Shown here: in pieces, positions 1 to 64,000 of the stretch
Layout: each line of letters starts with the position of its first letter
Position numbering within the stretch: the first letter of the stretch is position 1
Assembly: GCA_030693515.1 (NCBI GenBank)
Contig: JAUYAK010000019.1
Location: 62,001-126,000 of the forward strand
Source of the DNA: Opitutaceae bacterium
GTDB lineage: Bacteria; Verrucomicrobiota; Verrucomicrobiia; Opitutales; Opitutaceae
Length of the DNA stretch: 64,000 bases
Direction of reading: 5' to 3'
The notes under the pieces: model-generated
The model's database searches: none
The model's input: the letters and a program-made list of their open reading frames with translations, nothing else
What the model was told of the DNA's origin: nothing
Translations under genes and position numbers: made by a program

Positions 1-1380
1 CCGCTCGCGGTTGGGATGCGCGAGCACCGTCAGCAGCTCATCCGTCTTCAGCGAGCGCAAATCGACCGGACGCGGTCGGGCGAAGTTTTCCGGCACGATG
101 CGGAAGATGCGGCCGTTGGTCTTGTCCCAGGTGTCGGTGGGCTGCACGTGCGTCATGCGTGCGTCGGTCCAGTCGGCGATGTAGATTGCGCCATCGGGGC
201 CGAGTTCGAGATCGACCGGGCGGAAGGTGCGGTCCGCGGAATCGGCCAGCAGCGTGCTGTCGATGGTGCGAAAGGTCGAGGTGTCGCGCAGCACGCGGCT
301 GGCCTGCACCCGGTTCGTCATCGCCATGCCTGCGACCACTCCGCCCTCAAGCGCCGGCATCGCGCCGCCTTCGTAGATGATGAACGCCTGCGCGAACCGC
401 GGACTGTAGCCCTCGTGCGCCATGTGCTCAAAAAAACCAAAGATGAATGGATTCAACGCTGGCCCGTGCTTCGGCCAGTTTTTCACGTAGGTCGCGCCTT
501 GCGCATAGTGGAGGCCGCGTGTGGCGCCGAAGTTGGTGCCGGAGAAGGCCCGCCCGAAACGGTCAAACTCCAGGCTGTGCGTGTTGCCGCCGCCCTCGGC
601 GAAAACCTCAAAGACTCGTGTGCCCGGATGGTAGCGCCAGATGCCCTGCCCGAGCAGCTTGATGCCCTGCACGTCGAGCGTCGTCGTGCTGCCGGTCGCG
701 CCGTAGAGCCAGCCGTCGGGGCCCCAGTGCAGGCTGGTGGCGAGCGAGTGGGTGTCCTCGAGGCCGAAGCCCGCGAGGTGCACCTCGGGATCGCCGTCGG
801 GCACGTCGTCGCCGTCCCGATCGGGATAGAACAAGAGGTAGGGCGACATCATCACCCACACGCCGCCGTCGCCGGGCAGGACGCTCGTCGCCATGTTCAG
901 GCCGTCGAGAAACGTCTTCACCGTCTCAAATTTCCCGTCGCCGTCGCGGTCCTCAAGGATCGTGATCTTGTCCGCGCCGCGGAAATGCCGCGGCGGCGGC
1001 GGCGACACGCGGTCGAACTCCGCGCGGATGTATTGATCGTAGCCGGTGATCGTGACGCCCGCGGGAAACGGATACTGGAGATACTGCACGACCCAGAGCC
1101 GGCCACGCTCGTCGAACCTAAGGTCGATCGGCTGTCGCACGGCGGGTTCGCTGGCGACGAGTTCGAGACGGTAGCCCGGGGCCATGGTGATTTTCTTCAG
1201 GCTCTCGGCCGCAGGAAGCGGCGCCGCCTCCCCGCGCAGGTCCTGGCCGGCCGTCTTGAAGCTCTTCACAAACTCCGCGATCTCGGGCGTGAACGGTCCC
1301 GGCGCAGCGGCCGGCGAAGTCTGGCCCAGTGCAGAAAAGGCAGACACGAGGAGACTGACCAAGGAAAGAAAGTGGCGCAT
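1..1380 (-). CDS. PVC-type membrane-bound dehydrogenase (N-terminal 460 residues, cut by window edge)
   Basis: This gene has an open frame from ATG at 1380 to the left edge with no stop, so the C-terminus is missing. It begins with a signal peptide (MRHFLSLVSLLVSAFSALGQ). A beta-propeller-like region follows with the hallmarks of the PVC membrane-bound dehydrogenase family: GYRLELVASEP near residue 70, DERGRLWVVQYLQYP, ILEDRDGDGKFE, HWGPDGWLYG and LGPDGAIYIADWTD. Family members usually continue into HEAT repeats and a c-type cytochrome, which would lie beyond the edge. They are thought to be periplasmic sugar or polyol oxidases related to soluble glucose/sorbosone dehydrogenases, but the substrate is unknown. 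The gene lies 92 bases downstream of the sulfatase on the same strand and is probably co-transcribed, suggesting work on a sulfated polysaccharide. Confidence 0.85.
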   Translation of the reverse strand, partial: MRHFLSLVSLLVSAFSALGQTSPAAAPGPFTPEIAEFVKSFKTAGQDLRGEAAPLPAAESLKKITMAPGYRLELVASEPAVRQPIDLRFDERGRLWVVQYLQYPFPAGVTITGYDQYIRAEFDRVSPPPPRHFRGADKITILEDRDGDGKFETVKTFLDGLNMATSVLPGDGGVWVMMSPYLLFYPDRDGDDVPDGDPEVHLAGFGLEDTHSLATSLHWGPDGWLYGATGSTTTLDVQGIKLLGQGIWRYHPGTRVFEVFAEGGGNTHSLEFDRFGRAFSGTNFGATRGLHYAQGATYVKNWPKHGPALNPFIFGFFEHMAHEGYSPRFAQAFIIYEGGAMPALEGGVVAGMAMTNRVQASRVLRDTSTFRTIDSTLLADSADRTFRPVDLELGPDGAIYIADWTDARMTHVQPTDTWDKTNGRIFRIVPENFARPRPVDLRSLKTDELLTVLAHPNRER

Positions 1381-1472
1381 GAGGAGGAGGCGTGGGGTGC
1401 GATGACAACAACACGCGGCAGAGCGGCTGCAAGCCAGACGCCCAGCTCAAGCGCACAGCTAATCTCCGACCG

Positions 1473-2879
1473 TCAATAATCCCGGAAAGGCCCGCGCGGC
1501 TCGGCGGCTTCCATCTCGGCCTGCCAGCGGGCAAAGGCCGCTTTGAGCTCGGCAAGCTTCCCGGGGTGCGAGGCGACGAGATTTTTCGTTTCACCGGGAT
1601 CGGCGTCGAGGTCGAAGAGTTCCTCCTTGGCGGGCACTTCGCCCCGCTTGCCGCGCGGCGTGGTGGCCAGCCATTTCCAGTTTCCGACCCGCGCGGCTTG
1701 GTAGCCGTCGGGCCAGTCCCAGAACATCTCGCGCCGCGGCGATCCCGTCGTTCCCCGCAGGACCGGCAGCATATCGAAGCCGTCGCAGGTCACGCCCGCA
1801 GGCAACGTCGCGCCCGCGGCGCCGGCCAGAGTGGGAAGGATTTCCAGCGCGGTGAGGAACTCGTGCGTCGTTTTCCCGGCGGGGATATTGCCCGGCCACC
1901 ACGCGAGCAGGGGCACGCGGAGGCCGCCCTCGTAGCCGGTGGCCTTGCCCCCGCGCAGCCGGACCTCGTCGATGCGCGCGCCGGTGCGGCCGTTGTCGGA
2001 AAAGAAGATCACGAGCGTGTCGCTTTCGAGCGCCAGCTCGCGCAGGGTGGCGAAAATCTCCCCGATCGCCTCGTCCATCGCGGTCACCATCCCGGCGTAT
2101 TTCGTCGCGGGCCGTGCGGGATCGAGCCCGGGGTAGTATTTTTTCAGGTAATGGGCGGGGACCTGGTTGCTGTCCTTCTCCAGGTTGGAAGCGCTGTGCG
2201 GGGCGTTGAACGGCGGGTAGAGGAAGAAGGGCCGCGCGCGATGCGCCCGGATGAAGCCCACGGCTTCGCGCCGGAAAAGATCGGTGGCATAGGTGCCCTG
2301 GTCGGCGAGCGAGAGGGAGTTGCCGCGGAACATCGACGGCGCGCCGTAGCGCTCGTGCGTGTAGTAATCGATGCCGTTGTTGCCGTGGCCGACGAAGTCA
2401 TCGAAGCCACGCTGCAGCGGGAGAAAGCGGCGCGCCTGCCCCAGGTCCCACTTGCCAAAGACGGCGTTGCGGTAGCCCGCGGGGCGGAGCACGTCGCCGA
2501 AAGTGAGTTCGCGCACGTCGAGGCCGAGCGTCATCTCCGGCGAGATCGCATACTCGGCCTTGGTGTAGCGGTGGCCGTAGTTGACCATGTTGTTCCGGAT
2601 CATCTCGTAGGTGCCGTTGCGCTGCGGGTAACGGCCGGTGATGAGTCCGCTGCGCGAGGGCGTGCAGACGGAGGCGGTGACGTAAAAGTTCGTCGCGCGC
2701 ACGCCCTCGGCGGCCATCCGATCGAGGTGCGGTGTGACGAACTGCTTCGAGCCAAACGCGCCGAGATCAAACCCCTGATCGTCGCTCACGATGAGGATGA
2801 GGTTGGGCGGACGGGCCGCGGCAAGAGAAGCGAGGACGGCCAGAACTGCGGCGAAAACCAGTCTTCGAAAGGAGCGCAT
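1473..2879 (-). CDS. Sulfatase, Cys-type (family S1)
   Basis: A 468-residue exported sulfatase that hydrolyses sulfate esters, probably on polysaccharides. After a short signal peptide it has PNLILIVSDDQG (Asp33 and Asp34, calcium ligands) and the sulfatase signature CTPSRSGLITGR, whose Cys72 would be converted to formylglycine by a maturation enzyme not present in this window. A second metal-site region, FFSDNGRTG, and a C-terminal region with DLDADPGETKN are also typical of arylsulfatase-A-like enzymes. The frame stays open upstream to 3128, but the ATG at 2879 precedes the signal peptide and fits the family length. It is divergent from the EF-hand esterase at 3070, and the 190 bases between them must hold both promoters. 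The true substrate cannot be read from sequence alone. Confidence 0.93.
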   Translation of the reverse strand: MRSFRRLVFAAVLAVLASLAAARPPNLILIVSDDQGFDLGAFGSKQFVTPHLDRMAAEGVRATNFYVTASVCTPSRSGLITGRYPQRNGTYEMIRNNMVNYGHRYTKAEYAISPEMTLGLDVRELTFGDVLRPAGYRNAVFGKWDLGQARRFLPLQRGFDDFVGHGNNGIDYYTHERYGAPSMFRGNSLSLADQGTYATDLFRREAVGFIRAHRARPFFLYPPFNAPHSASNLEKDSNQVPAHYLKKYYPGLDPARPATKYAGMVTAMDEAIGEIFATLRELALESDTLVIFFSDNGRTGARIDEVRLRGGKATGYEGGLRVPLLAWWPGNIPAGKTTHEFLTALEILPTLAGAAGATLPAGVTCDGFDMLPVLRGTTGSPRREMFWDWPDGYQAARVGNWKWLATTPRGKRGEVPAKEELFDLDADPGETKNLVASHPGKLAELKAAFARWQAEMEAAEPRGPFRDY

Positions 2880-3069
2880 GGGGCGATGAGTTCCCGACTT
2901 TAAATAGGCCGGATTTGAGGAAGCGAACGCGGAGGGCGGGGATTGGAACCGAGGAAGAACTCCTCCCGTGCCCGGCGCAACAGATCCATTCACGGATGAC
3001 GGCCAGGCCTTTGCCGACGTCGCGCACGCTGTCCTTGCCACCAAACGGCCATAATCGAATCCTGCGCGC

Positions 3070-4152
3070 ATGCGCCCCGTTTTTCTTGCCTGCCTCGTCC
3101 TGCCCTTGGTCCTCACCGCCGCCGACACCGATACGCGGCTCCAGGAACTGCTGAAGCGCTACCCCGAGGCCGACACCAACAAGGACGGCACCCTCACCTT
3201 CGAGGAGGCGCAGGCCCACGCCAAAAAACTCCGCCGCCCCAAGTCGGGCGAGACAGGAGACGACGGTGGCGGCACGCCGCCCGACACCTCGAAAAAGCCC
3301 GCACCCACGCACACCGACGTGAGCTACGGCCCCCACGAACGCCACAAGCTCGACCTCTGGCTCGCGCGCCCGGGCGCGCCCGCGCCGTTGCTCGTTTACA
3401 TCCACGGCGGCGGTTTTGTGAACGGAAGCAAAGCCGGGGCGAGCGCCACCATGATCCGGGAGTCCCTTGCGGCCGGCGTCTCGTTCATGGCGATCAACTA
3501 CCGCTTCCGCGAGAGCGCGCCGATCCAGGACATCCTGCGTGACTGCGCCCGCGCGATCCAGTTCGTGCGCTCCCAGGCGCGCGCTTACGGCATCGACCCC
3601 ACGCGCATCGCCTCCTACGGCGGCTCGGCCGGCGCGACCGCCTCGCTGTGGCTCGCATTTCACGACGACCTCGCAGATCCGGGCGCCGCCGATCCGGTGC
3701 TGCGCGAATCCTCCCGCATCGTGGGAGCCGGCGCGATCAACACCCAGGCCACGATGAATGTCCTGCGCTGGCCCGAATTCCTCGGCCCCGCGCAGCGTGA
3801 GTGGTCGCGCCCCGGCGAGACCACGGCCTTCTACGGCGCGGCGACCGAGGCCGAACTCTCGACGCCCAAATTCAAGGCGATCCTCGACGACGTGGACATG
3901 CTCGGCCTCGTCTCGCGCGACGATCCGCCGGTTTTCCTCTTCTCGGCGCAGCCCGACGGCCCGCTCGCCAATCGCGGCCACGCCCTGCACCACCCCAACC
4001 ACGCGCGGGCCGTCAAGCAGGTCTGCGACGCCGCCGGCGTGTCCGCGACGGCCTGGTTTGGCATGGCGGAACCACGAATCGAGGGCGACTACCAGCGCGC
4101 GCTGCGGGAGTTTCTCTTCGCCCGACTCGGCGTGAAGCAGGCGGGGCGTTGA
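3070..4152 (+). CDS. Secreted alpha/beta hydrolase (esterase) with N-terminal EF-hand
   Basis: A 360-residue exported protein with a signal peptide ending near Ala18. A canonical EF-hand calcium loop follows (DTNKDGTLTFEE, residues 35-46). After a Pro/Thr-rich linker comes an alpha/beta hydrolase fold-3 (BD-FAE-like) domain, with oxyanion-hole HGGG at 112-115 and nucleophile Ser186 in GGSAGA. The catalytic His is probably in the HHPNHA region near residue 310. Such enzymes deacylate sugars or small esters, and EF-hand fusions are common in Verrucomicrobiota and Planctomycetota. It is divergent from the sulfatase, which suggests joint polysaccharide processing. It ends 27 bases before the convergent AraC gene. 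Confidence 0.85.
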   Translation: MRPVFLACLVLPLVLTAADTDTRLQELLKRYPEADTNKDGTLTFEEAQAHAKKLRRPKSGETGDDGGGTPPDTSKKPAPTHTDVSYGPHERHKLDLWLARPGAPAPLLVYIHGGGFVNGSKAGASATMIRESLAAGVSFMAINYRFRESAPIQDILRDCARAIQFVRSQARAYGIDPTRIASYGGSAGATASLWLAFHDDLADPGAADPVLRESSRIVGAGAINTQATMNVLRWPEFLGPAQREWSRPGETTAFYGAATEAELSTPKFKAILDDVDMLGLVSRDDPPVFLFSAQPDGPLANRGHALHHPNHARAVKQVCDAAGVSATAWFGMAEPRIEGDYQRALREFLFARLGVKQAGR

Positions 4153-4179
4153 AGTCCCGGCCGATTGCGCTCCGGGCGC

Positions 4180-5019
4180 TCAGCTCGATTTCCTGCGTTC
4201 GCGATACTGCGACGGTGTCAGGCCCACGCACCGCACAAACGCCCGCGAAAACACCACCGCGCTGTGGTAGCCCACGCGCGGCGCGATCGCCTCGAGTTTC
4301 TCGTCGGTGTTCTCCAGCAGTTCCTGCGCGTGCTGGATGCGCATGTAGGTGACGTGCTCCATCGGCGTGCGGCCCAGCTCCCGGCGGCAGACGCGCCGCA
4401 AGTGCTCGGTGCTAAGCGAGCACCTGCTCGCCAGGGTCGAGAGTTTCCAGTCTGCGGTGAGATCGGCGGCGACCGTGCCCCATAGTTCGCCAATGCGGGA
4501 ATCGCTGCGCCAGGGCCGCGCGGCCCGTGCCGCGAGACCGTGGGCCAGGCTCACCCAGTGGTGCACGAGCGCCGCGTCGCGCCCACCCTCCCACTCCGCC
4601 CGCAGGCCCTCCAAGACCCGGCCGAGTTCCTCGGCGCCCTGCGAAACCCGCAGCGGCGATCCGGCGCCGACGAGCGGCTTGGACCAGGCCGGCTCTTCGT
4701 AGCGAATCCACGCGAACGCCCAGCGTTTGCCCGGCTCCGCGTGGAAGGCGTTGAGCACGCGCGGTGGCGCGAGGAAAAGCGAACCCGCGGTGACCTTTTC
4801 CCAACTGCCCTCCAGCAGCACCCGCCCCTCTCCTTCCAAGGTCGCGTGCAGAAAACTCCCCGAGGGCGCGAGCCGCACCCGGCGATAGGGTGCATGGACG
4901 ACATCCAGCCCGAGCCAGGCAATCCGGTGCGGCGCGAGATCGCCGCATTGAGTGCGATCCAGCGACCAGCGCCGGGTGCGCGGTCCGTCGATTGTCGTCT
5001 CTTTCCAGTCAGCCTTCAT
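4180..5019 (-). CDS. AraC-family transcriptional regulator
   Basis: A 279-residue regulator. The N-terminal half looks like an AraC cupin-type ligand-binding domain (GSFLHATLEGEGRVLLEG, LFLAPPRVLNAFHA). The C-terminal 100 residues hold the two helix-turn-helix motifs (LSTLASRCSLSTEHLRRVCR and LEAIAPRVGYHSAVVFSRAF) ending in the family signature GLTPSQYRERR. The open frame runs far upstream to 5886, but the ATG at 5019 begins the recognisable protein and lies just before the divergent gene at 5179. The 159-base divergent spacer suggests that it controls the PEP-hydrolase/cupin/ThuA genes. Its ligand is unknown. Confidence 0.9.
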   Translation of the reverse strand: MKADWKETTIDGPRTRRWSLDRTQCGDLAPHRIAWLGLDVVHAPYRRVRLAPSGSFLHATLEGEGRVLLEGSWEKVTAGSLFLAPPRVLNAFHAEPGKRWAFAWIRYEEPAWSKPLVGAGSPLRVSQGAEELGRVLEGLRAEWEGGRDAALVHHWVSLAHGLAARAARPWRSDSRIGELWGTVAADLTADWKLSTLASRCSLSTEHLRRVCRRELGRTPMEHVTYMRIQHAQELLENTDEKLEAIAPRVGYHSAVVFSRAFVRCVGLTPSQYRERRKSS

Positions 5020-5178
5020 CGGATCAGGGGGTGCGAAAACATCGGTTGAATGTGTGCAGCCGGAGCTTTTCATCCGGCCCTGCGACGCGCAACGTGTGTT
5101 TTCTCCGCCACCCACACGCCCCGCCCCAGCCCACGCCTTTCGGTCTTCGGTCTTCAACTCAACCATCACGCCGCTCCC

Positions 5179-6045
5179 ATGCCCAATCCCTGGACAGGAA
5201 AAGGAAACCCTTACACGCGCGAGGAAGTGCGCGAGCGCCTCAACGCCACCCTGAAGAAAAATCAGGCTATCATCGCCGCTGGCGCAGGCACCGGCATCAG
5301 CGCCAAATTCATCGAGAAAGGCGGCGCCGATCTCATCATCATCTACAACAGCGGCCGCTTCCGCATGATGGGCCACGGCTCCACCGCCGGCATGATGGCC
5401 TATGGCGATGCCAACGCCATCGCCATGGAGATCGGCGAATACGAAGTGCTCCCGGTCGTCGAGGAGGTCCCCGTCATCTGCGGCGTCCACGCCACCGATC
5501 CGCGCCGCCGCATGTGGCACTGGCTCGGGCAGGTGAAGGAAATGGGCTTCTCCGGCGTGAACAATTTCCCCACCCACACCATCGTGGACGGCCATTTTCG
5601 CGGCGTGCTCGAGGAGACCGGCATGAGCGTGCAGAAGGAATACGAGATGATCGCCCTCGCGCGCCGCATGGACCTCTTCTCGATTGTCTACGTCGGCTCG
5701 CCCGAGGAAGCCAAGGAGATGGCCAAGGCCGGCGCCGATGCGATCATCGCGCACGTCGGCACCACCGTCGGCGGCAGCATCGGCGTAAAGAGCGCCGTCG
5801 TTAGCTGGAAACACACGCTCAAGGTCACGCAGGACATCATCAAGGCCGCCCGCACCGTGCGAAACGACATTTTTTTCCTCTGCCACGGCGGCCCAATCAA
5901 CACGCCCGAGGACGCGGCGCGCGTCATCGGCGGCACGGACTGTGTCGGCTTCGTCGGCGCCAGCAGCCTCGAGCGCATGGGCGTGGAAAAGTCCCTCACG
6001 GACCTCACGCGGAAATTCAAATCGCTGAAAGTGAAACGCTCCTAA
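5179..6045 (+). CDS. Phosphoenolpyruvate hydrolase family protein (TIM-barrel signal transduction protein, PF09370-like)
   Basis: A 288-residue cytosolic TIM-barrel protein. Recognisable segments are IIAAGAGTGISAKFIEKGGA near the N-terminus, IIIYNSGRFRMMGHGS, VCGVHATDP-like ICGVHATDP, and the C-terminal GGPINTPEDAARVI phosphate-binding-like loop. The family is annotated as PEP hydrolase or TIM-barrel signal transduction protein, and real substrates are uncertain. In many organisms it is fused to, or encoded beside, a Tm-1-like (UPF0261) protein. Here the Tm-1-like gene is at 11254, separated by a cupin and a large oxidoreductase. I chose the ATG at 5179 because homology starts there with MPNPWTGKGNPYTREEV. 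The longer frame from 5050 crosses the promoter region. Confidence 0.88.
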   Translation: MPNPWTGKGNPYTREEVRERLNATLKKNQAIIAAGAGTGISAKFIEKGGADLIIIYNSGRFRMMGHGSTAGMMAYGDANAIAMEIGEYEVLPVVEEVPVICGVHATDPRRRMWHWLGQVKEMGFSGVNNFPTHTIVDGHFRGVLEETGMSVQKEYEMIALARRMDLFSIVYVGSPEEAKEMAKAGADAIIAHVGTTVGGSIGVKSAVVSWKHTLKVTQDIIKAARTVRNDIFFLCHGGPINTPEDAARVIGGTDCVGFVGASSLERMGVEKSLTDLTRKFKSLKVKRS

Positions 6046-6066
6046 CTTCCGATCGTTTTAAGCCAA

Positions 6067-6149
6067 GTCACAGAGTCCACAGAGAACCCAAACCGAGATC
6101 ACAGAGCCTTTCTCCGTGCCCTCTGTGTCTCTTCCGTGATCTCTGTGAC
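6067..6149. repeat. CACAGAG-rich imperfect inverted repeat
   Basis: This spacer between the PEP-hydrolase and cupin genes is built from several copies of the heptamer CACAGAG and its complement CTCTGTG. The ends GTCACAGAG (6067-6075) and CTCTGTGAC (6141-6149) pair exactly. I recall similar CACAGAG-rich intergenic elements as common in Verrucomicrobiota genomes. It could form a weak hairpin in the operon message. It contains no gene. Confidence 0.6.
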
Positions 6150-6166
6150 CCAAAATAAATAGCCCC

Positions 6167-6616
6167 ATGTCACCCGCCGATCGCTGCTTCGTCCAAATCG
6201 CCGACGCCCTGCGCGAACCCAACGCGTGGACCAACAACGAGTGGCTTTGCCGCCCTGATCTCGTCGCCGCCGAGAAGCTCCTCCTCGTCCGCGCCAACAT
6301 GGATCCGATGCACTGCCATCCGTTCCACTGCCACCCGCACCGCGAGGAAATCATCTATGTCCTCTACGGCCGCGCGGAGCAATGGGTCGGCACCGAGCGT
6401 CGCATCCTGAGCGCGGGCGAGATGGCCCACATCCCCGCGGGCGTCGTCCATGCGACTTACAACCCTCACGCCGAGCCGCTCGTTTTCCTCGCGATCCTCT
6501 CCCCCGCCAAGCTCCCCGATCCACTCGCCGCGGTCCCCGACCCGCAGGATGTCTCGGCCCAGGAACCGTGGGCCAGCCTGCGCAAAAATCTCCCCGCCTG
6601 CAAAACCCGCTTCTGA
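6167..6616 (+). CDS. Small cupin-domain protein
   Basis: A 149-residue single-domain cupin. Both cupin motifs are clear: HCHPHREEIIYVLYG, with two His and a Glu as metal ligands, and PAGVVHATYNPHAEP, with the third His. An extra His-rich stretch (MHCHPFHCHPH) sits just before motif 1. Such proteins act as metal-dependent isomerases, lyases or small-molecule sensors, and the specific role cannot be told. It has no signal peptide. Its position between the PEP-hydrolase-family gene and the ThuA/dehydrogenase giant suggests a role in the same sugar-derived pathway. Confidence 0.85.
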   Translation: MSPADRCFVQIADALREPNAWTNNEWLCRPDLVAAEKLLLVRANMDPMHCHPFHCHPHREEIIYVLYGRAEQWVGTERRILSAGEMAHIPAGVVHATYNPHAEPLVFLAILSPAKLPDPLAAVPDPQDVSAQEPWASLRKNLPACKTRF

Positions 6617-6624
6617 TCTCAATG

Positions 6625-6724
6625 TTTGTCATGCTGAGCGCAGCGAAGAATCCAGCAGGAGTGACGAAGCTCTCATGCGCTGCGAGTGTCCAAGTGGATT
6701 CTTCGCTGCACTCAGAATGACAAA
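6625..6724. repeat. 100-bp palindromic repeat element
   Basis: Two 30-base arms, 6625-6654 and 6695-6724, are inverted copies with 28 of 30 positions matching, separated by 40 bases. The arm core is the widely seen TGCTGAGCGCAGCGAAGAAT motif. The layout is that of a non-coding REP or miniature palindromic element, not a gene. It lies between the cupin gene and the ThuA fusion gene and could fold into a long hairpin in the transcript. Confidence 0.8.
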
Positions 6725-6789
6725 AGGGTATCCGCCCCTGTCTCCCTATCTCTCCCTCTCTCCCCATCTTCCCCTCCTCCCCCTCCCCC

Positions 6790-9700
6790 ATGAAACGCCT
6801 CCTCACCCTCGCCGCGCTTTCGCTCTCCGTCCTCCTCGGCGCGGCTCTCACTGCGTCCGCCGCCGAACCGCTCCGCGTCTTCATCCGCTCCGGCCCCAAG
6901 ACCCACGGTCCGGGCCAGCACGACCATCCGCGTTTCCTGCGCGAGTGGTCGGCGTTGCTCAACGAGCGCGGCGCCCGCGCCACCGGCGGCGACGCCTTTC
7001 CCACCGGCGATCAGCTCGCGGCGACCGATGTCCTCGTCCTCCACGCCCCCGAGGCCGGCAACGTCGCCCCGGCGGACCGCGCCCACCTCGACACGTTTCT
7101 GAAGCGCGGCGGCGGCATTGTCGTCATCCACGCCGCCGCCGTCTCCCGCGATCCTGATTGGTATAAAACCATCATCGGCGGCTCGTGGCGGTTTGGCACC
7201 ACGAAGTTCTTGGAAGCGCCCATGCATCTCTACTTCGCCGACCGCGATCATCCGATCACTCGCGGCGCCTCCAACTGGTCGATGGAGGATGAGATCTATT
7301 TCGACAAGGACCTGCTCCCCGAGGCGCGCGTCCTCGCCACTTCCTACACGCCCAAGGCCATCGACACCGGCGGCCGCGGCAACCGCGAGGCGCAGGCCCG
7401 CGCCGCCGAGGCCGTCGCAAAGAACAAGGCCGTGAACATCTACGACCACCAGCCGCAGATGTGGACCTACGAGCGCACCATCGCGGGCGGCACGCGCGGC
7501 TATCGCGCTTTCGTCTCCATCCCCGGTCACCGCTACGAGAATTTCGATCGGCCCAACTACCGCGCCATCCTCCTTCGCGGCATCGCTTGGGCCGGCCAGC
7601 GCGCCAACGCCGATGAACTCTGCCGCGCCGCCGAACTCGGCGATGCGCTGCGCTATCCCGAGGGCGGCCCCACGCACCCGGCCAAGGCCGCGGCCAAAAT
7701 CGAGGTCCACCCCGAGTTCAGCCTCTCCCTCGTCGCCGCTGAGCCGCTCATCAACAAGGTCATGAATCTCGATTGGGACGAGCGCGGCCGCCTCTGGGTC
7801 TGCGAGACGCCCGAGTATCCGAACGGCCGCCGCAAGCCCAACACCCCGGCCAATTCCGCACTCCCGGCCTGGAGCGATTCCGGGTCCCTCCGCCCGGCTC
7901 AGTTCGATCGCGATCCCGAGGACCGCATCTCGATCCTGACCGACTCCAACGGCGATGGCATCATGGATCAAAAGCAGGTCTTCGCCGACAAACTCGAACT
8001 CGTCACCAGTTTCGTCCTCTACAAAAACGGCGTCATCGCCGCCACCTCGCCCGACATCTGGTATCTCGAAGACACCAACAACGACGGCGTCGCCGACAAA
8101 CGCACCAAGCTCTACACCGGCCTCGGCATCAACGACACCCACGCGGTCATCAACAATCTCCGTTGGGGCCTCGACGGTTGGATCTACGCCTCGCACGGCT
8201 ACTCGCGCGGCGATGTGAAGTCGGGCGACGGGAAAAAATCCTTCGGCCCCGATGGCAGCGGCGTCGTGCGCTTCAAGCCCGACGGCTCCGCCTTTGAGCA
8301 ATACTCCAGCCGCAACGGCAACACCTGGGGCCTCGACGTGACGTGGGATGGCCAGGTCTTCTGGACGCAGCCCACGAGCGGCACCGTGTTTTTCCACACC
8401 GTCCTGCCCGAGAGCATCCTCGCCAAGGGCAAGATCCCCGGCACCACCTCCGCAAAGGGCATGATCACGAACCAGCGCACGTTCCCCGCGATGGAGTGGA
8501 CCGAGCAGGCCTACGTGCAGATCGATCAAGTCGGCCGTTTCACTGCGGCCGCCGGCTGCGCCATCTACGAGGGCGGCGCGTGGCCTGCGAAATGGAACTA
8601 CAGTTACTTCACCGGCGAGCCCACGCTCAACATCGTCCATCACCAGTTCGTGCGCCGCGACGGCGTGAGCTACACCGTCGAGAAGGAAAAAGGCCGCGAG
8701 GAAACCGAGTTCATGCGCAGCACCGATCTCTGGTTCCGCCCGATCGACACGCGCATCGGCCCCGACGGCGCCCTCTACGTGATCGATTTCTACAACCAGG
8801 CCGTGATTCACAACGACACGCGCGGTCCTGTCCACAGCCAGACCAACGCCGCTGTGCGCCCCGACCGCGACCACTACTTCTCCCGCATCTGGCGCGTGCA
8901 GCACAAGGAGGCGCAGAAACTCGCCGTGCCCGCGCTCGACCGCCGCAACCTCGCCGCGCTCATCAAGACCATCGAGACCAGCCCCAACGCGCATGTGAAG
9001 AAAACCGCGCTGCGCCTCGCGCAGGAGAGTCATGCCGGCGCCCCGCAGCTGGTGAATCTCCAGCGCCGCATGGGCGGCGATGCGCTCGCGCTGCACGACA
9101 AGGCTCGTGCCGCCACCACCCCGGCCTTGCGCGCCACAGTCCTCGCTGATTTTGCCGCCGCTGCCGACGATTGGACGCGGTCCGCTCTCATCGCCGGCGC
9201 GAGCGACCGCGCGGCGGACTTCATCACCGACGCCCTCGCGCGCAAGGAGGCCGCACTCGGCTCCTTTGTTGGCGCCCTCACCCCTTCCGTGCCGCTCACG
9301 CAGGCGTCTGTCCTTGTGCAGGCCGCTGCCGCCACGCCCGGCCCGCTCGCCGCTGCTTTGTTGCGGGGCCTCGGCCAGTCCACCACCACGCCTCCCGCCC
9401 TCGACGCCGCGACCACCGCTGCGTTGCAAAAGCTCCTCGCCGCGCCCGATACCGCCGCATCCGCCCTGGCCCTCGCGGCCAAGTGGAATTCGGCCGGTGC
9501 CCTCGCCGACGCCGTCGCGCAGACCGCCCGCCGCGTTCTCTCCGACCTCGGCGACGCAAAGATTGCCGACACCCGCCGCGCGGAAATCGCGACCGCGCTC
9601 GTCGCCCTGCCCCCCTACCGGGCCGAGGCCCTCGCCAAGATTGGCGCCCTGCTCGGCGACCCTGCTACGGACGAGGCCGTGCGCGTTCCGCTCCTCGCGA

Positions 9701-11172
9701 CTCTCGGTGAGATGTCCGGACGCGAGCCCAACGACGTTCTGATCAACGCCTACGTCCAGTCGAAGTCCGCCGTCATCTTCGAGCAGATTTTGAAACGGCA
9801 GGAGTCCGCCCTCGCCCTCGTCGCCGCTATCAGCTCCAACCGCGTCACGCCCGCCGCGCTCGGGCCCGCCAACATCGCCCGACTGCGCACCCACCCCACC
9901 ACGCGCGTCGCCCGCGAGGCCGCCGTCGCCCTCGGGGTGAGTGGCACCTCGTCGAAGGAGAAGGACGAACTGATCGCAAAGCTCCTCCCCGAAGTCCAAA
10001 AAACCGGCGACATTGCCAACGGCCGTGCGATCTTCACCGCCGCGTGCGCGATCTGTCACAAGTTCGGCGATGTCGGCACGCGCGACGTGGGCCCGCCGCT
10101 CGCCGGCATCGGCGCGCATTCCGCCGCCGATTTGCTCACCGCCATCGTCGACCCGAATCGCCAGGTGGAGCCGAATTTTTGGCAGTGGAACATCACCACG
10201 AAAAAAGGCGATGTCCTCGCCGGCATTATCGGCGCCGAGACGACCGCCGCCCTTGTGATTCGCAACCAAGGCGGAGACACCGAGGTGAAGGTCGCCGACA
10301 TCTCCGCCCGTGAAAACACCCGCCGCTCCCTCATGCCCGAGGGCTTTGAGGGACTCGGCGCTACCGGACTGCGCGACATAATCGCCTACCTCCGCGCCAG
10401 CGCCGCTGCTCCTGCGGCCGCTGTGCCTGCGGTCACCGCCGACCCGACACCCAAGACCGGTGGTCGCAACGACCGTCCACTTCCGCCCACCGAGGCCGTG
10501 CAGTGGGAGGCCGGCAAAGTGCGCGTCCTCATCATCGCCGGCGGCAGCTCGCACAAGTTCACCGAATTCTTCGGTGTGACCGACAGCGCCACGCTCCGCG
10601 CCGCCGGCTACACCGTCCACTACACCGAAGATCGCGACCAGGCTCCTGCCGCGCTCGCCGAGGCCGACGTGGCGGTCATCAGCGTCAACCGAATGTTCTT
10701 CGACACACCTGCCTACCGGAAAGCCGTCATGGACTTCGCCGCCGCCGGCAAGGGCCTCGTGATGCTCCACCCCGGCACCTGGTATGGCTACGCCAACTGG
10801 CCCGACCTCAACGCCAAGATCGTCGGTGGGGGCGCGCGCGGCCACGACAAGCTCGGCAAGTATGCCGTCAACGCCCTGAAGCCCGACCACCCGATCATGC
10901 GCGGCGTCCCCGCGAGCTTCGAGGTCGAGGACGAGCTCTACTACATCAACGCCGAGCCCGAGAAAATCCCGCCCGGCACCTCGCCCATCGATGTCCTCGC
11001 GGAGACCTCACCGAGCATCCGCTTCAAAAAACCGCACCCCGTCGTTTGGACGACGAAGCACGAGAAAGCCCGCATCGTCGGCCTCACTCTCGGCCACGAC
11101 GAACGCGTGCACGACCACCCCGCCTACAAGGCTCTGCTCACAAACTCCGTGAAGTGGGCCAGCGGCAAGTAG
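6790..11172 (+). CDS. ThuA / PVC dehydrogenase / HEAT / cytochrome c / ThuA fusion protein
   Basis: A 1460-residue exported multidomain protein with a Sec signal peptide (cleavage near ASAAEP). Domains in order: a ThuA-like domain at about 28-270 (VLVLHAPEAG, GGGIVVIHAAA, HPITRG); a PVC-type membrane-bound dehydrogenase propeller at about 300-700 (FSLSLVAAEPLINK, DERGRLWVCETPEYP, IGPDGALYVIDFYN); an Ala-rich HEAT-like region at about 720-1060; a cytochrome c with C1086-A-I-C-H1090 and likely axial Met1182 in RRSLMPEGFE; and a second, complete ThuA domain at about 1241-1458 (VRVLIIAGGSSHKFTEFFG, GKGLVMLHPGTWYG, HPIMRGVP, LGHDERVHDHP). ThuA proteins are linked to trehalose/palatinose utilisation and sugar oxidation. 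Two different ThuA domains bracketing a dehydrogenase-cytochrome suggest a periplasmic sugar oxidation factory. It is preceded by a long pyrimidine-rich tract with no Shine-Dalgarno sequence. Confidence 0.88.
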   Translation: MKRLLTLAALSLSVLLGAALTASAAEPLRVFIRSGPKTHGPGQHDHPRFLREWSALLNERGARATGGDAFPTGDQLAATDVLVLHAPEAGNVAPADRAHLDTFLKRGGGIVVIHAAAVSRDPDWYKTIIGGSWRFGTTKFLEAPMHLYFADRDHPITRGASNWSMEDEIYFDKDLLPEARVLATSYTPKAIDTGGRGNREAQARAAEAVAKNKAVNIYDHQPQMWTYERTIAGGTRGYRAFVSIPGHRYENFDRPNYRAILLRGIAWAGQRANADELCRAAELGDALRYPEGGPTHPAKAAAKIEVHPEFSLSLVAAEPLINKVMNLDWDERGRLWVCETPEYPNGRRKPNTPANSALPAWSDSGSLRPAQFDRDPEDRISILTDSNGDGIMDQKQVFADKLELVTSFVLYKNGVIAATSPDIWYLEDTNNDGVADKRTKLYTGLGINDTHAVINNLRWGLDGWIYASHGYSRGDVKSGDGKKSFGPDGSGVVRFKPDGSAFEQYSSRNGNTWGLDVTWDGQVFWTQPTSGTVFFHTVLPESILAKGKIPGTTSAKGMITNQRTFPAMEWTEQAYVQIDQVGRFTAAAGCAIYEGGAWPAKWNYSYFTGEPTLNIVHHQFVRRDGVSYTVEKEKGREETEFMRSTDLWFRPIDTRIGPDGALYVIDFYNQAVIHNDTRGPVHSQTNAAVRPDRDHYFSRIWRVQHKEAQKLAVPALDRRNLAALIKTIETSPNAHVKKTALRLAQESHAGAPQLVNLQRRMGGDALALHDKARAATTPALRATVLADFAAAADDWTRSALIAGASDRAADFITDALARKEAALGSFVGALTPSVPLTQASVLVQAAAATPGPLAAALLRGLGQSTTTPPALDAATTAALQKLLAAPDTAASALALAAKWNSAGALADAVAQTARRVLSDLGDAKIADTRRAEIATALVALPPYRAEALAKIGALLGDPATDEAVRVPLLATLGEMSGREPNDVLINAYVQSKSAVIFEQILKRQESALALVAAISSNRVTPAALGPANIARLRTHPTTRVAREAAVALGVSGTSSKEKDELIAKLLPEVQKTGDIANGRAIFTAACAICHKFGDVGTRDVGPPLAGIGAHSAADLLTAIVDPNRQVEPNFWQWNITTKKGDVLAGIIGAETTAALVIRNQGGDTEVKVADISARENTRRSLMPEGFEGLGATGLRDIIAYLRASAAAPAAAVPAVTADPTPKTGGRNDRPLPPTEAVQWEAGKVRVLIIAGGSSHKFTEFFGVTDSATLRAAGYTVHYTEDRDQAPAALAEADVAVISVNRMFFDTPAYRKAVMDFAAAGKGLVMLHPGTWYGYANWPDLNAKIVGGGARGHDKLGKYAVNALKPDHPIMRGVPASFEVEDELYYINAEPEKIPPGTSPIDVLAETSPSIRFKKPHPVVWTTKHEKARIVGLTLGHDERVHDHPAYKALLTNSVKWASGK

Positions 11173-11246
11173 GGCGGGTCTCTGACCCGCCCTTTCCGAA
11201 GCGAACACCCCAACCGCCACCCAGGGCGGGTCACAGACCCGCCCTG
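11171..11246. repeat. Paired-palindrome (BIME-like) repeat
   Basis: Two strong hairpins face each other in the short gap before the Tm-1-like gene. At 11171-11193 a 10-bp stem (AGGGCGGGTC) has loop TCT and overlaps the stop codon of the upstream gene. At 11222-11246 an 11-bp stem (CAGGGCGGGTC) has loop ACA. The spacer is 28 bases. Relatives occur at 28609-28631 (single unit) and 37440-37505 (paired, inside a gene). The hairpins could dampen read-through or stabilise the upstream mRNA. Confidence 0.85.
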
Positions 11247-11253
11247 CTTCCAG

Positions 11254-12501
11254 ATGCCCACCATCGCCATCCTCGGCACGTTCGACTCCAAGGGTCCCGA
11301 GCACGCCTTTCTCGCCGAGGCCATCCGCGCGCAGGGCTTCGCGACGCTCCTCATCAACGCCGGCTGCCTCGACGCCCCGACGCTCACGCCCGACATTACC
11401 TCCGACACCCTCGCCGCCGCCGGCGATCCCGCGTGGCGCACGATCCTGGCGCGTCGCGACCGTGGCGAGTGCGTGGCACTCATGGCGCGCGGCGCCACCG
11501 CGGTGGTCGTGCGGCTCGCGAGCGAAAAGAAGATCGACGGCATCGTCTCCCTCGGCGGCGGCGGCGGCACCGCCATCGCCACCGCCGCGATGCGCGCGCT
11601 CCCCATCGGCTTCCCCAAGCTCATGGTCTCAACGCTCGCAAGCGGCCAGGTCGCGCCCTACGTCGGCACCACCGACATCGCGATGATGCCCGCCATCGTC
11701 GATGTCTCCGGCCTCAACCGCGTCTCGCGCGTCATCTTCACCAATGCCGCCGGCGCGATCTGCGGCATGGTCGCCGCTCGGTCTTCTCCGTCTTCTCCGT
11801 CTCCCACGTCTTCCGATTCTTCCGACAGGCCCCTCATCGTCGCCAGCATGTTCGGCAACACCACCGCGTGCGTGACTGAGGCGAAAAAAATCCTCGAAGC
11901 CGCCGGCTACGAGGTGCTTGTCTTCGCCGCCACCGGCAACGGCGGCCGCGCCATGGAAGCGCTCATCGCCAGCGGCCTCGTCGCCGGTGTGCTCGATATC
12001 ACGACCACCGAGTGGGCCGATGAACTCGTCGGCGGCGTCCTCACCGCCGGGCCCGAGCGCCTCGACGCCACGGCCAAGGCCAAGATCCCCGCCGTCATCG
12101 CGCCCGGCTGCCTCGACATGGTGAACTTTGGCGAACGCGCCAGTGTGCCCGCGAAATTCGCCGATCGCACCTTCTACCAGCACAACGCGCAGGTCACCCT
12201 CATGCGGACGACCCCCGCCGAGTGCGAGCAACTCGGCCGCATCCTTGCCGAGAAAATAAACCGTTACCCGGCGCCCGTCACCGTGCTGCTGCCGCTCCGC
12301 GCCATCAGCGTGATCAGCGCACCGGGAAAACCGTTCCATTCACCCGCAGCCGATGCCGCGTTGTTTGAATCGCTGCGCACCCATCTCCGCCCCGGCATCC
12401 CCGTGGTCGAAAGTGAAACTGAGATCAACGATCCCGCCTTCGCCCGCGCCTGCGCCGAGGCTTTGCTCGGCCACTTGGCTTCCGCAGTGCGAGCCAGCTG
12501 A
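11254..12501 (+). CDS. Tm-1-like ATP-binding domain protein (UPF0261)
   Basis: A 415-residue cytosolic protein of the UPF0261/Tm-1 family. It has the N-terminal MPTIAILGTFDSKGPEHAF, the glycine loop SLGGGGGTAIATAAM, the ASGQVAPYVGTTDI segment and the C-terminal half starting at LIVASMFGNTTACV with APGCLDMVNFG. The plant Tm-1 homologue binds ATP and inhibits a viral replicase, while the bacterial role is unknown. The family is genetically tied to PEP-hydrolase-like TIM barrels, and that partner is encoded at 5179. A Ser/Pro linker of about 14 residues near 177-190, encoded by repeated GTCTTCTCC units, joins the two halves and looks like a recent microsatellite expansion. Confidence 0.88.
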   Translation: MPTIAILGTFDSKGPEHAFLAEAIRAQGFATLLINAGCLDAPTLTPDITSDTLAAAGDPAWRTILARRDRGECVALMARGATAVVVRLASEKKIDGIVSLGGGGGTAIATAAMRALPIGFPKLMVSTLASGQVAPYVGTTDIAMMPAIVDVSGLNRVSRVIFTNAAGAICGMVAARSSPSSPSPTSSDSSDRPLIVASMFGNTTACVTEAKKILEAAGYEVLVFAATGNGGRAMEALIASGLVAGVLDITTTEWADELVGGVLTAGPERLDATAKAKIPAVIAPGCLDMVNFGERASVPAKFADRTFYQHNAQVTLMRTTPAECEQLGRILAEKINRYPAPVTVLLPLRAISVISAPGKPFHSPAADAALFESLRTHLRPGIPVVESETEINDPAFARACAEALLGHLASAVRAS

Positions 12502-12533
12502 GAGGTCATGGAAAAGGGGGCTCGGCTCGGAAG

Positions 12534-12609
12534 GTAGGAGGCCGCTTGCGGGCGATTTCGCGCCGGTTCGCTCGGCGACGGCACATCCCATCGCGCGCAA
12601 GCGTGCTAC
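12534..12609. repeat. Double-hairpin intergenic repeat, possible terminator
   Basis: Outer GTAG (12534) and CTAC (ending 12609) enclose near-complementary arms CGCTTGCGGGCGAT and ATCGCGCGCAAGCG. A run of seven T follows at about 12616. It lies between the 3' ends of two convergent genes, so it may serve as terminator of the Tm-1-like gene. Similar double-hairpin elements occur at 26604, 35875, 55198 and 56762. Confidence 0.6.
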
Positions 12610-12668
12610 AGCAGATTTTTTTCCGTCGTCTGAGGATGCCACGCTGCGCGTAGGCGCTTTGCCTGTCG

Positions 12669-13508
12669 CTACCGCGCCCACCGCGCCCGCAGTTGATCCG
12701 CCGTGGCGAGCGAGCGACCGTCGGCCATCAGCGCACGGGCGGTCGCGCGGACGAGGGCGGCATTGTCCGCGGCGAGCTTGCCGTCGGGCAGATGAAGGTT
12801 GTTTTCAAATCCCACGCGGACATCCCCACCCACCCGCGCAGCCGCGACGGCGCAGGCAGCCTCATTGCGACCGAACGCACACACCATCGCGTGGGCGAAG
12901 CGGCGCCGGCCGGCCGCGAAGAATGGCGCCAAGTCATCGGGCGAGGATGTCTGGCCCAGCGTATAGCGGCCGAGCACATAGAGCACCGGCGGCTCGGCCC
13001 ACGGCACGAGCCCGCGCCGGCCAAGCTCGGCTAGTTGGTCCAACTCGGCCGAGCTGTAGAGAATAAATTGGGGCATGATCCGGGCTCGCTTTAACCAGCC
13101 GAGAAATTTTGCGAAAGCCGGCTCGGCGGCCGCGGTCGGCACCAATTCGCGCAGTGCGAGCGAAACCCCCTCGGGCCGCACCGCGCGCACCACCGCCATC
13201 TGCTCGGCCGGCCGGTAGCTGCCCAGCGCCTCGGTCGTGATCTGGAGAAACAGGCGGTTGCCGGTGGCCGCGCGCACCACGCTGAGAGCCTCCGTGTAGG
13301 CCTCGGCATCGAGCAGATGCCGGCCGTTGGAGTCGCGCACATGCAGGTGCAGCATCGCCGCACCCGCCTCGAGACACGCAGACGCCGTCCGGGCCAGCTC
13401 CATGGCGGTCAGCGGCACGGCGGGATGATCCTTTTTCAGGCGGCGGCCGCCGTTGGGGGCGACACCAATCGCCACGGGCGGAGTCGTGGCGGAGGACGGC
13501 AAAGGCAT
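12669..13508 (-). CDS. Beta-keto acid cleavage enzyme (BKACE, DUF849)
   Basis: A 279-residue cytosolic enzyme of the family that includes 3-keto-5-aminohexanoate cleavage enzyme (Kce). Members condense a beta-keto acid with acetyl-CoA and split it into acetoacetate and a new acyl-CoA using zinc. The zinc motif LHLHVRD (His54, His56) is present after the N-terminal VAIGVAPNGGRR. The closing segment VRVGFENNLHLPDGKLA, with the third zinc ligand Glu, is also intact. The frame is open back to 13739, but homology begins at the ATG at 13508, just outside the RpiR divergent promoter. With the aminotransferase, thiolase and CoA-transferase across the divergent promoter, its product acetoacetate has a full route to acetyl-CoA. 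The acyl substrate cannot be named. Confidence 0.88.
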   Translation of the reverse strand: MPLPSSATTPPVAIGVAPNGGRRLKKDHPAVPLTAMELARTASACLEAGAAMLHLHVRDSNGRHLLDAEAYTEALSVVRAATGNRLFLQITTEALGSYRPAEQMAVVRAVRPEGVSLALRELVPTAAAEPAFAKFLGWLKRARIMPQFILYSSAELDQLAELGRRGLVPWAEPPVLYVLGRYTLGQTSSPDDLAPFFAAGRRRFAHAMVCAFGRNEAACAVAAARVGGDVRVGFENNLHLPDGKLAADNAALVRATARALMADGRSLATADQLRARWAR

Positions 13509-13522
13509 GGGAGAACAGTGCG

Positions 13523-13561
13523 TGAAACACTTGGGCCATACAATGGTATTATGAAACATTT
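13523..13561. promoter_or_regulatory. Candidate RpiR operator region
   Basis: The 98-base divergent spacer between the BKACE and RpiR genes holds direct repeats TGAAACACTT (13523-13532) and TGAAACATTT (13552-13561), 29 bases apart. Between them is a small palindrome CCAT-ACA-ATGG (13536-13546). Repeats placed in such a divergent promoter are typical for autoregulation by the adjacent regulator. Binding by RpiR is inference. Confidence 0.4.
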
Positions 13562-13606
13562 GTTGCAGAGCGTGGGGCCGCGTTATCACTCTCCGCCACC
13601 GCTCCG

Positions 13607-14503
13607 ATGAATCAGGAATCCATCTCCGGCCGGATTGTCCAGGCACTCGACGGGCTGCCTGAGCAGCTTCAGTCGGCGGCGCGCTACGTGCTCGAGAATC
13701 CGCGCGATGTGGCGCTGCTCTCGATGCGGGAGCAGGCACGGCGCGCGGGGCTGCAACCTGCCACGATGACGCGCTTCGCGAAGCGACTCGGCCTGGACGG
13801 CTACGACCGCGTCCGCGAACTCCACGCGGAAGCGATCCGGCAACACGGGCTGGGCTTTGCCGGCAAGGCGCGCGCCCAAGCTTCGACCCAAAAGTTAAAG
13901 GGCGACCGCGCCCTCGCGGCCGAGATGGTGGGTTCTCTCGCCGATCAGATTGCGGGCCTCGCCGATCCGGCGGTGCTAGATCAGCTCGCGGCGGCGGCCG
14001 GGCGGCTGCACACGGCCCGCCGGGTTTACGGCCTCGGCTTGCGCTCCTCCTTTCCCGTGGCGTGGCAGCTTGATTACATCCTCTCGCTGTTCGGCGATCG
14101 TTCGGTGCTGCTCAACTGCGCCTCCGGCGCGGGCCTTGATGCGATCCGGGGCGCGACCGAGCGGGACGTGCTCATCGTCATCAGTGTGAAGCCCTACACG
14201 CGCACCACGGTGGAGACCGCGCGCTACGCGGCGAAGAATGGCGTGCCCATCGTGGCGCTGACCGACAGCCAGGCCTCACCCCTCGCCCGCATCGCCACCC
14301 ACGTGCTGCTCGTGCCCACGGGCAGCCCGTCGTTTTTCCACACGATGACGCCGGCCTTTGCCCTCGCCGAGATCATCGCATCGCTGGCGGCGGGCCGCGG
14401 CGGCGAGGCCGCGGCGGGCGAGCTCAAGCGCACGGAGGCGCAACTCACTGCGTTCAACACCCACTGGCAGCCTCGGCCGGCCGGCCCACGCGCCCGCGGC
14501 TGA
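13607..14503 (+). CDS. RpiR/MurR-family transcriptional regulator
   Basis: A 298-residue regulator with an N-terminal RpiR helix-turn-helix (residues 1-77; LLSMREQARRAGLQPATMTR FAKRLGLDGY region) and a C-terminal SIS domain at about 125-270 (RRVYGLGLRSSFPVAWQL, DVLIVISVKPYTRTT, VPIVALTDSQASPLA). SIS domains usually sense phosphosugars, but RpiR relatives also control amino acid and organic acid catabolism. It is divergent from BKACE and lies 7 bases ahead of the aminotransferase, so it is the likely local regulator of the whole 12669-20082 module. Confidence 0.92.
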   Translation: MNQESISGRIVQALDGLPEQLQSAARYVLENPRDVALLSMREQARRAGLQPATMTRFAKRLGLDGYDRVRELHAEAIRQHGLGFAGKARAQASTQKLKGDRALAAEMVGSLADQIAGLADPAVLDQLAAAAGRLHTARRVYGLGLRSSFPVAWQLDYILSLFGDRSVLLNCASGAGLDAIRGATERDVLIVISVKPYTRTTVETARYAAKNGVPIVALTDSQASPLARIATHVLLVPTGSPSFFHTMTPAFALAEIIASLAAGRGGEAAAGELKRTEAQLTAFNTHWQPRPAGPRARG

Positions 14504-14510
14504 ATTTTCC

Positions 14511-15845
14511 ATGACCCGATTGCTTCATCGCCAGATCGCCGGAGTCTTGCCGCTCGCAGTCGGCGGTCGCGGCGCCGCGTTGTTCGACGCCGAGGGGCGT
14601 TCGTATATCGATGCGTCGGGGGGCGCGGCCGTTTCCTGTCTCGGACATGGTCATCCCGACGTGAGCGCGGCGATGCACGAGCAGATCGACCGGCTCGCGT
14701 TTGCCCACACGGCGTTCTTCACGACCGAGATCGCGGAGCGCCTGGCCGATCGCCTGATCGCGGATGCGCCGCCCGGCCTCTCGCATGCATATCTCGTGAG
14801 CGGCGGCTCCGAAGCGATGGAGGCCGCCCTGAAGATGGCGCGGCAGTATTTTGTGGAGCGGGGGCAACCGCAGCGCCGCCACCTGATCGCGCGCCGCCAA
14901 AGCTACCACGGCAACACGCTCGGCGCCCTTGCCGTCGGCGGCAACGAGTGGCGGCGTGCGCAGTTTCGGCCGCTGCTGATCGAGACGCACCACATCGATC
15001 CGTGCTTCGCCTACCGCCACCAGGGCGGGGACGAAAGCGACGCGGACTACGCGCGCCGCGCCGCCCAGGCGCTGGAGGAAAAGATTCTGGCACTGGGTCC
15101 CGACACGGTGGCGGCCTTCGTCGCCGAGACGGTGGTGGGCGCCACCGCCGGCGCAGTGCCTCCCGTCGGCGATTATTTCAAACTCATTCGTGAGATCTGC
15201 GACCGGCACGGCGTGCTCCTCATTCTCGATGAAGTGATGTGCGGCATCGGTCGCACCGGCACGCTCCACGCCTGCGAGCAGGACGGTGTCTCCCCGGATC
15301 TGCTGGTGATCGCCAAGGGCCTGGCGGGCGGCTACCAGCCGATCGGCGCGGTGCTGGTCGGCGCCAAAATCTACGAGGCGTTCGCACGGGGCAGCGGGAT
15401 GTTTCAGCACGGGCACACCTACATGGGGCACCCGGTCGCGTGCGCCGCGGCCTTGGCGGTGCAGAACGTCATCCGCCGTGACGGTCTGCTGGCCAACGTC
15501 CGAACCCAGGGCGCTCGTCTCGACCTTCGCCTCCGCGAGCGGTTCGGAGCGCATCCAAACGTCGGCGACATCCGCGGCCGAGGTTTGTTTCGCGGCGTGG
15601 AGCTAGTCGCGGACCGGACGACCAAGGCTCCTTTTCATCCAGCCCTGAAACTTCACGCGCGGATTAAACGCGAAGCGATGGCGCGCGGCCTGATGGTTTA
15701 CCCGATGGGCGGCACGGTGAACGGCTCGGTCGGCGACCACGTGCTGCTCGCCCCGCCCTTCATCGTCGATGCCGCGCTCATCGACACCATCATTGATCGC
15801 CTCGGCGACGCCGTTGAAGCCGCGCTCGCTTCCCTCGCCACCTGA
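14511..15845 (+). CDS. Class III PLP-dependent aminotransferase
   Basis: A 444-residue cytosolic omega/beta-amino acid type aminotransferase. Fold type I features are intact: an N-terminal YIDASGGAAVSCLGHGHP, the SGGSEAMEAALKMARQY loop, Asp240 in LILDEVMCG that contacts the pyridine nitrogen, and Schiff-base Lys269 in VIAKGLAGGYQPIGA. I chose the ATG at 14511, 7 bases after the RpiR stop. The earlier in-frame ATG lies inside RpiR. Class III enzymes act on omega-amino acids, diamines and beta-amino acids. Beside BKACE, the attractive reading is conversion of a beta-amino acid to the beta-keto acid that BKACE cleaves. This is inference, and the exact substrate is open. Confidence 0.92.
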   Translation: MTRLLHRQIAGVLPLAVGGRGAALFDAEGRSYIDASGGAAVSCLGHGHPDVSAAMHEQIDRLAFAHTAFFTTEIAERLADRLIADAPPGLSHAYLVSGGSEAMEAALKMARQYFVERGQPQRRHLIARRQSYHGNTLGALAVGGNEWRRAQFRPLLIETHHIDPCFAYRHQGGDESDADYARRAAQALEEKILALGPDTVAAFVAETVVGATAGAVPPVGDYFKLIREICDRHGVLLILDEVMCGIGRTGTLHACEQDGVSPDLLVIAKGLAGGYQPIGAVLVGAKIYEAFARGSGMFQHGHTYMGHPVACAAALAVQNVIRRDGLLANVRTQGARLDLRLRERFGAHPNVGDIRGRGLFRGVELVADRTTKAPFHPALKLHARIKREAMARGLMVYPMGGTVNGSVGDHVLLAPPFIVDAALIDTIIDRLGDAVEAALASLAT

Positions 15846-15871
15846 GGCGCGATTTTACCCCTCTCATCCTC

Positions 15872-17050
15872 ATGGATTCCACTGTCATTCTCGCGGCCAC
15901 GCGCACTCCGCTCGGGGCGTTTCAAGGCGCGCTCGCCCCCGTCCCGGCGCCTCGGCTCGGGGCCGCCGCGATTCGCGGCGCCCTGGAGCAAGCGGGCGTG
16001 GCGGCGGCCGATGTCTCCGATGTTTTCCTCGGCCAGGTGCTGCAGGCCGGCGTCGGCCAGGCTCCGGCGCGGCAGGCGGCGATTTACGCCGGCCTGCCGC
16101 CCGCCGCGCGCTGCACCACGATTCACAAGGTCTGCGGCAGCGGCATGGAGGCGATCGTGCAGGGCCACCGCGCGCTCGCGCTCGGTGATGCCACGCTCGT
16201 CGTGGCGGGCGGCATGGAAAACATGAGCGCCGCGCCTTATCTGCTACCCAAGGCGCGGACCGGCTATCGCCTCGGCCATCAGCAAATGGTGGACGCGTTG
16301 ATCCACGACGGCCTGTGGGACCCCTACGCCGATCGGCACATGGGCAGCTGCGCGGAGCAGTGCGCGACGCGCTACGGCCTAACCCGGGAAGAGCAGGATG
16401 CGTATGCGGCGGCGAGTTTCCGCCGTGCGCAGGCCGCGCAAGCCGCGGGACATTTCGCCGCGGAGATCACGCCCGTGGACGTGCCGGGCCCGAAAGGGCA
16501 GACGACCCAAGTCGTGCATGACGAAGGGCCGGCCAAAGTTAACTTTGAGAAGATTCCCACGCTGCGTCCCGCCTTTGAACCAACCGGCACGATCACCGCA
16601 GCGAACGCTTCGACGCTGAACGACGGGGCGGCCGCTCTCGTGCTGACCACGGATCGGCAGGCGCGCGAACGCGGCTTAAAGCCGCTCGCCCGGCTCGTCA
16701 GCCACGGCAGCCACGCCCACGATCCTCTCTGGTTCACGACGGCACCGATCGAGGCGGCGCGGATGGCGCTCGCGCGGGCCGGCTGGCAGCCGACTGACGT
16801 CGATTTATGGGAAATCAACGAGGCGTTCGCGGTCGTGCCGCTCGCTTTCGCCCGCGAACTCGGCGTGCCGATGGCAAAGCTCAACGTGCGCGGCGGGGCC
16901 ATCGCGCTCGGCCATCCCATCGGGGCCAGTGGCGCGCGCATCGTCGTGACGCTGCTCGCGGCGCTCCGCGAGCGCGGCCTGAAGCGCGGCCTCGCGGCCA
17001 TCTGCATCGGCGGCGGCGAGGGCCTCGCAGTGTGCATCAAGGTGTGCTGA
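15872..17050 (+). CDS. Acetyl-CoA C-acetyltransferase (thiolase)
   Basis: A 392-residue type II thiolase interconverting acetoacetyl-CoA and two acetyl-CoA. All catalytic elements are present: Cys88 in HKVCGSGM, His348 in [14 protein letters not shown] and Cys378 in ICIGGGEG, plus NEAFA. It is 14 bases shorter-spaced than a separate unit (26 bases after the aminotransferase) and 14 bases before the CoA-transferase, so the three are almost surely one operon. In this context it closes the pathway by splitting acetoacetyl-CoA, returning the acetyl-CoA that BKACE consumes plus one more. Confidence 0.95.
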
Positions 17051-17064
17051 AAGACTCTTTTGCC

Positions 17065-18417
17065 ATGAAGAAAGTTTTTCCCGACGCGGCCACCGCCCTT
17101 GCCGGGCTCTTGCGCGACCACATGACGATTGCGGCCGGAGGTTTCGGGCTCTGCGGCATTCCGGAAAACCTCATCCACGCGCTGGTCGCGAGCGGAGTGA
17201 AGGGCCTCACGATCATCGGCAATAACGCCGGTGTGGATGACTTCGGCATGGGGCTCTTGCTAAAGACCCGGCAGGTGAAAAAGGTCTTCGCCTCCTACGT
17301 GGGCGAAAACAAGGAATTCGAGCGCCAGGTGCTCGCCGGTGAACTCGATCTCCAGCTCGTGCCCCAGGGCACGCTCGCGGAAAAACTCCGCGCGGGCGGC
17401 GCCGGGATCCCGGCGTTCTACACGCGCACGGCGGTGGGGACGGCGCTCGCCGCCGGCAAGGAGACGAAGGTGTTTGGCGGCAAGGACCACGTGCTGGAGG
17501 AAGCGTTGACCGCGGACCTCGCCCTCGTGAAGGCGTGGAAGGGTGATCACGCCGGCAACCTCGTCTTCCGAAAGACCGCGCGAAACTTCAACCCGATGGT
17601 CGCGACCTGCGGCCAGATCACCGTCGCCGAGGTCGAGGAACTCGTCGCCGTCGGCGAACTGGATCCCGACCAGATCCACACGCCGGGCATCTACGTCGAT
17701 CGGATCGTGCGTGGCGCGAGCTACGAAAAGCGCATCGAGTTCCGCACCGTGCAGGGCAGCGCGGCCTCGAAGAAGGAGACGCCCATCCGCGAGCTGATGG
17801 CGCGGCGCGCCGCGCGCGAGCTGCGCGATGGCTATCACGTTAACCTCGGGATCGGCATCCCGACGCTCGTGTCGAATTTCATCCCGGCGGGCATGAACGT
17901 CACGCTCCAGTCGGAAAACGGCCTGCTCGGCACCGGGCCGTTTCCGGTGGCGGACGCGATCGACGCGGACCTGATCAACGCCGGCAAACAGACCATCACG
18001 ACGATCCCGGGCTCGGCGTTCTTCTCCAGCGCGGATTCCTTTGCGATGATCCGGGGCGGGCACATCGACCTCTCGATCCTCGGCGCGCTTGAAGTCGCGG
18101 AAAACGGCGACATCGCCAACTGGATGGTGCCGGGAAAAATGGTCAAGGGCCCAGGCGGCGCGATGGACCTCGTGGCGGGCGTGCGTCGCGTCGTCGCCGT
18201 GATGGAACACTGCGCGAAGGACGGCAGCCCGAAGATTCTCCGCCGCTGCGCCCTGCCGATCACCGGGCAAGGCGTCGTGAACCTGATCATCACGGACCTC
18301 TGCGTCTTCGCGATCGCGCGAGGCGGCGGGCTCGTGCTGCGGGAACTGCATCCCGGCGTGCAAGTCGACGAGGTTCGGGCCAAAACCGGCTGCGGGTTTG
18401 CCGTCGCGCTGCACTGA
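17065..18417 (+). CDS. 3-oxoacid CoA-transferase, fused A and B subunits
   Basis: A 450-residue fusion of the two CoA-transferase subunits that most bacteria encode separately. The A part (about 1-230) has [13 protein letters not shown] and [10 protein letters not shown]. The B part (about 236-450) starts at [20 protein letters not shown] and carries the catalytic Glu284 in [10 protein letters not shown]. The organisation resembles mitochondrial SCOT. It would move CoA from succinyl-CoA or another acyl-CoA to acetoacetate, feeding the thiolase just upstream. An acyl-CoA released by BKACE could itself be the donor. I chose the ATG at 17065, 14 bases after the thiolase stop. The longer frame from 16807 overlaps thiolase. 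Confidence 0.94.
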
Positions 18418-18429
18418 ACTCCTTTTCCC

Positions 18430-20082
18430 ATGAGAATGCTGTCCCCTTCACTTTCACGTGCGCTTCCCTGGGCGGCGTTGTTGCTTAGCTTTGCGGTGCG
18501 CGTGTCGGCGGCGGGCGGCGTGGTTTCGGCCGCGACGCCGGAGGCGGCGCAAGCGGGCCGCGAAATACTTGGGCAAGGGGGCAACGCCATCGACGCCGCG
18601 GTGGCGGTCTCATTTTCACTCGCAGTGACGGAGCCGGCGATGTCCGGCCTCGGCGGCGGGATGCAGATGCTGGTGCACGCGCCCGGGCGCGCACCGTTCG
18701 TGATCAACGGCACCTCGCGCAGTCCGCATGGCGTTCCCGCCGGCGCGACCAAGGCCGACCTCGTCGCGCACCGCGCGACAACGATCCCCAGCACGGTGCG
18801 CACGCTCGCCTACGCTTGGCGGCAGCACGGCAGCGGCCAGATCACTTGGGCCCAGCTCCTCGCGCCGGCCATCCGCGCGGCCGAGGAGGGCTTTGTGCTC
18901 GGGCCATTTCGGCAGCGCGTGCTCGCGCGCATGGCGCCGCAACTGGAGAAACACGCGACCGGCCGCGCGTTCACACTGAATCCCGATGGCACCGTGCCGC
19001 CCGAGGGCGCGCTTTGGAAACAGCCCGTGCTCGCCGCCACGTTGCGCCGCCTCGCGGCGCACGGCGCCGAGGATTTCTACCGCGGGGAAATCGCCGCGGA
19101 GATTGCGCGCGACATGGCCGCGCACGGCGGCTGGATCACGGCGGCCGATCTCGCGAACCTCCCCGAGCCGCGCGAGCAGCCGGCGTTGCAGGGGCGTTAT
19201 CGAGACTGGGATGTTTACACCTTGCAGCCGCCGGCCTCGGGCTGGGTCGTCATGCAAATCTTGCAGGTGCTGGGTCTCTCCGAGGCGCGCGCACTCGCCC
19301 CCGGCACGGCGACCCGGCCCGATCTCGTGATTGAGGCGCTTGATGTCGGGCACACCAGCAGCAGGAAAAATCCGGTGCGCGACATGGCCAACCCCGCGGC
19401 CGAGAACGCCGAGCGGACCTCCCGGGCGACGGCGGAGCGACTGCGCGCCGCCGCACGCGAACGCCATCCCGGCGAGACGACGCACTACTCGCTGGTCGAT
19501 GGCGCTGGGATGGCCGTGGCGGTCACGGCCAGCATCAACAATTATTACGGCGCCCTCGTCGCCAGCCCGAAGCTCGGTTTCTTCTACAACGACTACATGA
19601 CCGACCTCGTCGTCGGCGATCCCACGCATCCGTTCGCGCTGCGCGGCGACGCGATGCCGTATTCCTCGATGGGCGCGACCATCCTCGCGCGCGACGGCCG
19701 ACCGCACCTGGCGCTCGGCAGCCCCGGCAGCGCCCGGATCATCTCGGCCGTGTCGCAGGTGACCCAGCTCTGGGCCGACGGCCAGCGCGACATCGCGGCG
19801 GCCGTGGCCGAGCCGCGCTGGCACGTGATTCCACCCGACCGGCTCTACGTCGAGGACGCCGTTTCCATCGTGAAATCGAAACAAGCTTTCGAAGCCCGCG
19901 GCTGGCGCGTGCAAGGCTGGCCGGCGGACATGGACCGCCTGACGCTGCGCGCCCGCAACGCCTACTTCGGCGGCGTGCACGCGGTCGCATTTGAGCACGG
20001 CCGCTGGACCGGCGCCGCCGATCCGCGCCGCGACGGAGCGATGTTGGTCTTGCCTCATGGCGCGACGAACACCTTGCAATAA
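18430..20082 (+). CDS. Gamma-glutamyltranspeptidase, exported
   Basis: A 550-residue Ntn-hydrolase precursor with a Sec signal peptide (residues 1-28). The large-subunit motif MSGLGGGMQMLVH is present. The autocleavage and catalytic Thr351 lies in GETTHYSLVDG, and the small-subunit signature SSMGATIL...LGSPGSARI follows. It hydrolyses or transfers gamma-glutamyl groups in the periplasm. It begins 12 bases after the CoA-transferase, so it is probably in the same operon. That suggests the amino compound entering this pathway may be supplied as a gamma-glutamyl conjugate or peptide. Confidence 0.93.
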   Translation: MRMLSPSLSRALPWAALLLSFAVRVSAAGGVVSAATPEAAQAGREILGQGGNAIDAAVAVSFSLAVTEPAMSGLGGGMQMLVHAPGRAPFVINGTSRSPHGVPAGATKADLVAHRATTIPSTVRTLAYAWRQHGSGQITWAQLLAPAIRAAEEGFVLGPFRQRVLARMAPQLEKHATGRAFTLNPDGTVPPEGALWKQPVLAATLRRLAAHGAEDFYRGEIAAEIARDMAAHGGWITAADLANLPEPREQPALQGRYRDWDVYTLQPPASGWVVMQILQVLGLSEARALAPGTATRPDLVIEALDVGHTSSRKNPVRDMANPAAENAERTSRATAERLRAAARERHPGETTHYSLVDGAGMAVAVTASINNYYGALVASPKLGFFYNDYMTDLVVGDPTHPFALRGDAMPYSSMGATILARDGRPHLALGSPGSARIISAVSQVTQLWADGQRDIAAAVAEPRWHVIPPDRLYVEDAVSIVKSKQAFEARGWRVQGWPADMDRLTLRARNAYFGGVHAVAFEHGRWTGAADPRRDGAMLVLPHGATNTLQ

Positions 20083-20235
20083 GCAATCCCGTCGCGGCGC
20101 ATCCGGCTGAACGCGACGAATCCTGCGCCTGCGGTTCGATCGGTCCTTCACCGTGGATCGTGGGAGCGAAGGCTCGCCAACACGCTCGCAATTTTCATGC
20201 TGCTGCTATGCGCGCGGAACGGTGCGCCTCAAAAC

Positions 20236-23200
20236 ATGCTCCGCCCCTTCCCTTGGATCATTTTTATGCTGGCCCTCTCGCTGGCCGCAGACGGTGCCGA
20301 TTCGCCAGTCTCGAAAGCTACTGTCACCGCCGCTCGCGACATCAGCTACAACACCGTCACCACCGGCCCGCGCACGCCCGAGGATCAGCGTCGTTCGTTC
20401 ACTTTGCCCCCCGGCTTCGAAGCCGAACTCGTCGCCGCTGAATCCGACGGCTTCGGAAAATTCGTGGGCCTCGCGTGGGATGCGCACATGCGGCTCTGGT
20501 CGATGACCGCGCTCGAGTATCCCGTCGATGGCAACGAGCAGAAAGCGGCCTCCGATGCGCTCTTCGCCCGCGGTGGACGGGACAAGGTCGTCGTCTTCGA
20601 TTCGCCCTACGCCACGCCTGCGCCCGGTCAGGCTGCCGTCACCACACCGCCGCGCGTGTTCGCCGACGGCCTCGTGATGCCGCTCGGCGTGCAGCCCTAC
20701 CAGGACGGCGTCTTCGTTCAATACGGCGCCGACATCCGCCGCTACCGCGACACCAATGGCGACGGCCGCGCCGACCGCCACGAGGTGGTCCTCACCGGCT
20801 TCGGCACCCAGGACTCGCACTTGTTTCCCCACCAGTTTCTCCGCCAACCCGGCGGCCAGATCTTCGTCGCGCAGGGTCTCTTCAACTACTCTTCCGTTCG
20901 CCGCCCCGACGGCCAGCCCTTCGCCGACGGTTCCACCGCCATTGCCTTCAACCAATGTAAACTCGGCCGCTTCACCGCCGACGGCACGAGCTTTGAGTCG
21001 CTCACCGCCGGCCCCAACAACATCTGGGGCCTCACGACGAGCCGCGAAGGCGAAACCTTCATGCAGGAGGCCAACGACCAAGGCAATCCAGTCATCCCTT
21101 ACGAACCCGGCATCTGGGTCAACACGGGTTCAAAGGATCGCCTCCGCCCCTACCAGCCGCTGATGCCGCCGGCACTTCTCCCCGCGCAGATCGGCGGCAC
21201 CGGCCTCAGCGGCCTCGCCCTCGCCGAAGATCGCGACGGGCTTTTTCAACGTTTCGGTGCGCCGCCCGAGTCTCGCACCAAAGTCTTCTTCCTCGCGAAC
21301 CCCATCACCAACACGATCAACGCCGTCCGCGCCACGCCGACCGCCGACGGCGCGCGCTACACCTACGAAAAGCTCCCCGATTTTCTCTCGACCGACGACA
21401 AATGGTTCCGCCCCGTCGCGCTGCACTTTGGCCCCGATGGCGCGCTCTATATCGTCGATTGGTATAACAAAATCATCTCGCACAACGAAGTCCCCCGCGC
21501 GCATCCCGACCGCGACAAAACCCGCGGCCGCATCTGGCGCATCCGCCATCGCGACCAGCCGCGCCTCACGCCGCCCGATCTCACCCAGCTCGACGACCGC
21601 GCGCTCCTCGCCCAGCTCGGCGGAGCCAACGCCCTCGTCTCCCGTCTCGCTTGGCTTGAAATCGGCGACCGCCGCGCCACCGCCCTCGCCCCCGATCTCG
21701 CGCAGATCGCCGCCGACCGCACCGCCGCCACCGACCGCCGTCTCGCCGCCCTCTGGGCGCTAGAGAGCCTCCAGACCGTCGCCACTTCACTGCTCGTAAA
21801 TCTCGCCGCCGATCCCGCCGCCACCATCCGTCATGAAGCCGTCCGCCTCGCTGCTGCCCAGCCTCGCCCAGAGGCCGAGTTTCTCTCGGTCGCCGCACCG
21901 CTCGTCTCGGATCCCGCGCCTTCCGTCCGCGCCGCGCTCGGCGACGCCCTGCGGCGTGTCTCCCGCGCCAGCGCGAAGGTCATGGCGCTCGCCGCAAAAC
22001 TCGGCGGCGAATCCCTGCCCGCCGACGCCGAAACCTGGCCCCGCTACGAACGCGAGTTCGAGCGTTACCTCGCGCGCTGGGCGATGGAGGTGAATCCCGC
22101 CGCGACCACCGCGCTCCTCGCCGCCTCTGAAGGTCGAGCGCTCCCGCTGGAGAACCGCGTCCTCGCCACGCTCGCCCTCGGCGGCAAAGACGCCGCGCTC
22201 GGTCTCACGCGCCTCGCTCCAGCGCTCAAGCGCCCACTGAGCGACGAGGAGGTGCGCGCCCTCGCCGCGCACTTCGCCGAACCCTCCGTCCGCGACACCC
22301 TCGCCACCGCGCTCGCCACCCCCACCGGTCGCGTCGCCGTGTTGCGCGCGCTGCTGGCGTTCCGCACCGGCCTGGATGCGACTCCGCTGTCCCCCGCGCT
22401 CACCTCCGCGACCCGCCTCCAACTCGCCAGCGCCACCCCTGCGGATCAACTCCTCGGCGCCGAGGTCGCGAGCGCGTTCAAACTCGCCGCACTCGCCCCC
22501 GACCTCACCAAGGCCGTGGAATCACACTGGCGGCAGCCCAAGTCCCAGCTCGCCCTCGCCGCCTTGCGTGCGCTCCGCGAAATCGGTGCAGGTCCGCTGC
22601 CTTTGTTCGCGACGATCACCCTGGAATCCACCGAGGCTCCCCTGCGCGACGAGGCCGTCGCCGCGCTCGTCGCCAGCACGGTGCCTGGAGCGCCCGCCTT
22701 CTTGGTCGGCCTGTTGCCCAAACTCACTGTCGCCGCGCGCGGCCGGGCCCTGAGCGGCCTCGCCGGTTCCCCCGACGGTGCGAGGGCCCTCGTCGCCGGC
22801 CTGCGCGCCGGCACCGTCGCGCAAGCCGATATCGGCCTCGCCACGCTCGACCGCCTGCACGCCGTGCTGCCGGACGACACCCACGTGGCTACGCTCTGGA
22901 AAAAACTCGGCGGCGACACCGCGAGCGACACGCCCGCGCCGCTCACTCCGGCCGAGGCTGCGGCGGAGTCCGCGAAATTCGCGCAGTTCCGCCGGCTCGC
23001 CAACGCTCGCGGCAATCCCGATCACGGCCGCGAGCTCTTTACCGCGCTGTGCCTCTCGTGCCACGCCTTTGCCGGCAAGGGCGGCCAGCTCGCGCCGCCG
23101 CTCGACGGCGTCGGCAACACCGGCGTCGAGGCCCTGCTCCGCAACATCCTCACGCCGAGCGCGGCGATGGAGAGCGCCTACCGCACCTACCGCGTGACCC

Positions 23201-23415
23201 TCACCGACGGCAGCGTCCTCGACGCCTTCCTTGTCAACGAGACCGCCGACGCGATCATCGTCCGCATTCCGGGCGCCGACGAGCGCCGCCTCGCTCGGAA
23301 GGATATCCGTTCCGCCGGCTACACCCGCCGCTCCCTCATGCCCGAGGGTCTGATCGAGGCCCTGCCCTCGGAGCACGTCAGCGATTTGTTTGCGCATTTG
23401 AAGTCGCTGAAGTAG
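20236..23415 (+). CDS. PVC-type membrane-bound dehydrogenase with HEAT repeats and cytochrome c
   Basis: A 1059-residue exported protein. I chose the second ATG (20236), which starts the signal peptide MLRPFPWIIFMLALSLAADG. The first ATG at 20197 adds 13 residues. The propeller covers about 40-450 (GFEAELVAAESDGFGKFVGL, DTNGDGRADRHEVV, FGPDGALYIVDWYN). An Ala-rich HEAT region runs from about 460 to 900. A cytochrome c domain follows with C939-L-S-C-H943 and likely Met ligand in RRSLMPEGLIEAL. Electrons from an unknown substrate would pass through the haem. It sits 11 bases ahead of an FAD oxidoreductase, implying translation together. Upstream (20083-20235) I see only a partial repeat. Confidence 0.88.
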   Translation: MLRPFPWIIFMLALSLAADGADSPVSKATVTAARDISYNTVTTGPRTPEDQRRSFTLPPGFEAELVAAESDGFGKFVGLAWDAHMRLWSMTALEYPVDGNEQKAASDALFARGGRDKVVVFDSPYATPAPGQAAVTTPPRVFADGLVMPLGVQPYQDGVFVQYGADIRRYRDTNGDGRADRHEVVLTGFGTQDSHLFPHQFLRQPGGQIFVAQGLFNYSSVRRPDGQPFADGSTAIAFNQCKLGRFTADGTSFESLTAGPNNIWGLTTSREGETFMQEANDQGNPVIPYEPGIWVNTGSKDRLRPYQPLMPPALLPAQIGGTGLSGLALAEDRDGLFQRFGAPPESRTKVFFLANPITNTINAVRATPTADGARYTYEKLPDFLSTDDKWFRPVALHFGPDGALYIVDWYNKIISHNEVPRAHPDRDKTRGRIWRIRHRDQPRLTPPDLTQLDDRALLAQLGGANALVSRLAWLEIGDRRATALAPDLAQIAADRTAATDRRLAALWALESLQTVATSLLVNLAADPAATIRHEAVRLAAAQPRPEAEFLSVAAPLVSDPAPSVRAALGDALRRVSRASAKVMALAAKLGGESLPADAETWPRYEREFERYLARWAMEVNPAATTALLAASEGRALPLENRVLATLALGGKDAALGLTRLAPALKRPLSDEEVRALAAHFAEPSVRDTLATALATPTGRVAVLRALLAFRTGLDATPLSPALTSATRLQLASATPADQLLGAEVASAFKLAALAPDLTKAVESHWRQPKSQLALAALRALREIGAGPLPLFATITLESTEAPLRDEAVAALVASTVPGAPAFLVGLLPKLTVAARGRALSGLAGSPDGARALVAGLRAGTVAQADIGLATLDRLHAVLPDDTHVATLWKKLGGDTASDTPAPLTPAEAAAESAKFAQFRRLANARGNPDHGRELFTALCLSCHAFAGKGGQLAPPLDGVGNTGVEALLRNILTPSAAMESAYRTYRVTLTDGSVLDAFLVNETADAIIVRIPGADERRLARKDIRSAGYTRRSLMPEGLIEALPSEHVSDLFAHLKSLK

Positions 23416-23426
23416 CCCCTCGGGGG

Positions 23427-25034
23427 ATGCCGCACTACGACGCGCTTTTTCTTGGCACCGGCCACAACGCCCTGGTCGCGCAGGCCTACCTCGCGCGCTG
23501 CGGCCTGCGCACCCTCGCGCTCGACCGCGCCGCCGCACCGGGCGGCGGCCTGCGCACGCTGGAGAATCCGCGGCTGCCCGGTTTCACGCACCACCCGCAT
23601 TCATTTTTCCACCGCGCGATCACGCAGATGCCGTGGTTCCGCGATCTTGAGCTGGAGCGCCACGGCATCCGCTATCTCCAGCCGGAACTTAATGTCGCGA
23701 TGCTCCTCCGCGATGGCCGCGCGCTCGAATGGTGGACCGACCTCGACCGCACCGCGGCGTCGTTCGCCGAGTTCTCGCAGCGCGACGCCGACGCGCTGCG
23801 GCGCTGGACAGAGGAGTTTCGCCCCATCGTCGAAAAAATCCTCATCCCAGAATCGCAGTGCCCGCCGCTGGAACCGGCCCGCCGCCGCGCGCTGCTGGAG
23901 CGCAGCGCGTTGGGCCGCCGGTTGCTCGAAATCTCGGCGCTCTCGCCGCTGGAATTCGTCATGCGCGAGTTTGAGCACGACGCCGTGCGCGCCGGCCTGC
24001 TCTTTTTTAACGGGCTCCGCGAAATCGATCTTCGGCTGCCGGGGTTTGGTCACGCGATTCCCGCGCTGCTCGCCTCGCCGTCCAAGGCCCAGATGTGCAT
24101 CGGCGGCTCCGGCCAGCTCGCGCGCGGTCTCGTCGCCGCCGTTACCGCGCACGGCGGCGAAATCCGTTGCGGCGTCGAGCTGCGCCGCATCGTGCTGCGC
24201 CAGGGTCGCGCCGCCGGCGTCGAACTCGCCACCGGCGAAACGATCACGGCGGACACCGTCGTCTCCGGCCTCAACCCGCAGCAAACTTTCCTCGATCTGC
24301 TCCCGGAAGAGTTCGCTCCGCCCGAACTCCGGGCGAACGCCGCGCGGTTTGACTACAATCTCCTCGCCCCGCTCTTCGCGCTGAATGTCGCGCTGAGCGA
24401 GCCGCCGCAGTGGACGGCCGCCGCGCATCGGCCGGAGCTGGAGCGCGCGTTCATGTTCATCGTCGGTCTTGAACGCTTCGGCCAGTTTCACGACATCGTC
24501 GCCGCCCACAAACGCGGCGAGATTCCCGCCACCGTCGCGTGGGGCGCGTGCCCGACCCTCTTCGATCCCACGCAGGCACCACCGGGCCGGCACACCGCTT
24601 TCCTCTGGGAAAAACTGCCCTACGCCCTGCGCGGCGACGCGCGCCACTGGGACGCCGAGCGCGAGGCCCACGGTCGCCGCCTGCTCGCGAAATGGAATGA
24701 GTTCGCACCCAACCTCGACGGCGCGGTGCTCGATGCGTTCACGCGCTCGCCCCTTGATACCGAGCGCGAACTTCCCAAGATGCGCGGCGGCGATCTGCTC
24801 GTCGGTTCTTTCGCCCAGGGCCAGATCGGCTGGAACCGCCCTTTCGCCGGCGCCGGCAACTACCGCACCCCCGTCCCCGGCCTCTACCTCTGCGGTGGCT
24901 CAACGCATCCCGGCGGCAATGTCACCGGCCTCTGCGGCTACAACGCCGCGCGCGTCCTCGCCGCCGATGCCGGCAAGAATATCTGGTGGAATCCGCCGGA
25001 CATCGAAACAGCACTGGCGGAGTTGCCGGGCTAA
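23427..25034 (+). CDS. Phytoene desaturase-like FAD-dependent oxidoreductase
   Basis: A 535-residue flavin amine-oxidase/phytoene-desaturase superfamily protein. It has the N-terminal dinucleotide fold FLGTGHNALVAQAYLARCG (Gly10, Gly12) and a second-strand LALDRAAAPGGGLRT. The C-terminal FAD signature region is VPGLYLCGGSTHPGGNVTGL. It resembles the PDSOR/PYROXD2-like branch more than carotenoid desaturases, and no carotenoid genes are nearby. There is no signal peptide, so it is cytosolic or peripheral, in contrast with the exported dehydrogenase ending 11 bases upstream. The substrate is unknown. It converges on the DUF1501 gene with a gap of only 19 bases. Confidence 0.85.
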   Translation: MPHYDALFLGTGHNALVAQAYLARCGLRTLALDRAAAPGGGLRTLENPRLPGFTHHPHSFFHRAITQMPWFRDLELERHGIRYLQPELNVAMLLRDGRALEWWTDLDRTAASFAEFSQRDADALRRWTEEFRPIVEKILIPESQCPPLEPARRRALLERSALGRRLLEISALSPLEFVMREFEHDAVRAGLLFFNGLREIDLRLPGFGHAIPALLASPSKAQMCIGGSGQLARGLVAAVTAHGGEIRCGVELRRIVLRQGRAAGVELATGETITADTVVSGLNPQQTFLDLLPEEFAPPELRANAARFDYNLLAPLFALNVALSEPPQWTAAAHRPELERAFMFIVGLERFGQFHDIVAAHKRGEIPATVAWGACPTLFDPTQAPPGRHTAFLWEKLPYALRGDARHWDAEREAHGRRLLAKWNEFAPNLDGAVLDAFTRSPLDTERELPKMRGGDLLVGSFAQGQIGWNRPFAGAGNYRTPVPGLYLCGGSTHPGGNVTGLCGYNAARVLAADAGKNIWWNPPDIETALAELPG

Positions 25035-25053
25035 ACGCACCGCCTGTTTCGCC

Positions 25054-26529
25054 TCACGCCAGAATATCCCTCACGACCCGCGCCGGCTCGACACCCGTGA
25101 GGCGCTGGTCGAGGCCCTGTGACTTGAAGCTAAACTTCGCGTGGTCCACGCCCATGCAGTGGAGCAGCGTGGCGTTGAGGTCGTGCAGGCTCACGGGGTC
25201 CTTCACGATGTTGTAGGAGTAGTCGTCGGTCTCGCCATGGACGAGTCCGCCCTTCACGCCCCCGCCGGCGAGCCACACGCTGAAACAGCGCGGGTGGTGA
25301 TCGCGGCCGTAGTTGGTCTTGGTGAGCGTGCCCTGCGAATAGACCGTGCGGCCGAACTCGCCGGCCCAAACGACGAGCGTGTCGTCGAGCAGGCCGCGTT
25401 GCTTCAGATCGGCGATGAGGGCGTAGCAGCCTTGGTCCGTGTCGAGGCACTGGATCTTGAGATGCTCGGGGAGCGTGCCGTGCTGGTCCCAGCCGCGGTG
25501 GTTGATCTGGATCACGCGGACGTTGCGCTCGGCGAGGCGCCGCGCGAGCAGGCAGCTCGCGGCAAACGAGCCCGGCTCCTTCACCTTGGGACCGTAGAGG
25601 TCGAGCGTGGCCGGCGATTCGCCGCTGAAGTCCGTGAGCTCGGGCACGCTCGTCTGCATGCGAAACGCCATCTCGTATTGCGCGATGCGCGTGAGCGTCT
25701 CGGGATCGCCGTAGCGGGCGTGCGAGAGACGGTTGAACTCGCCGAGCGAGTCGAGCATCGAGCGGCGCGTGGCGGCATCGACGCCGGCGGGGTTTTCCAG
25801 AAAGAGCACCGGATCGCCCTGCGCGCGCAGCGCCACACCGGTGTGCGAGGTGGGTAGGAAACCGCTGCTCCACATGCGCGTGAAGAGCGCCTGTGCTGCG
25901 ACCTTCGGGGAAAATTTCGGCGTGAGCACGACGAAGGCCGGCAGGTCGTTGTTCTCGCTGCCGAGCCCGTAGCTGAGCCACGAGCCGAGGCTCGCTTTCC
26001 CGGGAATCTCGCTGCCCGTCATCAAAAACGTGCACGCGGGATCGTGGTTGATCGCGTTGGTGTGCACGCTGCGCACAACCGCGATCTCATCGACGATCTT
26101 GGAGGTGTAGGGCAGCAGGTCGCTGACCCACGTGCCGCTGTGGCCGTGCTGGGCAAACTTGAAGATGGAGGGCGCGACGGGGAAACGCGTCTGCCCGCTC
26201 GTCATCGTGGTGATGCGCTGGCCCATCCGGATCGATTCGGGCAGGTCCTGGTCGAAGCGCTCCTGCAAGCCGGGCTTGTAGTCGAACGTGTCGAGCTGCG
26301 AGGGCCCGCCGTTCATGTGGAGGTAGATGATGCGTTTCGCCTTGGGCGCGAAGTGCGGGAAGCCCGCGAGCGGCGGATGCACGCGCGCCTCAAGGGGATT
26401 CTGCCGCCCGGCGGCCGCCCGCAGGCGCGGCGCGAGCATGTTCAGGGCGACACCACCCATCGCCAATCCGGCGCCGGAGAAAAACTGCCGGCGCGTCAGA
26501 TGGTTCAGAAACTCGTGGGCGGGGTTCAT
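25054..26529 (-). CDS. DUF1501 protein, Tat-exported
   Basis: A 491-residue member of the DUF1501 family, related to alkaline phosphatase/sulfatase folds. A twin-arginine signal is visible at the N-terminus ([19 protein letters not shown]). The body contains [30 protein letters not shown] and [10 protein letters not shown], all family hallmarks with conserved His, Asp and Glu that may bind metal. Members are usually paired with a DUF1549/DUF1553 cytochrome gene directly upstream. Here that partner is absent, and the upstream region is a repeat and a divergent promoter, so this is an orphan copy. I chose ATG 26529 because the twin-arginine motif follows directly. Confidence 0.9.
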
Positions 26530-26603
26530 CCGGGGTGCCTCTATCGATGCATGCGCGCTGCGCCACTGGCAAGCTCCCGGCCGAGGGGAACCGATCTCGA
26601 ATC

Positions 26604-26671
26604 GGTAGGGCGCGAGCTCGCTCGCGCCGGGCGTTGGCACGGGAAAGGCCCGAGCAAGCTCGGGCCCTACC
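26604..26671. repeat. Double-hairpin intergenic repeat
   Basis: The outer ends GGTAGGGC (26604-26611) and GCCCTACC (26664-26671) are inverted. Each side has its own hairpin (GCGCGAGC/GCTCGCGC and GGCCCGAGC/GCTCGGGCC). It is preceded by the separate palindrome CCGAT-CTCGA-ATCGG at 26591-26605. The whole 406-base gap 26530-26935 otherwise holds the promoter and candidate leader of leuA. Confidence 0.75.
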
Positions 26672-26717
26672 ACGCAGAACGATTGTGGCCGGGGCTGGTC
26701 ATGGAGGGACCGGGCCC

Positions 26718-26745
26718 TTGACTTTCGCTGCGTCACGCCGATACC
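26718..26745 (+). promoter_or_regulatory. Candidate sigma70-type promoter for leuA
   Basis: TTGACT at 26718-26723 and GATACC at 26740-26745 are separated by 16 bases, giving a fair -35/-10 match. Transcription would start near 26752, only a few bases before the candidate leader peptide ATG at 26758. Confidence 0.4.
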
Positions 26746-26757
26746 TCAGCCACCCAG

Positions 26758-26811
26758 ATGCGAATTTCGCTCCAGGCTCTGCTTCGACTTACGAACGCGC
26801 ACGACCTTTGA
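26758..26811 (+). CDS. Candidate leucine leader peptide (leuL-like), 17 residues
   Basis: The short frame MRISLQALLRLTNAHDL carries five Leu in 17 residues, with codons CTC, CTG and three CTT. It sits 124 bases upstream of leuA and right behind a promoter-like sequence. Its last codons overlap the left arm of a large stem-loop (26798-26838). This is the layout of a ribosome-mediated attenuator. Against it, no Shine-Dalgarno sequence is visible (it may be leaderless) and the stem is not followed by a T-run. Confidence 0.35.
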   Translation: MRISLQALLRLTNAHDL

Positions 26812-26838
26812 GGACGCCGCCTAGCGGCGGGTCGTGCG
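26798..26838 (+). promoter_or_regulatory. Leader stem-loop upstream of leuA
   Basis: A 9-bp outer stem (CGCACGACC at 26798-26806 with GGTCGTGCG at 26830-26838) encloses an 8-base bulge and a 6-bp inner hairpin (CGCCGC-CTA-GCGGCG, 26815-26829). The outer left arm covers the last codons of the candidate leader peptide, so a ribosome ending there would open it. Confidence 0.5.
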
Positions 26839-26935
26839 TTGGCCTGAATGTTTCCGTTGCCCGCCCTGCCGCGGGATGACGTTTCGTCTGCTCGCATTTC
26901 CCCGTCAGTTTTGTTCAACCTTTCTCCCGTTCGTC

Positions 26936-28603
26936 ATGCAATCCGCTCCCGTCACCAAATACCGGCCTTTTCCGCCGGTAAATCTGCCTCACCGCCAGTG
27001 GCCCGGCCGCACGCTCACGCACCCGCCGATCTGGTGCAGCGTCGATCTCCGCGATGGCAACCAGGCCCTCGCCCAGCCCATGAGCGTCGAGGAGAAGCTC
27101 GAGTATTTCGAGATGCTCGTCCGCATCGGCTTCAAGGAAATCGAGGTCGGCTTCCCCAGCGCCTCGCAGATCGAATTCGATTTCTGCCGCCGGCTCATCG
27201 AGGAAAACCGCATTCCGGATGATGTCGCGATCCAGATCCTCTGCCAGTGCCGCGAGGAGCTGATCACCCGCAGCATCGAGGCGCTCCGCGGCGCGAAGAA
27301 CGCCATCTTCCACCTCTACAACTCCACCTCGCCCGCGCAGCGGAAGCACGTCTTCAACGCGACCCGCGCCGACATCGTGAAGATCGCGACCGACGGCACC
27401 GCGTGGGTAAAAAAGCACTCTGCGCCGCTCGTCGCCGCCGGCACGCGTATGCGCTTCGAGTATTCACCCGAGAGCTTCTGCAGCACCGAGCTCGATTTCG
27501 CCCTGGAGATTTGCGAAGCCGTCACCGACGTCTGGCAGCCCACGCGCCAGGACAAGATCATCCTCAACCTCCCCGCCACCGTCGAATACGCCACGCCCAA
27601 CGTCCACGCCGACCAGATCGAGTGGATGTGCACGCACCTCACGCGTCGCGACTGCACGCTCATCTCGCTGCACACGCACAACGACCGCGGCACCGGCATC
27701 GCCGCGACGGAGCTGGCGATGCTCGCCGGCGCCGATCGCGTCGAGGGCACGCTCTTTGGCAACGGCGAGCGCACGGGCAACCTCGATGTCGTGACGGTCG
27801 CGCTGAACCTCTACACGCAGGGCATCAACCCCGGCCTCGACTTCTCCGACATCAACGCCATCCGCGAGATCTATGAGCGCACTACGCGCCTCGAAGTCCC
27901 CGCGCGCGCGCCCTACGCGGGCGAGCTGACGTTCACGGCGTTCAGCGGCTCGCACCAGGATGCGATCAAGAAATCATGGGCCGCGCAGAAGCCCGGCGAA
28001 CCGTGGGACGTGCTCTACATCCCCGTCGATCCCGCCGACATCGGCCGCAGCTACAAGGCGATCATCCGCATCAACTCGCAGTCCGGCAAAGGCGGCGTCG
28101 CCTACGTGCTCGAAAACGATTTCGGCTACTCGCTCCCGAAGCCGATGCACAAGGAAATCGGCAAGATCATCAACGACGTCGCCGACCGGAAGGGCACCGA
28201 GCTCACCTCCGACGAAGTGCATGCCGTCTTCCTCAGCGAATATCTCGAGCGCACCGCGCCCATCGTGCTCCAGCACTTCAAGACCACGGAGCGCGACAGC
28301 GCGGTGAAATGCGAAGCCACGCTGACGCTTGATGACGAAGTCCACCAGCTGACCGGCACAGGCAACGGCCCGATCGACGCCTTCGTCCATGCGCTCGATG
28401 CAATCGAGATCCCAAGGTTCGAGGTCCTCTCCTACGCTGAGCACTCCCTCGGCAAAGGCTCCGAGGCCTGCGCCGTGAGCTACATCCAGATCAAGACGGA
28501 GCGAAACCTCACCCTCTACGGCGCCGGCATCGACACCAACATCGAGCTCGCCTCCATCAAAGCCATCGTGAGTGCGCTCAACCGCGTGCTCGCGAAGAAG
28601 TGA
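26936..28603 (+). CDS. leuA: 2-isopropylmalate synthase
   Basis: A 555-residue enzyme for the first committed step of leucine synthesis, condensing acetyl-CoA with 2-ketoisovalerate. The DRE-TIM signature is present (WCSVDLRDGNQALAQPMSV; metal site HTHNDRGTGIA; GERTGNLD). The C-terminal LeuA dimer/leucine-sensing domain spans about 430-555 (KCEATLTLDDEVHQLTGTG, SYIQIKTERNLTLYGAGID). The N-terminal extension (SAPVTKYRPFPPVNLPHRQW) places it in the longer LeuA type known from actinobacteria. I chose the ATG at 26936 from that family start. It appears to be monocistronic in leucine terms, with no other leu gene in the window, and it ends just before a palindrome. Confidence 0.95.
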   Translation: MQSAPVTKYRPFPPVNLPHRQWPGRTLTHPPIWCSVDLRDGNQALAQPMSVEEKLEYFEMLVRIGFKEIEVGFPSASQIEFDFCRRLIEENRIPDDVAIQILCQCREELITRSIEALRGAKNAIFHLYNSTSPAQRKHVFNATRADIVKIATDGTAWVKKHSAPLVAAGTRMRFEYSPESFCSTELDFALEICEAVTDVWQPTRQDKIILNLPATVEYATPNVHADQIEWMCTHLTRRDCTLISLHTHNDRGTGIAATELAMLAGADRVEGTLFGNGERTGNLDVVTVALNLYTQGINPGLDFSDINAIREIYERTTRLEVPARAPYAGELTFTAFSGSHQDAIKKSWAAQKPGEPWDVLYIPVDPADIGRSYKAIIRINSQSGKGGVAYVLENDFGYSLPKPMHKEIGKIINDVADRKGTELTSDEVHAVFLSEYLERTAPIVLQHFKTTERDSAVKCEATLTLDDEVHQLTGTGNGPIDAFVHALDAIEIPRFEVLSYAEHSLGKGSEACAVSYIQIKTERNLTLYGAGIDTNIELASIKAIVSALNRVLAKK

Positions 28604-28608
28604 AAAGC

Positions 28609-28631
28609 AGGGCGGGTCACAGACCCGCCCT
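28609..28631. repeat. GGGCGGGTC palindrome, single unit
   Basis: A 10-bp stem AGGGCGGGTC with loop ACA, starting five bases after the leuA stop. It is identical in core to the second unit of the pair at 11222-11246 and may act as a 3' hairpin for leuA mRNA. Confidence 0.8.
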
Positions 28632-28679
28632 ACCTCATGTCCGCTTGCAGTGTCAGCCCACACCAGCATCTATCGCCCC

Positions 28680-29702
28680 ATGAACCGGCTTCCCCTTGCC
28701 GCCCTCACCCTCGCGCTCGCTTGCGCAGCGCACGCCGCCGACACCCGCGCCGCGTTCCTCAAGCTCCTTGAGCGCCCGCTCGTGCCGTTGGCCGCCGAAG
28801 TCGGCGCGCCCGTCGCGAAGAGCGGCTTGACGGAGATCACCTTCAGCTTTTCTGCGGAGGCGACGCAACGCGTGCCCGGCCTGCTGATCAAGTCCGCCAC
28901 CGCCACCGGCCGCCGCCCCGCCGTCATCGTGCTGCACGGCACCGGCGCCAATAAGGAGAGCCAGCGCCCGCTCATGGCCGAGCTGGCGCGCGACGGTTTC
29001 GTCGCCGTCGCCATCGACGGCCGCCATCATGGGGCGCGCGCCCAAGCCGGAGCAGCGGCGAAATCCAAGGAATACGTCGAGGCGATCCTCCGCACCTTCC
29101 GCACCGGCAAGGGGCTCCCTTTCTTCTACGACACTGCCTGGGATGTGATGCGACTCATCGACTACCTCGAGACCCGCGACGACATCGATGCGCGCCGCAT
29201 CGGTGCGATCGGGTTTTCCAAAGGCGGCATCGAGCTGTATCTCGCCGCGGCGGCCGACCCGCGCATCGCGGTCGCGGTCCCGTGCATTGGCGTGCAGAGC
29301 TTTCGCTGGGCGACGGAGAACAATGCCTGGCAGTCGCGCATCGGCACGGTGCAGGCCGCCTTCGACGGCGCCGCCCAGGATCGCGGCGTGGCCCAGCCCG
29401 ACGGCGACTTCGTCCACCACTTCTACACCCTGGTCGCGCCAGGCTTGGATCGCGAGTTCGACGGCCCCGCGATGCTCCCGCTTGTCGCCCCGCGCCCGCT
29501 CCTCGCCATCAACGGCGAAATTGATCCGCGCACACCCATGCCCGGCCTGCAGCTCTGCGCCGACACCGCGCGCGCCGCGTATCGCGCCGCCGGAGCCGAC
29601 GAGAAGTTTGTTCTCCACGTGCAGCCCAAGACCGCGCACAAGGTGAACCCCGAGTCGCTCGTCCTCGCCCGCGACTGGTTCAAGCGCTGGCTGAAACCTT
29701 GA
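28680..29702 (+). CDS. Exported alpha/beta hydrolase (acyl esterase type)
   Basis: A 340-residue protein with a signal peptide cut near Ala20. The alpha/beta hydrolase core has LHGTGANKES (oxyanion region, His86), the nucleophile Ser180 in GFSKGG, an acid in NGEIDPRTP and the catalytic His in KTAHKV. It resembles acetyl xylan esterase or dienelactone-hydrolase-like enzymes of the DUF3530/prolyl-oligopeptidase clan. The natural ester is unknown. I chose ATG 28680 because the signal peptide starts there. The frame upstream reads through the palindromic repeat. Confidence 0.82.
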   Translation: MNRLPLAALTLALACAAHAADTRAAFLKLLERPLVPLAAEVGAPVAKSGLTEITFSFSAEATQRVPGLLIKSATATGRRPAVIVLHGTGANKESQRPLMAELARDGFVAVAIDGRHHGARAQAGAAAKSKEYVEAILRTFRTGKGLPFFYDTAWDVMRLIDYLETRDDIDARRIGAIGFSKGGIELYLAAAADPRIAVAVPCIGVQSFRWATENNAWQSRIGTVQAAFDGAAQDRGVAQPDGDFVHHFYTLVAPGLDREFDGPAMLPLVAPRPLLAINGEIDPRTPMPGLQLCADTARAAYRAAGADEKFVLHVQPKTAHKVNPESLVLARDWFKRWLKP

Positions 29703-29739
29703 GGTTGGACCGCGAGGCCCGCCTTCCCTTCCTGCGACC

Positions 29740-30066
29740 ATGTCCAAACCCACCTGCCCCGCCTGCACGCTCGAGGACGTGCTCTCCCACCCCGCGCATT
29801 GGGAGTGCGCGACCTGCGGCCACGAATGGCCGGTGGAGGCCACACCCGAGACCGCGCGGGTGGTGAAGGATGCCCACGGCAACGTGCTCGCCGATGGCGA
29901 CACCGTCACGCTGATCAAGGATCTCAAGCTCCGCGGCGGCTCCGGCGTGCTCAAGGGCGGCGCCACGGCCAAGAACATCCGCCTCGTCGCCGGTGACCAC
30001 GAGATCGACTGCAAGATCGACGGTGTCGCCCTCGCGCTCAAGGCGTGCTTTGTGAAGAAGAGTTGA
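29740..30066 (+). CDS. PhnA/YjdM family zinc-ribbon protein
   Basis: A 108-residue small cytosolic protein with an N-terminal zinc ribbon (C6-x2-C9 and C23-x2-C26, in CPAC and CATCGHEW). A compact beta domain follows (VKDAHGNVLADGDTVTLIKD, IDCKIDGVALALKACFVKK). It matches the YjdM/PhnA family, historically called alkylphosphonate utilisation protein. No phosphonate genes are nearby and the E. coli homologue is not a phosphonoacetate hydrolase, so the function is unsettled. Confidence 0.92.
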   Translation: MSKPTCPACTLEDVLSHPAHWECATCGHEWPVEATPETARVVKDAHGNVLADGDTVTLIKDLKLRGGSGVLKGGATAKNIRLVAGDHEIDCKIDGVALALKACFVKKS

Positions 30067-30162
30067 GGCGCAGGCGCGGGCCAGCGGCTTCACCCGTCCC
30101 CTTGGACAACCTCTTCCTCTCCCCCGCGTCCAGCCGGTCGCTTTTCGCTCCCCAATTTTCTC

Positions 30163-31374
30163 ATGCCCTCCCCCAAGTATTCGTCGCTTCGCCTCGCCCT
30201 TGGCCTGCTGGTCGCAACGGGCACACCCCTCCTCCACTCCGCCGACGCTGTCACGCCCCCGCTGCCGAAACTCCCCGCGCCCCTCGGTATTCCCAAACCC
30301 GGCTCCGTGACGGATGCACCTTACGCGCCGCAGCCCATCCTCCCCGGCGGCGTGGTCGTCCCGCTCTTCCCGCCCGGCTCGCCCTACCTGAAGGCGGAGA
30401 AACTTAAGGAGGCCGAAGTCTATAACATGAACGGCGCCGCGCCGGGTCGCATCGCGAGCATCGTCAACATCCACAACCCCTCGATCGAGTTTCACGCCGG
30501 CAATCGCGCGCTCAACACCGGCACCGTCGTAATCGTCGTCGCCGGCGGCGGGCACAACACGCTCAACGTCGGCGGCGAGGGCGCGGACTTCGTGCCCTTC
30601 TTTTCCAACTACGGCATCAATACCGTCATCCTCCGCAACCGCCTCCGCCGCGATGGCTACAACGCCCGCACCGATGCCGTCTATGATGCGCAGCAAGCCG
30701 TCAAGGTCGTGCGCGCCTACGCCGAGCAGTGGAAAATCGATCCGAAGAAGATCGGCATCATGGGTTTCTCGGCCGGGGCGGAGCTGGCGACGCCCGCCGG
30801 GCTTTTCTGGGAGGAGTTCGATGCGAAGAATAACGTGCCCGGCAATCCCTTCGCCGCGATTTCGTCGCGGCCGGATTTTGTCGGCGTTGTTTATCCTGGC
30901 CCGACGCCTTTTACGGCACCGCGCGGACCCAACGCATCCGCGGCCGGCACCGAGTGGAAACCGCCCGCCATCCCGCGCGACGCACCGCCCAGCTTCACCG
31001 TCTGCGCCGGTTGGGGCGACCGTGGCCACGCGATTTGGGCCAACGACTGGTTCACCGCCATGCTCAACGCCGGCATCCCGAATGTGGAGATGCATATCTA
31101 CGCCCGCGGCCGCCACCCCGGCGACACGCCCTTCGCCGGCGACCCGCCCTCGACTGGCGGCCTCACGAACCGTGGTGGCATCGCCTTCGGCACGTGGCAC
31201 GAACGCTACATCGAATGGATGCGTGACCTCGGCTTCCTCGGCAAACCGGGCGTCGAGACACAGGCCGCAAAGGATGCCACCGCCAATCTAACACGCCCCG
31301 TTCCCGGCACCGGCGGACGCCGTGGCGGGCAGGGCGCGCCCAGCGCCACGCCGACGCCGAACCCGAAGCAGTGA
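30163..31374 (+). CDS. Exported alpha/beta hydrolase (esterase/lipase-like)
   Basis: A 403-residue secreted hydrolase with a signal peptide (cut near HSADA). The core has VVAGGGHNTLN in place of the usual HGGG oxyanion loop (Gly128-130), the nucleophile Ser203 in MGFSAGAELA and a late His-rich region (IYARGRHPGD). It ends in a Gly/Arg/Pro/Thr-rich tail with no predicted structure. It resembles the endo-1,4-beta-xylanase-associated esterases found in Planctomycetota and Verrucomicrobiota. It is the third exported alpha/beta hydrolase in the first half of the window. Confidence 0.82.
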   Translation: MPSPKYSSLRLALGLLVATGTPLLHSADAVTPPLPKLPAPLGIPKPGSVTDAPYAPQPILPGGVVVPLFPPGSPYLKAEKLKEAEVYNMNGAAPGRIASIVNIHNPSIEFHAGNRALNTGTVVIVVAGGGHNTLNVGGEGADFVPFFSNYGINTVILRNRLRRDGYNARTDAVYDAQQAVKVVRAYAEQWKIDPKKIGIMGFSAGAELATPAGLFWEEFDAKNNVPGNPFAAISSRPDFVGVVYPGPTPFTAPRGPNASAAGTEWKPPAIPRDAPPSFTVCAGWGDRGHAIWANDWFTAMLNAGIPNVEMHIYARGRHPGDTPFAGDPPSTGGLTNRGGIAFGTWHERYIEWMRDLGFLGKPGVETQAAKDATANLTRPVPGTGGRRGGQGAPSATPTPNPKQ

Positions 31375-31414
31375 GCGTGATCGCTCGGCACGGGAAACAC
31401 TAACTCTAGCAATC

Positions 31415-31861
31415 ATGAAACCATGGGCAGCATTCGCCTTGATGGCGGCCGCATTTATCAACCAGGCATTTTCCCAGAATTCATCACCGCAGGTGTTGGA
31501 TTCGCCGCTCCGGTTTTCGTCAATCCACGAGTTGCGTCAGTTTGTTCAGCGACAGCGTGAGGAGTCGTTCGAGCTTTCCGAAGCGATGGGATACTTTCTC
31601 GTCGGAATTCCACCACGGGATGAGCGGTTTTCAGAAGATGAACGAAATCGCCTTATAGTCTCAGCCGCTGACGGCCTTACGCCTCGTCAGTTGATGATCA
31701 TTGGTTACTCAGTGCGAATTGCAGAATTGGAGTGCGCTCTGGCTAACGAACCCAAAGAGCAGGATGGCTCGCTTTCAATCAGAGCCAAATTCGGCGGTGG
31801 GCAGCTTGCTCACTTGAAGGCTCTGCTCCGACGGTTGATTGTCGAAAAGCCGAATAAGTAG
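31415..31861 (+). CDS. Small secreted protein, unknown, low GC
   Basis: A 148-residue protein I do not recognise. It starts MKPWAAFALMAAAFINQAFS, a clear signal peptide, followed by a mostly helical charged region (HELRQFVQRQREESFELSEA; DGLTPRQLMIIGYSVRIAELE). Its codon use is visibly more A/T-rich than that of its neighbours, suggesting recent acquisition or a fast-evolving gene. A longer frame from 31322 overlaps the upstream gene. The ATG at 31415 is preferred because the signal peptide begins there. Confidence 0.65.
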   Translation: MKPWAAFALMAAAFINQAFSQNSSPQVLDSPLRFSSIHELRQFVQRQREESFELSEAMGYFLVGIPPRDERFSEDERNRLIVSAADGLTPRQLMIIGYSVRIAELECALANEPKEQDGSLSIRAKFGGGQLAHLKALLRRLIVEKPNK

Positions 31862-31919
31862 GAGTGTGAGGAACGAAGCCGTTCGCACCTTCGACTATTT
31901 TGCAAATCAAAGGTCCTCA

Positions 31920-32156
31920 ATGAGCCGCTCCAAGCGAAAGCACTCCATCGCCAGCGTCACCGCCGCGGCCAGCGGCAAGCAGGACAAGCGCGACGCGAAC
32001 CGCGCCCTGCGCAAGGCCACCCACCAAGCGCTCGGCACCCTGTCCGACGAGACCGTGCTCCCCGTGATGCGCGAGGTCAGCGACGTCTGGGACACGGCGA
32101 AGGAGGGCAAGCGCTTCTTCGATCCGGCAGGCGACCCGAAGCGGATGCGGAAGTGA
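31920..32156 (+). CDS. Small basic conserved-looking protein, unknown
   Basis: A 78-residue soluble protein beginning MSRSKRKHSIASVTAAAS, rich in Lys, Arg and Ala in its first half. Its acidic/aromatic second half is VMREVSDVWDTAKEGKRFFD. There is no signal peptide. I do not recognise the family. It sits 58 bases behind the small secreted protein and 18 bases before the left inverted repeat of the insertion sequence. The frame shows normal high-GC codon use, which supports its being real. Confidence 0.55.
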   Translation: MSRSKRKHSIASVTAAASGKQDKRDANRALRKATHQALGTLSDETVLPVMREVSDVWDTAKEGKRFFDPAGDPKRMRK

Positions 32157-32174
32157 TTTCCGGGGCTTGAGAAG

Positions 32175-33665
32175 TAGGGCGGGGCTCGGACCACAGCCAT
32201 CCCATAAGCGGCGGAGGCGGGCGCGGAAGCGCCGCCGCCCCGAGCGGGGCGCGCGGGAAAGGCGCGGGAGGCCAATGCAGGATTTTGGTGCTGGGTCCGT
32301 GAAGCGGCGAGAAAAGCCCCGGTGCTGTCCCATGACTCAGGCGGCGAAGCCGGGCAGCCAGCCCTGGCGCAGCGGTGCGAGCAGGGCGCAGTCCCCACCG
32401 GCTGTCCCATAGCGGCGCAGCAGCTGCGCGAGGTCGCGCCGCTGCCACAGCGCCGCGCGCAGCACGCAGCACAGCCGCGCAAAGCTGTGCGCCCACGCGC
32501 CGCACCACGCTTGGAAGCGCAGCAGCACGTAGGCCAGCAGCGCCGTCCACACCTGCCACTGCACCGCGTTGGCGCTGCGCCCGAGGAAGTCGGCCAGCTG
32601 CAGCGTCTGCTTGATCTGCTTGAAGAACGCCTCGATCTGCCAGCGGCACCGATACAGCCCGGCCACGCTCGCCGCGCCCCAGGTCAGGTTGTTGGTGAGA
32701 AACTCCATCACGCGCTCCTCGCCGTCGACCACCACGCGCGCGGTCACGCGCCGCAACCGCCCCGGATAGTCCCCGCGCACCCACCCGCCCGTCGTCACCA
32801 CCAGGTCGTCGCGCAGGATGCGCGGGTCGGCGCCGCGCGGGAGCCTCTGCACGACCCTCAGCCCGAGCTTTTCCTTCGGACGGGTGACGAAGAAGACGCC
32901 GCGCTGGGTCAGCTCCCAGAAGTGCGCAAGCCAGTGGTAGCCGCGGTCGAAGAGCACGATCTCGCCCTCCCGCAATCCCGCGCACAGCGCGCGCACCCGC
33001 GCCAGTTCCGACTCGCGCGCGGAGCCGACGACCACGAAGCCCGGCAGCAGGCTGCGCAGACCGAGCCGCAGGTGGCACTTGGCCGCGGCCTTGCGGCGGT
33101 TGTGGCGCGCCCAGTCGAGGCAGCCGGCGACCAGCTGGATGACGGTCGCGTCGACCACGTGGATCGTGCGGCGGAACCGCCACGCCAGCCCCCGCGTGGC
33201 GCCCCGGCCGAAGCGCGGGAAGCTGCGCTGCAGGTGCCCGAGCACGCGCCAGAAAAGCTGCTCGGCGAGCGCGCTGGAGCGCAGGTGGTTGGCGTGGCTG
33301 AGGGCGTTGCGGGAGGGCGGCGTGGCGCCGCGCAGGGCGCGCAGCGGCGTGGCCCACAGCCGCAGGCCGTCGCACACATCGTTCAGGCTGAGCGCGTGGC
33401 TGAGCTGCGCGTAGAGCAGCGCGACGACATGGCTCCACGGGCTGAAGGTGCGCGCCTGCCGGTCGACGTCGTGGGTGCGCGCAAGCTGGGGCACGAGATG
33501 GGCGGGAATGAGTTCGACGAGCTGGCGCAGCACGGTCGCTTGCGGCCGGCTCGGGTGCGATGAGTTCGGTTTTTTCACACCCGGCCTTCTGGCAGGTTTG
33601 AACCGCGCCCCCGAGCCCCTTCTTCCTCTTCGCTATGGGACGGCTGTGGTCGCAGACCCGCCCTA
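32175..33665. mobile_element. IS4-type insertion sequence with 32-bp imperfect inverted ends
   Basis: The ends 32175-32206 and 33634-33665 are inverted copies matching at 28 of 32 positions, with the core GACCACAGCC-TCCCATA. Total length is 1491 bases, normal for IS4 elements, and it encloses one transposase. I see no target-site duplication. The outermost TAGGGCGGG also resembles the genome's own palindromic repeats, so the true end may lie a little further in. Confidence 0.65.
32337..33578 (-). CDS. IS4-family DDE transposase
   Basis: A 413-residue apparently intact transposase. The N-terminal domain (VLRQLVELIPAHLVPQLART) resembles DUF4372. DDE residues are seen in IHVVDATVIQL (first Asp), IVLFDRGYHW (second Asp) and the IS4 signature Y-x2-R-x3-E-x6-K in YRCRWQIEAFFKQIK. 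No frameshift or stop is visible, so the element may still be mobile. The strand is opposite to the upstream small genes. Confidence 0.9.
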   Translation of the reverse strand: MKKPNSSHPSRPQATVLRQLVELIPAHLVPQLARTHDVDRQARTFSPWSHVVALLYAQLSHALSLNDVCDGLRLWATPLRALRGATPPSRNALSHANHLRSSALAEQLFWRVLGHLQRSFPRFGRGATRGLAWRFRRTIHVVDATVIQLVAGCLDWARHNRRKAAAKCHLRLGLRSLLPGFVVVGSARESELARVRALCAGLREGEIVLFDRGYHWLAHFWELTQRGVFFVTRPKEKLGLRVVQRLPRGADPRILRDDLVVTTGGWVRGDYPGRLRRVTARVVVDGEERVMEFLTNNLTWGAASVAGLYRCRWQIEAFFKQIKQTLQLADFLGRSANAVQWQVWTALLAYVLLRFQAWCGAWAHSFARLCCVLRAALWQRRDLAQLLRRYGTAGGDCALLAPLRQGWLPGFAA

Positions 33666-33703
33666 CTCTAGGCACCAGCGGGCAGGGACGCCCGCCGGCT
33701 ACC

Positions 33704-35836
33704 TCACAGCCCCGTGAAGTGCGCCCCGAACGCCAAGCGATCGGCGGCCTCCTCGATCGCCTTCGAGGTGGGTTTTCCGGCGCCGTGGCCAGCCTTCGTC
33801 TCGATCCGGATCATCACGGGGCGTTGCTCCAGATCGGTTGCCGCGGCGGCCTGCATCGCAGCGGCGTATTTGAAGGAGTGCGCCGGATGGACGCGGTCGT
33901 CGTGGTCGGCGGTGAGCACGAGCACGGCGGGATACTTTGCCCCGGCCTTGATCGTGTGCAGCGGCGAGTAGGCCGAGAGATACTTGAAGCCGGCCGCTTC
34001 GTCGCTCGAGCCGTAGTCGCTCGTCCACGCGTAGCCGACCGTGAATTTGTGGAAGCGCAGCATGTCCATCACCCCGACCGCCGGCACTGCGACGCGGCAG
34101 AGGTCCGGCCGCTGGTTGATGACGGCGCCGACGAGCAAGCCACCATTGGACCCGCCAAAAAGGATGAGTTTTTCGCGCGAGGTGTAGCGGTTCGCAAAGA
34201 GCCACTCGGCCGCGGCGATGAAGTCGTCGAAGACATTCTGCTTTTTCTCCTTCGTGCCGGCGTCGTGCCACGCCTTCCCGTATTCGCCGCCGCCGCGGAG
34301 GTTGGGCTGCGCAAAGACGCCGCCCGCCTCCATCCAGGCGAGGTTCGCCACCGAGAAGGACGGCGTGAGCGAGATGTCGAAACCGCCGTAGCCGTAGAGG
34401 ATCGTCGGGGCGGCGCCGTCGAGCTTCAGGCCCTTGCGGTGCGTGATGAACATCGGGACGCGCGTGCCGTCCTTCGAGGCATAGAAGACCTGGCGCGTCT
34501 CGTAGTCGTCCGGGCTGAACGCGACCTTGGGCGCGTTGAAGACCGCCCCGGCATTGGTCGCGACATTGTGGCAAAAATTCGTGGTCGGGCGCGCGAACGA
34601 GGTGAAGTTGTAGAAAAATTCGTCCTCGTCCTCGCGGCCGCTGATGCTGCCGACCGAGCCGAGGCCGGGCAGCACGATCTCGCCCAGGGGTTTTCCGTCC
34701 TTGGCAAAGACCGCGAGCCGGCTGCTGGCGTCGCGCATCGTCTTCACGACGAATTTTCCGCCCACGATCTCGACCGAGTCGATCACGTCGGCGCTCTCGG
34801 GCACGAGGGTGCGCCACTGCGCCGGAGCCGCGAGATCGATCGCGACGATGCGTTTGCGCGGGGCCTGATGGTTGGTGACGGCGTAAAGCGTCGCACCGTC
34901 GTTGCCGATGACACGGTGTTCACCGATCCAATCTGTGGTGAGCGGCTGCACCGGCGCGTCCAGCCGCGGACGGCGCGGATCCCCGAGGTCGACATAGCGC
35001 AGGAGATTCTCCGACGACGAACCGCGGTTAATCGTGATGACAAGGTAGCGTCCATCCTCCGTGATGCCGCCGCGCACAAACCAGCGGGGCTCCTCCTTCA
35101 CCTCGTGGATCAGACGGTCCTCGCTCTGCGGAGTGCCGAGCCGGTGGTAATAAAGCCGCTGGTGGGCGAGCCCGCTGAAGGTCTTGGCGGTGCCGGCCTC
35201 GGCCGAGGGCGCCGGATAGCGGGAGTAGAAGAAGCCCGCGTTGTCGCGCGTCCACGAGACGCCGGAGAACTTGACCCACTTGATCACGTCGGCCGTGTCC
35301 TGGCCGGAGTCCACGGAGCGGACCCGAAACTCATTCCAGTCCGAGCCCGCCGCCGCGATGCCGTAGGCGACCCACTGGCCATCGGGTGAGACGCGCGTCG
35401 CGGTGAGCGCCACCGTGCCATCGGCGGAGAGCGTGTTGGGATCGATGAGCACGCGCGGCGCGGCCGCGAGGCTCTCCTGCACGTGGAAGACGGCCTGGTT
35501 CTGGAGGCCCGTGTTCTTGGAAAAAAAATAGCGCCCGCCCTCCTTCAGCGGGAGCCCGATGCGTTCGTAGTTCCAAAGGGCGGTGAGCCGCGCCTGAAAC
35601 GTGGCCCGCTGCGGCAGTTTTTCGAGCAGGCCGGAGGTGAGCCGGTTCTGCTCGGCGACCCACGCCGCCGTCGCCGGCGAATCGAGATCCTCCAGCCAGC
35701 GGTAGGGATCGGCGACCGGGGTGCCGTGATAGGTGTCGGTGTGCGAGCCGCGGACCGCGCTGGGATAAGGCGAAGCAGCCAAAGTGAAGTGGGAAGAGAC
35801 GGCCATGAGGAGGAGCCCGGGGAGAAAAAGGCGCAT
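33704..35836 (-). CDS. Prolyl oligopeptidase family serine peptidase (S9), exported
   Basis: A 710-residue protease cleaving short proline-containing peptides. It has a signal peptide (MRLFLPGLLLMAVSSHFTLA), an N-terminal segment DPYRWLEDLDSPATAAWVAEQN typical of S9A, a seven-bladed propeller (about 80-440) and a C-terminal hydrolase domain. The catalytic set is Ser563 in GGSNGG, Asp in DHDDRVHPAHS and His in KAGHGAG. An in-frame ATG 18 bases upstream (35854) adds six residues, and I prefer 35836 because it starts the signal sequence directly. The protein is periplasmic or secreted. Downstream lies the insertion sequence. Confidence 0.95.
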   Translation of the reverse strand: MRLFLPGLLLMAVSSHFTLAASPYPSAVRGSHTDTYHGTPVADPYRWLEDLDSPATAAWVAEQNRLTSGLLEKLPQRATFQARLTALWNYERIGLPLKEGGRYFFSKNTGLQNQAVFHVQESLAAAPRVLIDPNTLSADGTVALTATRVSPDGQWVAYGIAAAGSDWNEFRVRSVDSGQDTADVIKWVKFSGVSWTRDNAGFFYSRYPAPSAEAGTAKTFSGLAHQRLYYHRLGTPQSEDRLIHEVKEEPRWFVRGGITEDGRYLVITINRGSSSENLLRYVDLGDPRRPRLDAPVQPLTTDWIGEHRVIGNDGATLYAVTNHQAPRKRIVAIDLAAPAQWRTLVPESADVIDSVEIVGGKFVVKTMRDASSRLAVFAKDGKPLGEIVLPGLGSVGSISGREDEDEFFYNFTSFARPTTNFCHNVATNAGAVFNAPKVAFSPDDYETRQVFYASKDGTRVPMFITHRKGLKLDGAAPTILYGYGGFDISLTPSFSVANLAWMEAGGVFAQPNLRGGGEYGKAWHDAGTKEKKQNVFDDFIAAAEWLFANRYTSREKLILFGGSNGGLLVGAVINQRPDLCRVAVPAVGVMDMLRFHKFTVGYAWTSDYGSSDEAAGFKYLSAYSPLHTIKAGAKYPAVLVLTADHDDRVHPAHSFKYAAAMQAAAATDLEQRPVMIRIETKAGHGAGKPTSKAIEEAADRLAFGAHFTGL

Positions 35837-35874
35837 GGTTCCGACGCTGGGCATGGCTGAGGCCTTGGCAAGGC

Positions 35875-35960
35875 GGTGGGGCCGGCTCTCCGCAGCCGGC
35901 CTGGGCTACAGGGCGATTCGCAGGCCGGAACCCAAGCCGCTTCGGAGAAGCGGCCCCACC
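35875..35960. repeat. Double-hairpin intergenic repeat
   Basis: Outer ends GGTGGGGCCG and CGGCCCCACC pair perfectly. Inner hairpins are GGCCGGCT/AGCCGGCC (35880-35901) and GCCGCTTC-GGA-GAAGCGGC (35936-35954). It separates two minus-strand genes. Confidence 0.8.
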
Positions 35961-35969
35961 CTCAGGCCA

Positions 35970-37967
35970 TCACCGCGGTGCCTCGCGCCGGAGCCGGGCC
36001 GCTTCCTCCAGTTGCTCATACGCCTCGCGCGGCCGCCGCAGGGCGCCCAGCACCCGGCCGAAATTCTCCCGCACCTCCGCGTCGCGGGGATTGAGCCGCA
36101 CCGCGGCCTCGAAATGCGGCACGGCTGCGTCGAGCTGGCCCGCCTGCGCCAGCGCGACGGCCAACGCCATTCGCACAGCCGCGGAGTCGGGCGCATGGTC
36201 TGACGCGCGGCGCAGCAGCGTGGCGGCATCGGGCCATTGCTGCGCGGCGATCAGGGCGACGGCTTGGCGATGGAGGGCGCGGACGAGGTTGTCGCGGATT
36301 TTTGCGTCGCCGGACGACGCGCGCAGGGCGGCCTCGAAATGCGTCGCGGCCTCGGCGAAACGACCGGCCTCGGCGAGTTGGATGCCGAGGTTGTTGTGCG
36401 CGCCGCCGTAGGCGGGTTCGAGTTCTAGCGCGCGGCGAAACTGACCGATCGCCTCATCGGTGCGCCCGAGGTCGCGGAGGGCGTTGCCAAGGTTGCAGTG
36501 GGCCTCCGCGTAGCCGGGCCGCGCCGCGAGCGCCCGCTCGAAATGCGGCACCGCATCGGCCGGCCGCCCCGTGAGGACGAGAAGATTGCCGAGATCGTTG
36601 AGCACTGGGGCGTCGTCGGGGCGGAGCGCCAAGCCCGAGCGATACGCGACCATCGCCTCGTCGTAGCGACCGGCTAGACGGAGGGTATCGCCCAGATTGG
36701 CCCAGGCCATGAAGGCGGCGGGATTGCGCGCGAGGGTGTGGCGCCAGAGGGCCTCGTTGGTGGCGTAGACGGGCGTCTGGCGCACGGTAAGGACGGCAAG
36801 GACGACTACGAGTGCGCCGCCCGCTCCCACCCTGAGGCGGCGCGGCAAACGAGCCACCGCCGCGGCGAGAAGCGCCAGCGGTCCCATGCTGGCCAAATAT
36901 TGAAAGTGATCGCCGACGAAAGAATACCGGAAGAAGTAGACGTTGAAGAAGCCGAGGACCGGAAACAGGAGCGCACCGAAATAGAGCGCCGCCAGCATCG
37001 CCCCCTGCCACTTGCGCCAGGCAAAAAGGGCGAGCGTCGCCCCGATCCCCGCGGCGCCGAGAAACGCCGTGGCGCTCCCCGCATCGATCATCCAGCGCGG
37101 GTAGATAAAAATGAGCGGCTCGGGCCAGCCGAGTTTCCCAAGATAGAACCACACCGCTCGCCCCGCGATGGCGATCCGCTCAGGAAAGGTCTGCGACCAC
37201 TCCGGCCCGATCGCGCCAGAGTTGAACTTCTGCTCCCAGATCGTCCAACCCGCCACGGCGACCGACAGCGCCAGGAACGGCGCGAGCGGCGGCAGATCGC
37301 GCGACGTGAAGCGGCCGCTCCGCCACCACGCGCAGAGCGCGAGCGCGACCGGAAGCATGACGGTCGAAGGCTTGCTCAGGAGGGCAAGGAGAGCGCAGAG
37401 GAGGGAAAGAAGATAAGGAGCGGAGGCCACGCGTATGGCAGGGCGGGTCTGTGACCCGCCCTCGGAATATCCTTCCGCTTTCAAAGGCGAGTCAGAGCCC
37501 CGCCTTACCTCAAGCCAGCGCAGCCAGAACAGAATCGCCGCGAGGAAGAAGACAGCGCTCTGCGTGTTCTTGAGCTCGCAGATCCAGGCGACGGACTCGA
37601 CCTGCACCGGATGGAGCGCCCAGAGCGCAGCGCCGAGCCAAGCCCCCGGCACCCCCAGCCGGAACAGCACCCGCCACAACAGCAGCGCCGCAATCACATG
37701 GCAGGCGAGCGTGACGAGGCGGTAGCCGAGCGGGTCGAGGCCCCAAAGGGCGTGCTGCGCCCAAAAATTCGTCAGCACGAGCGGGAAATAATTCGCGCGC
37801 GCCGTCGTCCAGATTTCCTTCAGCCCGAGCGGCCCAATAATCGTGGGGTTGGCGGTGATGTGGAGGTCATCGTCCCAGAGGAAGGCACCGCGCAGCGATG
37901 CCGCGTAGGCCGCGACGATCGCGAGGGCCAGAATGAGGCCGGCAGCGAGCGTGCGACTGCGAGACAT
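35970..37967 (-). CDS. TMTC-like polytopic membrane protein with TPR repeats
   Basis: A 665-residue protein with about ten membrane segments in the first 420 residues, followed by about six TPR repeats (AWANLGDTLRLAGRYDEAM, LGNALRDLGRTDEAI and others). An acidic WDDD motif at residues 31-34, in the first loop after TM1, matches the catalytic acid site of GT-C glycosyltransferases of the TMTC/O-mannosyltransferase type. It may transfer sugars from a lipid carrier to exported proteins, which remains unproven. Residues around 158-180 (RRGSDSPLKAEG...GGSQTRP) are encoded by an inserted palindromic repeat, an odd loop between two membrane segments. I chose ATG 37967, where the first hydrophobic helix begins. 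Confidence 0.85.
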   Translation of the reverse strand: MSRSRTLAAGLILALAIVAAYAASLRGAFLWDDDLHITANPTIIGPLGLKEIWTTARANYFPLVLTNFWAQHALWGLDPLGYRLVTLACHVIAALLLWRVLFRLGVPGAWLGAALWALHPVQVESVAWICELKNTQSAVFFLAAILFWLRWLEVRRGSDSPLKAEGYSEGGSQTRPAIRVASAPYLLSLLCALLALLSKPSTVMLPVALALCAWWRSGRFTSRDLPPLAPFLALSVAVAGWTIWEQKFNSGAIGPEWSQTFPERIAIAGRAVWFYLGKLGWPEPLIFIYPRWMIDAGSATAFLGAAGIGATLALFAWRKWQGAMLAALYFGALLFPVLGFFNVYFFRYSFVGDHFQYLASMGPLALLAAAVARLPRRLRVGAGGALVVVLAVLTVRQTPVYATNEALWRHTLARNPAAFMAWANLGDTLRLAGRYDEAMVAYRSGLALRPDDAPVLNDLGNLLVLTGRPADAVPHFERALAARPGYAEAHCNLGNALRDLGRTDEAIGQFRRALELEPAYGGAHNNLGIQLAEAGRFAEAATHFEAALRASSGDAKIRDNLVRALHRQAVALIAAQQWPDAATLLRRASDHAPDSAAVRMALAVALAQAGQLDAAVPHFEAAVRLNPRDAEVRENFGRVLGALRRPREAYEQLEEAARLRREAPR
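37440..37505. repeat. Paired-palindrome repeat inside a coding sequence
   Basis: In the gene's sense direction it reads as an imperfect palindrome with a TCT loop, a 22-base spacer, and a perfect 10-bp-stem palindrome AGGGCGGGTC-ACA-GACCCGCCCT. This is the same order as the intergenic pair at 11171-11246. It is 66 bases, exactly 22 codons, so the frame of the host gene is kept. Confidence 0.75.
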
Positions 37968-38004
37968 GCGGGTGATTGCTTCGCTGGATCGGGCGGCGTG
38001 CAAC

Positions 38005-38039
38005 GAGAAAGAAAAAGCGCCGGCGGATGGCCGGCGCTT
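38005..38039 (-). terminator. Rho-independent terminator of the TonB receptor gene
   Basis: On the minus strand a perfect 10-bp stem AAGCGCCGGC/GCCGGCGCTT with a 5-base loop (38015-38039) is followed by TTTCTTTCTC. It starts 24 bases after the receptor stop codon. Confidence 0.85.
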
Positions 38040-38062
38040 GAGCTTTGGAAACTGCGGCGGAA

Positions 38063-41000
38063 TCAGAACGTGCCGCGGACGCCGAAGACCCAGTTGGCGC
38101 CGTATTCCTGGATCTGACGGAGCACGCGCTGCTGGCCTTCGACGACGCCCGGGGGGGTGTGATACCACCTAATCGGCTTGCCGGTGAAGTTACGCACCTG
38201 GGTGTAGAGCGTCGTGTTGCGCGTGAGGCGCCAGTTGAGGGCGCCGTCGAACTGCGTCTGCTTGCCGAAGTAATCGCCGTAGGTCGTGCTCGCCGGGGTG
38301 TCCGGGCGGTGGACCATGCCGATGAAGCCGTTGAACTTCCGGTAGGTGTAGCTGAAGCGCGACGTGACGCGGTAGGGCGCGAGATTGCCACGGCGGCGAT
38401 CGGCGTAGGCCCGCGAGAACGCGACATTGAAGTTGATGCCGCGCAGATACTCGCTGGGGAGGAAGCCGAGGGTCTGGTTGTAGGCGAGGTCCATCGACTT
38501 GAAGGTCTGCTCCTCCGTGCTGTTGATCGTCGTGCGGAAGCGGTAGGGCGCGAAATCCGGATCGGTGACACCGAACTCATCGGCCGAGAACTCGAATTGC
38601 TGACGGAAGTTGGTCGCCTTGTTCTGCGTGAGGTCGAGCGTCAGCTGGCCGGGCGACTTGCCGCGGAAGTAGTAGGCGAAGCGCGACTGGATTTTTTTGT
38701 GATACTCAGGCAGGAGCGAGGCATTGGGGGCGGAGACGATTTGGTTGACCTCGTCGATACCCCAGAGGCCGGTGATGCTGTCGATGGGCGGGCGGGAGAT
38801 CGACTTGTTGTAGCCAATCTGGAATTCGAAGTCGGGCGTGATGTAATATTTAAACATCACCGACGGGAAATAATTCCTGTAGGAGCCTACACGGGTGACG
38901 CGGGGATTGGCGGTGTATTGGTGGATGATGCCGGGGAGCGTCAGCGCACGGCCGCCGGCTGTGCCGGGGGCGTTGACCGCGTAGCCCGCCGCGATCATCT
39001 GGGCGCGCGTGAGAGGATCGAACTCCTTCACCGCATTCTCGGTCTCCTCCATGCGGACGCCGGTGAGCATCGTGAGCTTGGGACTGAAGCGCACCGTGGC
39101 TTGGGCATAGCCGGCACTGAGGGTCTGCTTGAAGTCGCGTGGGTTGGCGAAGAACGCCGTGTAGTAATTCTCGGGTGTGCCCGTGTGGACAAACTGCTGG
39201 GGATTGGAGCGGAAGAGACGCAGGACTTCCTGACGGTTCACGCGGGGCGGCATGCCTTGCTGGCCATTGATGTTGAAGACGGTGAGGCCATTGGTCGTGC
39301 CCATATCGAAAGGATGCGGCGAGATGAACTTGGGACCAAGGTTGCCCCAGTTGCCGTAAGTCACGTTCTGGAAAGCGCCGGTCGTGGGATTCTGCGTGAC
39401 GGTATTGCCGCCGGGGCCGGTGTAGGACCAGATGTCCCAATCGGAGATGATGTTGTTGTTGCGGGATTCCTCCGCGACTTTGCCGCCGGCCTTGAGCGAA
39501 ATCGGGAAGCGCTCCAAAAAGGGCACCGCCCAGCGGGCGTTCAGTTGCGCACTGCGAATCTCGGTGATCCAAGTGCGGTTGTCATTGTTCACCCGCGTGC
39601 CGCCGGAGCGGCTATTGGTGTCCGTGAAACTGTTGCGGTCATACCAGTCGGCCCCGGAGGTCTGGCGGATGGTCCATTCCCAGGACTCTTGGTGCGGCCG
39701 GGTGGCAGTCCAACCGCTGGCGACACCGCCACCTTCGCTGTTGGACCAACCGCGCTCCAGCGCATCGTAATTATTGACGGAGCGACTGTAGCCGAGGCCA
39801 CCATCCACCACCCAACGGCCTTCTTTCCACTCAAAGCGGGGAGAAAAGGTGCGGGTGTAGGTGAGCTTCGCCGAGGTGCCGCCACCGTTGTTCAAGGTGG
39901 CGGAATTGGCGGTGCCTTCGCGACGGGCGATGATGGTGGTGATGCCGTCGCCACCGACGGAGTTGCGGCCGTTGTTGACGTTGGCGTTGTCGTTGGCGGC
40001 CACGAAGGTGAAGTTGCGGTTCCAGAACTCGCCCTCGGTGTAGGTGTAGATGCCCGTGAGCGAGAGGACGAGGCTGCGGGTGGCCTTCCAGTCGGCGGTG
40101 AAGGTCATCGCATCCTTGAGGATGGTCTTGTTGCCATCCTTGAAATCGATCTGGCGGGCGACCATCGGGCGCGAGTCGGTGGCGTTGGGCGACCGGTTGT
40201 AGCCGACGTTGACGATGTATTGCTCGGTGTAGGAGCTGGCCCGGCTGGCGCCGAACAAGACGCCGAGGCGCTGGTCGAAGAAGGACTCGGCGTAGTCGAA
40301 CTGGTAGTTCGGCTTCCACTTGTAGGAGAAACCGTCGCGGGGACCGGCGGTCTTGTTGAGGGTGAACTCCTCGGCGTTGAAGTTGAGGCTCGTGTTGTAG
40401 GCGAGCGTGCGGCCCTTGCGGTCAAAGGCGCGCTTGGTGCGCATGTTGATCGTGCCGGCCGGATTGTCGGCATCGGAGTCGGGCGCGGTGGTGCGGTTGA
40501 TCTCGATGGACTCGATGGCGGTGATGGAGAAGCCCTCGAACGAGGTGGCACGGGAATTGGTGCCGCCGCCACGGTTGGCGTCCGCCGAGGCCGAGCGCAT
40601 ACCGTCAAAGGAGACACCCACATATTGGGCGTCCATGCCACCGAGGCGGGGGCCGCGGGCCTCGGATTCGACGTAGTCGAGGTCCACGCCGGGGAGATAC
40701 TTGAGGAATTCGCCCACGTTATTGTCCGCAACATCGCCAAAGATATCCGAGGCGACCGAGGTGGTGATGCTCATCGAGCGGCGCTGGGCCATGATGGCCT
40801 TGGCGTTGCCTTCGCGCTCCTGGGAGACGGTGAAAGCCTGGAGTTGCACCACGCCATCCTTGGACTGGGCGGTGGCCGCCGTGCTGGTGAGGTTAATCTC
40901 ACGGACCGCAGTCTGGCCCGCAGAGACCGCGAAGGTCTCCTTCACCGGGGTGTAGCCGGTGTAGTTGACCGCAATCGTGGCGGAGCCGGCCGCGACGCCT

Positions 41001-41233
41001 ATGAATTGGAACGATCCGTCGCCCTCGGTGTAGGTCACTTGGTTGGTGCCCTCAAGGCGCACCTCGGCATTGCGCACGTATTCTTGGGAGACGGGGTTGA
41101 AGACGCGGCCTCGGATGGTGCCGGAGTCGGCCGCCTGGGCTTGGCCAGCCAGCATCAGGAGCGAGCAGAACAGCGTCGTCGCGACGGCGCGCAGCCACAG
41201 TCGGGTAGTAGTATGCGGTGTAGGGTTTGTCAT
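38063..41233 (-). CDS. TonB-dependent receptor with carboxypeptidase-regulatory-like domain
   Basis: A 1056-residue outer-membrane transporter. After a signal peptide (cut near GQAQAADS) it has a CarboxypepD_reg-like beta-sandwich at about 36-115 (GTIRGRVFNPVSQEYVRNAEV, AAGSATIAVNYTGY). A plug domain follows at about 130-260 (SDIFGDVADNNVGEFLKYLPGV, DADNPAGTINMRTKRAF), then a long barrel ending in the expected C-terminal Phe (VFGVRGTF). Opitutaceae have expanded families of such receptors for oligosaccharide uptake, but no SusD-like partner is seen. The ATG at 41233 starts the signal peptide. A promoter must lie in the 189-base gap shared with the divergent SGNH hydrolase. Confidence 0.93.
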   Translation of the reverse strand: MTNPTPHTTTRLWLRAVATTLFCSLLMLAGQAQAADSGTIRGRVFNPVSQEYVRNAEVRLEGTNQVTYTEGDGSFQFIGVAAGSATIAVNYTGYTPVKETFAVSAGQTAVREINLTSTAATAQSKDGVVQLQAFTVSQEREGNAKAIMAQRRSMSITTSVASDIFGDVADNNVGEFLKYLPGVDLDYVESEARGPRLGGMDAQYVGVSFDGMRSASADANRGGGTNSRATSFEGFSITAIESIEINRTTAPDSDADNPAGTINMRTKRAFDRKGRTLAYNTSLNFNAEEFTLNKTAGPRDGFSYKWKPNYQFDYAESFFDQRLGVLFGASRASSYTEQYIVNVGYNRSPNATDSRPMVARQIDFKDGNKTILKDAMTFTADWKATRSLVLSLTGIYTYTEGEFWNRNFTFVAANDNANVNNGRNSVGGDGITTIIARREGTANSATLNNGGGTSAKLTYTRTFSPRFEWKEGRWVVDGGLGYSRSVNNYDALERGWSNSEGGGVASGWTATRPHQESWEWTIRQTSGADWYDRNSFTDTNSRSGGTRVNNDNRTWITEIRSAQLNARWAVPFLERFPISLKAGGKVAEESRNNNIISDWDIWSYTGPGGNTVTQNPTTGAFQNVTYGNWGNLGPKFISPHPFDMGTTNGLTVFNINGQQGMPPRVNRQEVLRLFRSNPQQFVHTGTPENYYTAFFANPRDFKQTLSAGYAQATVRFSPKLTMLTGVRMEETENAVKEFDPLTRAQMIAAGYAVNAPGTAGGRALTLPGIIHQYTANPRVTRVGSYRNYFPSVMFKYYITPDFEFQIGYNKSISRPPIDSITGLWGIDEVNQIVSAPNASLLPEYHKKIQSRFAYYFRGKSPGQLTLDLTQNKATNFRQQFEFSADEFGVTDPDFAPYRFRTTINSTEEQTFKSMDLAYNQTLGFLPSEYLRGINFNVAFSRAYADRRRGNLAPYRVTSRFSYTYRKFNGFIGMVHRPDTPASTTYGDYFGKQTQFDGALNWRLTRNTTLYTQVRNFTGKPIRWYHTPPGVVEGQQRVLRQIQEYGANWVFGVRGTF

Positions 41234-41422
41234 GGGTGAGACGGTTGGGTCGGGTCGGAGACCACGGCGGAGGGGTTGTGGGATCGGCTGGGAGGCCGGG
41301 GGGACGGTTTGGTCACTCCCAAAATGGGTCAAACTTGTCTTGCTCCGCAAGCAATTCAAATGAGCTGGCGCGAAAAAGTGATCCTTGCCGCGCACTGCAG
41401 GAATCCACGATCTCGAAACCGC

Positions 41423-42106
41423 ATGAACCCAAGCCCCCGCCCTGACTCCCGGATCCGTCACGCCACGTTCACGCTTGCTCTCTGCCTCGCCGCCGCCGCG
41501 CCGCTCCTCGCCGCTCCCGCCAAATGGACCGCGGCCATCGACAAATTCACCCAAGCCGACGCCACGCGCGCGCCGGCGCCCGGCGGCATCGTCTTTGTCG
41601 GCAGCTCCTCGATTGTGAAATGGACGACACTCACCGAGGACTTCCCCGGTCTGCCTGTGATCAACCGCGGTTTCGGGGGCTCGGAGCTTGAAGACAGCCT
41701 CTTCTACGCCGACCGCATCGTGCTGCCCTATCGCCCGCGGACCGTAGTCCTCTACGCCGGTGACAACGATCTCAATGCCGGCAAGACCCCCGAGCGGGTG
41801 CACGCGGACTTCCGGGCCTTTGTCGCCAAAATCCACGCGGCCTTGCCGAAGACGAAAATCGTCTTCATCGCGATCAAACCGAGCCCATCGCGCTGGAAGA
41901 ACATCGCCACCATCCGCGCCGCCAACGCCCTGATCGCCGCCGACTGCGCCAAGGATCCGCGCCTGGCCTACGCCGATATCTTCACCCCGATGCTGGGGGC
42001 CGACGGCCAGCCGCGCCCGGAGCTATTTGTGAAGGATATGCTCCACATCAATGCCGCTGGCTACGCGCTTTGGCAACCGGTGCTGGCACCGCTGCTCAAG
42101 CCGTAA
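41423..42106 (+). CDS. SGNH/GDSL-family esterase, exported
   Basis: A 227-residue secreted hydrolase with a signal peptide (TLALCLAAAAPLLAAPAKW). The four SGNH blocks are recognisable: GIVFVGSSSIVKW (nucleophile near Ser61), NRGFGGSELED (Gly), LYAGDNDLN (Asn) and KDMLHINAAGY (Asp-x2-His). Such enzymes often remove acetyl groups from sugars. It is divergent from the TonB receptor, consistent with a receptor plus deacetylase acting on the same oligosaccharide. I chose ATG 41423, where the exported protein begins. Confidence 0.88.
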   Translation: MNPSPRPDSRIRHATFTLALCLAAAAPLLAAPAKWTAAIDKFTQADATRAPAPGGIVFVGSSSIVKWTTLTEDFPGLPVINRGFGGSELEDSLFYADRIVLPYRPRTVVLYAGDNDLNAGKTPERVHADFRAFVAKIHAALPKTKIVFIAIKPSPSRWKNIATIRAANALIAADCAKDPRLAYADIFTPMLGADGQPRPELFVKDMLHINAAGYALWQPVLAPLLKP

Positions 42107-42139
42107 AACCCCTCGCCCTTGAGTTCCAAACTCTCGGCT

Positions 42140-42223
42140 GGGTGGGCGGGCACGTCTCGGTGCCCGCATTATCCGCGCTGCTGACGTTCAACGATGCGGG
42201 CACCGGGACGTGCCCGCCCACCC
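42140..42223. repeat. 84-bp near-perfect inverted repeat between convergent genes
   Basis: Arms 42140-42169 and 42194-42223 match at 29 of 30 positions (ends GGGTGGGCGGGCACGTC), with a 24-base loop. It lies in the gap between the SGNH gene and the convergent DUF1552 gene and ends 7 bases before the DUF1552 stop. It could act as a bidirectional terminator, though no T-run follows. Confidence 0.8.
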
Positions 42224-42230
42224 TTCCGAC

Positions 42231-43619
42231 TCAAACGCCCGTCACACGGCCGCTCGAATCGCCGATGCGTTCGACGCCCTTGACGCCCATGCGGTCGGTC
42301 ATCGTGAGGAAGAGATTGCTCATGGGGACGCCGCCCATCTGCACGAAGCGACCGGATTGCAACGTGCCGCCGCCTCCACCGGCCAGCACGATCGGGAGAT
42401 TGTGGTGGGTGTGGCGGTTGCCGTCGGAGTTGCCACACCCGTAGACGATCATCGAGTTGTCGAGGATAGTGCGGCCATCCAAATCTTTTTTCTCGGACAG
42501 CTTGGCGAGGAAACGGGCGAAGCGCTCCATATAATAGCGGTCGATTTTTCCCACCTTCGCCATCAGGTCGTCGTTGTTGCGGTGGTGCGAGCAGTAGTGG
42601 TGGCCCTCCGGGATGCCGATCTGCGGGTAGGCGCGGTTGCTGCCGTCGCCGGCGAGCAGGAGGGTCGAGACGCGCGTCGAGTCGGTCTCAAAGGCGAGCG
42701 CGAGCAGGTCGAACATCAGGTCCATGTGTTCGCCGTAGTTGGCGGGGATGCCCGCGGGCGTCTCCCGTCCGATTTCAGGCAGAGCGCCGTGTTTTTCCGA
42801 ACGCTGGATGCGCTGTTCGATGTCACGGAGACCGGTCAGGTATTCGTCGAGTTTTTCCTGATCCCGGCGGCCGAGGCCGCGCTGCAGCGTGCGGGCGTCA
42901 TCGAGCACAAAATCGAGCAGCGACTTCTGCGTCGCCTGGCGCGCGGCAAAATTGCCCGCCCGCTCACCCGGCGCACCGGCGCCGAAGAGGCGTTCGAACA
43001 CGAGGCGGGGGTTCGACTCGGGGGCCATCGGCGTCGTGGCCGAGGCCCAGGAGAGGTTGTATTGGTAGGCGCAGGAGTAGCCGGAATCGCAGCGGCCGGA
43101 CTTGCGCACCGCGTCGCAGGAAAGCTCCAGCGAAGGAAAGCGGGTGGTGTGGCCCATCCGCTGCGCCACGACTTGATCGACCGAGACACCGACGCGAATG
43201 TCCGCACTGTCGGTCTTGCGGGCGCGGGCACCGGTAAGGAAGGTGGCGTTGGCGCGCGCGTGGTCGCCCGCCCCGTCGTTGCCGGCCGTGGCGTTTTTGT
43301 GATCGAGGCCGCCCAGAACCTGGATGGACCCTTTCAGCGGGGCCAGCGGTTCCATGGTCTTGGCGAGCGTGAAGTCGCGGCCCTCGCCTGTCGGCCACCA
43401 GTTGTCGTGGAGCGCGCCATTTGGGAAATAGACAAACGCCATGCGCAAGGGGGCGCCCGTGGCGGTCACGCCGAGGCCTTCCCCAGCCAGCGGGGCCGCC
43501 GCGCGGGCCACCGGGCGCAGGCTTGAGCTGAAGACGGGCAGCGCCACGCACGCACCTAGCCCGCGCAGGAACTGGCGGCGATTGAAACTGGGGTCACGGA
43601 ACGGAGCGGGATGTTTCAT
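42231..43619 (-). CDS. DUF1552 protein, Tat-exported
   Basis: A 462-residue protein of the DUF1552 family, related in fold to DUF1501/alkaline phosphatase. A twin-arginine signal (FNRRQFLRGLGACVALP, Arg14-Arg15) leads it. Family blocks include MAFVYFPNGALHDNWWPTGEG, GLDHKNATAGNDGAGDHARA, VSTLLLAGDGSNRAYPQIG, HHYCSHHRNNDDLM and YGCGNSDGNRHTHHNLPIVL, rich in possible metal-binding His. Its start codon overlaps the stop of the DUF1592 gene (ATGA), so the two are translationally coupled, as is usual for this pair. The function is unknown beyond periplasmic association with the cytochrome partner. Confidence 0.92.
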   Translation of the reverse strand: MKHPAPFRDPSFNRRQFLRGLGACVALPVFSSSLRPVARAAAPLAGEGLGVTATGAPLRMAFVYFPNGALHDNWWPTGEGRDFTLAKTMEPLAPLKGSIQVLGGLDHKNATAGNDGAGDHARANATFLTGARARKTDSADIRVGVSVDQVVAQRMGHTTRFPSLELSCDAVRKSGRCDSGYSCAYQYNLSWASATTPMAPESNPRLVFERLFGAGAPGERAGNFAARQATQKSLLDFVLDDARTLQRGLGRRDQEKLDEYLTGLRDIEQRIQRSEKHGALPEIGRETPAGIPANYGEHMDLMFDLLALAFETDSTRVSTLLLAGDGSNRAYPQIGIPEGHHYCSHHRNNDDLMAKVGKIDRYYMERFARFLAKLSEKKDLDGRTILDNSMIVYGCGNSDGNRHTHHNLPIVLAGGGGGTLQSGRFVQMGGVPMSNLFLTMTDRMGVKGVERIGDSSGRVTGV

Positions 43620-46135
43620 GGGCGGGTCTCCTGGGAAAGCGACGGGGCGGGTAGGTTGGAAGTGATAGTCTTGTCCGCGGGCAATTGCACGCGCAGTTTT
43701 TGAAAAGCCGCCGACTCAATCACGCCCATGAGGAGCACGGACATGCGGCCGTTTTCCCGGGCCAGCCGATCAGCGATCGCGTCGATTGTATGGGTGTCGA
43801 AATACTCCATGCCCCGGCCGAGGGCGTAGGTGAGGAGCTTTTCGGTGAGGCAGCGGTAGAAATCCATCGCCCGATCGCGCGCGAGCACGCGCTTGAGTTC
43901 GCGCACGTCGGAAAATTTCTCGCCCGTGATGAGCCGACCGGACGGATCGATCGTCTGGCGCGCCTCGGTGTCGCGCCACGTGCCGAGCGCGGTGAAATTC
44001 TCAAGGGCGAGACCCAGCGGGTCCATGCGCTCATGGCAGGAATTGCAGAGCGGATTGCTGCGATGCGCGGCCAGCATCTCGCTCAGGCGCGGCTCGCGGT
44101 CGCCGAATTTTTCCTTCGCGGCCTCGAGGTCCGGCACGTCAGGCGGCGCCGGAGGCGGCGGGGTGCCGAGGATGTTTTCGAGGATGAAGAGACCGCGCTT
44201 CACGGGCGAGGTGCGCGTGGGATTCGAGGTCACGGTGAGCACGGTGCCCTGCGTGAGCACGCCGCCGCGCGGGCTGTCGGGCGGCAGCTTCACGAGGCGC
44301 AGCTCGTCGCCCGCGACATCCGGGACACCGTAGAACTGGGCGAGCCGCTCGTTGAGAAACGCGTAGTCGCTGTCGATCAGCTCGAGCACACTCCGGTCCT
44401 CGCGGAGCACGTGCTCGAAATACATCTCCGTCTCGCTGCGCATCAGGCGGCGGAAAGCGCCGTCGAACTCGATACGGCCGTCACGGTTCTTCGGCGCGCT
44501 GGGCCCGAGCACGACGCGCATGTTGATGGGCACAGACTCGATGTCGCGGGCCTGGAGCCACTGGCCGGTGAAGTTGCGGACCAATGCGCGCGCCTTCGGG
44601 TCGGCGAGCATGCGCGCGAGCTGCGGCTTGAGCTGGCGGCGCAGCTCGCCGCGATCCGCGAGCTGGAAAAGCTCCGTGTCGGGCATCGTGGACCAGAGGA
44701 AATAGGAGAGCCGCGAAGCCAGCGCATGCTCATCGATGGCGGCGAAGGCGCCCACGGCCCCCGCCTCGGGCGCCTCGACGCGGAAGAGGAAACGCGGCGA
44801 TCCCAGCACCGCCATCATCGCGCGGCCGATGCCTTCCTCGAACGTCCGCTGCGGCTGCTCATAAATCTGCCGCGCCAGGGCGGCGAGCCGCTCGACCGTG
44901 CGCGCATCGACCGGCCGGCGGTAGGCGCGGGTCGCAAAGTCTTTCAATAATTCGGCTGCATAACGATCACGGCCGGCCGCATCGGCCGGCGCCGGGCCTT
45001 TCGGGAAAAAGCGCTCGTAGTTCTCCGGCGTGATCCAGTGCTCCGGGCTCAGCGGGCCGCGCAGCTGCACACTGGCAATCCGCATGGTCACGCTGGTGGA
45101 GCTGGGCCGCGGGGCTTTCTGCCGGTCTTTGGTCGCAGCCTCAACGGCCGCTTCGTTGGTCGTCACCAGATCGAGCGGCACGACTTCAAAGGAGACACTA
45201 TGGGCGCCCGGTTTCCAATCGACCGTGAACGCGTGCTTCAATGTCCGCGTCTCACCCCAGACGACCCGCTCGCGGAAACGCTCCTCCCCGTCGATCCGTC
45301 CAATGACCTCGCAGCGGCTCGCATCGAAATCGAAGGTCCCGCGGGTCTCCAACTCGATCGCGACCTCGTAGCGATCGGCGCGGTCCACCTGGAACGTGCG
45401 GGCCACCGTGTTGGCGCGGCGGGCATTGAGGCTATCCCCATTGCCACCATCGGTGGTGGAACGGAAATCGCGGCCGGTGGCCGAGCGTTCGCGCACGAGC
45501 TTCGGCACCTTGGGCACCGCGCGGTCGATGATGTGCTCGGCCGCAGCCAGATATTTTTCAAGATGCAGCGGCGAGAGCGTCAGCACGTCGCCGATGTTGT
45601 CGAAACCATGGCCGGTGTCGTCGGCGGGAAACTCCACCTCCGCGTTGAAATCAAAGCCGATCAAATCCCGGATGGTGTTGCGGTATTCGACGCGGTTGAG
45701 GCGGCGCGCCGTGACATGGCCGGGATCGGGATTGAGCGGGTCGATGCCAAACGCCTTGAACTTAATCCAGTGCTCAAGGGTCGCGATCTCCTGTGCCGTG
45801 GGGCGAGGGGCGTCATCCTCGAGCGGAGGCATGAGACCGCCGCGGACATTCTTCAGGGCGGCGAGCCAGAGATCTTTTTTCGCCAGCATGGCGGCATCCG
45901 TGGCGAATTCATCCAGCGTCACGCTGCCTTTGCCGATGCCGTTGCCGTGGCAGTCGTAGCAATATTTTTCCAGCAGCGGTTTCACGTTGGTGTGAAAAAC
46001 TGCCGCCGCATCCGGCGTCGCCGCAAGGAGCGCAGAGCCACCCACGGCCAGAACCGAGCAGACGAGCACGGCAAGCCGACGCGATGAAGGTGAAAGCTCA
46101 GGGAGGGGAAGCACAGCCGATAGACGAATGAGCAC
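43616..46135 (-). CDS. DUF1592 planctomycete-type cytochrome protein
   Basis: An 839-residue exported protein with the classic domain order. It has a PSCyt1-type cytochrome with C59-Y-D-C-H63, then DUF1587 (RRLNRVEYRNTIRDLIGFD, near 145-165), a carbohydrate-binding-like middle (YEVAIELETRGTFDFDAS), DUF1595, DUF1592 (RLSYFLWSTMPDTELF, FTGQWLQARDIESV), DUF1588 with a second haem-like CNSCH (HRSNPLCNSCHERMDPLG), and DUF1585 (LLTYALGRGMEYFD) at the end. Such proteins are thought to pass electrons during oxidation of complex substrates in PVC bacteria, but biochemistry is lacking. It forms a coupled operon with the DUF1552 gene downstream. Confidence 0.93.
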   Translation of the reverse strand: MLIRLSAVLPLPELSPSSRRLAVLVCSVLAVGGSALLAATPDAAAVFHTNVKPLLEKYCYDCHGNGIGKGSVTLDEFATDAAMLAKKDLWLAALKNVRGGLMPPLEDDAPRPTAQEIATLEHWIKFKAFGIDPLNPDPGHVTARRLNRVEYRNTIRDLIGFDFNAEVEFPADDTGHGFDNIGDVLTLSPLHLEKYLAAAEHIIDRAVPKVPKLVRERSATGRDFRSTTDGGNGDSLNARRANTVARTFQVDRADRYEVAIELETRGTFDFDASRCEVIGRIDGEERFRERVVWGETRTLKHAFTVDWKPGAHSVSFEVVPLDLVTTNEAAVEAATKDRQKAPRPSSTSVTMRIASVQLRGPLSPEHWITPENYERFFPKGPAPADAAGRDRYAAELLKDFATRAYRRPVDARTVERLAALARQIYEQPQRTFEEGIGRAMMAVLGSPRFLFRVEAPEAGAVGAFAAIDEHALASRLSYFLWSTMPDTELFQLADRGELRRQLKPQLARMLADPKARALVRNFTGQWLQARDIESVPINMRVVLGPSAPKNRDGRIEFDGAFRRLMRSETEMYFEHVLREDRSVLELIDSDYAFLNERLAQFYGVPDVAGDELRLVKLPPDSPRGGVLTQGTVLTVTSNPTRTSPVKRGLFILENILGTPPPPAPPDVPDLEAAKEKFGDREPRLSEMLAAHRSNPLCNSCHERMDPLGLALENFTALGTWRDTEARQTIDPSGRLITGEKFSDVRELKRVLARDRAMDFYRCLTEKLLTYALGRGMEYFDTHTIDAIADRLARENGRMSVLLMGVIESAAFQKLRVQLPADKTITSNLPAPSLSQETRP

Positions 46136-46218
46136 GGGGATGGTAACGCCCCCACCCTGTCAAACCGCCTAGCCACAGCGAGAATAATGTCCGCCAGGAA
46201 GGGGCAGGGTTTGCCTTG

Positions 46219-46255
46219 TCATCGCGAGGCGCGCGCAGCGCGCCATGGCGTTCCA
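46219..46255. repeat. Short GTCATCGCGAGG-type repeat
   Basis: GTCATCGCGAGGCGCGCGCA followed by GCGCGCCATGGCG resembles half of a common intergenic repeat found in many bacteria. It lies in the 194-base gap before the DUF6172 gene. No second arm is seen. Confidence 0.35.
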
Positions 46256-46329
46256 TCTGTCCTGCTGCGCCGGACATCGTTCGCGTTGCCTTTGGCGTCG
46301 CGACCGTCACACCGTTGGAGCCAAAGCTC

Positions 46330-46605
46330 ATGAAGAAAACCTTTCCGCTGACCAGCGAACGCCTCGCCCCCGCCCGGGTGCGCGACAAGATTCGCCAGGA
46401 ACTCAACCGCTATTCCCGGCGCCAGCACCATCGGCGCCCGCCTGAGGGCTTCACGCTTTGGAACTTTGTCTGCAAGATCGGCCCGAACGCCACGGCGGTG
46501 GAAGTGCGTCCATTCAACGAACTTGGCGCGGTCGTCGATCGGCTGGCCGAGTCAGGTGCGACCGAAGTCTATATCGAGATCAGTGCCCAGCCGGGCACCC
46601 GGTAG
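46330..46605 (+). CDS. DUF6172 family protein
   Basis: A 91-residue small cytosolic protein beginning MKKTFPLTSERLAPARVRDK. It has a basic helix (IRQELNRYSRRQHHRRPPEG) and the conserved core FTLWNFVCKIGPNATAVEV and ELGAVVDRLAESGATEVYIEI. This matches a family of about 95-residue proteins of unknown function widespread in Proteobacteria and Verrucomicrobiota. I chose ATG 46330 because the earlier frame reads through the repeat. It converges with the glutathione peroxidase gene, 15 bases apart. Confidence 0.8.
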   Translation: MKKTFPLTSERLAPARVRDKIRQELNRYSRRQHHRRPPEGFTLWNFVCKIGPNATAVEVRPFNELGAVVDRLAESGATEVYIEISAQPGTR

Positions 46606-46620
46606 CCGGAAGCGAGGGCG

Positions 46621-47187
46621 CTACGGCTTGGCCGCCAGCGCCGCTTCGATGGCGGCAACAAGCTCCTCCGCATCCGGTTCAACATCGGCGGCGAAACGTC
46701 GCAGCACCTTGCCATCCCGGCCGACGAGAAATTTTTCGAAATTCCACCGCACGTCGCCGGGAAAAACCGCGCCCTTCCCGGCCAGCACCCCGTAGAGCGG
46801 GTGGCGGCCCGGGCCCTTGACATCAATCTTGGCAAACATCGGAAACGTCACGCGGTAGTTCGCGGCGCAGAACTGCTTGATCTCGGCATTCGAGGCCGGC
46901 TCCTGCGCGCCAAACTGATTGCAGGGGAAACCAAGCACCGACAGGCCGCGGACGCGGTATTTCTCAAATAGAGCCTGCAGACCTGCGTATTGCCCGGTCA
47001 GTCCGCATTCGCTCGCCACATTGACGACGAGCAGCACCCGGCTCTTAAACGGCGCAAGGGTCGTTGACCGGCCATCGATGTCGGCCACGGCAATCGAGTC
47101 CAACGATTGGGCCCAAAGGAGTGGCCCACTGACGACAATCAGGGCCGCAAGACGGCCAATCGTGCCGAGAGGGCGTCTCAAAAGCAC
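46621..47187 (-). CDS. Glutathione peroxidase-like thiol peroxidase, exported
   Basis: A Cys-type glutathione peroxidase that reduces peroxides. Motifs are NVASECGLTGQY (peroxidatic Cys encoded by TGC, not selenocysteine), LGFPCNQFGAQEP (second Cys and Gln) and WNFEKFLVGRDG (Trp and Asn of the active site). In front lies a hydrophobic stretch (LGTIGRLAALIVVSGPLLWA) that looks like a signal peptide. The start is uncertain. GTG at 47187 gives 188 residues and begins shortly before the signal sequence. An ATG at 47352 would add 55 residues that do not look like protein. Periplasmic peroxide defence is likely. Confidence 0.88.
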   Translation of the reverse strand: MLLRRPLGTIGRLAALIVVSGPLLWAQSLDSIAVADIDGRSTTLAPFKSRVLLVVNVASECGLTGQYAGLQALFEKYRVRGLSVLGFPCNQFGAQEPASNAEIKQFCAANYRVTFPMFAKIDVKGPGRHPLYGVLAGKGAVFPGDVRWNFEKFLVGRDGKVLRRFAADVEPDAEELVAAIEAALAAKP

Positions 47188-47361
47188 GGGACTCGTCTCC
47201 AATTTCAACAGGTGCCGGATCTCGGACCGCGCAGCCTCAGCTATCACGCGCCGTGTGCGCAACGAGACATCGGCAATCCAGCGTGTGGATTGCCAAACCC
47301 AGCTGCGGCGGGCTCGCGATGATTCTATAATATAACCCAAGAGCGCTGCCAAAGCCGTAAT

Positions 47362-47394
47362 GCCGCCGCCCTGCGCAGAGCGCAGGACGGCGGC
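47362..47394 (-). terminator. Hairpin downstream of the rpoZ / basic peptide pair
   Basis: Interrupted inverted repeat GCCGCCGCCCTGCGC with GCGCAGGACGGCGGC around loop AGA, 21 bases after the stop of the 30-residue protein on the minus strand. It is not followed by a clear T-run, so it may be a weak or Rho-assisted terminator. Confidence 0.5.
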
Positions 47395-47415
47395 CGTCCG
47401 GCAGGCAACGCGCTA

Positions 47416-47508
47416 TTACTTCTTCGCGCGCTTGGCGGGCTTCTTCGCCTTAGCGGACTTCGCGGAGGTTTTGCTTGCTGCTTTGCGGGCTGGTTTCTTT
47501 GTGGCCAT
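47416..47508 (-). CDS. 30-residue Lys/Ala-rich basic protein
   Basis: A very short frame encoding MATKKPARKAASKTSAKSAK plus ten more residues ending AKRAKK, with ATG at 47508 and TAA at 47416-47418. Lys, Arg, Ala, Ser, Thr and Pro make up almost everything, as in histone H1-like or AlgP-type tails. It would bind nucleic acid if expressed. It lies 57 bases downstream of rpoZ on the same strand and is followed by a hairpin, so it may be the last gene of that operon. Length and simplicity make it easy to miss. Expression is unproven. Confidence 0.6.
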   Translation of the reverse strand: MATKKPARKAASKTSAKSAKAKKPAKRAKK

Positions 47509-47565
47509 GGCTTCTTTGTTGGTTGCGTGATCCGGGCGGGATGCCCGGGTGAAAGTGGATTAGGC

Positions 47566-47790
47566 TCAGCCGCGATGCGCGGCGACTTCTGCGGGCGTCG
47601 CCAGTTCGTAGCTGATCTTGCGCTCGATGATCTCGCGGAGCGCAGTGTCCTCCGGCGATAATTTTTCCAGCGACTCGACCAGTGCGCGGTTGCCGCGCTT
47701 GAGCTGCTTCACCCGGCGCGATACGACATTGATGAGCACATTGGGATCATCGATGACCTCAAGGGCACCGCGCACATATTCGTCTCGCAT
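47566..47790 (-). CDS. rpoZ: DNA-directed RNA polymerase omega subunit
   Basis: A 74-residue omega subunit that helps RNA polymerase assembly and ppGpp response. The core DPNVLINVVSRRVKQLKRGN is typical (family: NRFELVLLAARRARQL-like), followed by RALVESLEKLSPEDTALREI. The frame is open upstream to 47952 but nothing there looks like protein, so ATG 47790 is chosen. Here it is not next to gmk, its common partner. It lies between an SDR gene upstream and the Lys-rich peptide downstream. Confidence 0.85.
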   Translation of the reverse strand: MRDEYVRGALEVIDDPNVLINVVSRRVKQLKRGNRALVESLEKLSPEDTALREIIERKISYELATPAEVAAHRG

Positions 47791-47981
47791 GATGGGTAGA
47801 ATTAGCCGGGCGTCTCGGGCCGACTCGGCAGAATGCCTCGTCACCGCGCGAATGCTGGCTGGGTTGACGATCCTAAAACGACCGCTGCGGCTGGAGATGT
47901 CGAACACGAAAATTGATCGCGTGCGGTCACTTCGTTTTTTTCCACGGCGCATCGCCGCGAAAAATTCGCGCTGCGCGCAGA

Positions 47982-48743
47982 CTATCCGCGCCCCGCGTAG
48001 GGCATCTGCGTCGCCATGACAGTGATCGCCGGCACGTTCGCGTCGAGCGGCAGGCCCGCCATGTAGAGCACCGCGGCCGCGACATGCTTCACGTCAAACG
48101 TCGGCTCCGGCGCGATCGTGCCGTCGGCCTGGAGCACGCCCTGCTTCATGCGCCCGGCCATCGGCGTCTCCGTATTTCCGATATCGATCTGGCCGCACGC
48201 GATGCCGAACGGGCGGCCGTCGAGCATGAGCGTCTTCGTCAGTCCCGTGACCCCGTGCTTCGCGGCGTTGTAGGCCGCCGCGCCCGGCCGCGGCACATGC
48301 GCGGAGATCGAGCCGTTGTTGATGATGCGCCCGCCGCGCGGCTGCTGCGCCTTCATCAGGCGAAACGCCTCCTGCGCGCAGAGGAAAACCCCGGTCAGGT
48401 TGGTGTCGATGACCTCGCGCCATTTCTCGATCGGCAGATCCTCGAAGGGCATGGCGGGGGCGTTCACGCCGGCATTGTTGAACAGCACATCGAGCCGGCC
48501 GAACCGCTCGCGCACCCGCGCAAAGACCGCGCGCACCGCCGCCGGATCCGTGATGTCCGCCGGAGCGACGAGCACGCGATCGGCAGCCGCGCCCGCCTCC
48601 TGCGCCGTCGTCTCGAGCGCCTCGGCCCGCCGCCCCACGAGCACGACGGCATAGCCCGCGCCCAGCAGCGCGCGCGCCACGGCGCGACCAATGCCTGATC
48701 CAGCTCCGGTGACGAGGGCAACTTTGGGCGAGGGGTGCATCAT
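47982..48743 (-). CDS. Short-chain dehydrogenase/reductase
   Basis: A 253-residue classical SDR oxidoreductase. The cofactor loop [13 protein letters not shown] is at residues 11-23, NNAG follows at about 89-92, and the catalytic Ser-Tyr-Lys lies in [23 protein letters not shown]. The Arg after the second beta strand ([11 protein letters not shown]) suggests NADP(H) preference. Two adjacent ATG codons (48743, 48740) are equally likely starts. It is divergent from the adenylosuccinate synthetase gene. The substrate is unknown. Confidence 0.92.
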
Positions 48744-48906
48744 CCCGAGAGTGCGCGCCGGCGGGGCGGAGCCGAGAATTTTCCGCGGAGTTCGCGCGCC
48801 GGGGCTCCGCGTCATCGCCCGGAAATTTGTTTGCGCTCGCCCGGCGCGTCGCGTTTTCCCTTCGCCGCAACAGGGGCTCGGATGCGCCGGTTGCATTTCA
48901 CGCACC

Positions 48907-50457
48907 ATGTCCCTGCTCCCTTTCACCAGCCGGCTGATCGCCGACGTCGGAATCTCCCTCGGCGACGAGGGCAAGGGCCGCCTCATCCCCGAGGTCGCCG
49001 ATGAGCTGCGCGGCACCGCGCATCCCGTCTCCGTCGTGCTTAAGGTCAACGGCGGCGCCAACTCCGGCCACACCGCCGGCGGCATCAAGCTCAACCTCCT
49101 CCCCGCCGGCGTCGTCGTGCGCGACGCCGCGCATCTCTGCATCGGCAGCGGCGTCGTCGCCGATCCGCGCAAAATCTGGTGGGAGACCAAGCCCCTCGAG
49201 CGCAAGGGCCACGCCATCCTCTCGCGCCTCCTGATCGACGAGCGCTCGCTCGTCTCCGATCTCACGCACCGGCTGCTCGACCTCGCGTGGGAGGACTACC
49301 GCGTCAACATCCTCGCCGAGGAGCCGCGCGGCTCCACCGGCCGCGGCATCACGCCCGCCTACCTCGACGAGGTCGGCCAGCAGCAGATCACGTTTGCCGA
49401 TTTTCTCGGCGGCCCGAATTACTTCGCCCGCAAGCTCGCGCAGCGCGCCGACCGCGCGTGCCGCACCATCCAGCATGTGTGCCGCGTGAGCGAGGCGACG
49501 TGGCACGCGTTCTTCGACAAACTCACCGCCGCCGAGCAGCGCGCCAACGCCGAGGCGATCGAGCTCGGGATCTTCGCGAAGGACGAGTTCGACTTCACCC
49601 GTTTCCGCGGGCCGACGCCGTTCACCCTCAACCTCGACGCGCTCACGCAAACCTACTGGGAGGCCGGCACCGCGCTCGCAAAAAACATCGGCGAGGTCCG
49701 CGAACTCATCCTCCGCGAGCTGCACGCCGGCCGCACGATCATTGGCGAGTTTGGCCAGGCCTACTGGCTCGACAAGCGCCACGGCTTCTCGCCCAACGTC
49801 ACCGCTTCGCACACCTACACGCCCGAATTTTTTGAGAGCGCCGGCATTCCCGTGCAGCGGATCCACACCTTCGGCGTCGCCAAGGCCTACGACACCAAGG
49901 TCGGCACCCACACTTTCCTCACGCAGATGGACGACGCGCACCCGCTCGCCGCGAAGCTGAAGCAGCTCGAGTTTGGCACGAGCACCGGCCGCCAGCGGAT
50001 GGTCGGCTGGTTCGATGCCGTGGAAAAGGGCGACGCCCTCCGCTACGGCGGCTTCCAGGACGTGATGATCAACAAGTCCGACGCGCTCACCCACTCCGGC
50101 GAATGGCGCGGCGAGCTGCTCATCTGCACCGCCTATCAGGACGCGGCGGGAAAGATTTTTTGCCACGTCCCACGCAACGACGCCGTGCGCAAGACCCTGC
50201 GGCCCGTTTACACGCGGCACGCCGGCTGGGCCGAGGACATCTCGCAGATCCGGCACTTCGCCGCGCTGCCGAAGAACGCGCAGCGCTACGTCGCCGCGAT
50301 GATGAAAGCCACGCTGGATGTCGCCTACGAAGGCCGCGCGTGGCCGGCGGCCGCCGAACTCCCCAATCTCCGCTACCTCGGCGTCGGCCCCGAGCCGTCC
50401 CAGATCATTAAAGACGTGCCACCGACGGGAGAACTCATCCATCTTTCGCCGAGTTAA
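48907..50457 (+). CDS. purA: Adenylosuccinate synthetase, divergent and long
   Basis: A 516-residue protein of the adenylosuccinate synthetase fold, which joins IMP and aspartate using GTP in AMP synthesis. The P-loop-like GDEGKGR carries Asp20. His55 in NSGHTAGG is the second catalytic residue. [11 protein letters not shown] matches the IMP-binding loop. [15 protein letters not shown] and the GTP-site NKSDALT are in place. It is about 85 residues longer than typical PurA (about 430), and GDEGKGK has become GDEGKGR. It could be the organism's housekeeping PurA or a paralogue with a changed substrate. The ATG at 48907 is chosen from the family start. Confidence 0.8.
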
Positions 50458-50487
50458 CCTATCTCCCCTGCGCATAACCCCGACGCC

Positions 50488-52308
50488 ATGAGAACCCTCT
50501 TCGCCGCAGTCGCCCTCATCGTCTTCATCTCAGGCATCAGCCCCGCAGCCGCCCAAACTCCCTCGACCATCATTGTATATAAGGGATTCGGCTACGAGCA
50601 GGCCTCGGCCACCGAGTTGGTGGTGAAAGACCCCGGGTTCTTGATTAGCGTGGATTTCGCGACGCCAGTTTCAGCCAACACCGTCGTTCAGCTGCGCGGT
50701 CCGACAACCTACACCTTCACGCGCATTTCCGCCCTGAAGTATGAGGTGGGCCGGTCATTCACGGTCGAACAGGTGGCCGACCTCGCGTTGCCCGATGGCA
50801 GCTATACGGTGGCTGTGTCGGGCGGAGGCACCGCGTCCAACACCACGCTTGTCATCACCTCGCGTCCTCGAATTCAGCCCGTGCTGATTACGAATTTCGC
50901 AGAACTGCAGAGCCTGTCCTCCGGCACTTTCAGGGTGGCTTGGGAGGGCATCGCCGGCGCCTTCATCGACGATTTTTTCAGCCTCACTTTCACCCGCAGC
51001 GACCTCCAGATTTTTTCGAGCCCCAATCCCGGGGAGCCCGGCGCGCTGAACGGGCGCTCGACTTTCTTCAACGTAAACAACCTCGCCATCGCCCCGGGCG
51101 AGTCTCTCGAAGGCGGCATCGTTTTTGCCCGCTACACGTTTTCATCCGCCAACAACAACGCGACCACCATCGGAAGCGGCTACGGCTTCTATTCGACGTT
51201 CCCGATCAAGCGCGCCGCGCTCACGCCGCCGGTGATCGCCGCACAGCCGCAGCCGGTCACCGTCGCCGCCGGTTCGACCGCCGTCTTCAATGTCGAGGCC
51301 GCCGGCACCGGCCTCACCTATCAATGGCGCCGCAACGGAGCGCTGATCGCCGGCGCCACCTCCTCCACCTTGATCCTCGGCGAGGTGCAGGCGGCCAGCG
51401 CCGGCGACTACTCGGTGTTCATCAGTAATCCCGCGGGCTCCTTCACGAGCACCAGCGCCGCGCTCACCGTCGCCCCGCCCGGCCCTCCCTCGCGCATCGT
51501 CAACCTCGCCATCCGCACCGCCTCCGGCTCCGGCAGCCAGACGCTGATCGTCGGCTTCGTCGTCGGCGGCGAGGGCACGACCGGGTCCAAACCCCTGCTC
51601 GTCCGCGCCGTGGGTCCGACGCTGGGTGGGTTTGGCGTGCCCGGCGTGCTCGCGGATCCGCGGCTCGAGTTGTTTTCGAACAATGTGCGCATCGCCGAAA
51701 ACGACAACTGGAGTGGCGACACCCAGGTGACTGCCATCGGCAGCGGCGTCGGCGCCTTTGCTTTGAGCTCAAGCACGTCGCGCGATGCCGCGCTCTACGC
51801 GCCGTCGCTGGCCAGCACCTCCTATTCCGCCCAAATCACGGGCGTCGGCGGCGCGACGGGAGTCGTCCTCGCGGAGGTCTACGACGCCACCTCGCCCGGC
51901 ACATTCGACGCCACCACCCCGCGGCTCATCAACGTCTCCGCCCGCTCCAACGTCGGCACTGGCGCCGATGTGCTGATCGCTGGATTTGTCATCGCGGGGC
52001 CGACCGCGCGCACCGTGCTCATCCGCGGACTCGGCCCCAGTCTCACGTCGTTCGGCGTCGCTGGTGCGCTGGCCGATCCGCGCCTCACGCTCTTCGCCGG
52101 ACCGGCCAAAATCTTGGAGAACGACGACTGGGGAGGGAACTCCGCGCTGGCCGCCGTCTTTATGAACGTCGGCGCGTTCGCCCTCCAGTCCGTCTCGCGC
52201 GATGCCGCGCTGCTTGTGACGCTCCCGCCCGGCAACTACTCGGCCCAGCTGAGCGGCGCGAACAGCACCACCGGCGTCGGCTTGGTCGAGGTCTACGAAG
52301 TCCGCTGA
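50488..52308 (+). CDS. Secreted Ig-domain protein with C-terminal tandem uncharacterised domain
   Basis: A 606-residue exported protein (signal cut near PAAAQTP). The N-terminal 240 residues are beta-rich and unrecognised. An Ig-like domain follows at about 246-331 (PQPVTVAAGSTAVFNVEAAG, LTYQWRRNGALIAGAT, SAGDYSVFISN). Two tandem copies of an about 130-residue domain end the protein (335-478 and 479-606). Each runs VNLA/VNVSAR..., (V/I)GF(V/I)(V/I)xG, (L/I)(V/I)R(A/G)(V/L)GP(T/S)L, FGV, LADPRL, ENDxW, VGAFAL, SRDAAL and TGV(V/G)L(A/V)EVY. The same tandem ends the LTD/CotH protein at 59422. It probably acts at the cell surface. The function is unknown. Confidence 0.75.
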   Translation: MRTLFAAVALIVFISGISPAAAQTPSTIIVYKGFGYEQASATELVVKDPGFLISVDFATPVSANTVVQLRGPTTYTFTRISALKYEVGRSFTVEQVADLALPDGSYTVAVSGGGTASNTTLVITSRPRIQPVLITNFAELQSLSSGTFRVAWEGIAGAFIDDFFSLTFTRSDLQIFSSPNPGEPGALNGRSTFFNVNNLAIAPGESLEGGIVFARYTFSSANNNATTIGSGYGFYSTFPIKRAALTPPVIAAQPQPVTVAAGSTAVFNVEAAGTGLTYQWRRNGALIAGATSSTLILGEVQAASAGDYSVFISNPAGSFTSTSAALTVAPPGPPSRIVNLAIRTASGSGSQTLIVGFVVGGEGTTGSKPLLVRAVGPTLGGFGVPGVLADPRLELFSNNVRIAENDNWSGDTQVTAIGSGVGAFALSSSTSRDAALYAPSLASTSYSAQITGVGGATGVVLAEVYDATSPGTFDATTPRLINVSARSNVGTGADVLIAGFVIAGPTARTVLIRGLGPSLTSFGVAGALADPRLTLFAGPAKILENDDWGGNSALAAVFMNVGAFALQSVSRDAALLVTLPPGNYSAQLSGANSTTGVGLVEVYEVR

Positions 52309-52378
52309 CACTTCAAGTCATCGCGGCACCGAAAACCCGTCATTGCCACGCGACCTCGTGCCGTCTTTCTAGACGGCG

Positions 52379-55138
52379 ATGATCCTCTTCCCCACCTCGT
52401 CCTGGCGCGTCGCGTGCGCGCTCGCTGTCGTCGTCCTCGCCCCGGCCACCGCGATGGCCCAGGGTAAGCAAAAGCAGTCCGAGGCGCCGCCCGCCGCCAA
52501 GCAGGCGCCGCAGCCGACCATCGATCCGCCCCAGGCCTTCATCCCGCCGGGCATGTTCGCGGTGCCCGATGACCTTGAGGTCAAGCTCTGGGCCCGCACG
52601 CCGCTCTTCCGCAATCCGTCCAACATGGACATCGACGCCCAGGGCCGCATCTGGGTCGCCGAGGCCTACAACTACCGCCGCCACGCCGGCAAGGATCCCG
52701 AGGGCGACCGCATCATGATCCTCGAGGACACCGATGGCGACGGCGTCGCGGACAAGAGCAGCGTCTTCGTGCAGGAAAAGGCCCTGCTCGCCCCGCTCGG
52801 CATCTCGGTCATCGACAACAAAATCATCGTCGCCTGCGCGCCCGACCTGATCGTTTACACCGATGTGAACCGCGACGGAAAATTCGACCCGGCCGTGGAC
52901 AAGCGCGAAGTGCTCCTCACCGGCTTCGACGGCCGCAACCACGACCACTCGCTGCACTCCGTCACCTTCGGGCCCGACGGGAAATACTACTTCAACCACG
53001 GCAACGCCGGCGCCCTCTTCACCGACAAATCCGGCCGCACGTTCCGCAATGGCAGCTTCTACGATCCGGCGCGCAGCGGCGGCGGCATCCCCACAAACGA
53101 ACGCCGTCCGCCGGACTACTCCGGCGAGAAGAGCGACGACGGCCACGTCTATGCCGGCGGCACCGCGTTCCGCATGAATCCCGACGGCACGCAGGTCGAG
53201 CCCATCGGCTACAACTTCCGCAACAGCTACGAGCAGACGATCACCTCCTTCGGCGACGTCTTCCACAACGACAACGACGACCCGCCCGCCGCCCGCACCT
53301 CTTTCCTCCAGGAATACGGCAACCTCGGCTTCACCTCCCGCGACGGCAAGCGCACGTGGAACGCCGACCGCCGCCCCGGCCAGACCACTGCGGTCGCCGA
53401 GTGGCGGCAGGACGATCCCGGCGTGATTCCCGCCGGCGATGTCTATGGCAACGGCGCGCCCACCGGCATCGTGTTCTACGAGGGCGACGCCCTCGGCGCC
53501 AAATGGCGCGGCGCCCTGCTCAGCTGCGAGACCTCGCGCAACATCGTCTTCGGCTATTTCCCCAAGGCCGAAGGCGCCGGCTACAAGCTCGACCGCTTCG
53601 CGTTTCTCACGACCAACAAGGAGCAGGATCTCGCCGGCATCGATGGCATGCGCGGCAAGCTCCGTGCCGACGATTTCAAGACGTGGTTCCGCCCCTCCGA
53701 TGTCGCGGTCGGCCCCGATGGCGCCATCTACGTTGCCGATTGGTTTGATCCGCGCACGGGCGGCCACGCCGCGCTCGACAGCAGCTTCGCCGGCGCGATC
53801 TACCGCATTACGCCCAAGGGCAAAAAACTCACCACGCCCAAAATCGACCTGAACACCACCGCCGGCCAGATCGCCGCGCTCAAGAATCCCGCCGTCCACG
53901 TGCGCGCGCTCGGCTTCATGAAGCTCCGCGAGGCGGGCGCCGCCGCCATCCCCGCCGTCTCCGCGCTGCTGAAGGACGAGAATCCCTACGTGCGCGGCCG
54001 CGCCGTGTTTCTCCTCGCCCACCTCGGGCCCCAGGGCCTCGCCCAGACCGAGGCCCAGCTGAAGCATAGCGACGCGATGATGCGCATCGCCGCCTTCCGC
54101 GCCCTGCGCCGCGCCAACCACCGCGTGCTCACGCACGCCCAGGCACTCGTCAACGACTCTTCCGCCGCCGTCCGCCGTGAAGTCGCCATCGCGCTCCGCG
54201 ATGTGGGCCTCGACGGTGCCCGCGAACTCCTCCTCACCCTCGCCAAGGGTTACGACGGCAAGGACCGCGCCTATCTCGAAGCCTGGGGCACGGGCTGCAC
54301 CGGCAAGGAAAAGGAAATCTACGCCGCGCTCGCCAAACAGGCCCCCGGCGCTGACGCCGCCAAGTGGCCTGCCAGCTACGCCAACCTCATCTGGCGCCTC
54401 ACGCCCGTGGGTGCGGAGTCTGCCTTTGCCGCCCGCGCCTCCGCCGCCCTCGCTGAGCCCGAACGCCTCGCGGCCGTGACGGCGCTCGGTTTCATCCCCA
54501 CCAAGGCCTCCGCCTTCGCGCTCCTCGACCTCGCGCAGAAGACCACCGGCATGGTGAAAGCCCACTCCCTGTGGTGGCTCATGAATTACAAGGACCTCCG
54601 CTGGCCGGACGCCGGGATCGACGCGGAGCTCAAGACCCGCGGTCTCTACGATCCCGGCACCGTCTCGATTACGCCGAGCGTCGTCCCCGAGCCGCCCGCC
54701 ACCCAACTCCCCGCCTCCGCCGAGATCGCCAAGCTCAAGGGCGACGCCGCCAAAGGCGCCACCACCGCGCAGGCCTGCCTCCTCTGCCACCGTATCGGCG
54801 ACAAGGGCAACGACTACGGCCCCAGCCTCACCGGCTACGCCAAGGGCCAGACCACCGAGGTCGTGATCACCGCCATCACGAATCCCTCGGCCGACATCGC
54901 GCACGGCTTCGACGGCGTAAACGTCAAACTTAAGGAAGGCGGCGAGGTGCATGGCGTCGTGCTCAGCGCCGGAAATCCCCTCATCATCCAGTCGATGGGC
55001 GGTCTCACCCAGATGATTCCTCCCGCCAAAATCGCGAGCCGCCAGGCGCTCGGCCGCTCTCTCATGCTGAGCGCCGAACAGCTCGGCCTCACCGCGCAGG
55101 ACGTCGCCGACATCACCGCCTACCTGAAGACGCAGTGA
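52379..55138 (+). CDS. PVC-type membrane-bound dehydrogenase with HEAT repeats and cytochrome c
   Basis: A 919-residue exported protein with a signal peptide (VACALAVVVLAPATAMAQG). The propeller occupies about 60-480 (VKLWARTPLFRNPSNMDIDA, GRIWVAEAYNYRRH, DTDGDGVADKSSVFVQ, VGPDGAIYVADWFDP). HEAT-like repeats cover about 490-640. A cytochrome c carries C800-L-L-C-H804 and a probable axial Met in GRSLMLSAEQLG. Compared with the 20236 protein it belongs to a different subgroup (long insert with RNHDHSLHSVTFGPDG, no ThuA). The substrate is unknown. It ends 13 bases ahead of a strong hairpin. Confidence 0.88.
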   Translation: MILFPTSSWRVACALAVVVLAPATAMAQGKQKQSEAPPAAKQAPQPTIDPPQAFIPPGMFAVPDDLEVKLWARTPLFRNPSNMDIDAQGRIWVAEAYNYRRHAGKDPEGDRIMILEDTDGDGVADKSSVFVQEKALLAPLGISVIDNKIIVACAPDLIVYTDVNRDGKFDPAVDKREVLLTGFDGRNHDHSLHSVTFGPDGKYYFNHGNAGALFTDKSGRTFRNGSFYDPARSGGGIPTNERRPPDYSGEKSDDGHVYAGGTAFRMNPDGTQVEPIGYNFRNSYEQTITSFGDVFHNDNDDPPAARTSFLQEYGNLGFTSRDGKRTWNADRRPGQTTAVAEWRQDDPGVIPAGDVYGNGAPTGIVFYEGDALGAKWRGALLSCETSRNIVFGYFPKAEGAGYKLDRFAFLTTNKEQDLAGIDGMRGKLRADDFKTWFRPSDVAVGPDGAIYVADWFDPRTGGHAALDSSFAGAIYRITPKGKKLTTPKIDLNTTAGQIAALKNPAVHVRALGFMKLREAGAAAIPAVSALLKDENPYVRGRAVFLLAHLGPQGLAQTEAQLKHSDAMMRIAAFRALRRANHRVLTHAQALVNDSSAAVRREVAIALRDVGLDGARELLLTLAKGYDGKDRAYLEAWGTGCTGKEKEIYAALAKQAPGADAAKWPASYANLIWRLTPVGAESAFAARASAALAEPERLAAVTALGFIPTKASAFALLDLAQKTTGMVKAHSLWWLMNYKDLRWPDAGIDAELKTRGLYDPGTVSITPSVVPEPPATQLPASAEIAKLKGDAAKGATTAQACLLCHRIGDKGNDYGPSLTGYAKGQTTEVVITAITNPSADIAHGFDGVNVKLKEGGEVHGVVLSAGNPLIIQSMGGLTQMIPPAKIASRQALGRSLMLSAEQLGLTAQDVADITAYLKTQ

Positions 55139-55151
55139 GCCGCCCGTCGCA

Positions 55152-55176
55152 GCAGCGTGCCCGATAGGCACGCTGC
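55152..55176 (+). terminator. Hairpin after the PVC dehydrogenase gene
   Basis: Perfect 10-bp stem GCAGCGTGCC-CGATA-GGCACGCTGC starting 13 bases after the stop codon. No T-run follows, so termination would need help. Confidence 0.55.
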
Positions 55177-55197
55177 CAGCTCTGCGATGCAAACCGT

Positions 55198-55272
55198 GGT
55201 AGGGCGGCGACTCCGTTCGCCGCCTTTTTTCTGTGCGCGGACCAAGGCGCGGAGCGGAGTCCGCGCCCTACC
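55198..55272. repeat. Double-hairpin intergenic repeat
   Basis: Outer GGTAGGGC (55198-55205) and GCCCTACC (55265-55272) are inverted, with inner hairpins GGCGGCGA/TCGCCGCC-like and GGCGCGGA/TCCGCGCC. The outer ends are identical to those of the element at 26604-26671. Confidence 0.75.
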
Positions 55273-55304
55273 TCGCCTGCGAACGCGAGCCTTGCGCACC
55301 GCCC

Positions 55305-55679
55305 TCATGCCGCGCGGCGCTGATGGATCACGAGCGAGTTGCCGTCCGGGTCGGCGATGATGGCCATGCGGCACACGCCGGTGTCCATCGGCTCGATCAG
55401 GAAATTAGCTCCGGCCGTCCGCAGCGCCTCAATCGCGGCCTCGAAGCTTTCGACCTCCAGCGCGACCGCCGGGCCGTCGGCGGAAGGTTTCCACTTGTCC
55501 GCCGACATGTTCGAGATCGCGAGCGTCGCCGGCCCGACATCGTATTCGATCCAGTGCCGGCCCTCATGCTCAAACTGGGTCGTGACCTTGAGGTTGAGCA
55601 GACCCTCGTAGAAGCGGCGCGCGCGCGCGATGTCGGTGACTGGATAGCCGGTGAAGGCGATTTCTTTGATGCTGATCAT
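55305..55679 (-). CDS. VOC superfamily protein (glyoxalase/bleomycin-resistance fold)
   Basis: A 124-residue single-domain VOC protein with paired beta-alpha-beta-beta-beta modules. The first runs from IKEIAFTGYPVTDIARARRF YEGLL and the second from VALEVESFEAAIEALRTAGA to MAIIADPDGNSLVIHQR. Members act as small metal-dependent lyases, isomerases or antibiotic-binding proteins. No specific role can be assigned. It lies 59 bases downstream of the WYL regulator on the same strand, probably in one operon and under its control. Confidence 0.9.
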   Translation of the reverse strand: MISIKEIAFTGYPVTDIARARRFYEGLLNLKVTTQFEHEGRHWIEYDVGPATLAISNMSADKWKPSADGPAVALEVESFEAAIEALRTAGANFLIEPMDTGVCRMAIIADPDGNSLVIHQRRAA

Positions 55680-55738
55680 GGTGGTGCGGATGGGTTGAAA
55701 CGTGGCACCATCCTACCACCGCGTGTGACAGCGTGCTG

Positions 55739-56701
55739 TCAGGAGCGTCGCTCCCCATGTCGCGCCGCGACCTCTGCGGCTTCCGCGCGCACGAGTTCGC
55801 GCAGCCCCGCCGGCTCGATCGCCTCCGCGTCGCGGCCAAACGACAGAATCCAGCGCGCCAACCACTCGAGCGAGAAGGTATAGAGTGAAAACTCCGCGCC
55901 CCCGTCCCGCTGCTTCTCCTCGGCGAGCGTCGCGTAGCTCTCGTTCCGTGCGCGCTCCTGCGCGCGATCCGCAAACCATACTCGGGCCGGCATCGTTTCC
56001 GCCCGCGTCTTCTGCTCCTCGAGATGCCGCGTGAGCGAGAAGTCCGGCCGCGGCGGCGGCGTCTCCGTGAGCACCTCAAGCCGCACCATGCGATCGACGC
56101 GGAAGTGCCGCACGCCCGTGCGCAGCCGGCACCATGCCACGAGATACCACGCGCCGCCGTAGAAAATCACGCCGAGCGGCTCCACGTCGCGCCCGGTCTC
56201 CTCCGTGCGGCCGGCACCGCGGTAGGTGAGGCGCAGCACGCGCCGCTGCGCCACGCCGCGCTGCACTGCGAGCAGCCACGGCTGCGCCGCCGGATTCGTC
56301 CGCACGTCACCCCGCCGGCCGAGCACCACGGTCTGCCGCGCCAGCCGCTCCACATGCTCCTGTCGGTCGCGCGGCAACACGGCGCGCAGCTTGTCGAGCG
56401 CCGCATCGACCGGCGGGCCCAGCGATGCATCCGTGAATCGCCGCACCATCTCCGCGCCCACGTAGAGCGCCGCCACCTCGTCGGCGGTGAGCATCACGGG
56501 CGGAAGATGGTAGCCTTTGACGAGGCTGTAGCCCACGCCCGCCTCGCCCGCGATCGGCACGCCCGCCTCGCCCAGCGCCGCGATGTCGCGGTAAATCGTG
56601 CGCACGCTCACGCTGAAATGCCCCGCCATGTCCTCCGCGCGCACGAGCCTGCGCCCTTGCAGGTGCATCACCATCGCGACGAGCCGGTCCGTGCGGTTCA
56701 T
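55739..56701 (-). CDS. YafY/PafC-type transcriptional regulator with WYL domain
   Basis: A 320-residue regulator with an N-terminal helix-turn-helix of the HTH_11 type (RTDRLVAMVMHLQGRRLVRA, VSVRTIYRDIAALGEAGVPI). A WYL domain follows at about 140-220 (VLRLTYRGAGRTEETGRDVE, GVIFYGGAWYLVAWCRL, HFRVDRM), then a C-terminal WCX-like extension. WYL domains bind nucleic acid or small ligands and often control stress or DNA damage genes. It is divergent from tag (DNA repair) and upstream of the VOC gene. I chose ATG 56701. Confidence 0.93.
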   Translation of the reverse strand: MNRTDRLVAMVMHLQGRRLVRAEDMAGHFSVSVRTIYRDIAALGEAGVPIAGEAGVGYSLVKGYHLPPVMLTADEVAALYVGAEMVRRFTDASLGPPVDAALDKLRAVLPRDRQEHVERLARQTVVLGRRGDVRTNPAAQPWLLAVQRGVAQRRVLRLTYRGAGRTEETGRDVEPLGVIFYGGAWYLVAWCRLRTGVRHFRVDRMVRLEVLTETPPPRPDFSLTRHLEEQKTRAETMPARVWFADRAQERARNESYATLAEEKQRDGGAEFSLYTFSLEWLARWILSFGRDAEAIEPAGLRELVRAEAAEVAARHGERRS

Positions 56702-56761
56702 GCGGCCGACGCTATGCCCCGCGCTGTGCCGCTCCAGAAATTTTTCGCGTTGCCTGCCTTC

Positions 56762-56820
56762 TGTGGGAGCGAGCTTGTTCGCGACGATGGTGCGCAGTCG
56801 CGAGCAAGCTCGCTCCCACA
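56762..56820. repeat. GTGGGAGCGAGC palindromic repeat
   Basis: Arms 56762-56785 and 56797-56820 (TGTGGGAGCGAGCTTG core) match at 23 of 24 positions with an 11-base loop. It lies in the divergent gap between the WYL regulator and tag. The arm resembles a REP sequence well known from Pseudomonas and other genera. Confidence 0.85.
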
Positions 56821-56848
56821 ACTATCAGCCACAACTCTCGACGGCACC

Positions 56849-57439
56849 ATGCCCACGCTCGCTCTCCCCCGCGGCACCTGCCCCTGGCCCACCAATCCCC
56901 TCGATCTCGCCTACCACGATCACGAGTGGGGCGTGCCTCAGCACGACGACCGCGCGCTCTTCGAGCTGCTCATTCTCGAAGGCGCGCAGGCCGGTTTGAG
57001 CTGGGCCACCATCCTCGCCAAACGCGAAAACTACCGCCGCGCCTTCGACCACTTCGACCCTGCCAAGGTCGCGCGCTACGACGCCAAAAAAGTCGCCGCC
57101 CTCCTCGCCGATGCCGGCATCGTGCGCAACCGCCTCAAGATCGCCGCCGCCATCGGCAACGCCAAGGCCTTCCTCGCCGTGCAAAAGGAATTCGGCTCCT
57201 TCGACCGCTACCTGTGGGGTTTCGTGCCGGATCGCCGCCCCATCGTTAACCGCCGCCGCACCCGCGCCAGCGTGCCGACGCGCACGCCCGAGAGCGATGC
57301 CCTCTCCCAAGACCTCCTCGCCCGCGGCTTCAAATTCGTCGGCACGACGATCATCTACGCCTTCATGCAGGCCACCGGCCTGGTCAACGACCACTTCGTC
57401 ACCTGCCCGCGGCACCTTCTCTGCTCACGACTGAGATAA
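56849..57439 (+). CDS. tag: DNA-3-methyladenine glycosylase I
   Basis: A 196-residue base-excision repair enzyme removing 3-methyladenine. The zinc ligands and family residues are present: CPWP (Cys11), YHDHEWGVP near residue 22, and C-terminal NDHFVTCPRH with His and Cys. The catalytic acidic residue is in FELLILEGAQAGLSWATIL, and TTIIYAFMQATGLVNDH is a strong family block. I chose ATG 56849, where homology begins. A longer frame from 56024 is the shadow of the WYL gene. The divergent WYL regulator may respond to damage. Confidence 0.95.
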   Translation: MPTLALPRGTCPWPTNPLDLAYHDHEWGVPQHDDRALFELLILEGAQAGLSWATILAKRENYRRAFDHFDPAKVARYDAKKVAALLADAGIVRNRLKIAAAIGNAKAFLAVQKEFGSFDRYLWGFVPDRRPIVNRRRTRASVPTRTPESDALSQDLLARGFKFVGTTIIYAFMQATGLVNDHFVTCPRHLLCSRLR

Positions 57440-57470
57440 TTTTCGAATCCGGCGAATTAGCCCGAAATCA

Positions 57471-57908
57471 CTACTGATTTCGCCCTCGTTGGAAGGACTC
57501 AAGCCGCGCCACGTAGGGCCGCAAAATTGATTTCATCCAGACAAGATTTTTTTCAAGCGCGTGACGCATCGAGGGCGTCATCACCTTGTTTTTAGCCGTT
57601 GAACCGGAACGCCCACTGTCGCGGTTTTGGGATTCGTAGCGTCTAATATCGGCCTCCAAATCATTTCGGATCTTTCCAACGCCGACCGCCAGTGTGTCGA
57701 CGGTCAGAGCGTCGACCGCTTTTCGGTATTTCGCGAAACACTCGATGATGAGTGGATCACTTTTTTCGTTAACTTCACCTGTCGTGTGGCGTGGGAACGC
57801 GGTTTTGAGGACTTCCAATCTAGCCGCTTGATCGGTTGCCGCAAAACATGGGATCGCCAGAAGCACGAAATAAAATAGCGCTTTCACGACGCAGTGAATG
57901 CCGGCCAA
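57471..57908 (-). CDS. Small secreted protein, unknown, low GC
   Basis: A 145-residue protein I do not recognise. The N-terminus VVKALFYFVLLAIPCFAATD is a clear signal peptide, and a GTG at residue 8 is an alternative start. The mature part is charged and helical (RLEVLKTAFPRHTTGEV, ADIRRYESQNRDSG, MRHALEKNLVWMKSILRPY). Codon use is visibly more A/T-rich than in tag and the MFS gene on either side, as in the small secreted protein at 31415. It may be a recently gained or poorly conserved gene. Confidence 0.6.
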   Translation of the reverse strand: MAGIHCVVKALFYFVLLAIPCFAATDQAARLEVLKTAFPRHTTGEVNEKSDPLIIECFAKYRKAVDALTVDTLAVGVGKIRNDLEADIRRYESQNRDSGRSGSTAKNKVMTPSMRHALEKNLVWMKSILRPYVARLESFQRGRNQ

Positions 57909-57978
57909 GGCCAGTCGGTCAAGTGGACCACAACTAGCGACTTTTCTCCTTCATTTCGCTTGAGCGCCTGTTGCGCGA

Positions 57979-59295
57979 ATGTCGCACTCCGCCCGCCCTA
58001 TGTCGTCGCCGCAGCCTGCCCCCGTGCGCGAGGCCACCCACCTCCGCGAGCTCACTCCGCACCAGTGGAAATCCGGCATCGCCGCGTGGCTCGGCTGGAT
58101 GTTCGACGGCCTCGAGCTGCATCTCTACACGCTCGTCGCCGGGCCGCTCGTGATGCAGCTGCTGCACACGACTGACGCCGCGAATCCCGAGGTGAACGAG
58201 AAGAAGGCCTACATCCAGGCCGCGTTTCTCATCGGCTGGGCGCTCGGCGGCGCGTTCTTCGGCCGGCTCGGCGATCTGCTGGGGCGCAGCCGGGCGCTGA
58301 TGCTCACCATCCTCACCTATGCGCTCTGCACGGGCCTGTGCAGCTTTGCGCAGACGTGGTGGCAGCTGATGATCTTTCGCTTCATCGCGGCGCTCGGGAT
58401 CGGCGGCGAATGGGCCGTCGGAGCCTCGCTGCTCGCCGAGACGTGGCCCAAGGCCTGGCGGCCATGGATGGCCGCGGTGCTCCAGACGGGCGTAAATGTG
58501 GGCGTGCTTGCAGGGGCCGTCTTCGTGGGCCTGCTCATGGCCTACATGCCCGAGGGTTCGGAGCGCTGGGTCTTTCTCATCGGTGTCCTGCCCGCGTTGC
58601 TCGTCTTCTGGATTCGCAAACACGTGCCCGAGCCCGCGACCTGGCGGCAAGCCGGCGAGACGGTGGAGAAAAAGCCCGGCGCGATCGCCCTTTTCCAAGG
58701 CTCCGTGCGCTCGACGACGCTCCGCACCACCCTCGTCTGCGCGCTCGGACTCTCGGCCTGGTGGCTGTATCTTTTCTGGCAGACGCAGCATCTTCGCACC
58801 GTGCTCACCGCCGCGAAGATGCCCGCCGCTGAAGTGACGGGCTTCGTGTCCGCGGCTTTCTTCGCCTTCAACGCCGCCTCGGTCGTCGGCAACTTCGGCG
58901 CCGCGTGGCTCGCGCGGCGGCTCGGCAACCGCCGCGCCATTGTGCTGATGTTCGTGGGCCTCGGCGTTGCGATTTTCGGCGCGTATGTGGTGCCGCGGGA
59001 TTTCGGCGCGCTCGCGTGGGCGTGGCTGCCCGTCGGCGGATTCTTCGGCGGGGTGTTCGGCTTGTTCACGATGTATCTGCCGCCGCTGTTTCCCACGCTG
59101 CTGCGCACGACGGGCGCGGGCTTCTGCTACAACATCGGGCGCATCGCGGCGGCCGTAGCCTCCATCGTTTTCGGCCTGGTCGCTCCGGTGGGCGATTTCC
59201 GCCAGGCCCTCCTGTGGGTCAGCACCCTCGCCGCGGCCGCCGCGCTCGCGTCGTGGTGGCTGCCCGAGCGCACGCACGAGAACGAGGCGACGTGA
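57979..59295 (+). CDS. MFS transporter (sugar/organic acid-proton symporter type)
   Basis: A 438-residue inner-membrane carrier with 12 predicted helices. The motif-A loop between TM2 and TM3 is GRLGDLLGRSRALMLT. FRFIAALGIGGEWAVGASL matches the TM4-5 signature of sialate/SHS and metabolite-proton symporters. A second motif-A copy is AWLARRLGNRRAIVL. The start may be 57979 or the ATG at 58000. The substrate is unknown and no obvious catabolic partner lies beside it. Downstream is a perfect palindrome that could be its terminator or an operator for the next gene. Confidence 0.9.
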   Translation: MSHSARPMSSPQPAPVREATHLRELTPHQWKSGIAAWLGWMFDGLELHLYTLVAGPLVMQLLHTTDAANPEVNEKKAYIQAAFLIGWALGGAFFGRLGDLLGRSRALMLTILTYALCTGLCSFAQTWWQLMIFRFIAALGIGGEWAVGASLLAETWPKAWRPWMAAVLQTGVNVGVLAGAVFVGLLMAYMPEGSERWVFLIGVLPALLVFWIRKHVPEPATWRQAGETVEKKPGAIALFQGSVRSTTLRTTLVCALGLSAWWLYLFWQTQHLRTVLTAAKMPAAEVTGFVSAAFFAFNAASVVGNFGAAWLARRLGNRRAIVLMFVGLGVAIFGAYVVPRDFGALAWAWLPVGGFFGGVFGLFTMYLPPLFPTLLRTTGAGFCYNIGRIAAAVASIVFGLVAPVGDFRQALLWVSTLAAAAALASWWLPERTHENEAT

Positions 59296-59338
59296 TCCGC
59301 TCTGCTTTGCCCATAAGCGGTTCCCTGCCTTGTTACTC

Positions 59339-59372
59339 GCGCGTTAACTGACAATTTTGTCAGTTAACGCGC
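59339..59372. promoter_or_regulatory. Perfect 34-bp palindrome, operator or terminator
   Basis: Arms of 16 bases (GCGCGTTAACTGACAA and its exact complement) flank a 2-base centre, between the MFS stop (59295) and the CotH gene start (59422). The AT-rich core TTAACTGACAA-TT-TTGTCAGTTAA stands out in this GC-rich genome and looks like a dimeric regulator site. No T-run follows, which weakens the terminator reading. Confidence 0.6.
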
Positions 59373-59421
59373 CGAGACGAAGCTCGACGCGTATTTTTGC
59401 GCCTCTTGTAGTATTTCCCAC

Positions 59422-62400
59422 ATGGAGCGCACCACGCCTCAGTCCCGCCCGCAACTTGCGCCTCCTCGGGGGCTGCCCCGCGCGCCCGCGCTTGCACTGC
59501 TGCTGCTCGCCCTGCTCGCGCCCGCGCCGGCCCTCCGGGCGGAACCGGTGATCAGCGAATTCATGGCGAGCAACACCGCGACGCTCGCCGATCAGGATCA
59601 GGCGTTTTCCGACTGGATTGAAGTGCATAACCCCGACCCGACGGCGATCAGCCTCGGGGGCTGGTATCTCACCGATACAGCCACGAACAAGACCCGGTGG
59701 CAGTTTCCCGCCGTGGTGCTGCCCGCCGGCGGCTACCTCGTCGTGTTTGCTTCCAACAAGAACCGGCGCGTGGCGGGTGCGGAACTGCACACCAATTTCG
59801 CTCTGGCGGCCGAGGGCGAATACCTCGGCCTGATCAAGCCCGACGGCGTGACCGTCGTGTCCGAATACGCCCCCACCTTTCCACCGCAGAGCAACGACAT
59901 TTCCTACGGGCTTCTGCCGCTGCCTGGCGGCGGCACGACGCCCGCCTATTTCCCCAGCGCCAGCCCGGGTGCCGCCAACATCGCGGCCGGCGCCGTGTCG
60001 CTCGCCGCCACGGTGCGCTTCTCGCGCCCCGCCGGACCGTTTTCCACTCCGTTCCAGCTGACCCTTTCCGGAGCTGGTCCAAGCCAGCACATCCGTTTCG
60101 TGTCGGTGCCTCCGGGCCCGGCGGGCGCCATCGCAGTTGAGCCCACCGAAACCTCCCCCCGCTACGCCGGGCCGCTGACCATCTCCACCAACACGATTCT
60201 ACGCGCCGCGGTTTTTTCCGACGATTTGAAAACCCGCGGTCTCTCGGCCCCGGCCCAGTATTTCGCCCTCCAAGGCACCGGAGCGCGCGCGGTGACCGGC
60301 TTCGCCTCCAAGCTCCCCGTGCTCGTCATCGAGCAGCACGGCTACGGCGGCCTGAACCGCGAGGACCTCTCCCAGCCCGCCTGGCTCCACGGTTTTCCGG
60401 GCGTGGCGCCCGGCGGCGCTTCATTCGGCCCGGAGGCCGAGTTTGTGGCGCCCGTCGCCGTGACGGTGCGGGGTTCCTCCTCGGTCAATTTCCCCAAGAA
60501 AAACTACAACGTCGAAATCCTGAATGATCTGCGCCGGAAGACCGCGCGGCCGCTCTTCGGCTCGCGGCCGTTCGACGAATGGGCGCTCATTGGACCGTGG
60601 CTTTACGACCCCTCTCTCCTCCGCAACAGCTACGTCTATGCCCTGAGCAACCGCATCGGGCGCTGGGCGCCCCGGACCCAACCCGTCGAAGTTTTTCTAA
60701 ACACCGACGGCCTCCCGCTCGACACCTCCGCCTACGTGGGGGTTTACGCCCTGACCGACAAGATCGAGTTCCATCCCGATCGCGTGGCCGCCTCGCGCGT
60801 CTCGACCAGCGCCGCGACCGAGCCGGACATCACCGGCGGCTACCTGTTGAAGATCGATGAACCCGACGCCGACGAGTATGCGTGGACCCCCGAATACGGT
60901 CTGGACATCGACACCCTCTCATCGGTGGTCGTCGCCTCGCCCAAGGCGGATCGCCTCTCGAACGCGCAACGCGCCTACATCCGCGGCTACGTCCAGCAAT
61001 TGGAGAATGCCCTGCACGAGGATCGCGCCAGCGGCTGGCGGACCCGCAAACACCTCAACTACCTCGACCGCCCCTCGTGGATCGACCACCACATCCTGAA
61101 CACCTTCGCGGCCAATCCCGATGCGTTCGAGCGCAGCGCGTTCTTCTACAAGCCCCGCAACGGGAAACTAATCGCCGGCCCGGTCTGGGACTTCGATCGG
61201 GCGCTGGGATCGAGCGAGGACGAACGCTCGTTTCAGACCGACCTGTGGTCGGGCGAAGGCGCCGTGCAGCCGTGGCACTTCGGCTGGTGGGGCGTCATCG
61301 CGACCGATCCGGATTTCCGGCAGGAGTGGATCGACCGCTGGCAGTCACTGCGGCGCGACGCCTTTGCCGATGCGAATCTCACCGCCCTCGCCGATCAACT
61401 CGCCGCGGCCATCGGCCCCGAGGCCGCGGCCCGCGACGCCGTCCGTTGGGCGGATAACGTGAGTTCGTTTGGCGGCACGCATGCCGGCGAGATGGCCCAC
61501 ATCAGGAGCTGGCTCGTGCGCCGCGGCCGCTGGATCGACTCGCAGTTCGTGCCGCCGCCCGGCGTCACGGTGAGCGGCACTCAGCTCATCCTCTCCGCCC
61601 CGCCGGGCACGCAGATCGCCTACACTCTCGATGGTTCGGACCCCCGGGCGGAGCGCGGCGACATCGCGCCCAATGCCACGGTCGTCACGGGCTCCGCCAC
61701 CATCGCAGCTTCGGCCAATCTTCACGCCCGCAGCTACCGGGCCGCGGACCGAGATGCGTTTCCCGGCAGCCCGTGGAGTTCCGTCGTCGGCGGCGTTAAT
61801 TCCACGCCCCTCAGCCCCCCTTCACGGGTCATCAATCTCTCCAGCCGCGCCGTCGTCGGTCAGGGTGAGAACGCCTTGATCATGGGCGTCGTGGTCGCCG
61901 ACTCGCCGCGGAAGACCTATCTCTCCCGCGCCATTGGGCCCACGCTCGCCGCCTTTGGCACCCCGGGGACGGTGCCCGATCCGCAGCTGGCGGTCTTCGG
62001 CTCGGATGGCCGCGAACTCGCCCGCAACCATGGTTGGAGCCTCGGGCCCGACGCCGCGCGCGTCGCGCAATTGGCCCGAACCGTCGGCGCCTTCCCCCTC
62101 CCCGACGGCAGCGCCGATTCCGCCCTCGTGCTTGAGGTGGGCGCCGGCGCCTACAGCCTCCTCGGCACCACGCCGAGCGGCCGGCCTGGCATCGGGCTCG
62201 CCGAACTCTATGAGACCGATGCCACCGGCCGCACGGTGAATATCTCAACGCGCGCGCAAGTCGGCACGAATGACGACGTGCTCATCGGCGGGTTCGTCGT
62301 GGCGGGCGCGGCCCACAAGCGGATGCTGATCCGCGCCATCGGCCCCACGCTGCGCGCCTTCGGGGTGAACAACGCGCTCACCGATCCGGTGCTCACGGTC

Positions 62401-62625
62401 TATTCCGGCGCGTCCGCCATCGCCTCCAACGATCGCTGGGCCGCAGGGCCGCAGGCGGCCGCCGTGACGGCGGCGAGCGAGCGGGTCAACGCCTTTGCCC
62501 TGGCCGCCGACACGGAGGATGCGGTCCTGCTGCTCACCGTCGCGCCGGGCGCCTACACCGCCGAAGTTCGCGGCAAGGGGGGCGCCACCGGTGTCGCGCT
62601 GCTGGAGATCTATGAAGTGCCGTAG
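59422..62625 (+). CDS. Secreted LTD / CotH kinase-like protein with C-terminal tandem uncharacterised domain
   Basis: A 1067-residue exported protein. After a signal peptide (cut near LRAEPV) comes a lamin-tail (LTD) domain at about 42-160 (ISEFMASNTATLADQDQAFS, DWIEVHNPD, ISLGGWYLTD). A CotH-like kinase domain follows at about 330-640 (VRGSSSVNFPKKNYNVE; PFDEWALIGPWLYDPSLLRN; active-site W589-D-F-D592). A chitobiase-type beta segment comes next (IAYTLDGSDPR, near 733). The protein ends with two copies of the same about 130-residue domain found in the 50488 protein (about 801-935 and 937-1067), closing in GVALLEIYEVP. It probably acts at the cell surface as a protein kinase or scaffold. Confidence 0.85.
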   Translation: MERTTPQSRPQLAPPRGLPRAPALALLLLALLAPAPALRAEPVISEFMASNTATLADQDQAFSDWIEVHNPDPTAISLGGWYLTDTATNKTRWQFPAVVLPAGGYLVVFASNKNRRVAGAELHTNFALAAEGEYLGLIKPDGVTVVSEYAPTFPPQSNDISYGLLPLPGGGTTPAYFPSASPGAANIAAGAVSLAATVRFSRPAGPFSTPFQLTLSGAGPSQHIRFVSVPPGPAGAIAVEPTETSPRYAGPLTISTNTILRAAVFSDDLKTRGLSAPAQYFALQGTGARAVTGFASKLPVLVIEQHGYGGLNREDLSQPAWLHGFPGVAPGGASFGPEAEFVAPVAVTVRGSSSVNFPKKNYNVEILNDLRRKTARPLFGSRPFDEWALIGPWLYDPSLLRNSYVYALSNRIGRWAPRTQPVEVFLNTDGLPLDTSAYVGVYALTDKIEFHPDRVAASRVSTSAATEPDITGGYLLKIDEPDADEYAWTPEYGLDIDTLSSVVVASPKADRLSNAQRAYIRGYVQQLENALHEDRASGWRTRKHLNYLDRPSWIDHHILNTFAANPDAFERSAFFYKPRNGKLIAGPVWDFDRALGSSEDERSFQTDLWSGEGAVQPWHFGWWGVIATDPDFRQEWIDRWQSLRRDAFADANLTALADQLAAAIGPEAAARDAVRWADNVSSFGGTHAGEMAHIRSWLVRRGRWIDSQFVPPPGVTVSGTQLILSAPPGTQIAYTLDGSDPRAERGDIAPNATVVTGSATIAASANLHARSYRAADRDAFPGSPWSSVVGGVNSTPLSPPSRVINLSSRAVVGQGENALIMGVVVADSPRKTYLSRAIGPTLAAFGTPGTVPDPQLAVFGSDGRELARNHGWSLGPDAARVAQLARTVGAFPLPDGSADSALVLEVGAGAYSLLGTTPSGRPGIGLAELYETDATGRTVNISTRAQVGTNDDVLIGGFVVAGAAHKRMLIRAIGPTLRAFGVNNALTDPVLTVYSGASAIASNDRWAAGPQAAAVTAASERVNAFALAADTEDAVLLLTVAPGAYTAEVRGKGGATGVALLEIYEVP

Positions 62626-62634
62626 GCCCGGCGC

Positions 62635-64000
62635 CTACCGTTCCACGCTTGAGAGCCTCGTTTCTTCCGGGGCAACCAGCAATGCCGGTGCAGCCGGTGC
62701 ATTGACCAGCCGATAAGGTCCGGACCGGACCGCGACTGGCGGAGGAGGAAACTCGCTCGAGGTAAGCGAAACCGCTGACTCCTTGAGGCCGAATGATCGG
62801 AGTTGATTATGCGCCGCCGGATCCCGTTCTGCCGCTGCACGCGAGTGCAGGGTGAAACGGTTTATCCCCGGGGCGAGGGTCACACCCGGCAGCAGCACCC
62901 TGCGCGCCTCACGGTTTACCTCGATTTCTTGCATCGGCTCGTCCTCGTGCGTTAGCACGACCACCCGCCGATCCCGGGCCGTCAGCGTCAGCCGGATGTC
63001 AGCAGCGATGGGATACGAGAGGTGGTTGTAATAGGAGAGCGCCGCGTCGCCATGGGCCCAGCGCACGCCCGCCTCGCTCCTCGCGTGCCAGCCCTGCCCG
63101 AGGGTCAGCTCCTGGCCGAGTGGCCGCCGTGGCCGATCGACCGGCCGCAGGAACACGACGACTTGGTTGCCCAACGGGGCCTCGATCCGGCGCGAGTAGC
63201 CCATCTGATCAAGATCGCGCAACAGGCCCTCCGCCCGATCCGCGTAGCCCTTGCGGTTGATGTAGAGTGCGGCGAAGCCGTATTGCTCGAGGCGCGGCAC
63301 CATCTCGGCCATCGGCCGGCCCTCGAGGTCGCGTTGCCAGCGGCTGCGGGCGCGCAGTTTCGCCGCCCCATAGCTGAACTGCAGCGTAGTCGAGACTAGG
63401 TAGGGCCGGAAGTGCTCGTAGTCGTCCAGTTTGTGGGGCGTCTGGACTTCGGGAAAGCCGAGCACGGGGAGCTGGAAAACCTTCGCGCCGGCCGGCAGGG
63501 CCGCCTCCAGCTCGCGGCCAAACGCACGGTCGCCCTGCACCGCGGCGGCGAGGGCCTTCATGTCCGTCGCGCCATCGCGCTTGGGGATCTGCTCCCACAC
63601 ACCTATCCCGGCGATCAGCGCCGCCAGTGCGTGGCTCCACCCCGGCCGCCAGCGCGCGGTCCAGCGCGACAGCCGCAGCACCACAAAACACAGGATGATC
63701 GCGGAGATGAAAACCACCACCCGGTTCGTCGCGCGGAAAACCTGAAAGTCCGCATAAAACGCGAGCAGATTGGTCACACCTCCGATCATCCCGTAGGCCA
63801 TGACCCACCCGACCGCGAGCGCAGGCCCGGGCAGCGGCTCGCGCCGCACCACCCGGCGCAGCGCCACCAGCGCCAGCCAGGCGAACCCCGCCATCCCCAC
63901 GATGCCCAGATACGGCAGGAACGCCTCCCCGCGCCAACCCGACCAGCGGGTGTAGCGGTGTCCGAAAAACGCGAGCCAGTCCCAGCGGTGATACGCCGGC
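62635..64000 (-). CDS. Polytopic membrane protein, probably GT-C/YfhO-like (C-terminal part, cut by window edge)
   Basis: The frame is open from the stop at 62635-62637 to the right edge. It reads HRWDWLAFFGHRYTRWSGWR before the membrane part, so the true start is outside the window. At least three membrane segments are seen (FAWLALVALRR, GWVMAYGMIGGVTNLLAFYA, VVVFISAIILCFVVLRL). A soluble region with GFAALYINRKGYADRAEGL follows, then a C-terminal beta-rich domain (GQGWHARSEAGVRWAHGDAA). The layout resembles GT-C type or YfhO/DUF6311-like membrane glycosyltransferases, but no catalytic motif lies in this part. It converges on the CotH gene with a 9-base gap. Confidence 0.55.
   Translation of the reverse strand, partial: PAYHRWDWLAFFGHRYTRWSGWRGEAFLPYLGIVGMAGFAWLALVALRRVVRREPLPGPALAVGWVMAYGMIGGVTNLLAFYADFQVFRATNRVVVFISAIILCFVVLRLSRWTARWRPGWSHALAALIAGIGVWEQIPKRDGATDMKALAAAVQGDRAFGRELEAALPAGAKVFQLPVLGFPEVQTPHKLDDYEHFRPYLVSTTLQFSYGAAKLRARSRWQRDLEGRPMAEMVPRLEQYGFAALYINRKGYADRAEGLLRDLDQMGYSRRIEAPLGNQVVVFLRPVDRPRRPLGQELTLGQGWHARSEAGVRWAHGDAALSYYNHLSYPIAADIRLTLTARDRRVVVLTHEDEPMQEIEVNREARRVLLPGVTLAPGINRFTLHSRAAAERDPAAHNQLRSFGLKESAVSLTSSEFPPPPVAVRSGPYRLVNAPAAPALLVAPEETRLSSVER

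Follow-up and report, generated by a model that had tools for sequence, protein, structure and literature searches.

Two genes that end in the same tandem domain

The window, the whole stretch of 64 000 nucleotides that was analysed, carries two plus-strand genes whose products end in the same pair of domains; both reading frames are open. ORF A (50488–52308, +) codes for 606 aa and combines a signal-peptide-like N-terminus (crude rule), an unassigned region, one immunoglobulin domain (Pfam Ig_3, residues 247–314) and the tandem. Copy 1 of this tandem lies at 51481–51891 (+; E = 1.5e-58 with a profile built from the four window copies; contig C89, 113481–113891) and copy 2, at 51910–52305 (+; E = 4.2e-62; C89, 113910–114305), reaches the stop codon. 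ORF B (59422–62625, +) codes for 1067 aa: a signal-peptide-like N-terminus by the same crude rule, a Lamin Tail Domain (LTD, PF00932; 59539–59859, +; residues 40–146, E = 2.1e-13), Fn3_assoc, a CotH kinase domain (PF08757; 60460–61536, +; residues 347–705, E = 3.4e-43), CHB_HEX_C_1 and the tandem. Its two copies, at 61813–62220 (+; E = 2.1e-62; C89, 123813–124220) and 62221–62622 (+; E = 4.9e-64; C89, 124221–124622), again extend to the stop codon. Window coordinates of the copies are contig coordinates minus an offset of 62 000. Between the two genes, at 52379–55138, there is an ORF of 919 aa with a CxxCH motif near its C-terminus, read by eye as a site of c-type haem binding.

The four copies, each of about 135 residues, share 31 invariant positions in their alignment and are 38–47 per cent identical, with E values of 1.9e-23 to 2.8e-40 for all six pairs in BLASTP; none of 100 shuffled versions of one copy scored above 40 bits. 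These values bear out an earlier note on this DNA, which had described a two-copy domain closing both proteins. The same note held the N-terminal parts to be unrelated, and the comparison of the regions before the tandem agrees, the best BLASTP match having an E value of 0.53 over eight residues. A Pfam scan of both proteins found the Ig, LTD, Fn3_assoc, CotH and CHB_HEX_C_1 domains and placed no model on the tandem.

Abundance, placement and hosts of the module

The four-copy profile gave 123 matches at E ≤ 0.001 in the 6.65 Mb genome (150 of 176 first-look candidates scored), a number far above chance. These matches group into 69 clusters, namely 54 pairs and 15 singles but no triples, and are spread over 68 ORFs; one ORF bears a pair at both termini. 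Pairing is not obligatory, given the single-copy hosts. Five single matches lie on short ORFs or fragments of 70–201 aa (C25_172850p, C51_43643p, C52_144704p, C59_9113m and C76_75481p; short ORFs L138, L148, L152, L158 and L168, in this order), which are possibly decayed genes or assembly breaks.

The last copy ends at most four residues from the stop codon in 57 of the 69 clusters, and a signal-peptide-like start (crude rule) was found for 62; the module is concentrated at the C-termini of apparently exported proteins. Six of the other 12 clusters are N-terminal tandems placed directly behind the signal peptide: four are followed by CHRD and DUF1800, one by TonB_C and one belongs to the protein that has a second pair at its C-terminus. 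Of the remaining six, two extend 11 and 13 residues past the last copy, one is a fragment with 16 further residues, and one has a tail of 47; inspection by eye takes the other two to the stop codon, which the profile match had fallen short of. The module is a terminal one and is not confined to C-termini. Of its earlier description as a reusable C-terminal module, the reuse on unrelated, exported-looking bodies, mostly at their C-termini, stands, and the restriction to one end falls with the six N-terminal tandems. All seven CHRD-bearing DUF1800 proteins that were scanned (L111, L112, L117, L119, L080, L099 and L107) have the pair at the N-terminus, so that the end preference seems tied to the host family. 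The TonB_C host (L115:3939–4292) is a protein of 408 aa in which a signal-peptide-like start is followed by the pair and then by TonB_C (PF03544, E = 6.4e-14), an odd arrangement for an exported protein.

Grouped at a coverage of at least 50 per cent, the 63 non-tandem parts give 32 groups; the largest has 24 members, which to judge from Pfam are likely linked by Ig repeats. Pfam families found in these parts (overlapping) are Ig_3 in 27, LTD in six, CotH in five, and NHL, PQQ_2 and CHRD in four each; DUF5122, DUF1800 and S8 are further bodies among the tandem hosts. A simple gene picker retained 54 tandem ORFs, and 52 of these pass the signal-peptide rule; among the remaining candidate ORFs at these loci, 164 of 360 pass it too. 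The rule is crude and permissive, with 46 per cent of the controls passing. A lipobox-like motif is rare (3 of 62).

Similar proteins were compared in 79 loci from named genomes of other species, which represent the best 80 of 569 confirmed matches to the window copies and are not a random sample; their titles name Opitutaceae, Opitutus, Opitutae/Opitutia, Verrucomicrobiaceae or Verrucomicrobia bacteria. Among these best 80 of 569 matches, 104 of the 108 domain ORFs have two copies and four have one. Where the 3′ end is closed (103 ORFs of the same sample), 96 stop at most two residues past the last copy, two run on for 8 and 80 residues, and in five the pair lies close to the N-terminus. Six N-terminal hosts from elsewhere, one of them cut by a contig end and hence outside the 103 closed ORFs, were scanned: three are CHRD–DUF1800 proteins, and the others are a pectate lyase, a metallophosphatase and a BNR-type propeller. 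Hosts in other genomes also include a GDSL lipase and proteases.

Within the family of the window (Opitutaceae), the domain was found in 72 of 120 genomes and 34 of 49 genera. At least nine matches are present in 59 genomes, one to seven in 13 and none in 48 (at most 34 tandem and 64 PEP-CTERM matches scored per genome). The domain is patchy in the family and often massively expanded; an ‘all or nothing’ distribution was considered and ruled out by the 13 genomes of 120 with one to seven matches. The profile search across Verrucomicrobiota that the earlier note had suggested gave 22 of 387 genomes: 18 from the same family, two from the same order (one weak) and two from other families of the class. 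A second profile found 21 of 387 genomes and did not repeat a weak match in genome G134 (E = 7.2e-4). Both surveys scored at most ten candidates per genome and may miss divergent members. In the two genomes from other families of the class (G013 and G257) the same domain is paired in eight of nine proteins. Plasmids and phages searched with tblastn gave no match at E ≤ 0.01.

Predicted fold and sequence relatives

Copy 2 of ORF A (window 51904–52305) was predicted by AlphaFold as a beta sandwich or jelly roll with two short helices (pLDDT 95.8, pTM 0.89), a confident model of the kind that the earlier note had proposed to obtain. The pair of ORF A was modelled equally well (pLDDT 95.8, pTM 0.91), and these values suggest a defined relative orientation of the two domains. 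The nearest solved folds of one copy are 5sv5 (a collagenase PPC domain), the ColG CBD 3B, the N-terminal domain of DeCLIC, Tk-SP and LipL32. In Foldseek the top match is 5sv5 (E = 8.9e-5), with several CBDs also matched. In VIA the copy reaches Z = 9.6 with 3afg (rmsd 3.6, 95 aligned) and Z = 8.7 with 1nqj (rmsd 2.9, 92 aligned); PPC and CBD chains have Z values of 7.9–8.7, and some other sandwiches among the matches score as high. Identity to the ColG and 5sv5 domains is only 12–17 per cent. For the pair as a whole, the top Foldseek match is ColG s3a–s3b (5iku) with E = 7e-9 and a TM of just 0.27, and VIA gave Z ≥ 8 with none. The modelled relation to the PPC/collagen-binding fold is borderline, and a shared fold shows no function by itself. 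In a viral structure library the best match (E = 2.3e-6) is an uncharacterised phage protein.

The likeness to PPC and collagen-binding domains would consist in the predicted jelly-roll fold, with its borderline match, in the terminal position on exported proteins and in the presence of two such domains in ColG (PMC6168687); collagenase segments containing PPC bind collagen (PMC6168687). The differences are that the tandem also occurs at N-termini, has many more copies per genome and has no PPC sequence match: PF04151 is absent among the Pfam families at E ≤ 1 for both window proteins and 115 copies of the genome. These fold neighbours, together with hosts such as the pectate lyase and, elsewhere, the GDSL lipase and proteases, would fit a substrate-binding accessory domain, similar to a CBM or a collagen-binding domain, that brings enzymes to an external polymer. 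We consider this improbable, since many hosts (Ig proteins, propellers, CotH, PhoD, DUF1800 and TonB_C) have no evident common substrate and one sequence type serves all hosts, with a mean copy identity of 42–46 per cent.

The earlier note could match the tandem to no named family, and sequence searches gave no characterised domain either, be it in Pfam, NCBIfam or a profile search of the PDB. The last of these gave best E values of 0.31 and 0.14 for two profiles. Pfam gave nothing consistent for the 115 copies and nine proteins of other families, the best candidate being DUF3281 (1 of 115 copies, E = 0.0089), and no SLH family was among the Pfam matches of the 115 copies. The sole NCBIfam family matched is NF038127 (DVUA0089/FDP family). 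Window copy 2 scores 23.2 bits with this model, under the cut-off of 29, and the window tandem scanned as a pair gave no match, unlike copy 2 alone; at E ≤ 1 the model matches 53 of the 115 copies of the genome. Its cut-off is passed by seven of the eight proteins scanned from G013 and G257 (best E = 1.3e-12). Across the phylum, 33 of 288 genomes match NF038127, 15 of them over the cut-off, compared with 1 of 14 controls (Deinobacterium chartae). By sequence comparison, the module looks like a diverged offshoot of a larger group that is itself uncharacterised. Literature searches found no tested function for NF038127 and no account of the domain pair; the namesake, DVUA0089, appears only within a regulon, as one target of a regulator whose label reads exopolysaccharide and biofilm synthesis (PMC4641369). 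The pair is probably an uncharacterised PPC-like variant that stands out by its scale, its pairing and its placement at either end.

Inheritance, sorting systems and possible role

The nearest relative of copy 2 is the copy 2 of another protein in 43 of 48 cases, and that of copy 1 is another copy 1 in 30 of 48. The distance matrices of the two copies are correlated (r = 0.443; 0 of 2000 permutations as high). Both observations indicate that the pair mostly spreads as a unit. A tree also clusters the copies by position (for copy 1, 20 changes where shuffling gives 37.8 on average); it is based on few columns and is poorly resolved (6 starred of 117 inner branches).

Among 25 CotH loci, two copies are present in 18 of 18 at an identity of at least 43 per cent; of the distant loci, one closed ORF (L209, 28 per cent identity) lacks the domain and six run off the locus. 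Thirty PhoD loci were held out of a longer match list, and 29 of them were readable. One copy is present in all eight PhoD relatives at an identity of at least 57 per cent, and 21 of 21 PhoD-like proteins at 42 per cent or less end directly without the domain; the PhoD groups compared, two or more in number, may not be orthologous. Copy number is nearly fixed, and close relatives of a host all have the same number. Since close PhoD relatives have the copy and distant ones end without it, the domain behaves as a suffix, as has been described for sorting signals such as PEP-CTERM (PMC3237569). The CotH-type host gene and the PhoD-like phosphatase gene form a conserved gene pair, adjoining and divergent in ten places (G000:C37:3352–7223; G160:C137; G406:C33 and C22; G401:C103; G414:C60 and C54; G450:C40; G432:C31; G421:C112). 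The PhoD protein has a single domain copy in all seven of these pairs for which its end was read.

The compact, terminal and confidently predicted fold might also be that of a cap for folding or stability outside the cell, possibly removed in maturation and with no binding task; truncation of a PPC domain is reported to affect the stability and activity of a keratinase (PMC4906391). Such a role is quite improbable in our view: it leaves the near-fixed pairing and the either-end placement on unrelated bodies unexplained, and the distant PhoD-like proteins do without the domain.

A further alternative is a sorting function. The tandem might be an export signal read by an unrecognised outer-membrane translocon, as the type IX system reads its CTD. 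The terminal position on many unrelated exported proteins, the suffix behaviour on PhoD and the patchy, expanded distribution are all consistent with this. The type IX secretion signal is C-terminal, and what speaks most against an export signal tied to the C-terminus is the occurrence of the tandem at either end; the tandem further differs from the type IX CTD in that Por_Secre_tail matches only 1 of 115 copies (E = 0.2). No partner gene was found among SprA, exosortase and GspD-type secretins in the 120 genomes. SprA, the type IX marker, was detected in 0 of 120, in a search whose control was silent too. Exosortase is present in 113 of 120 (E ≤ 0.001). GspD-type secretins match in 120 of 120 at E ≤ 0.001, with just four over the cut-off, so that other secretins are possibly meant; they make a general outer-membrane route plausible. 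Neither exosortase nor GspD-type secretins track the tandem, and the genomes without exosortase are 5 of the 59 rich in the tandem, 1 of the 48 that lack it and 1 of the 13 in between (Fisher p = 0.22, rich versus free). A PPC-type domain is reported not to be needed for secretion of the protease MCP-03 (PMC4906391). PEP-CTERM and tandem counts are negatively associated by genome (Spearman −0.30, p = 0.001, uncorrected for ancestry), with a median PEP-CTERM count of 3 in the 59 tandem-rich genomes and 12.5 in the 48 without the tandem. This could mean an alternative sorting route, but the association is not significant by genus (rho = −0.22, p = 0.13). With the N-terminal tandems in view, we regard an export signal as rather unlikely.

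We favour, with a probability of roughly 45 per cent, the reading of the tandem as an extracellular docking module that retains proteins at the cell surface or in the matrix. The host proteins would use Sec to pass the inner membrane and a general route for the rest of their way out. Once folded, the pair would attach to a single partner shared by all hosts, either at the cell surface or within the exopolysaccharide matrix, and thereby keep enzymes, Ig proteins and propeller proteins near the cell; this partner would probably be a glycan or some other component of the matrix. This reading is suggested by the presence of one module on many unrelated, exported-looking bodies (32 groups). A docking module would also be expected to occur at either terminus, and the tandem does so, in one protein at the two together. 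The nearly fixed copy number and the suffix behaviour on PhoD point in the same direction. So does the borderline proximity of the predicted fold to matrix-binding PPC domains, together with the position of DVUA0089 under the exopolysaccharide/biofilm regulator (PMC4641369). The 13 genomes of 120 with just one to seven matches count against retention, as they indicate that a shared system of dozens of proteins is not required. Type IX CTDs and SLH anchors are examples of one module common to dozens of surface proteins, and the tandem, on its dozens of putative surface proteins, is like them in this respect.

In this genome alone, 68 ORFs carry one unnamed domain, paired or single, and most of these ORFs look exported. 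Should the domain serve for docking, the set of proteins that these bacteria display on their surface could be read from sequence, and the pair would provide a handle for finding the receptor as well as a display tag usable at either end. A new Pfam or NCBIfam model would then be justified, annotating many protein tails that are now without a model.

A more specific version of the docking reading is that of a two-lobed tag, working at either end and independently of exosortase, that would hold some 60 unrelated exported proteins on one surface or matrix receptor and partly replace PEP-CTERM sorting. We regard it as unlikely. The tandem resembles the PEP-CTERM/exosortase system as a suffix on many unrelated exported proteins of the same bacteria, and differs in lacking the motif, transmembrane helix and basic tail: in ORFs A and B alike the closing element is the last strand of copy 2, as judged from sequence and, for ORF A, also from the predicted secondary structure. 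None of the 21 tandem-free PhoD-like proteins has a PEP-CTERM tail by a simple pattern, which argues against a simple replacement of PEP-CTERM by the tandem. The genome of the window itself has three exosortase matches and one PEP-CTERM match. Of the seven exosortase-free genomes, one has no tandem match, one has three and five (G310, G351, G411, G422 and G428; completeness 94–97%) have 21–34, a further difference from PEP-CTERM. These five suggest that tandem proteins need no exosortase, unless the enzyme was missed. PEP-CTERM matches number zero or one in each of these five genomes.
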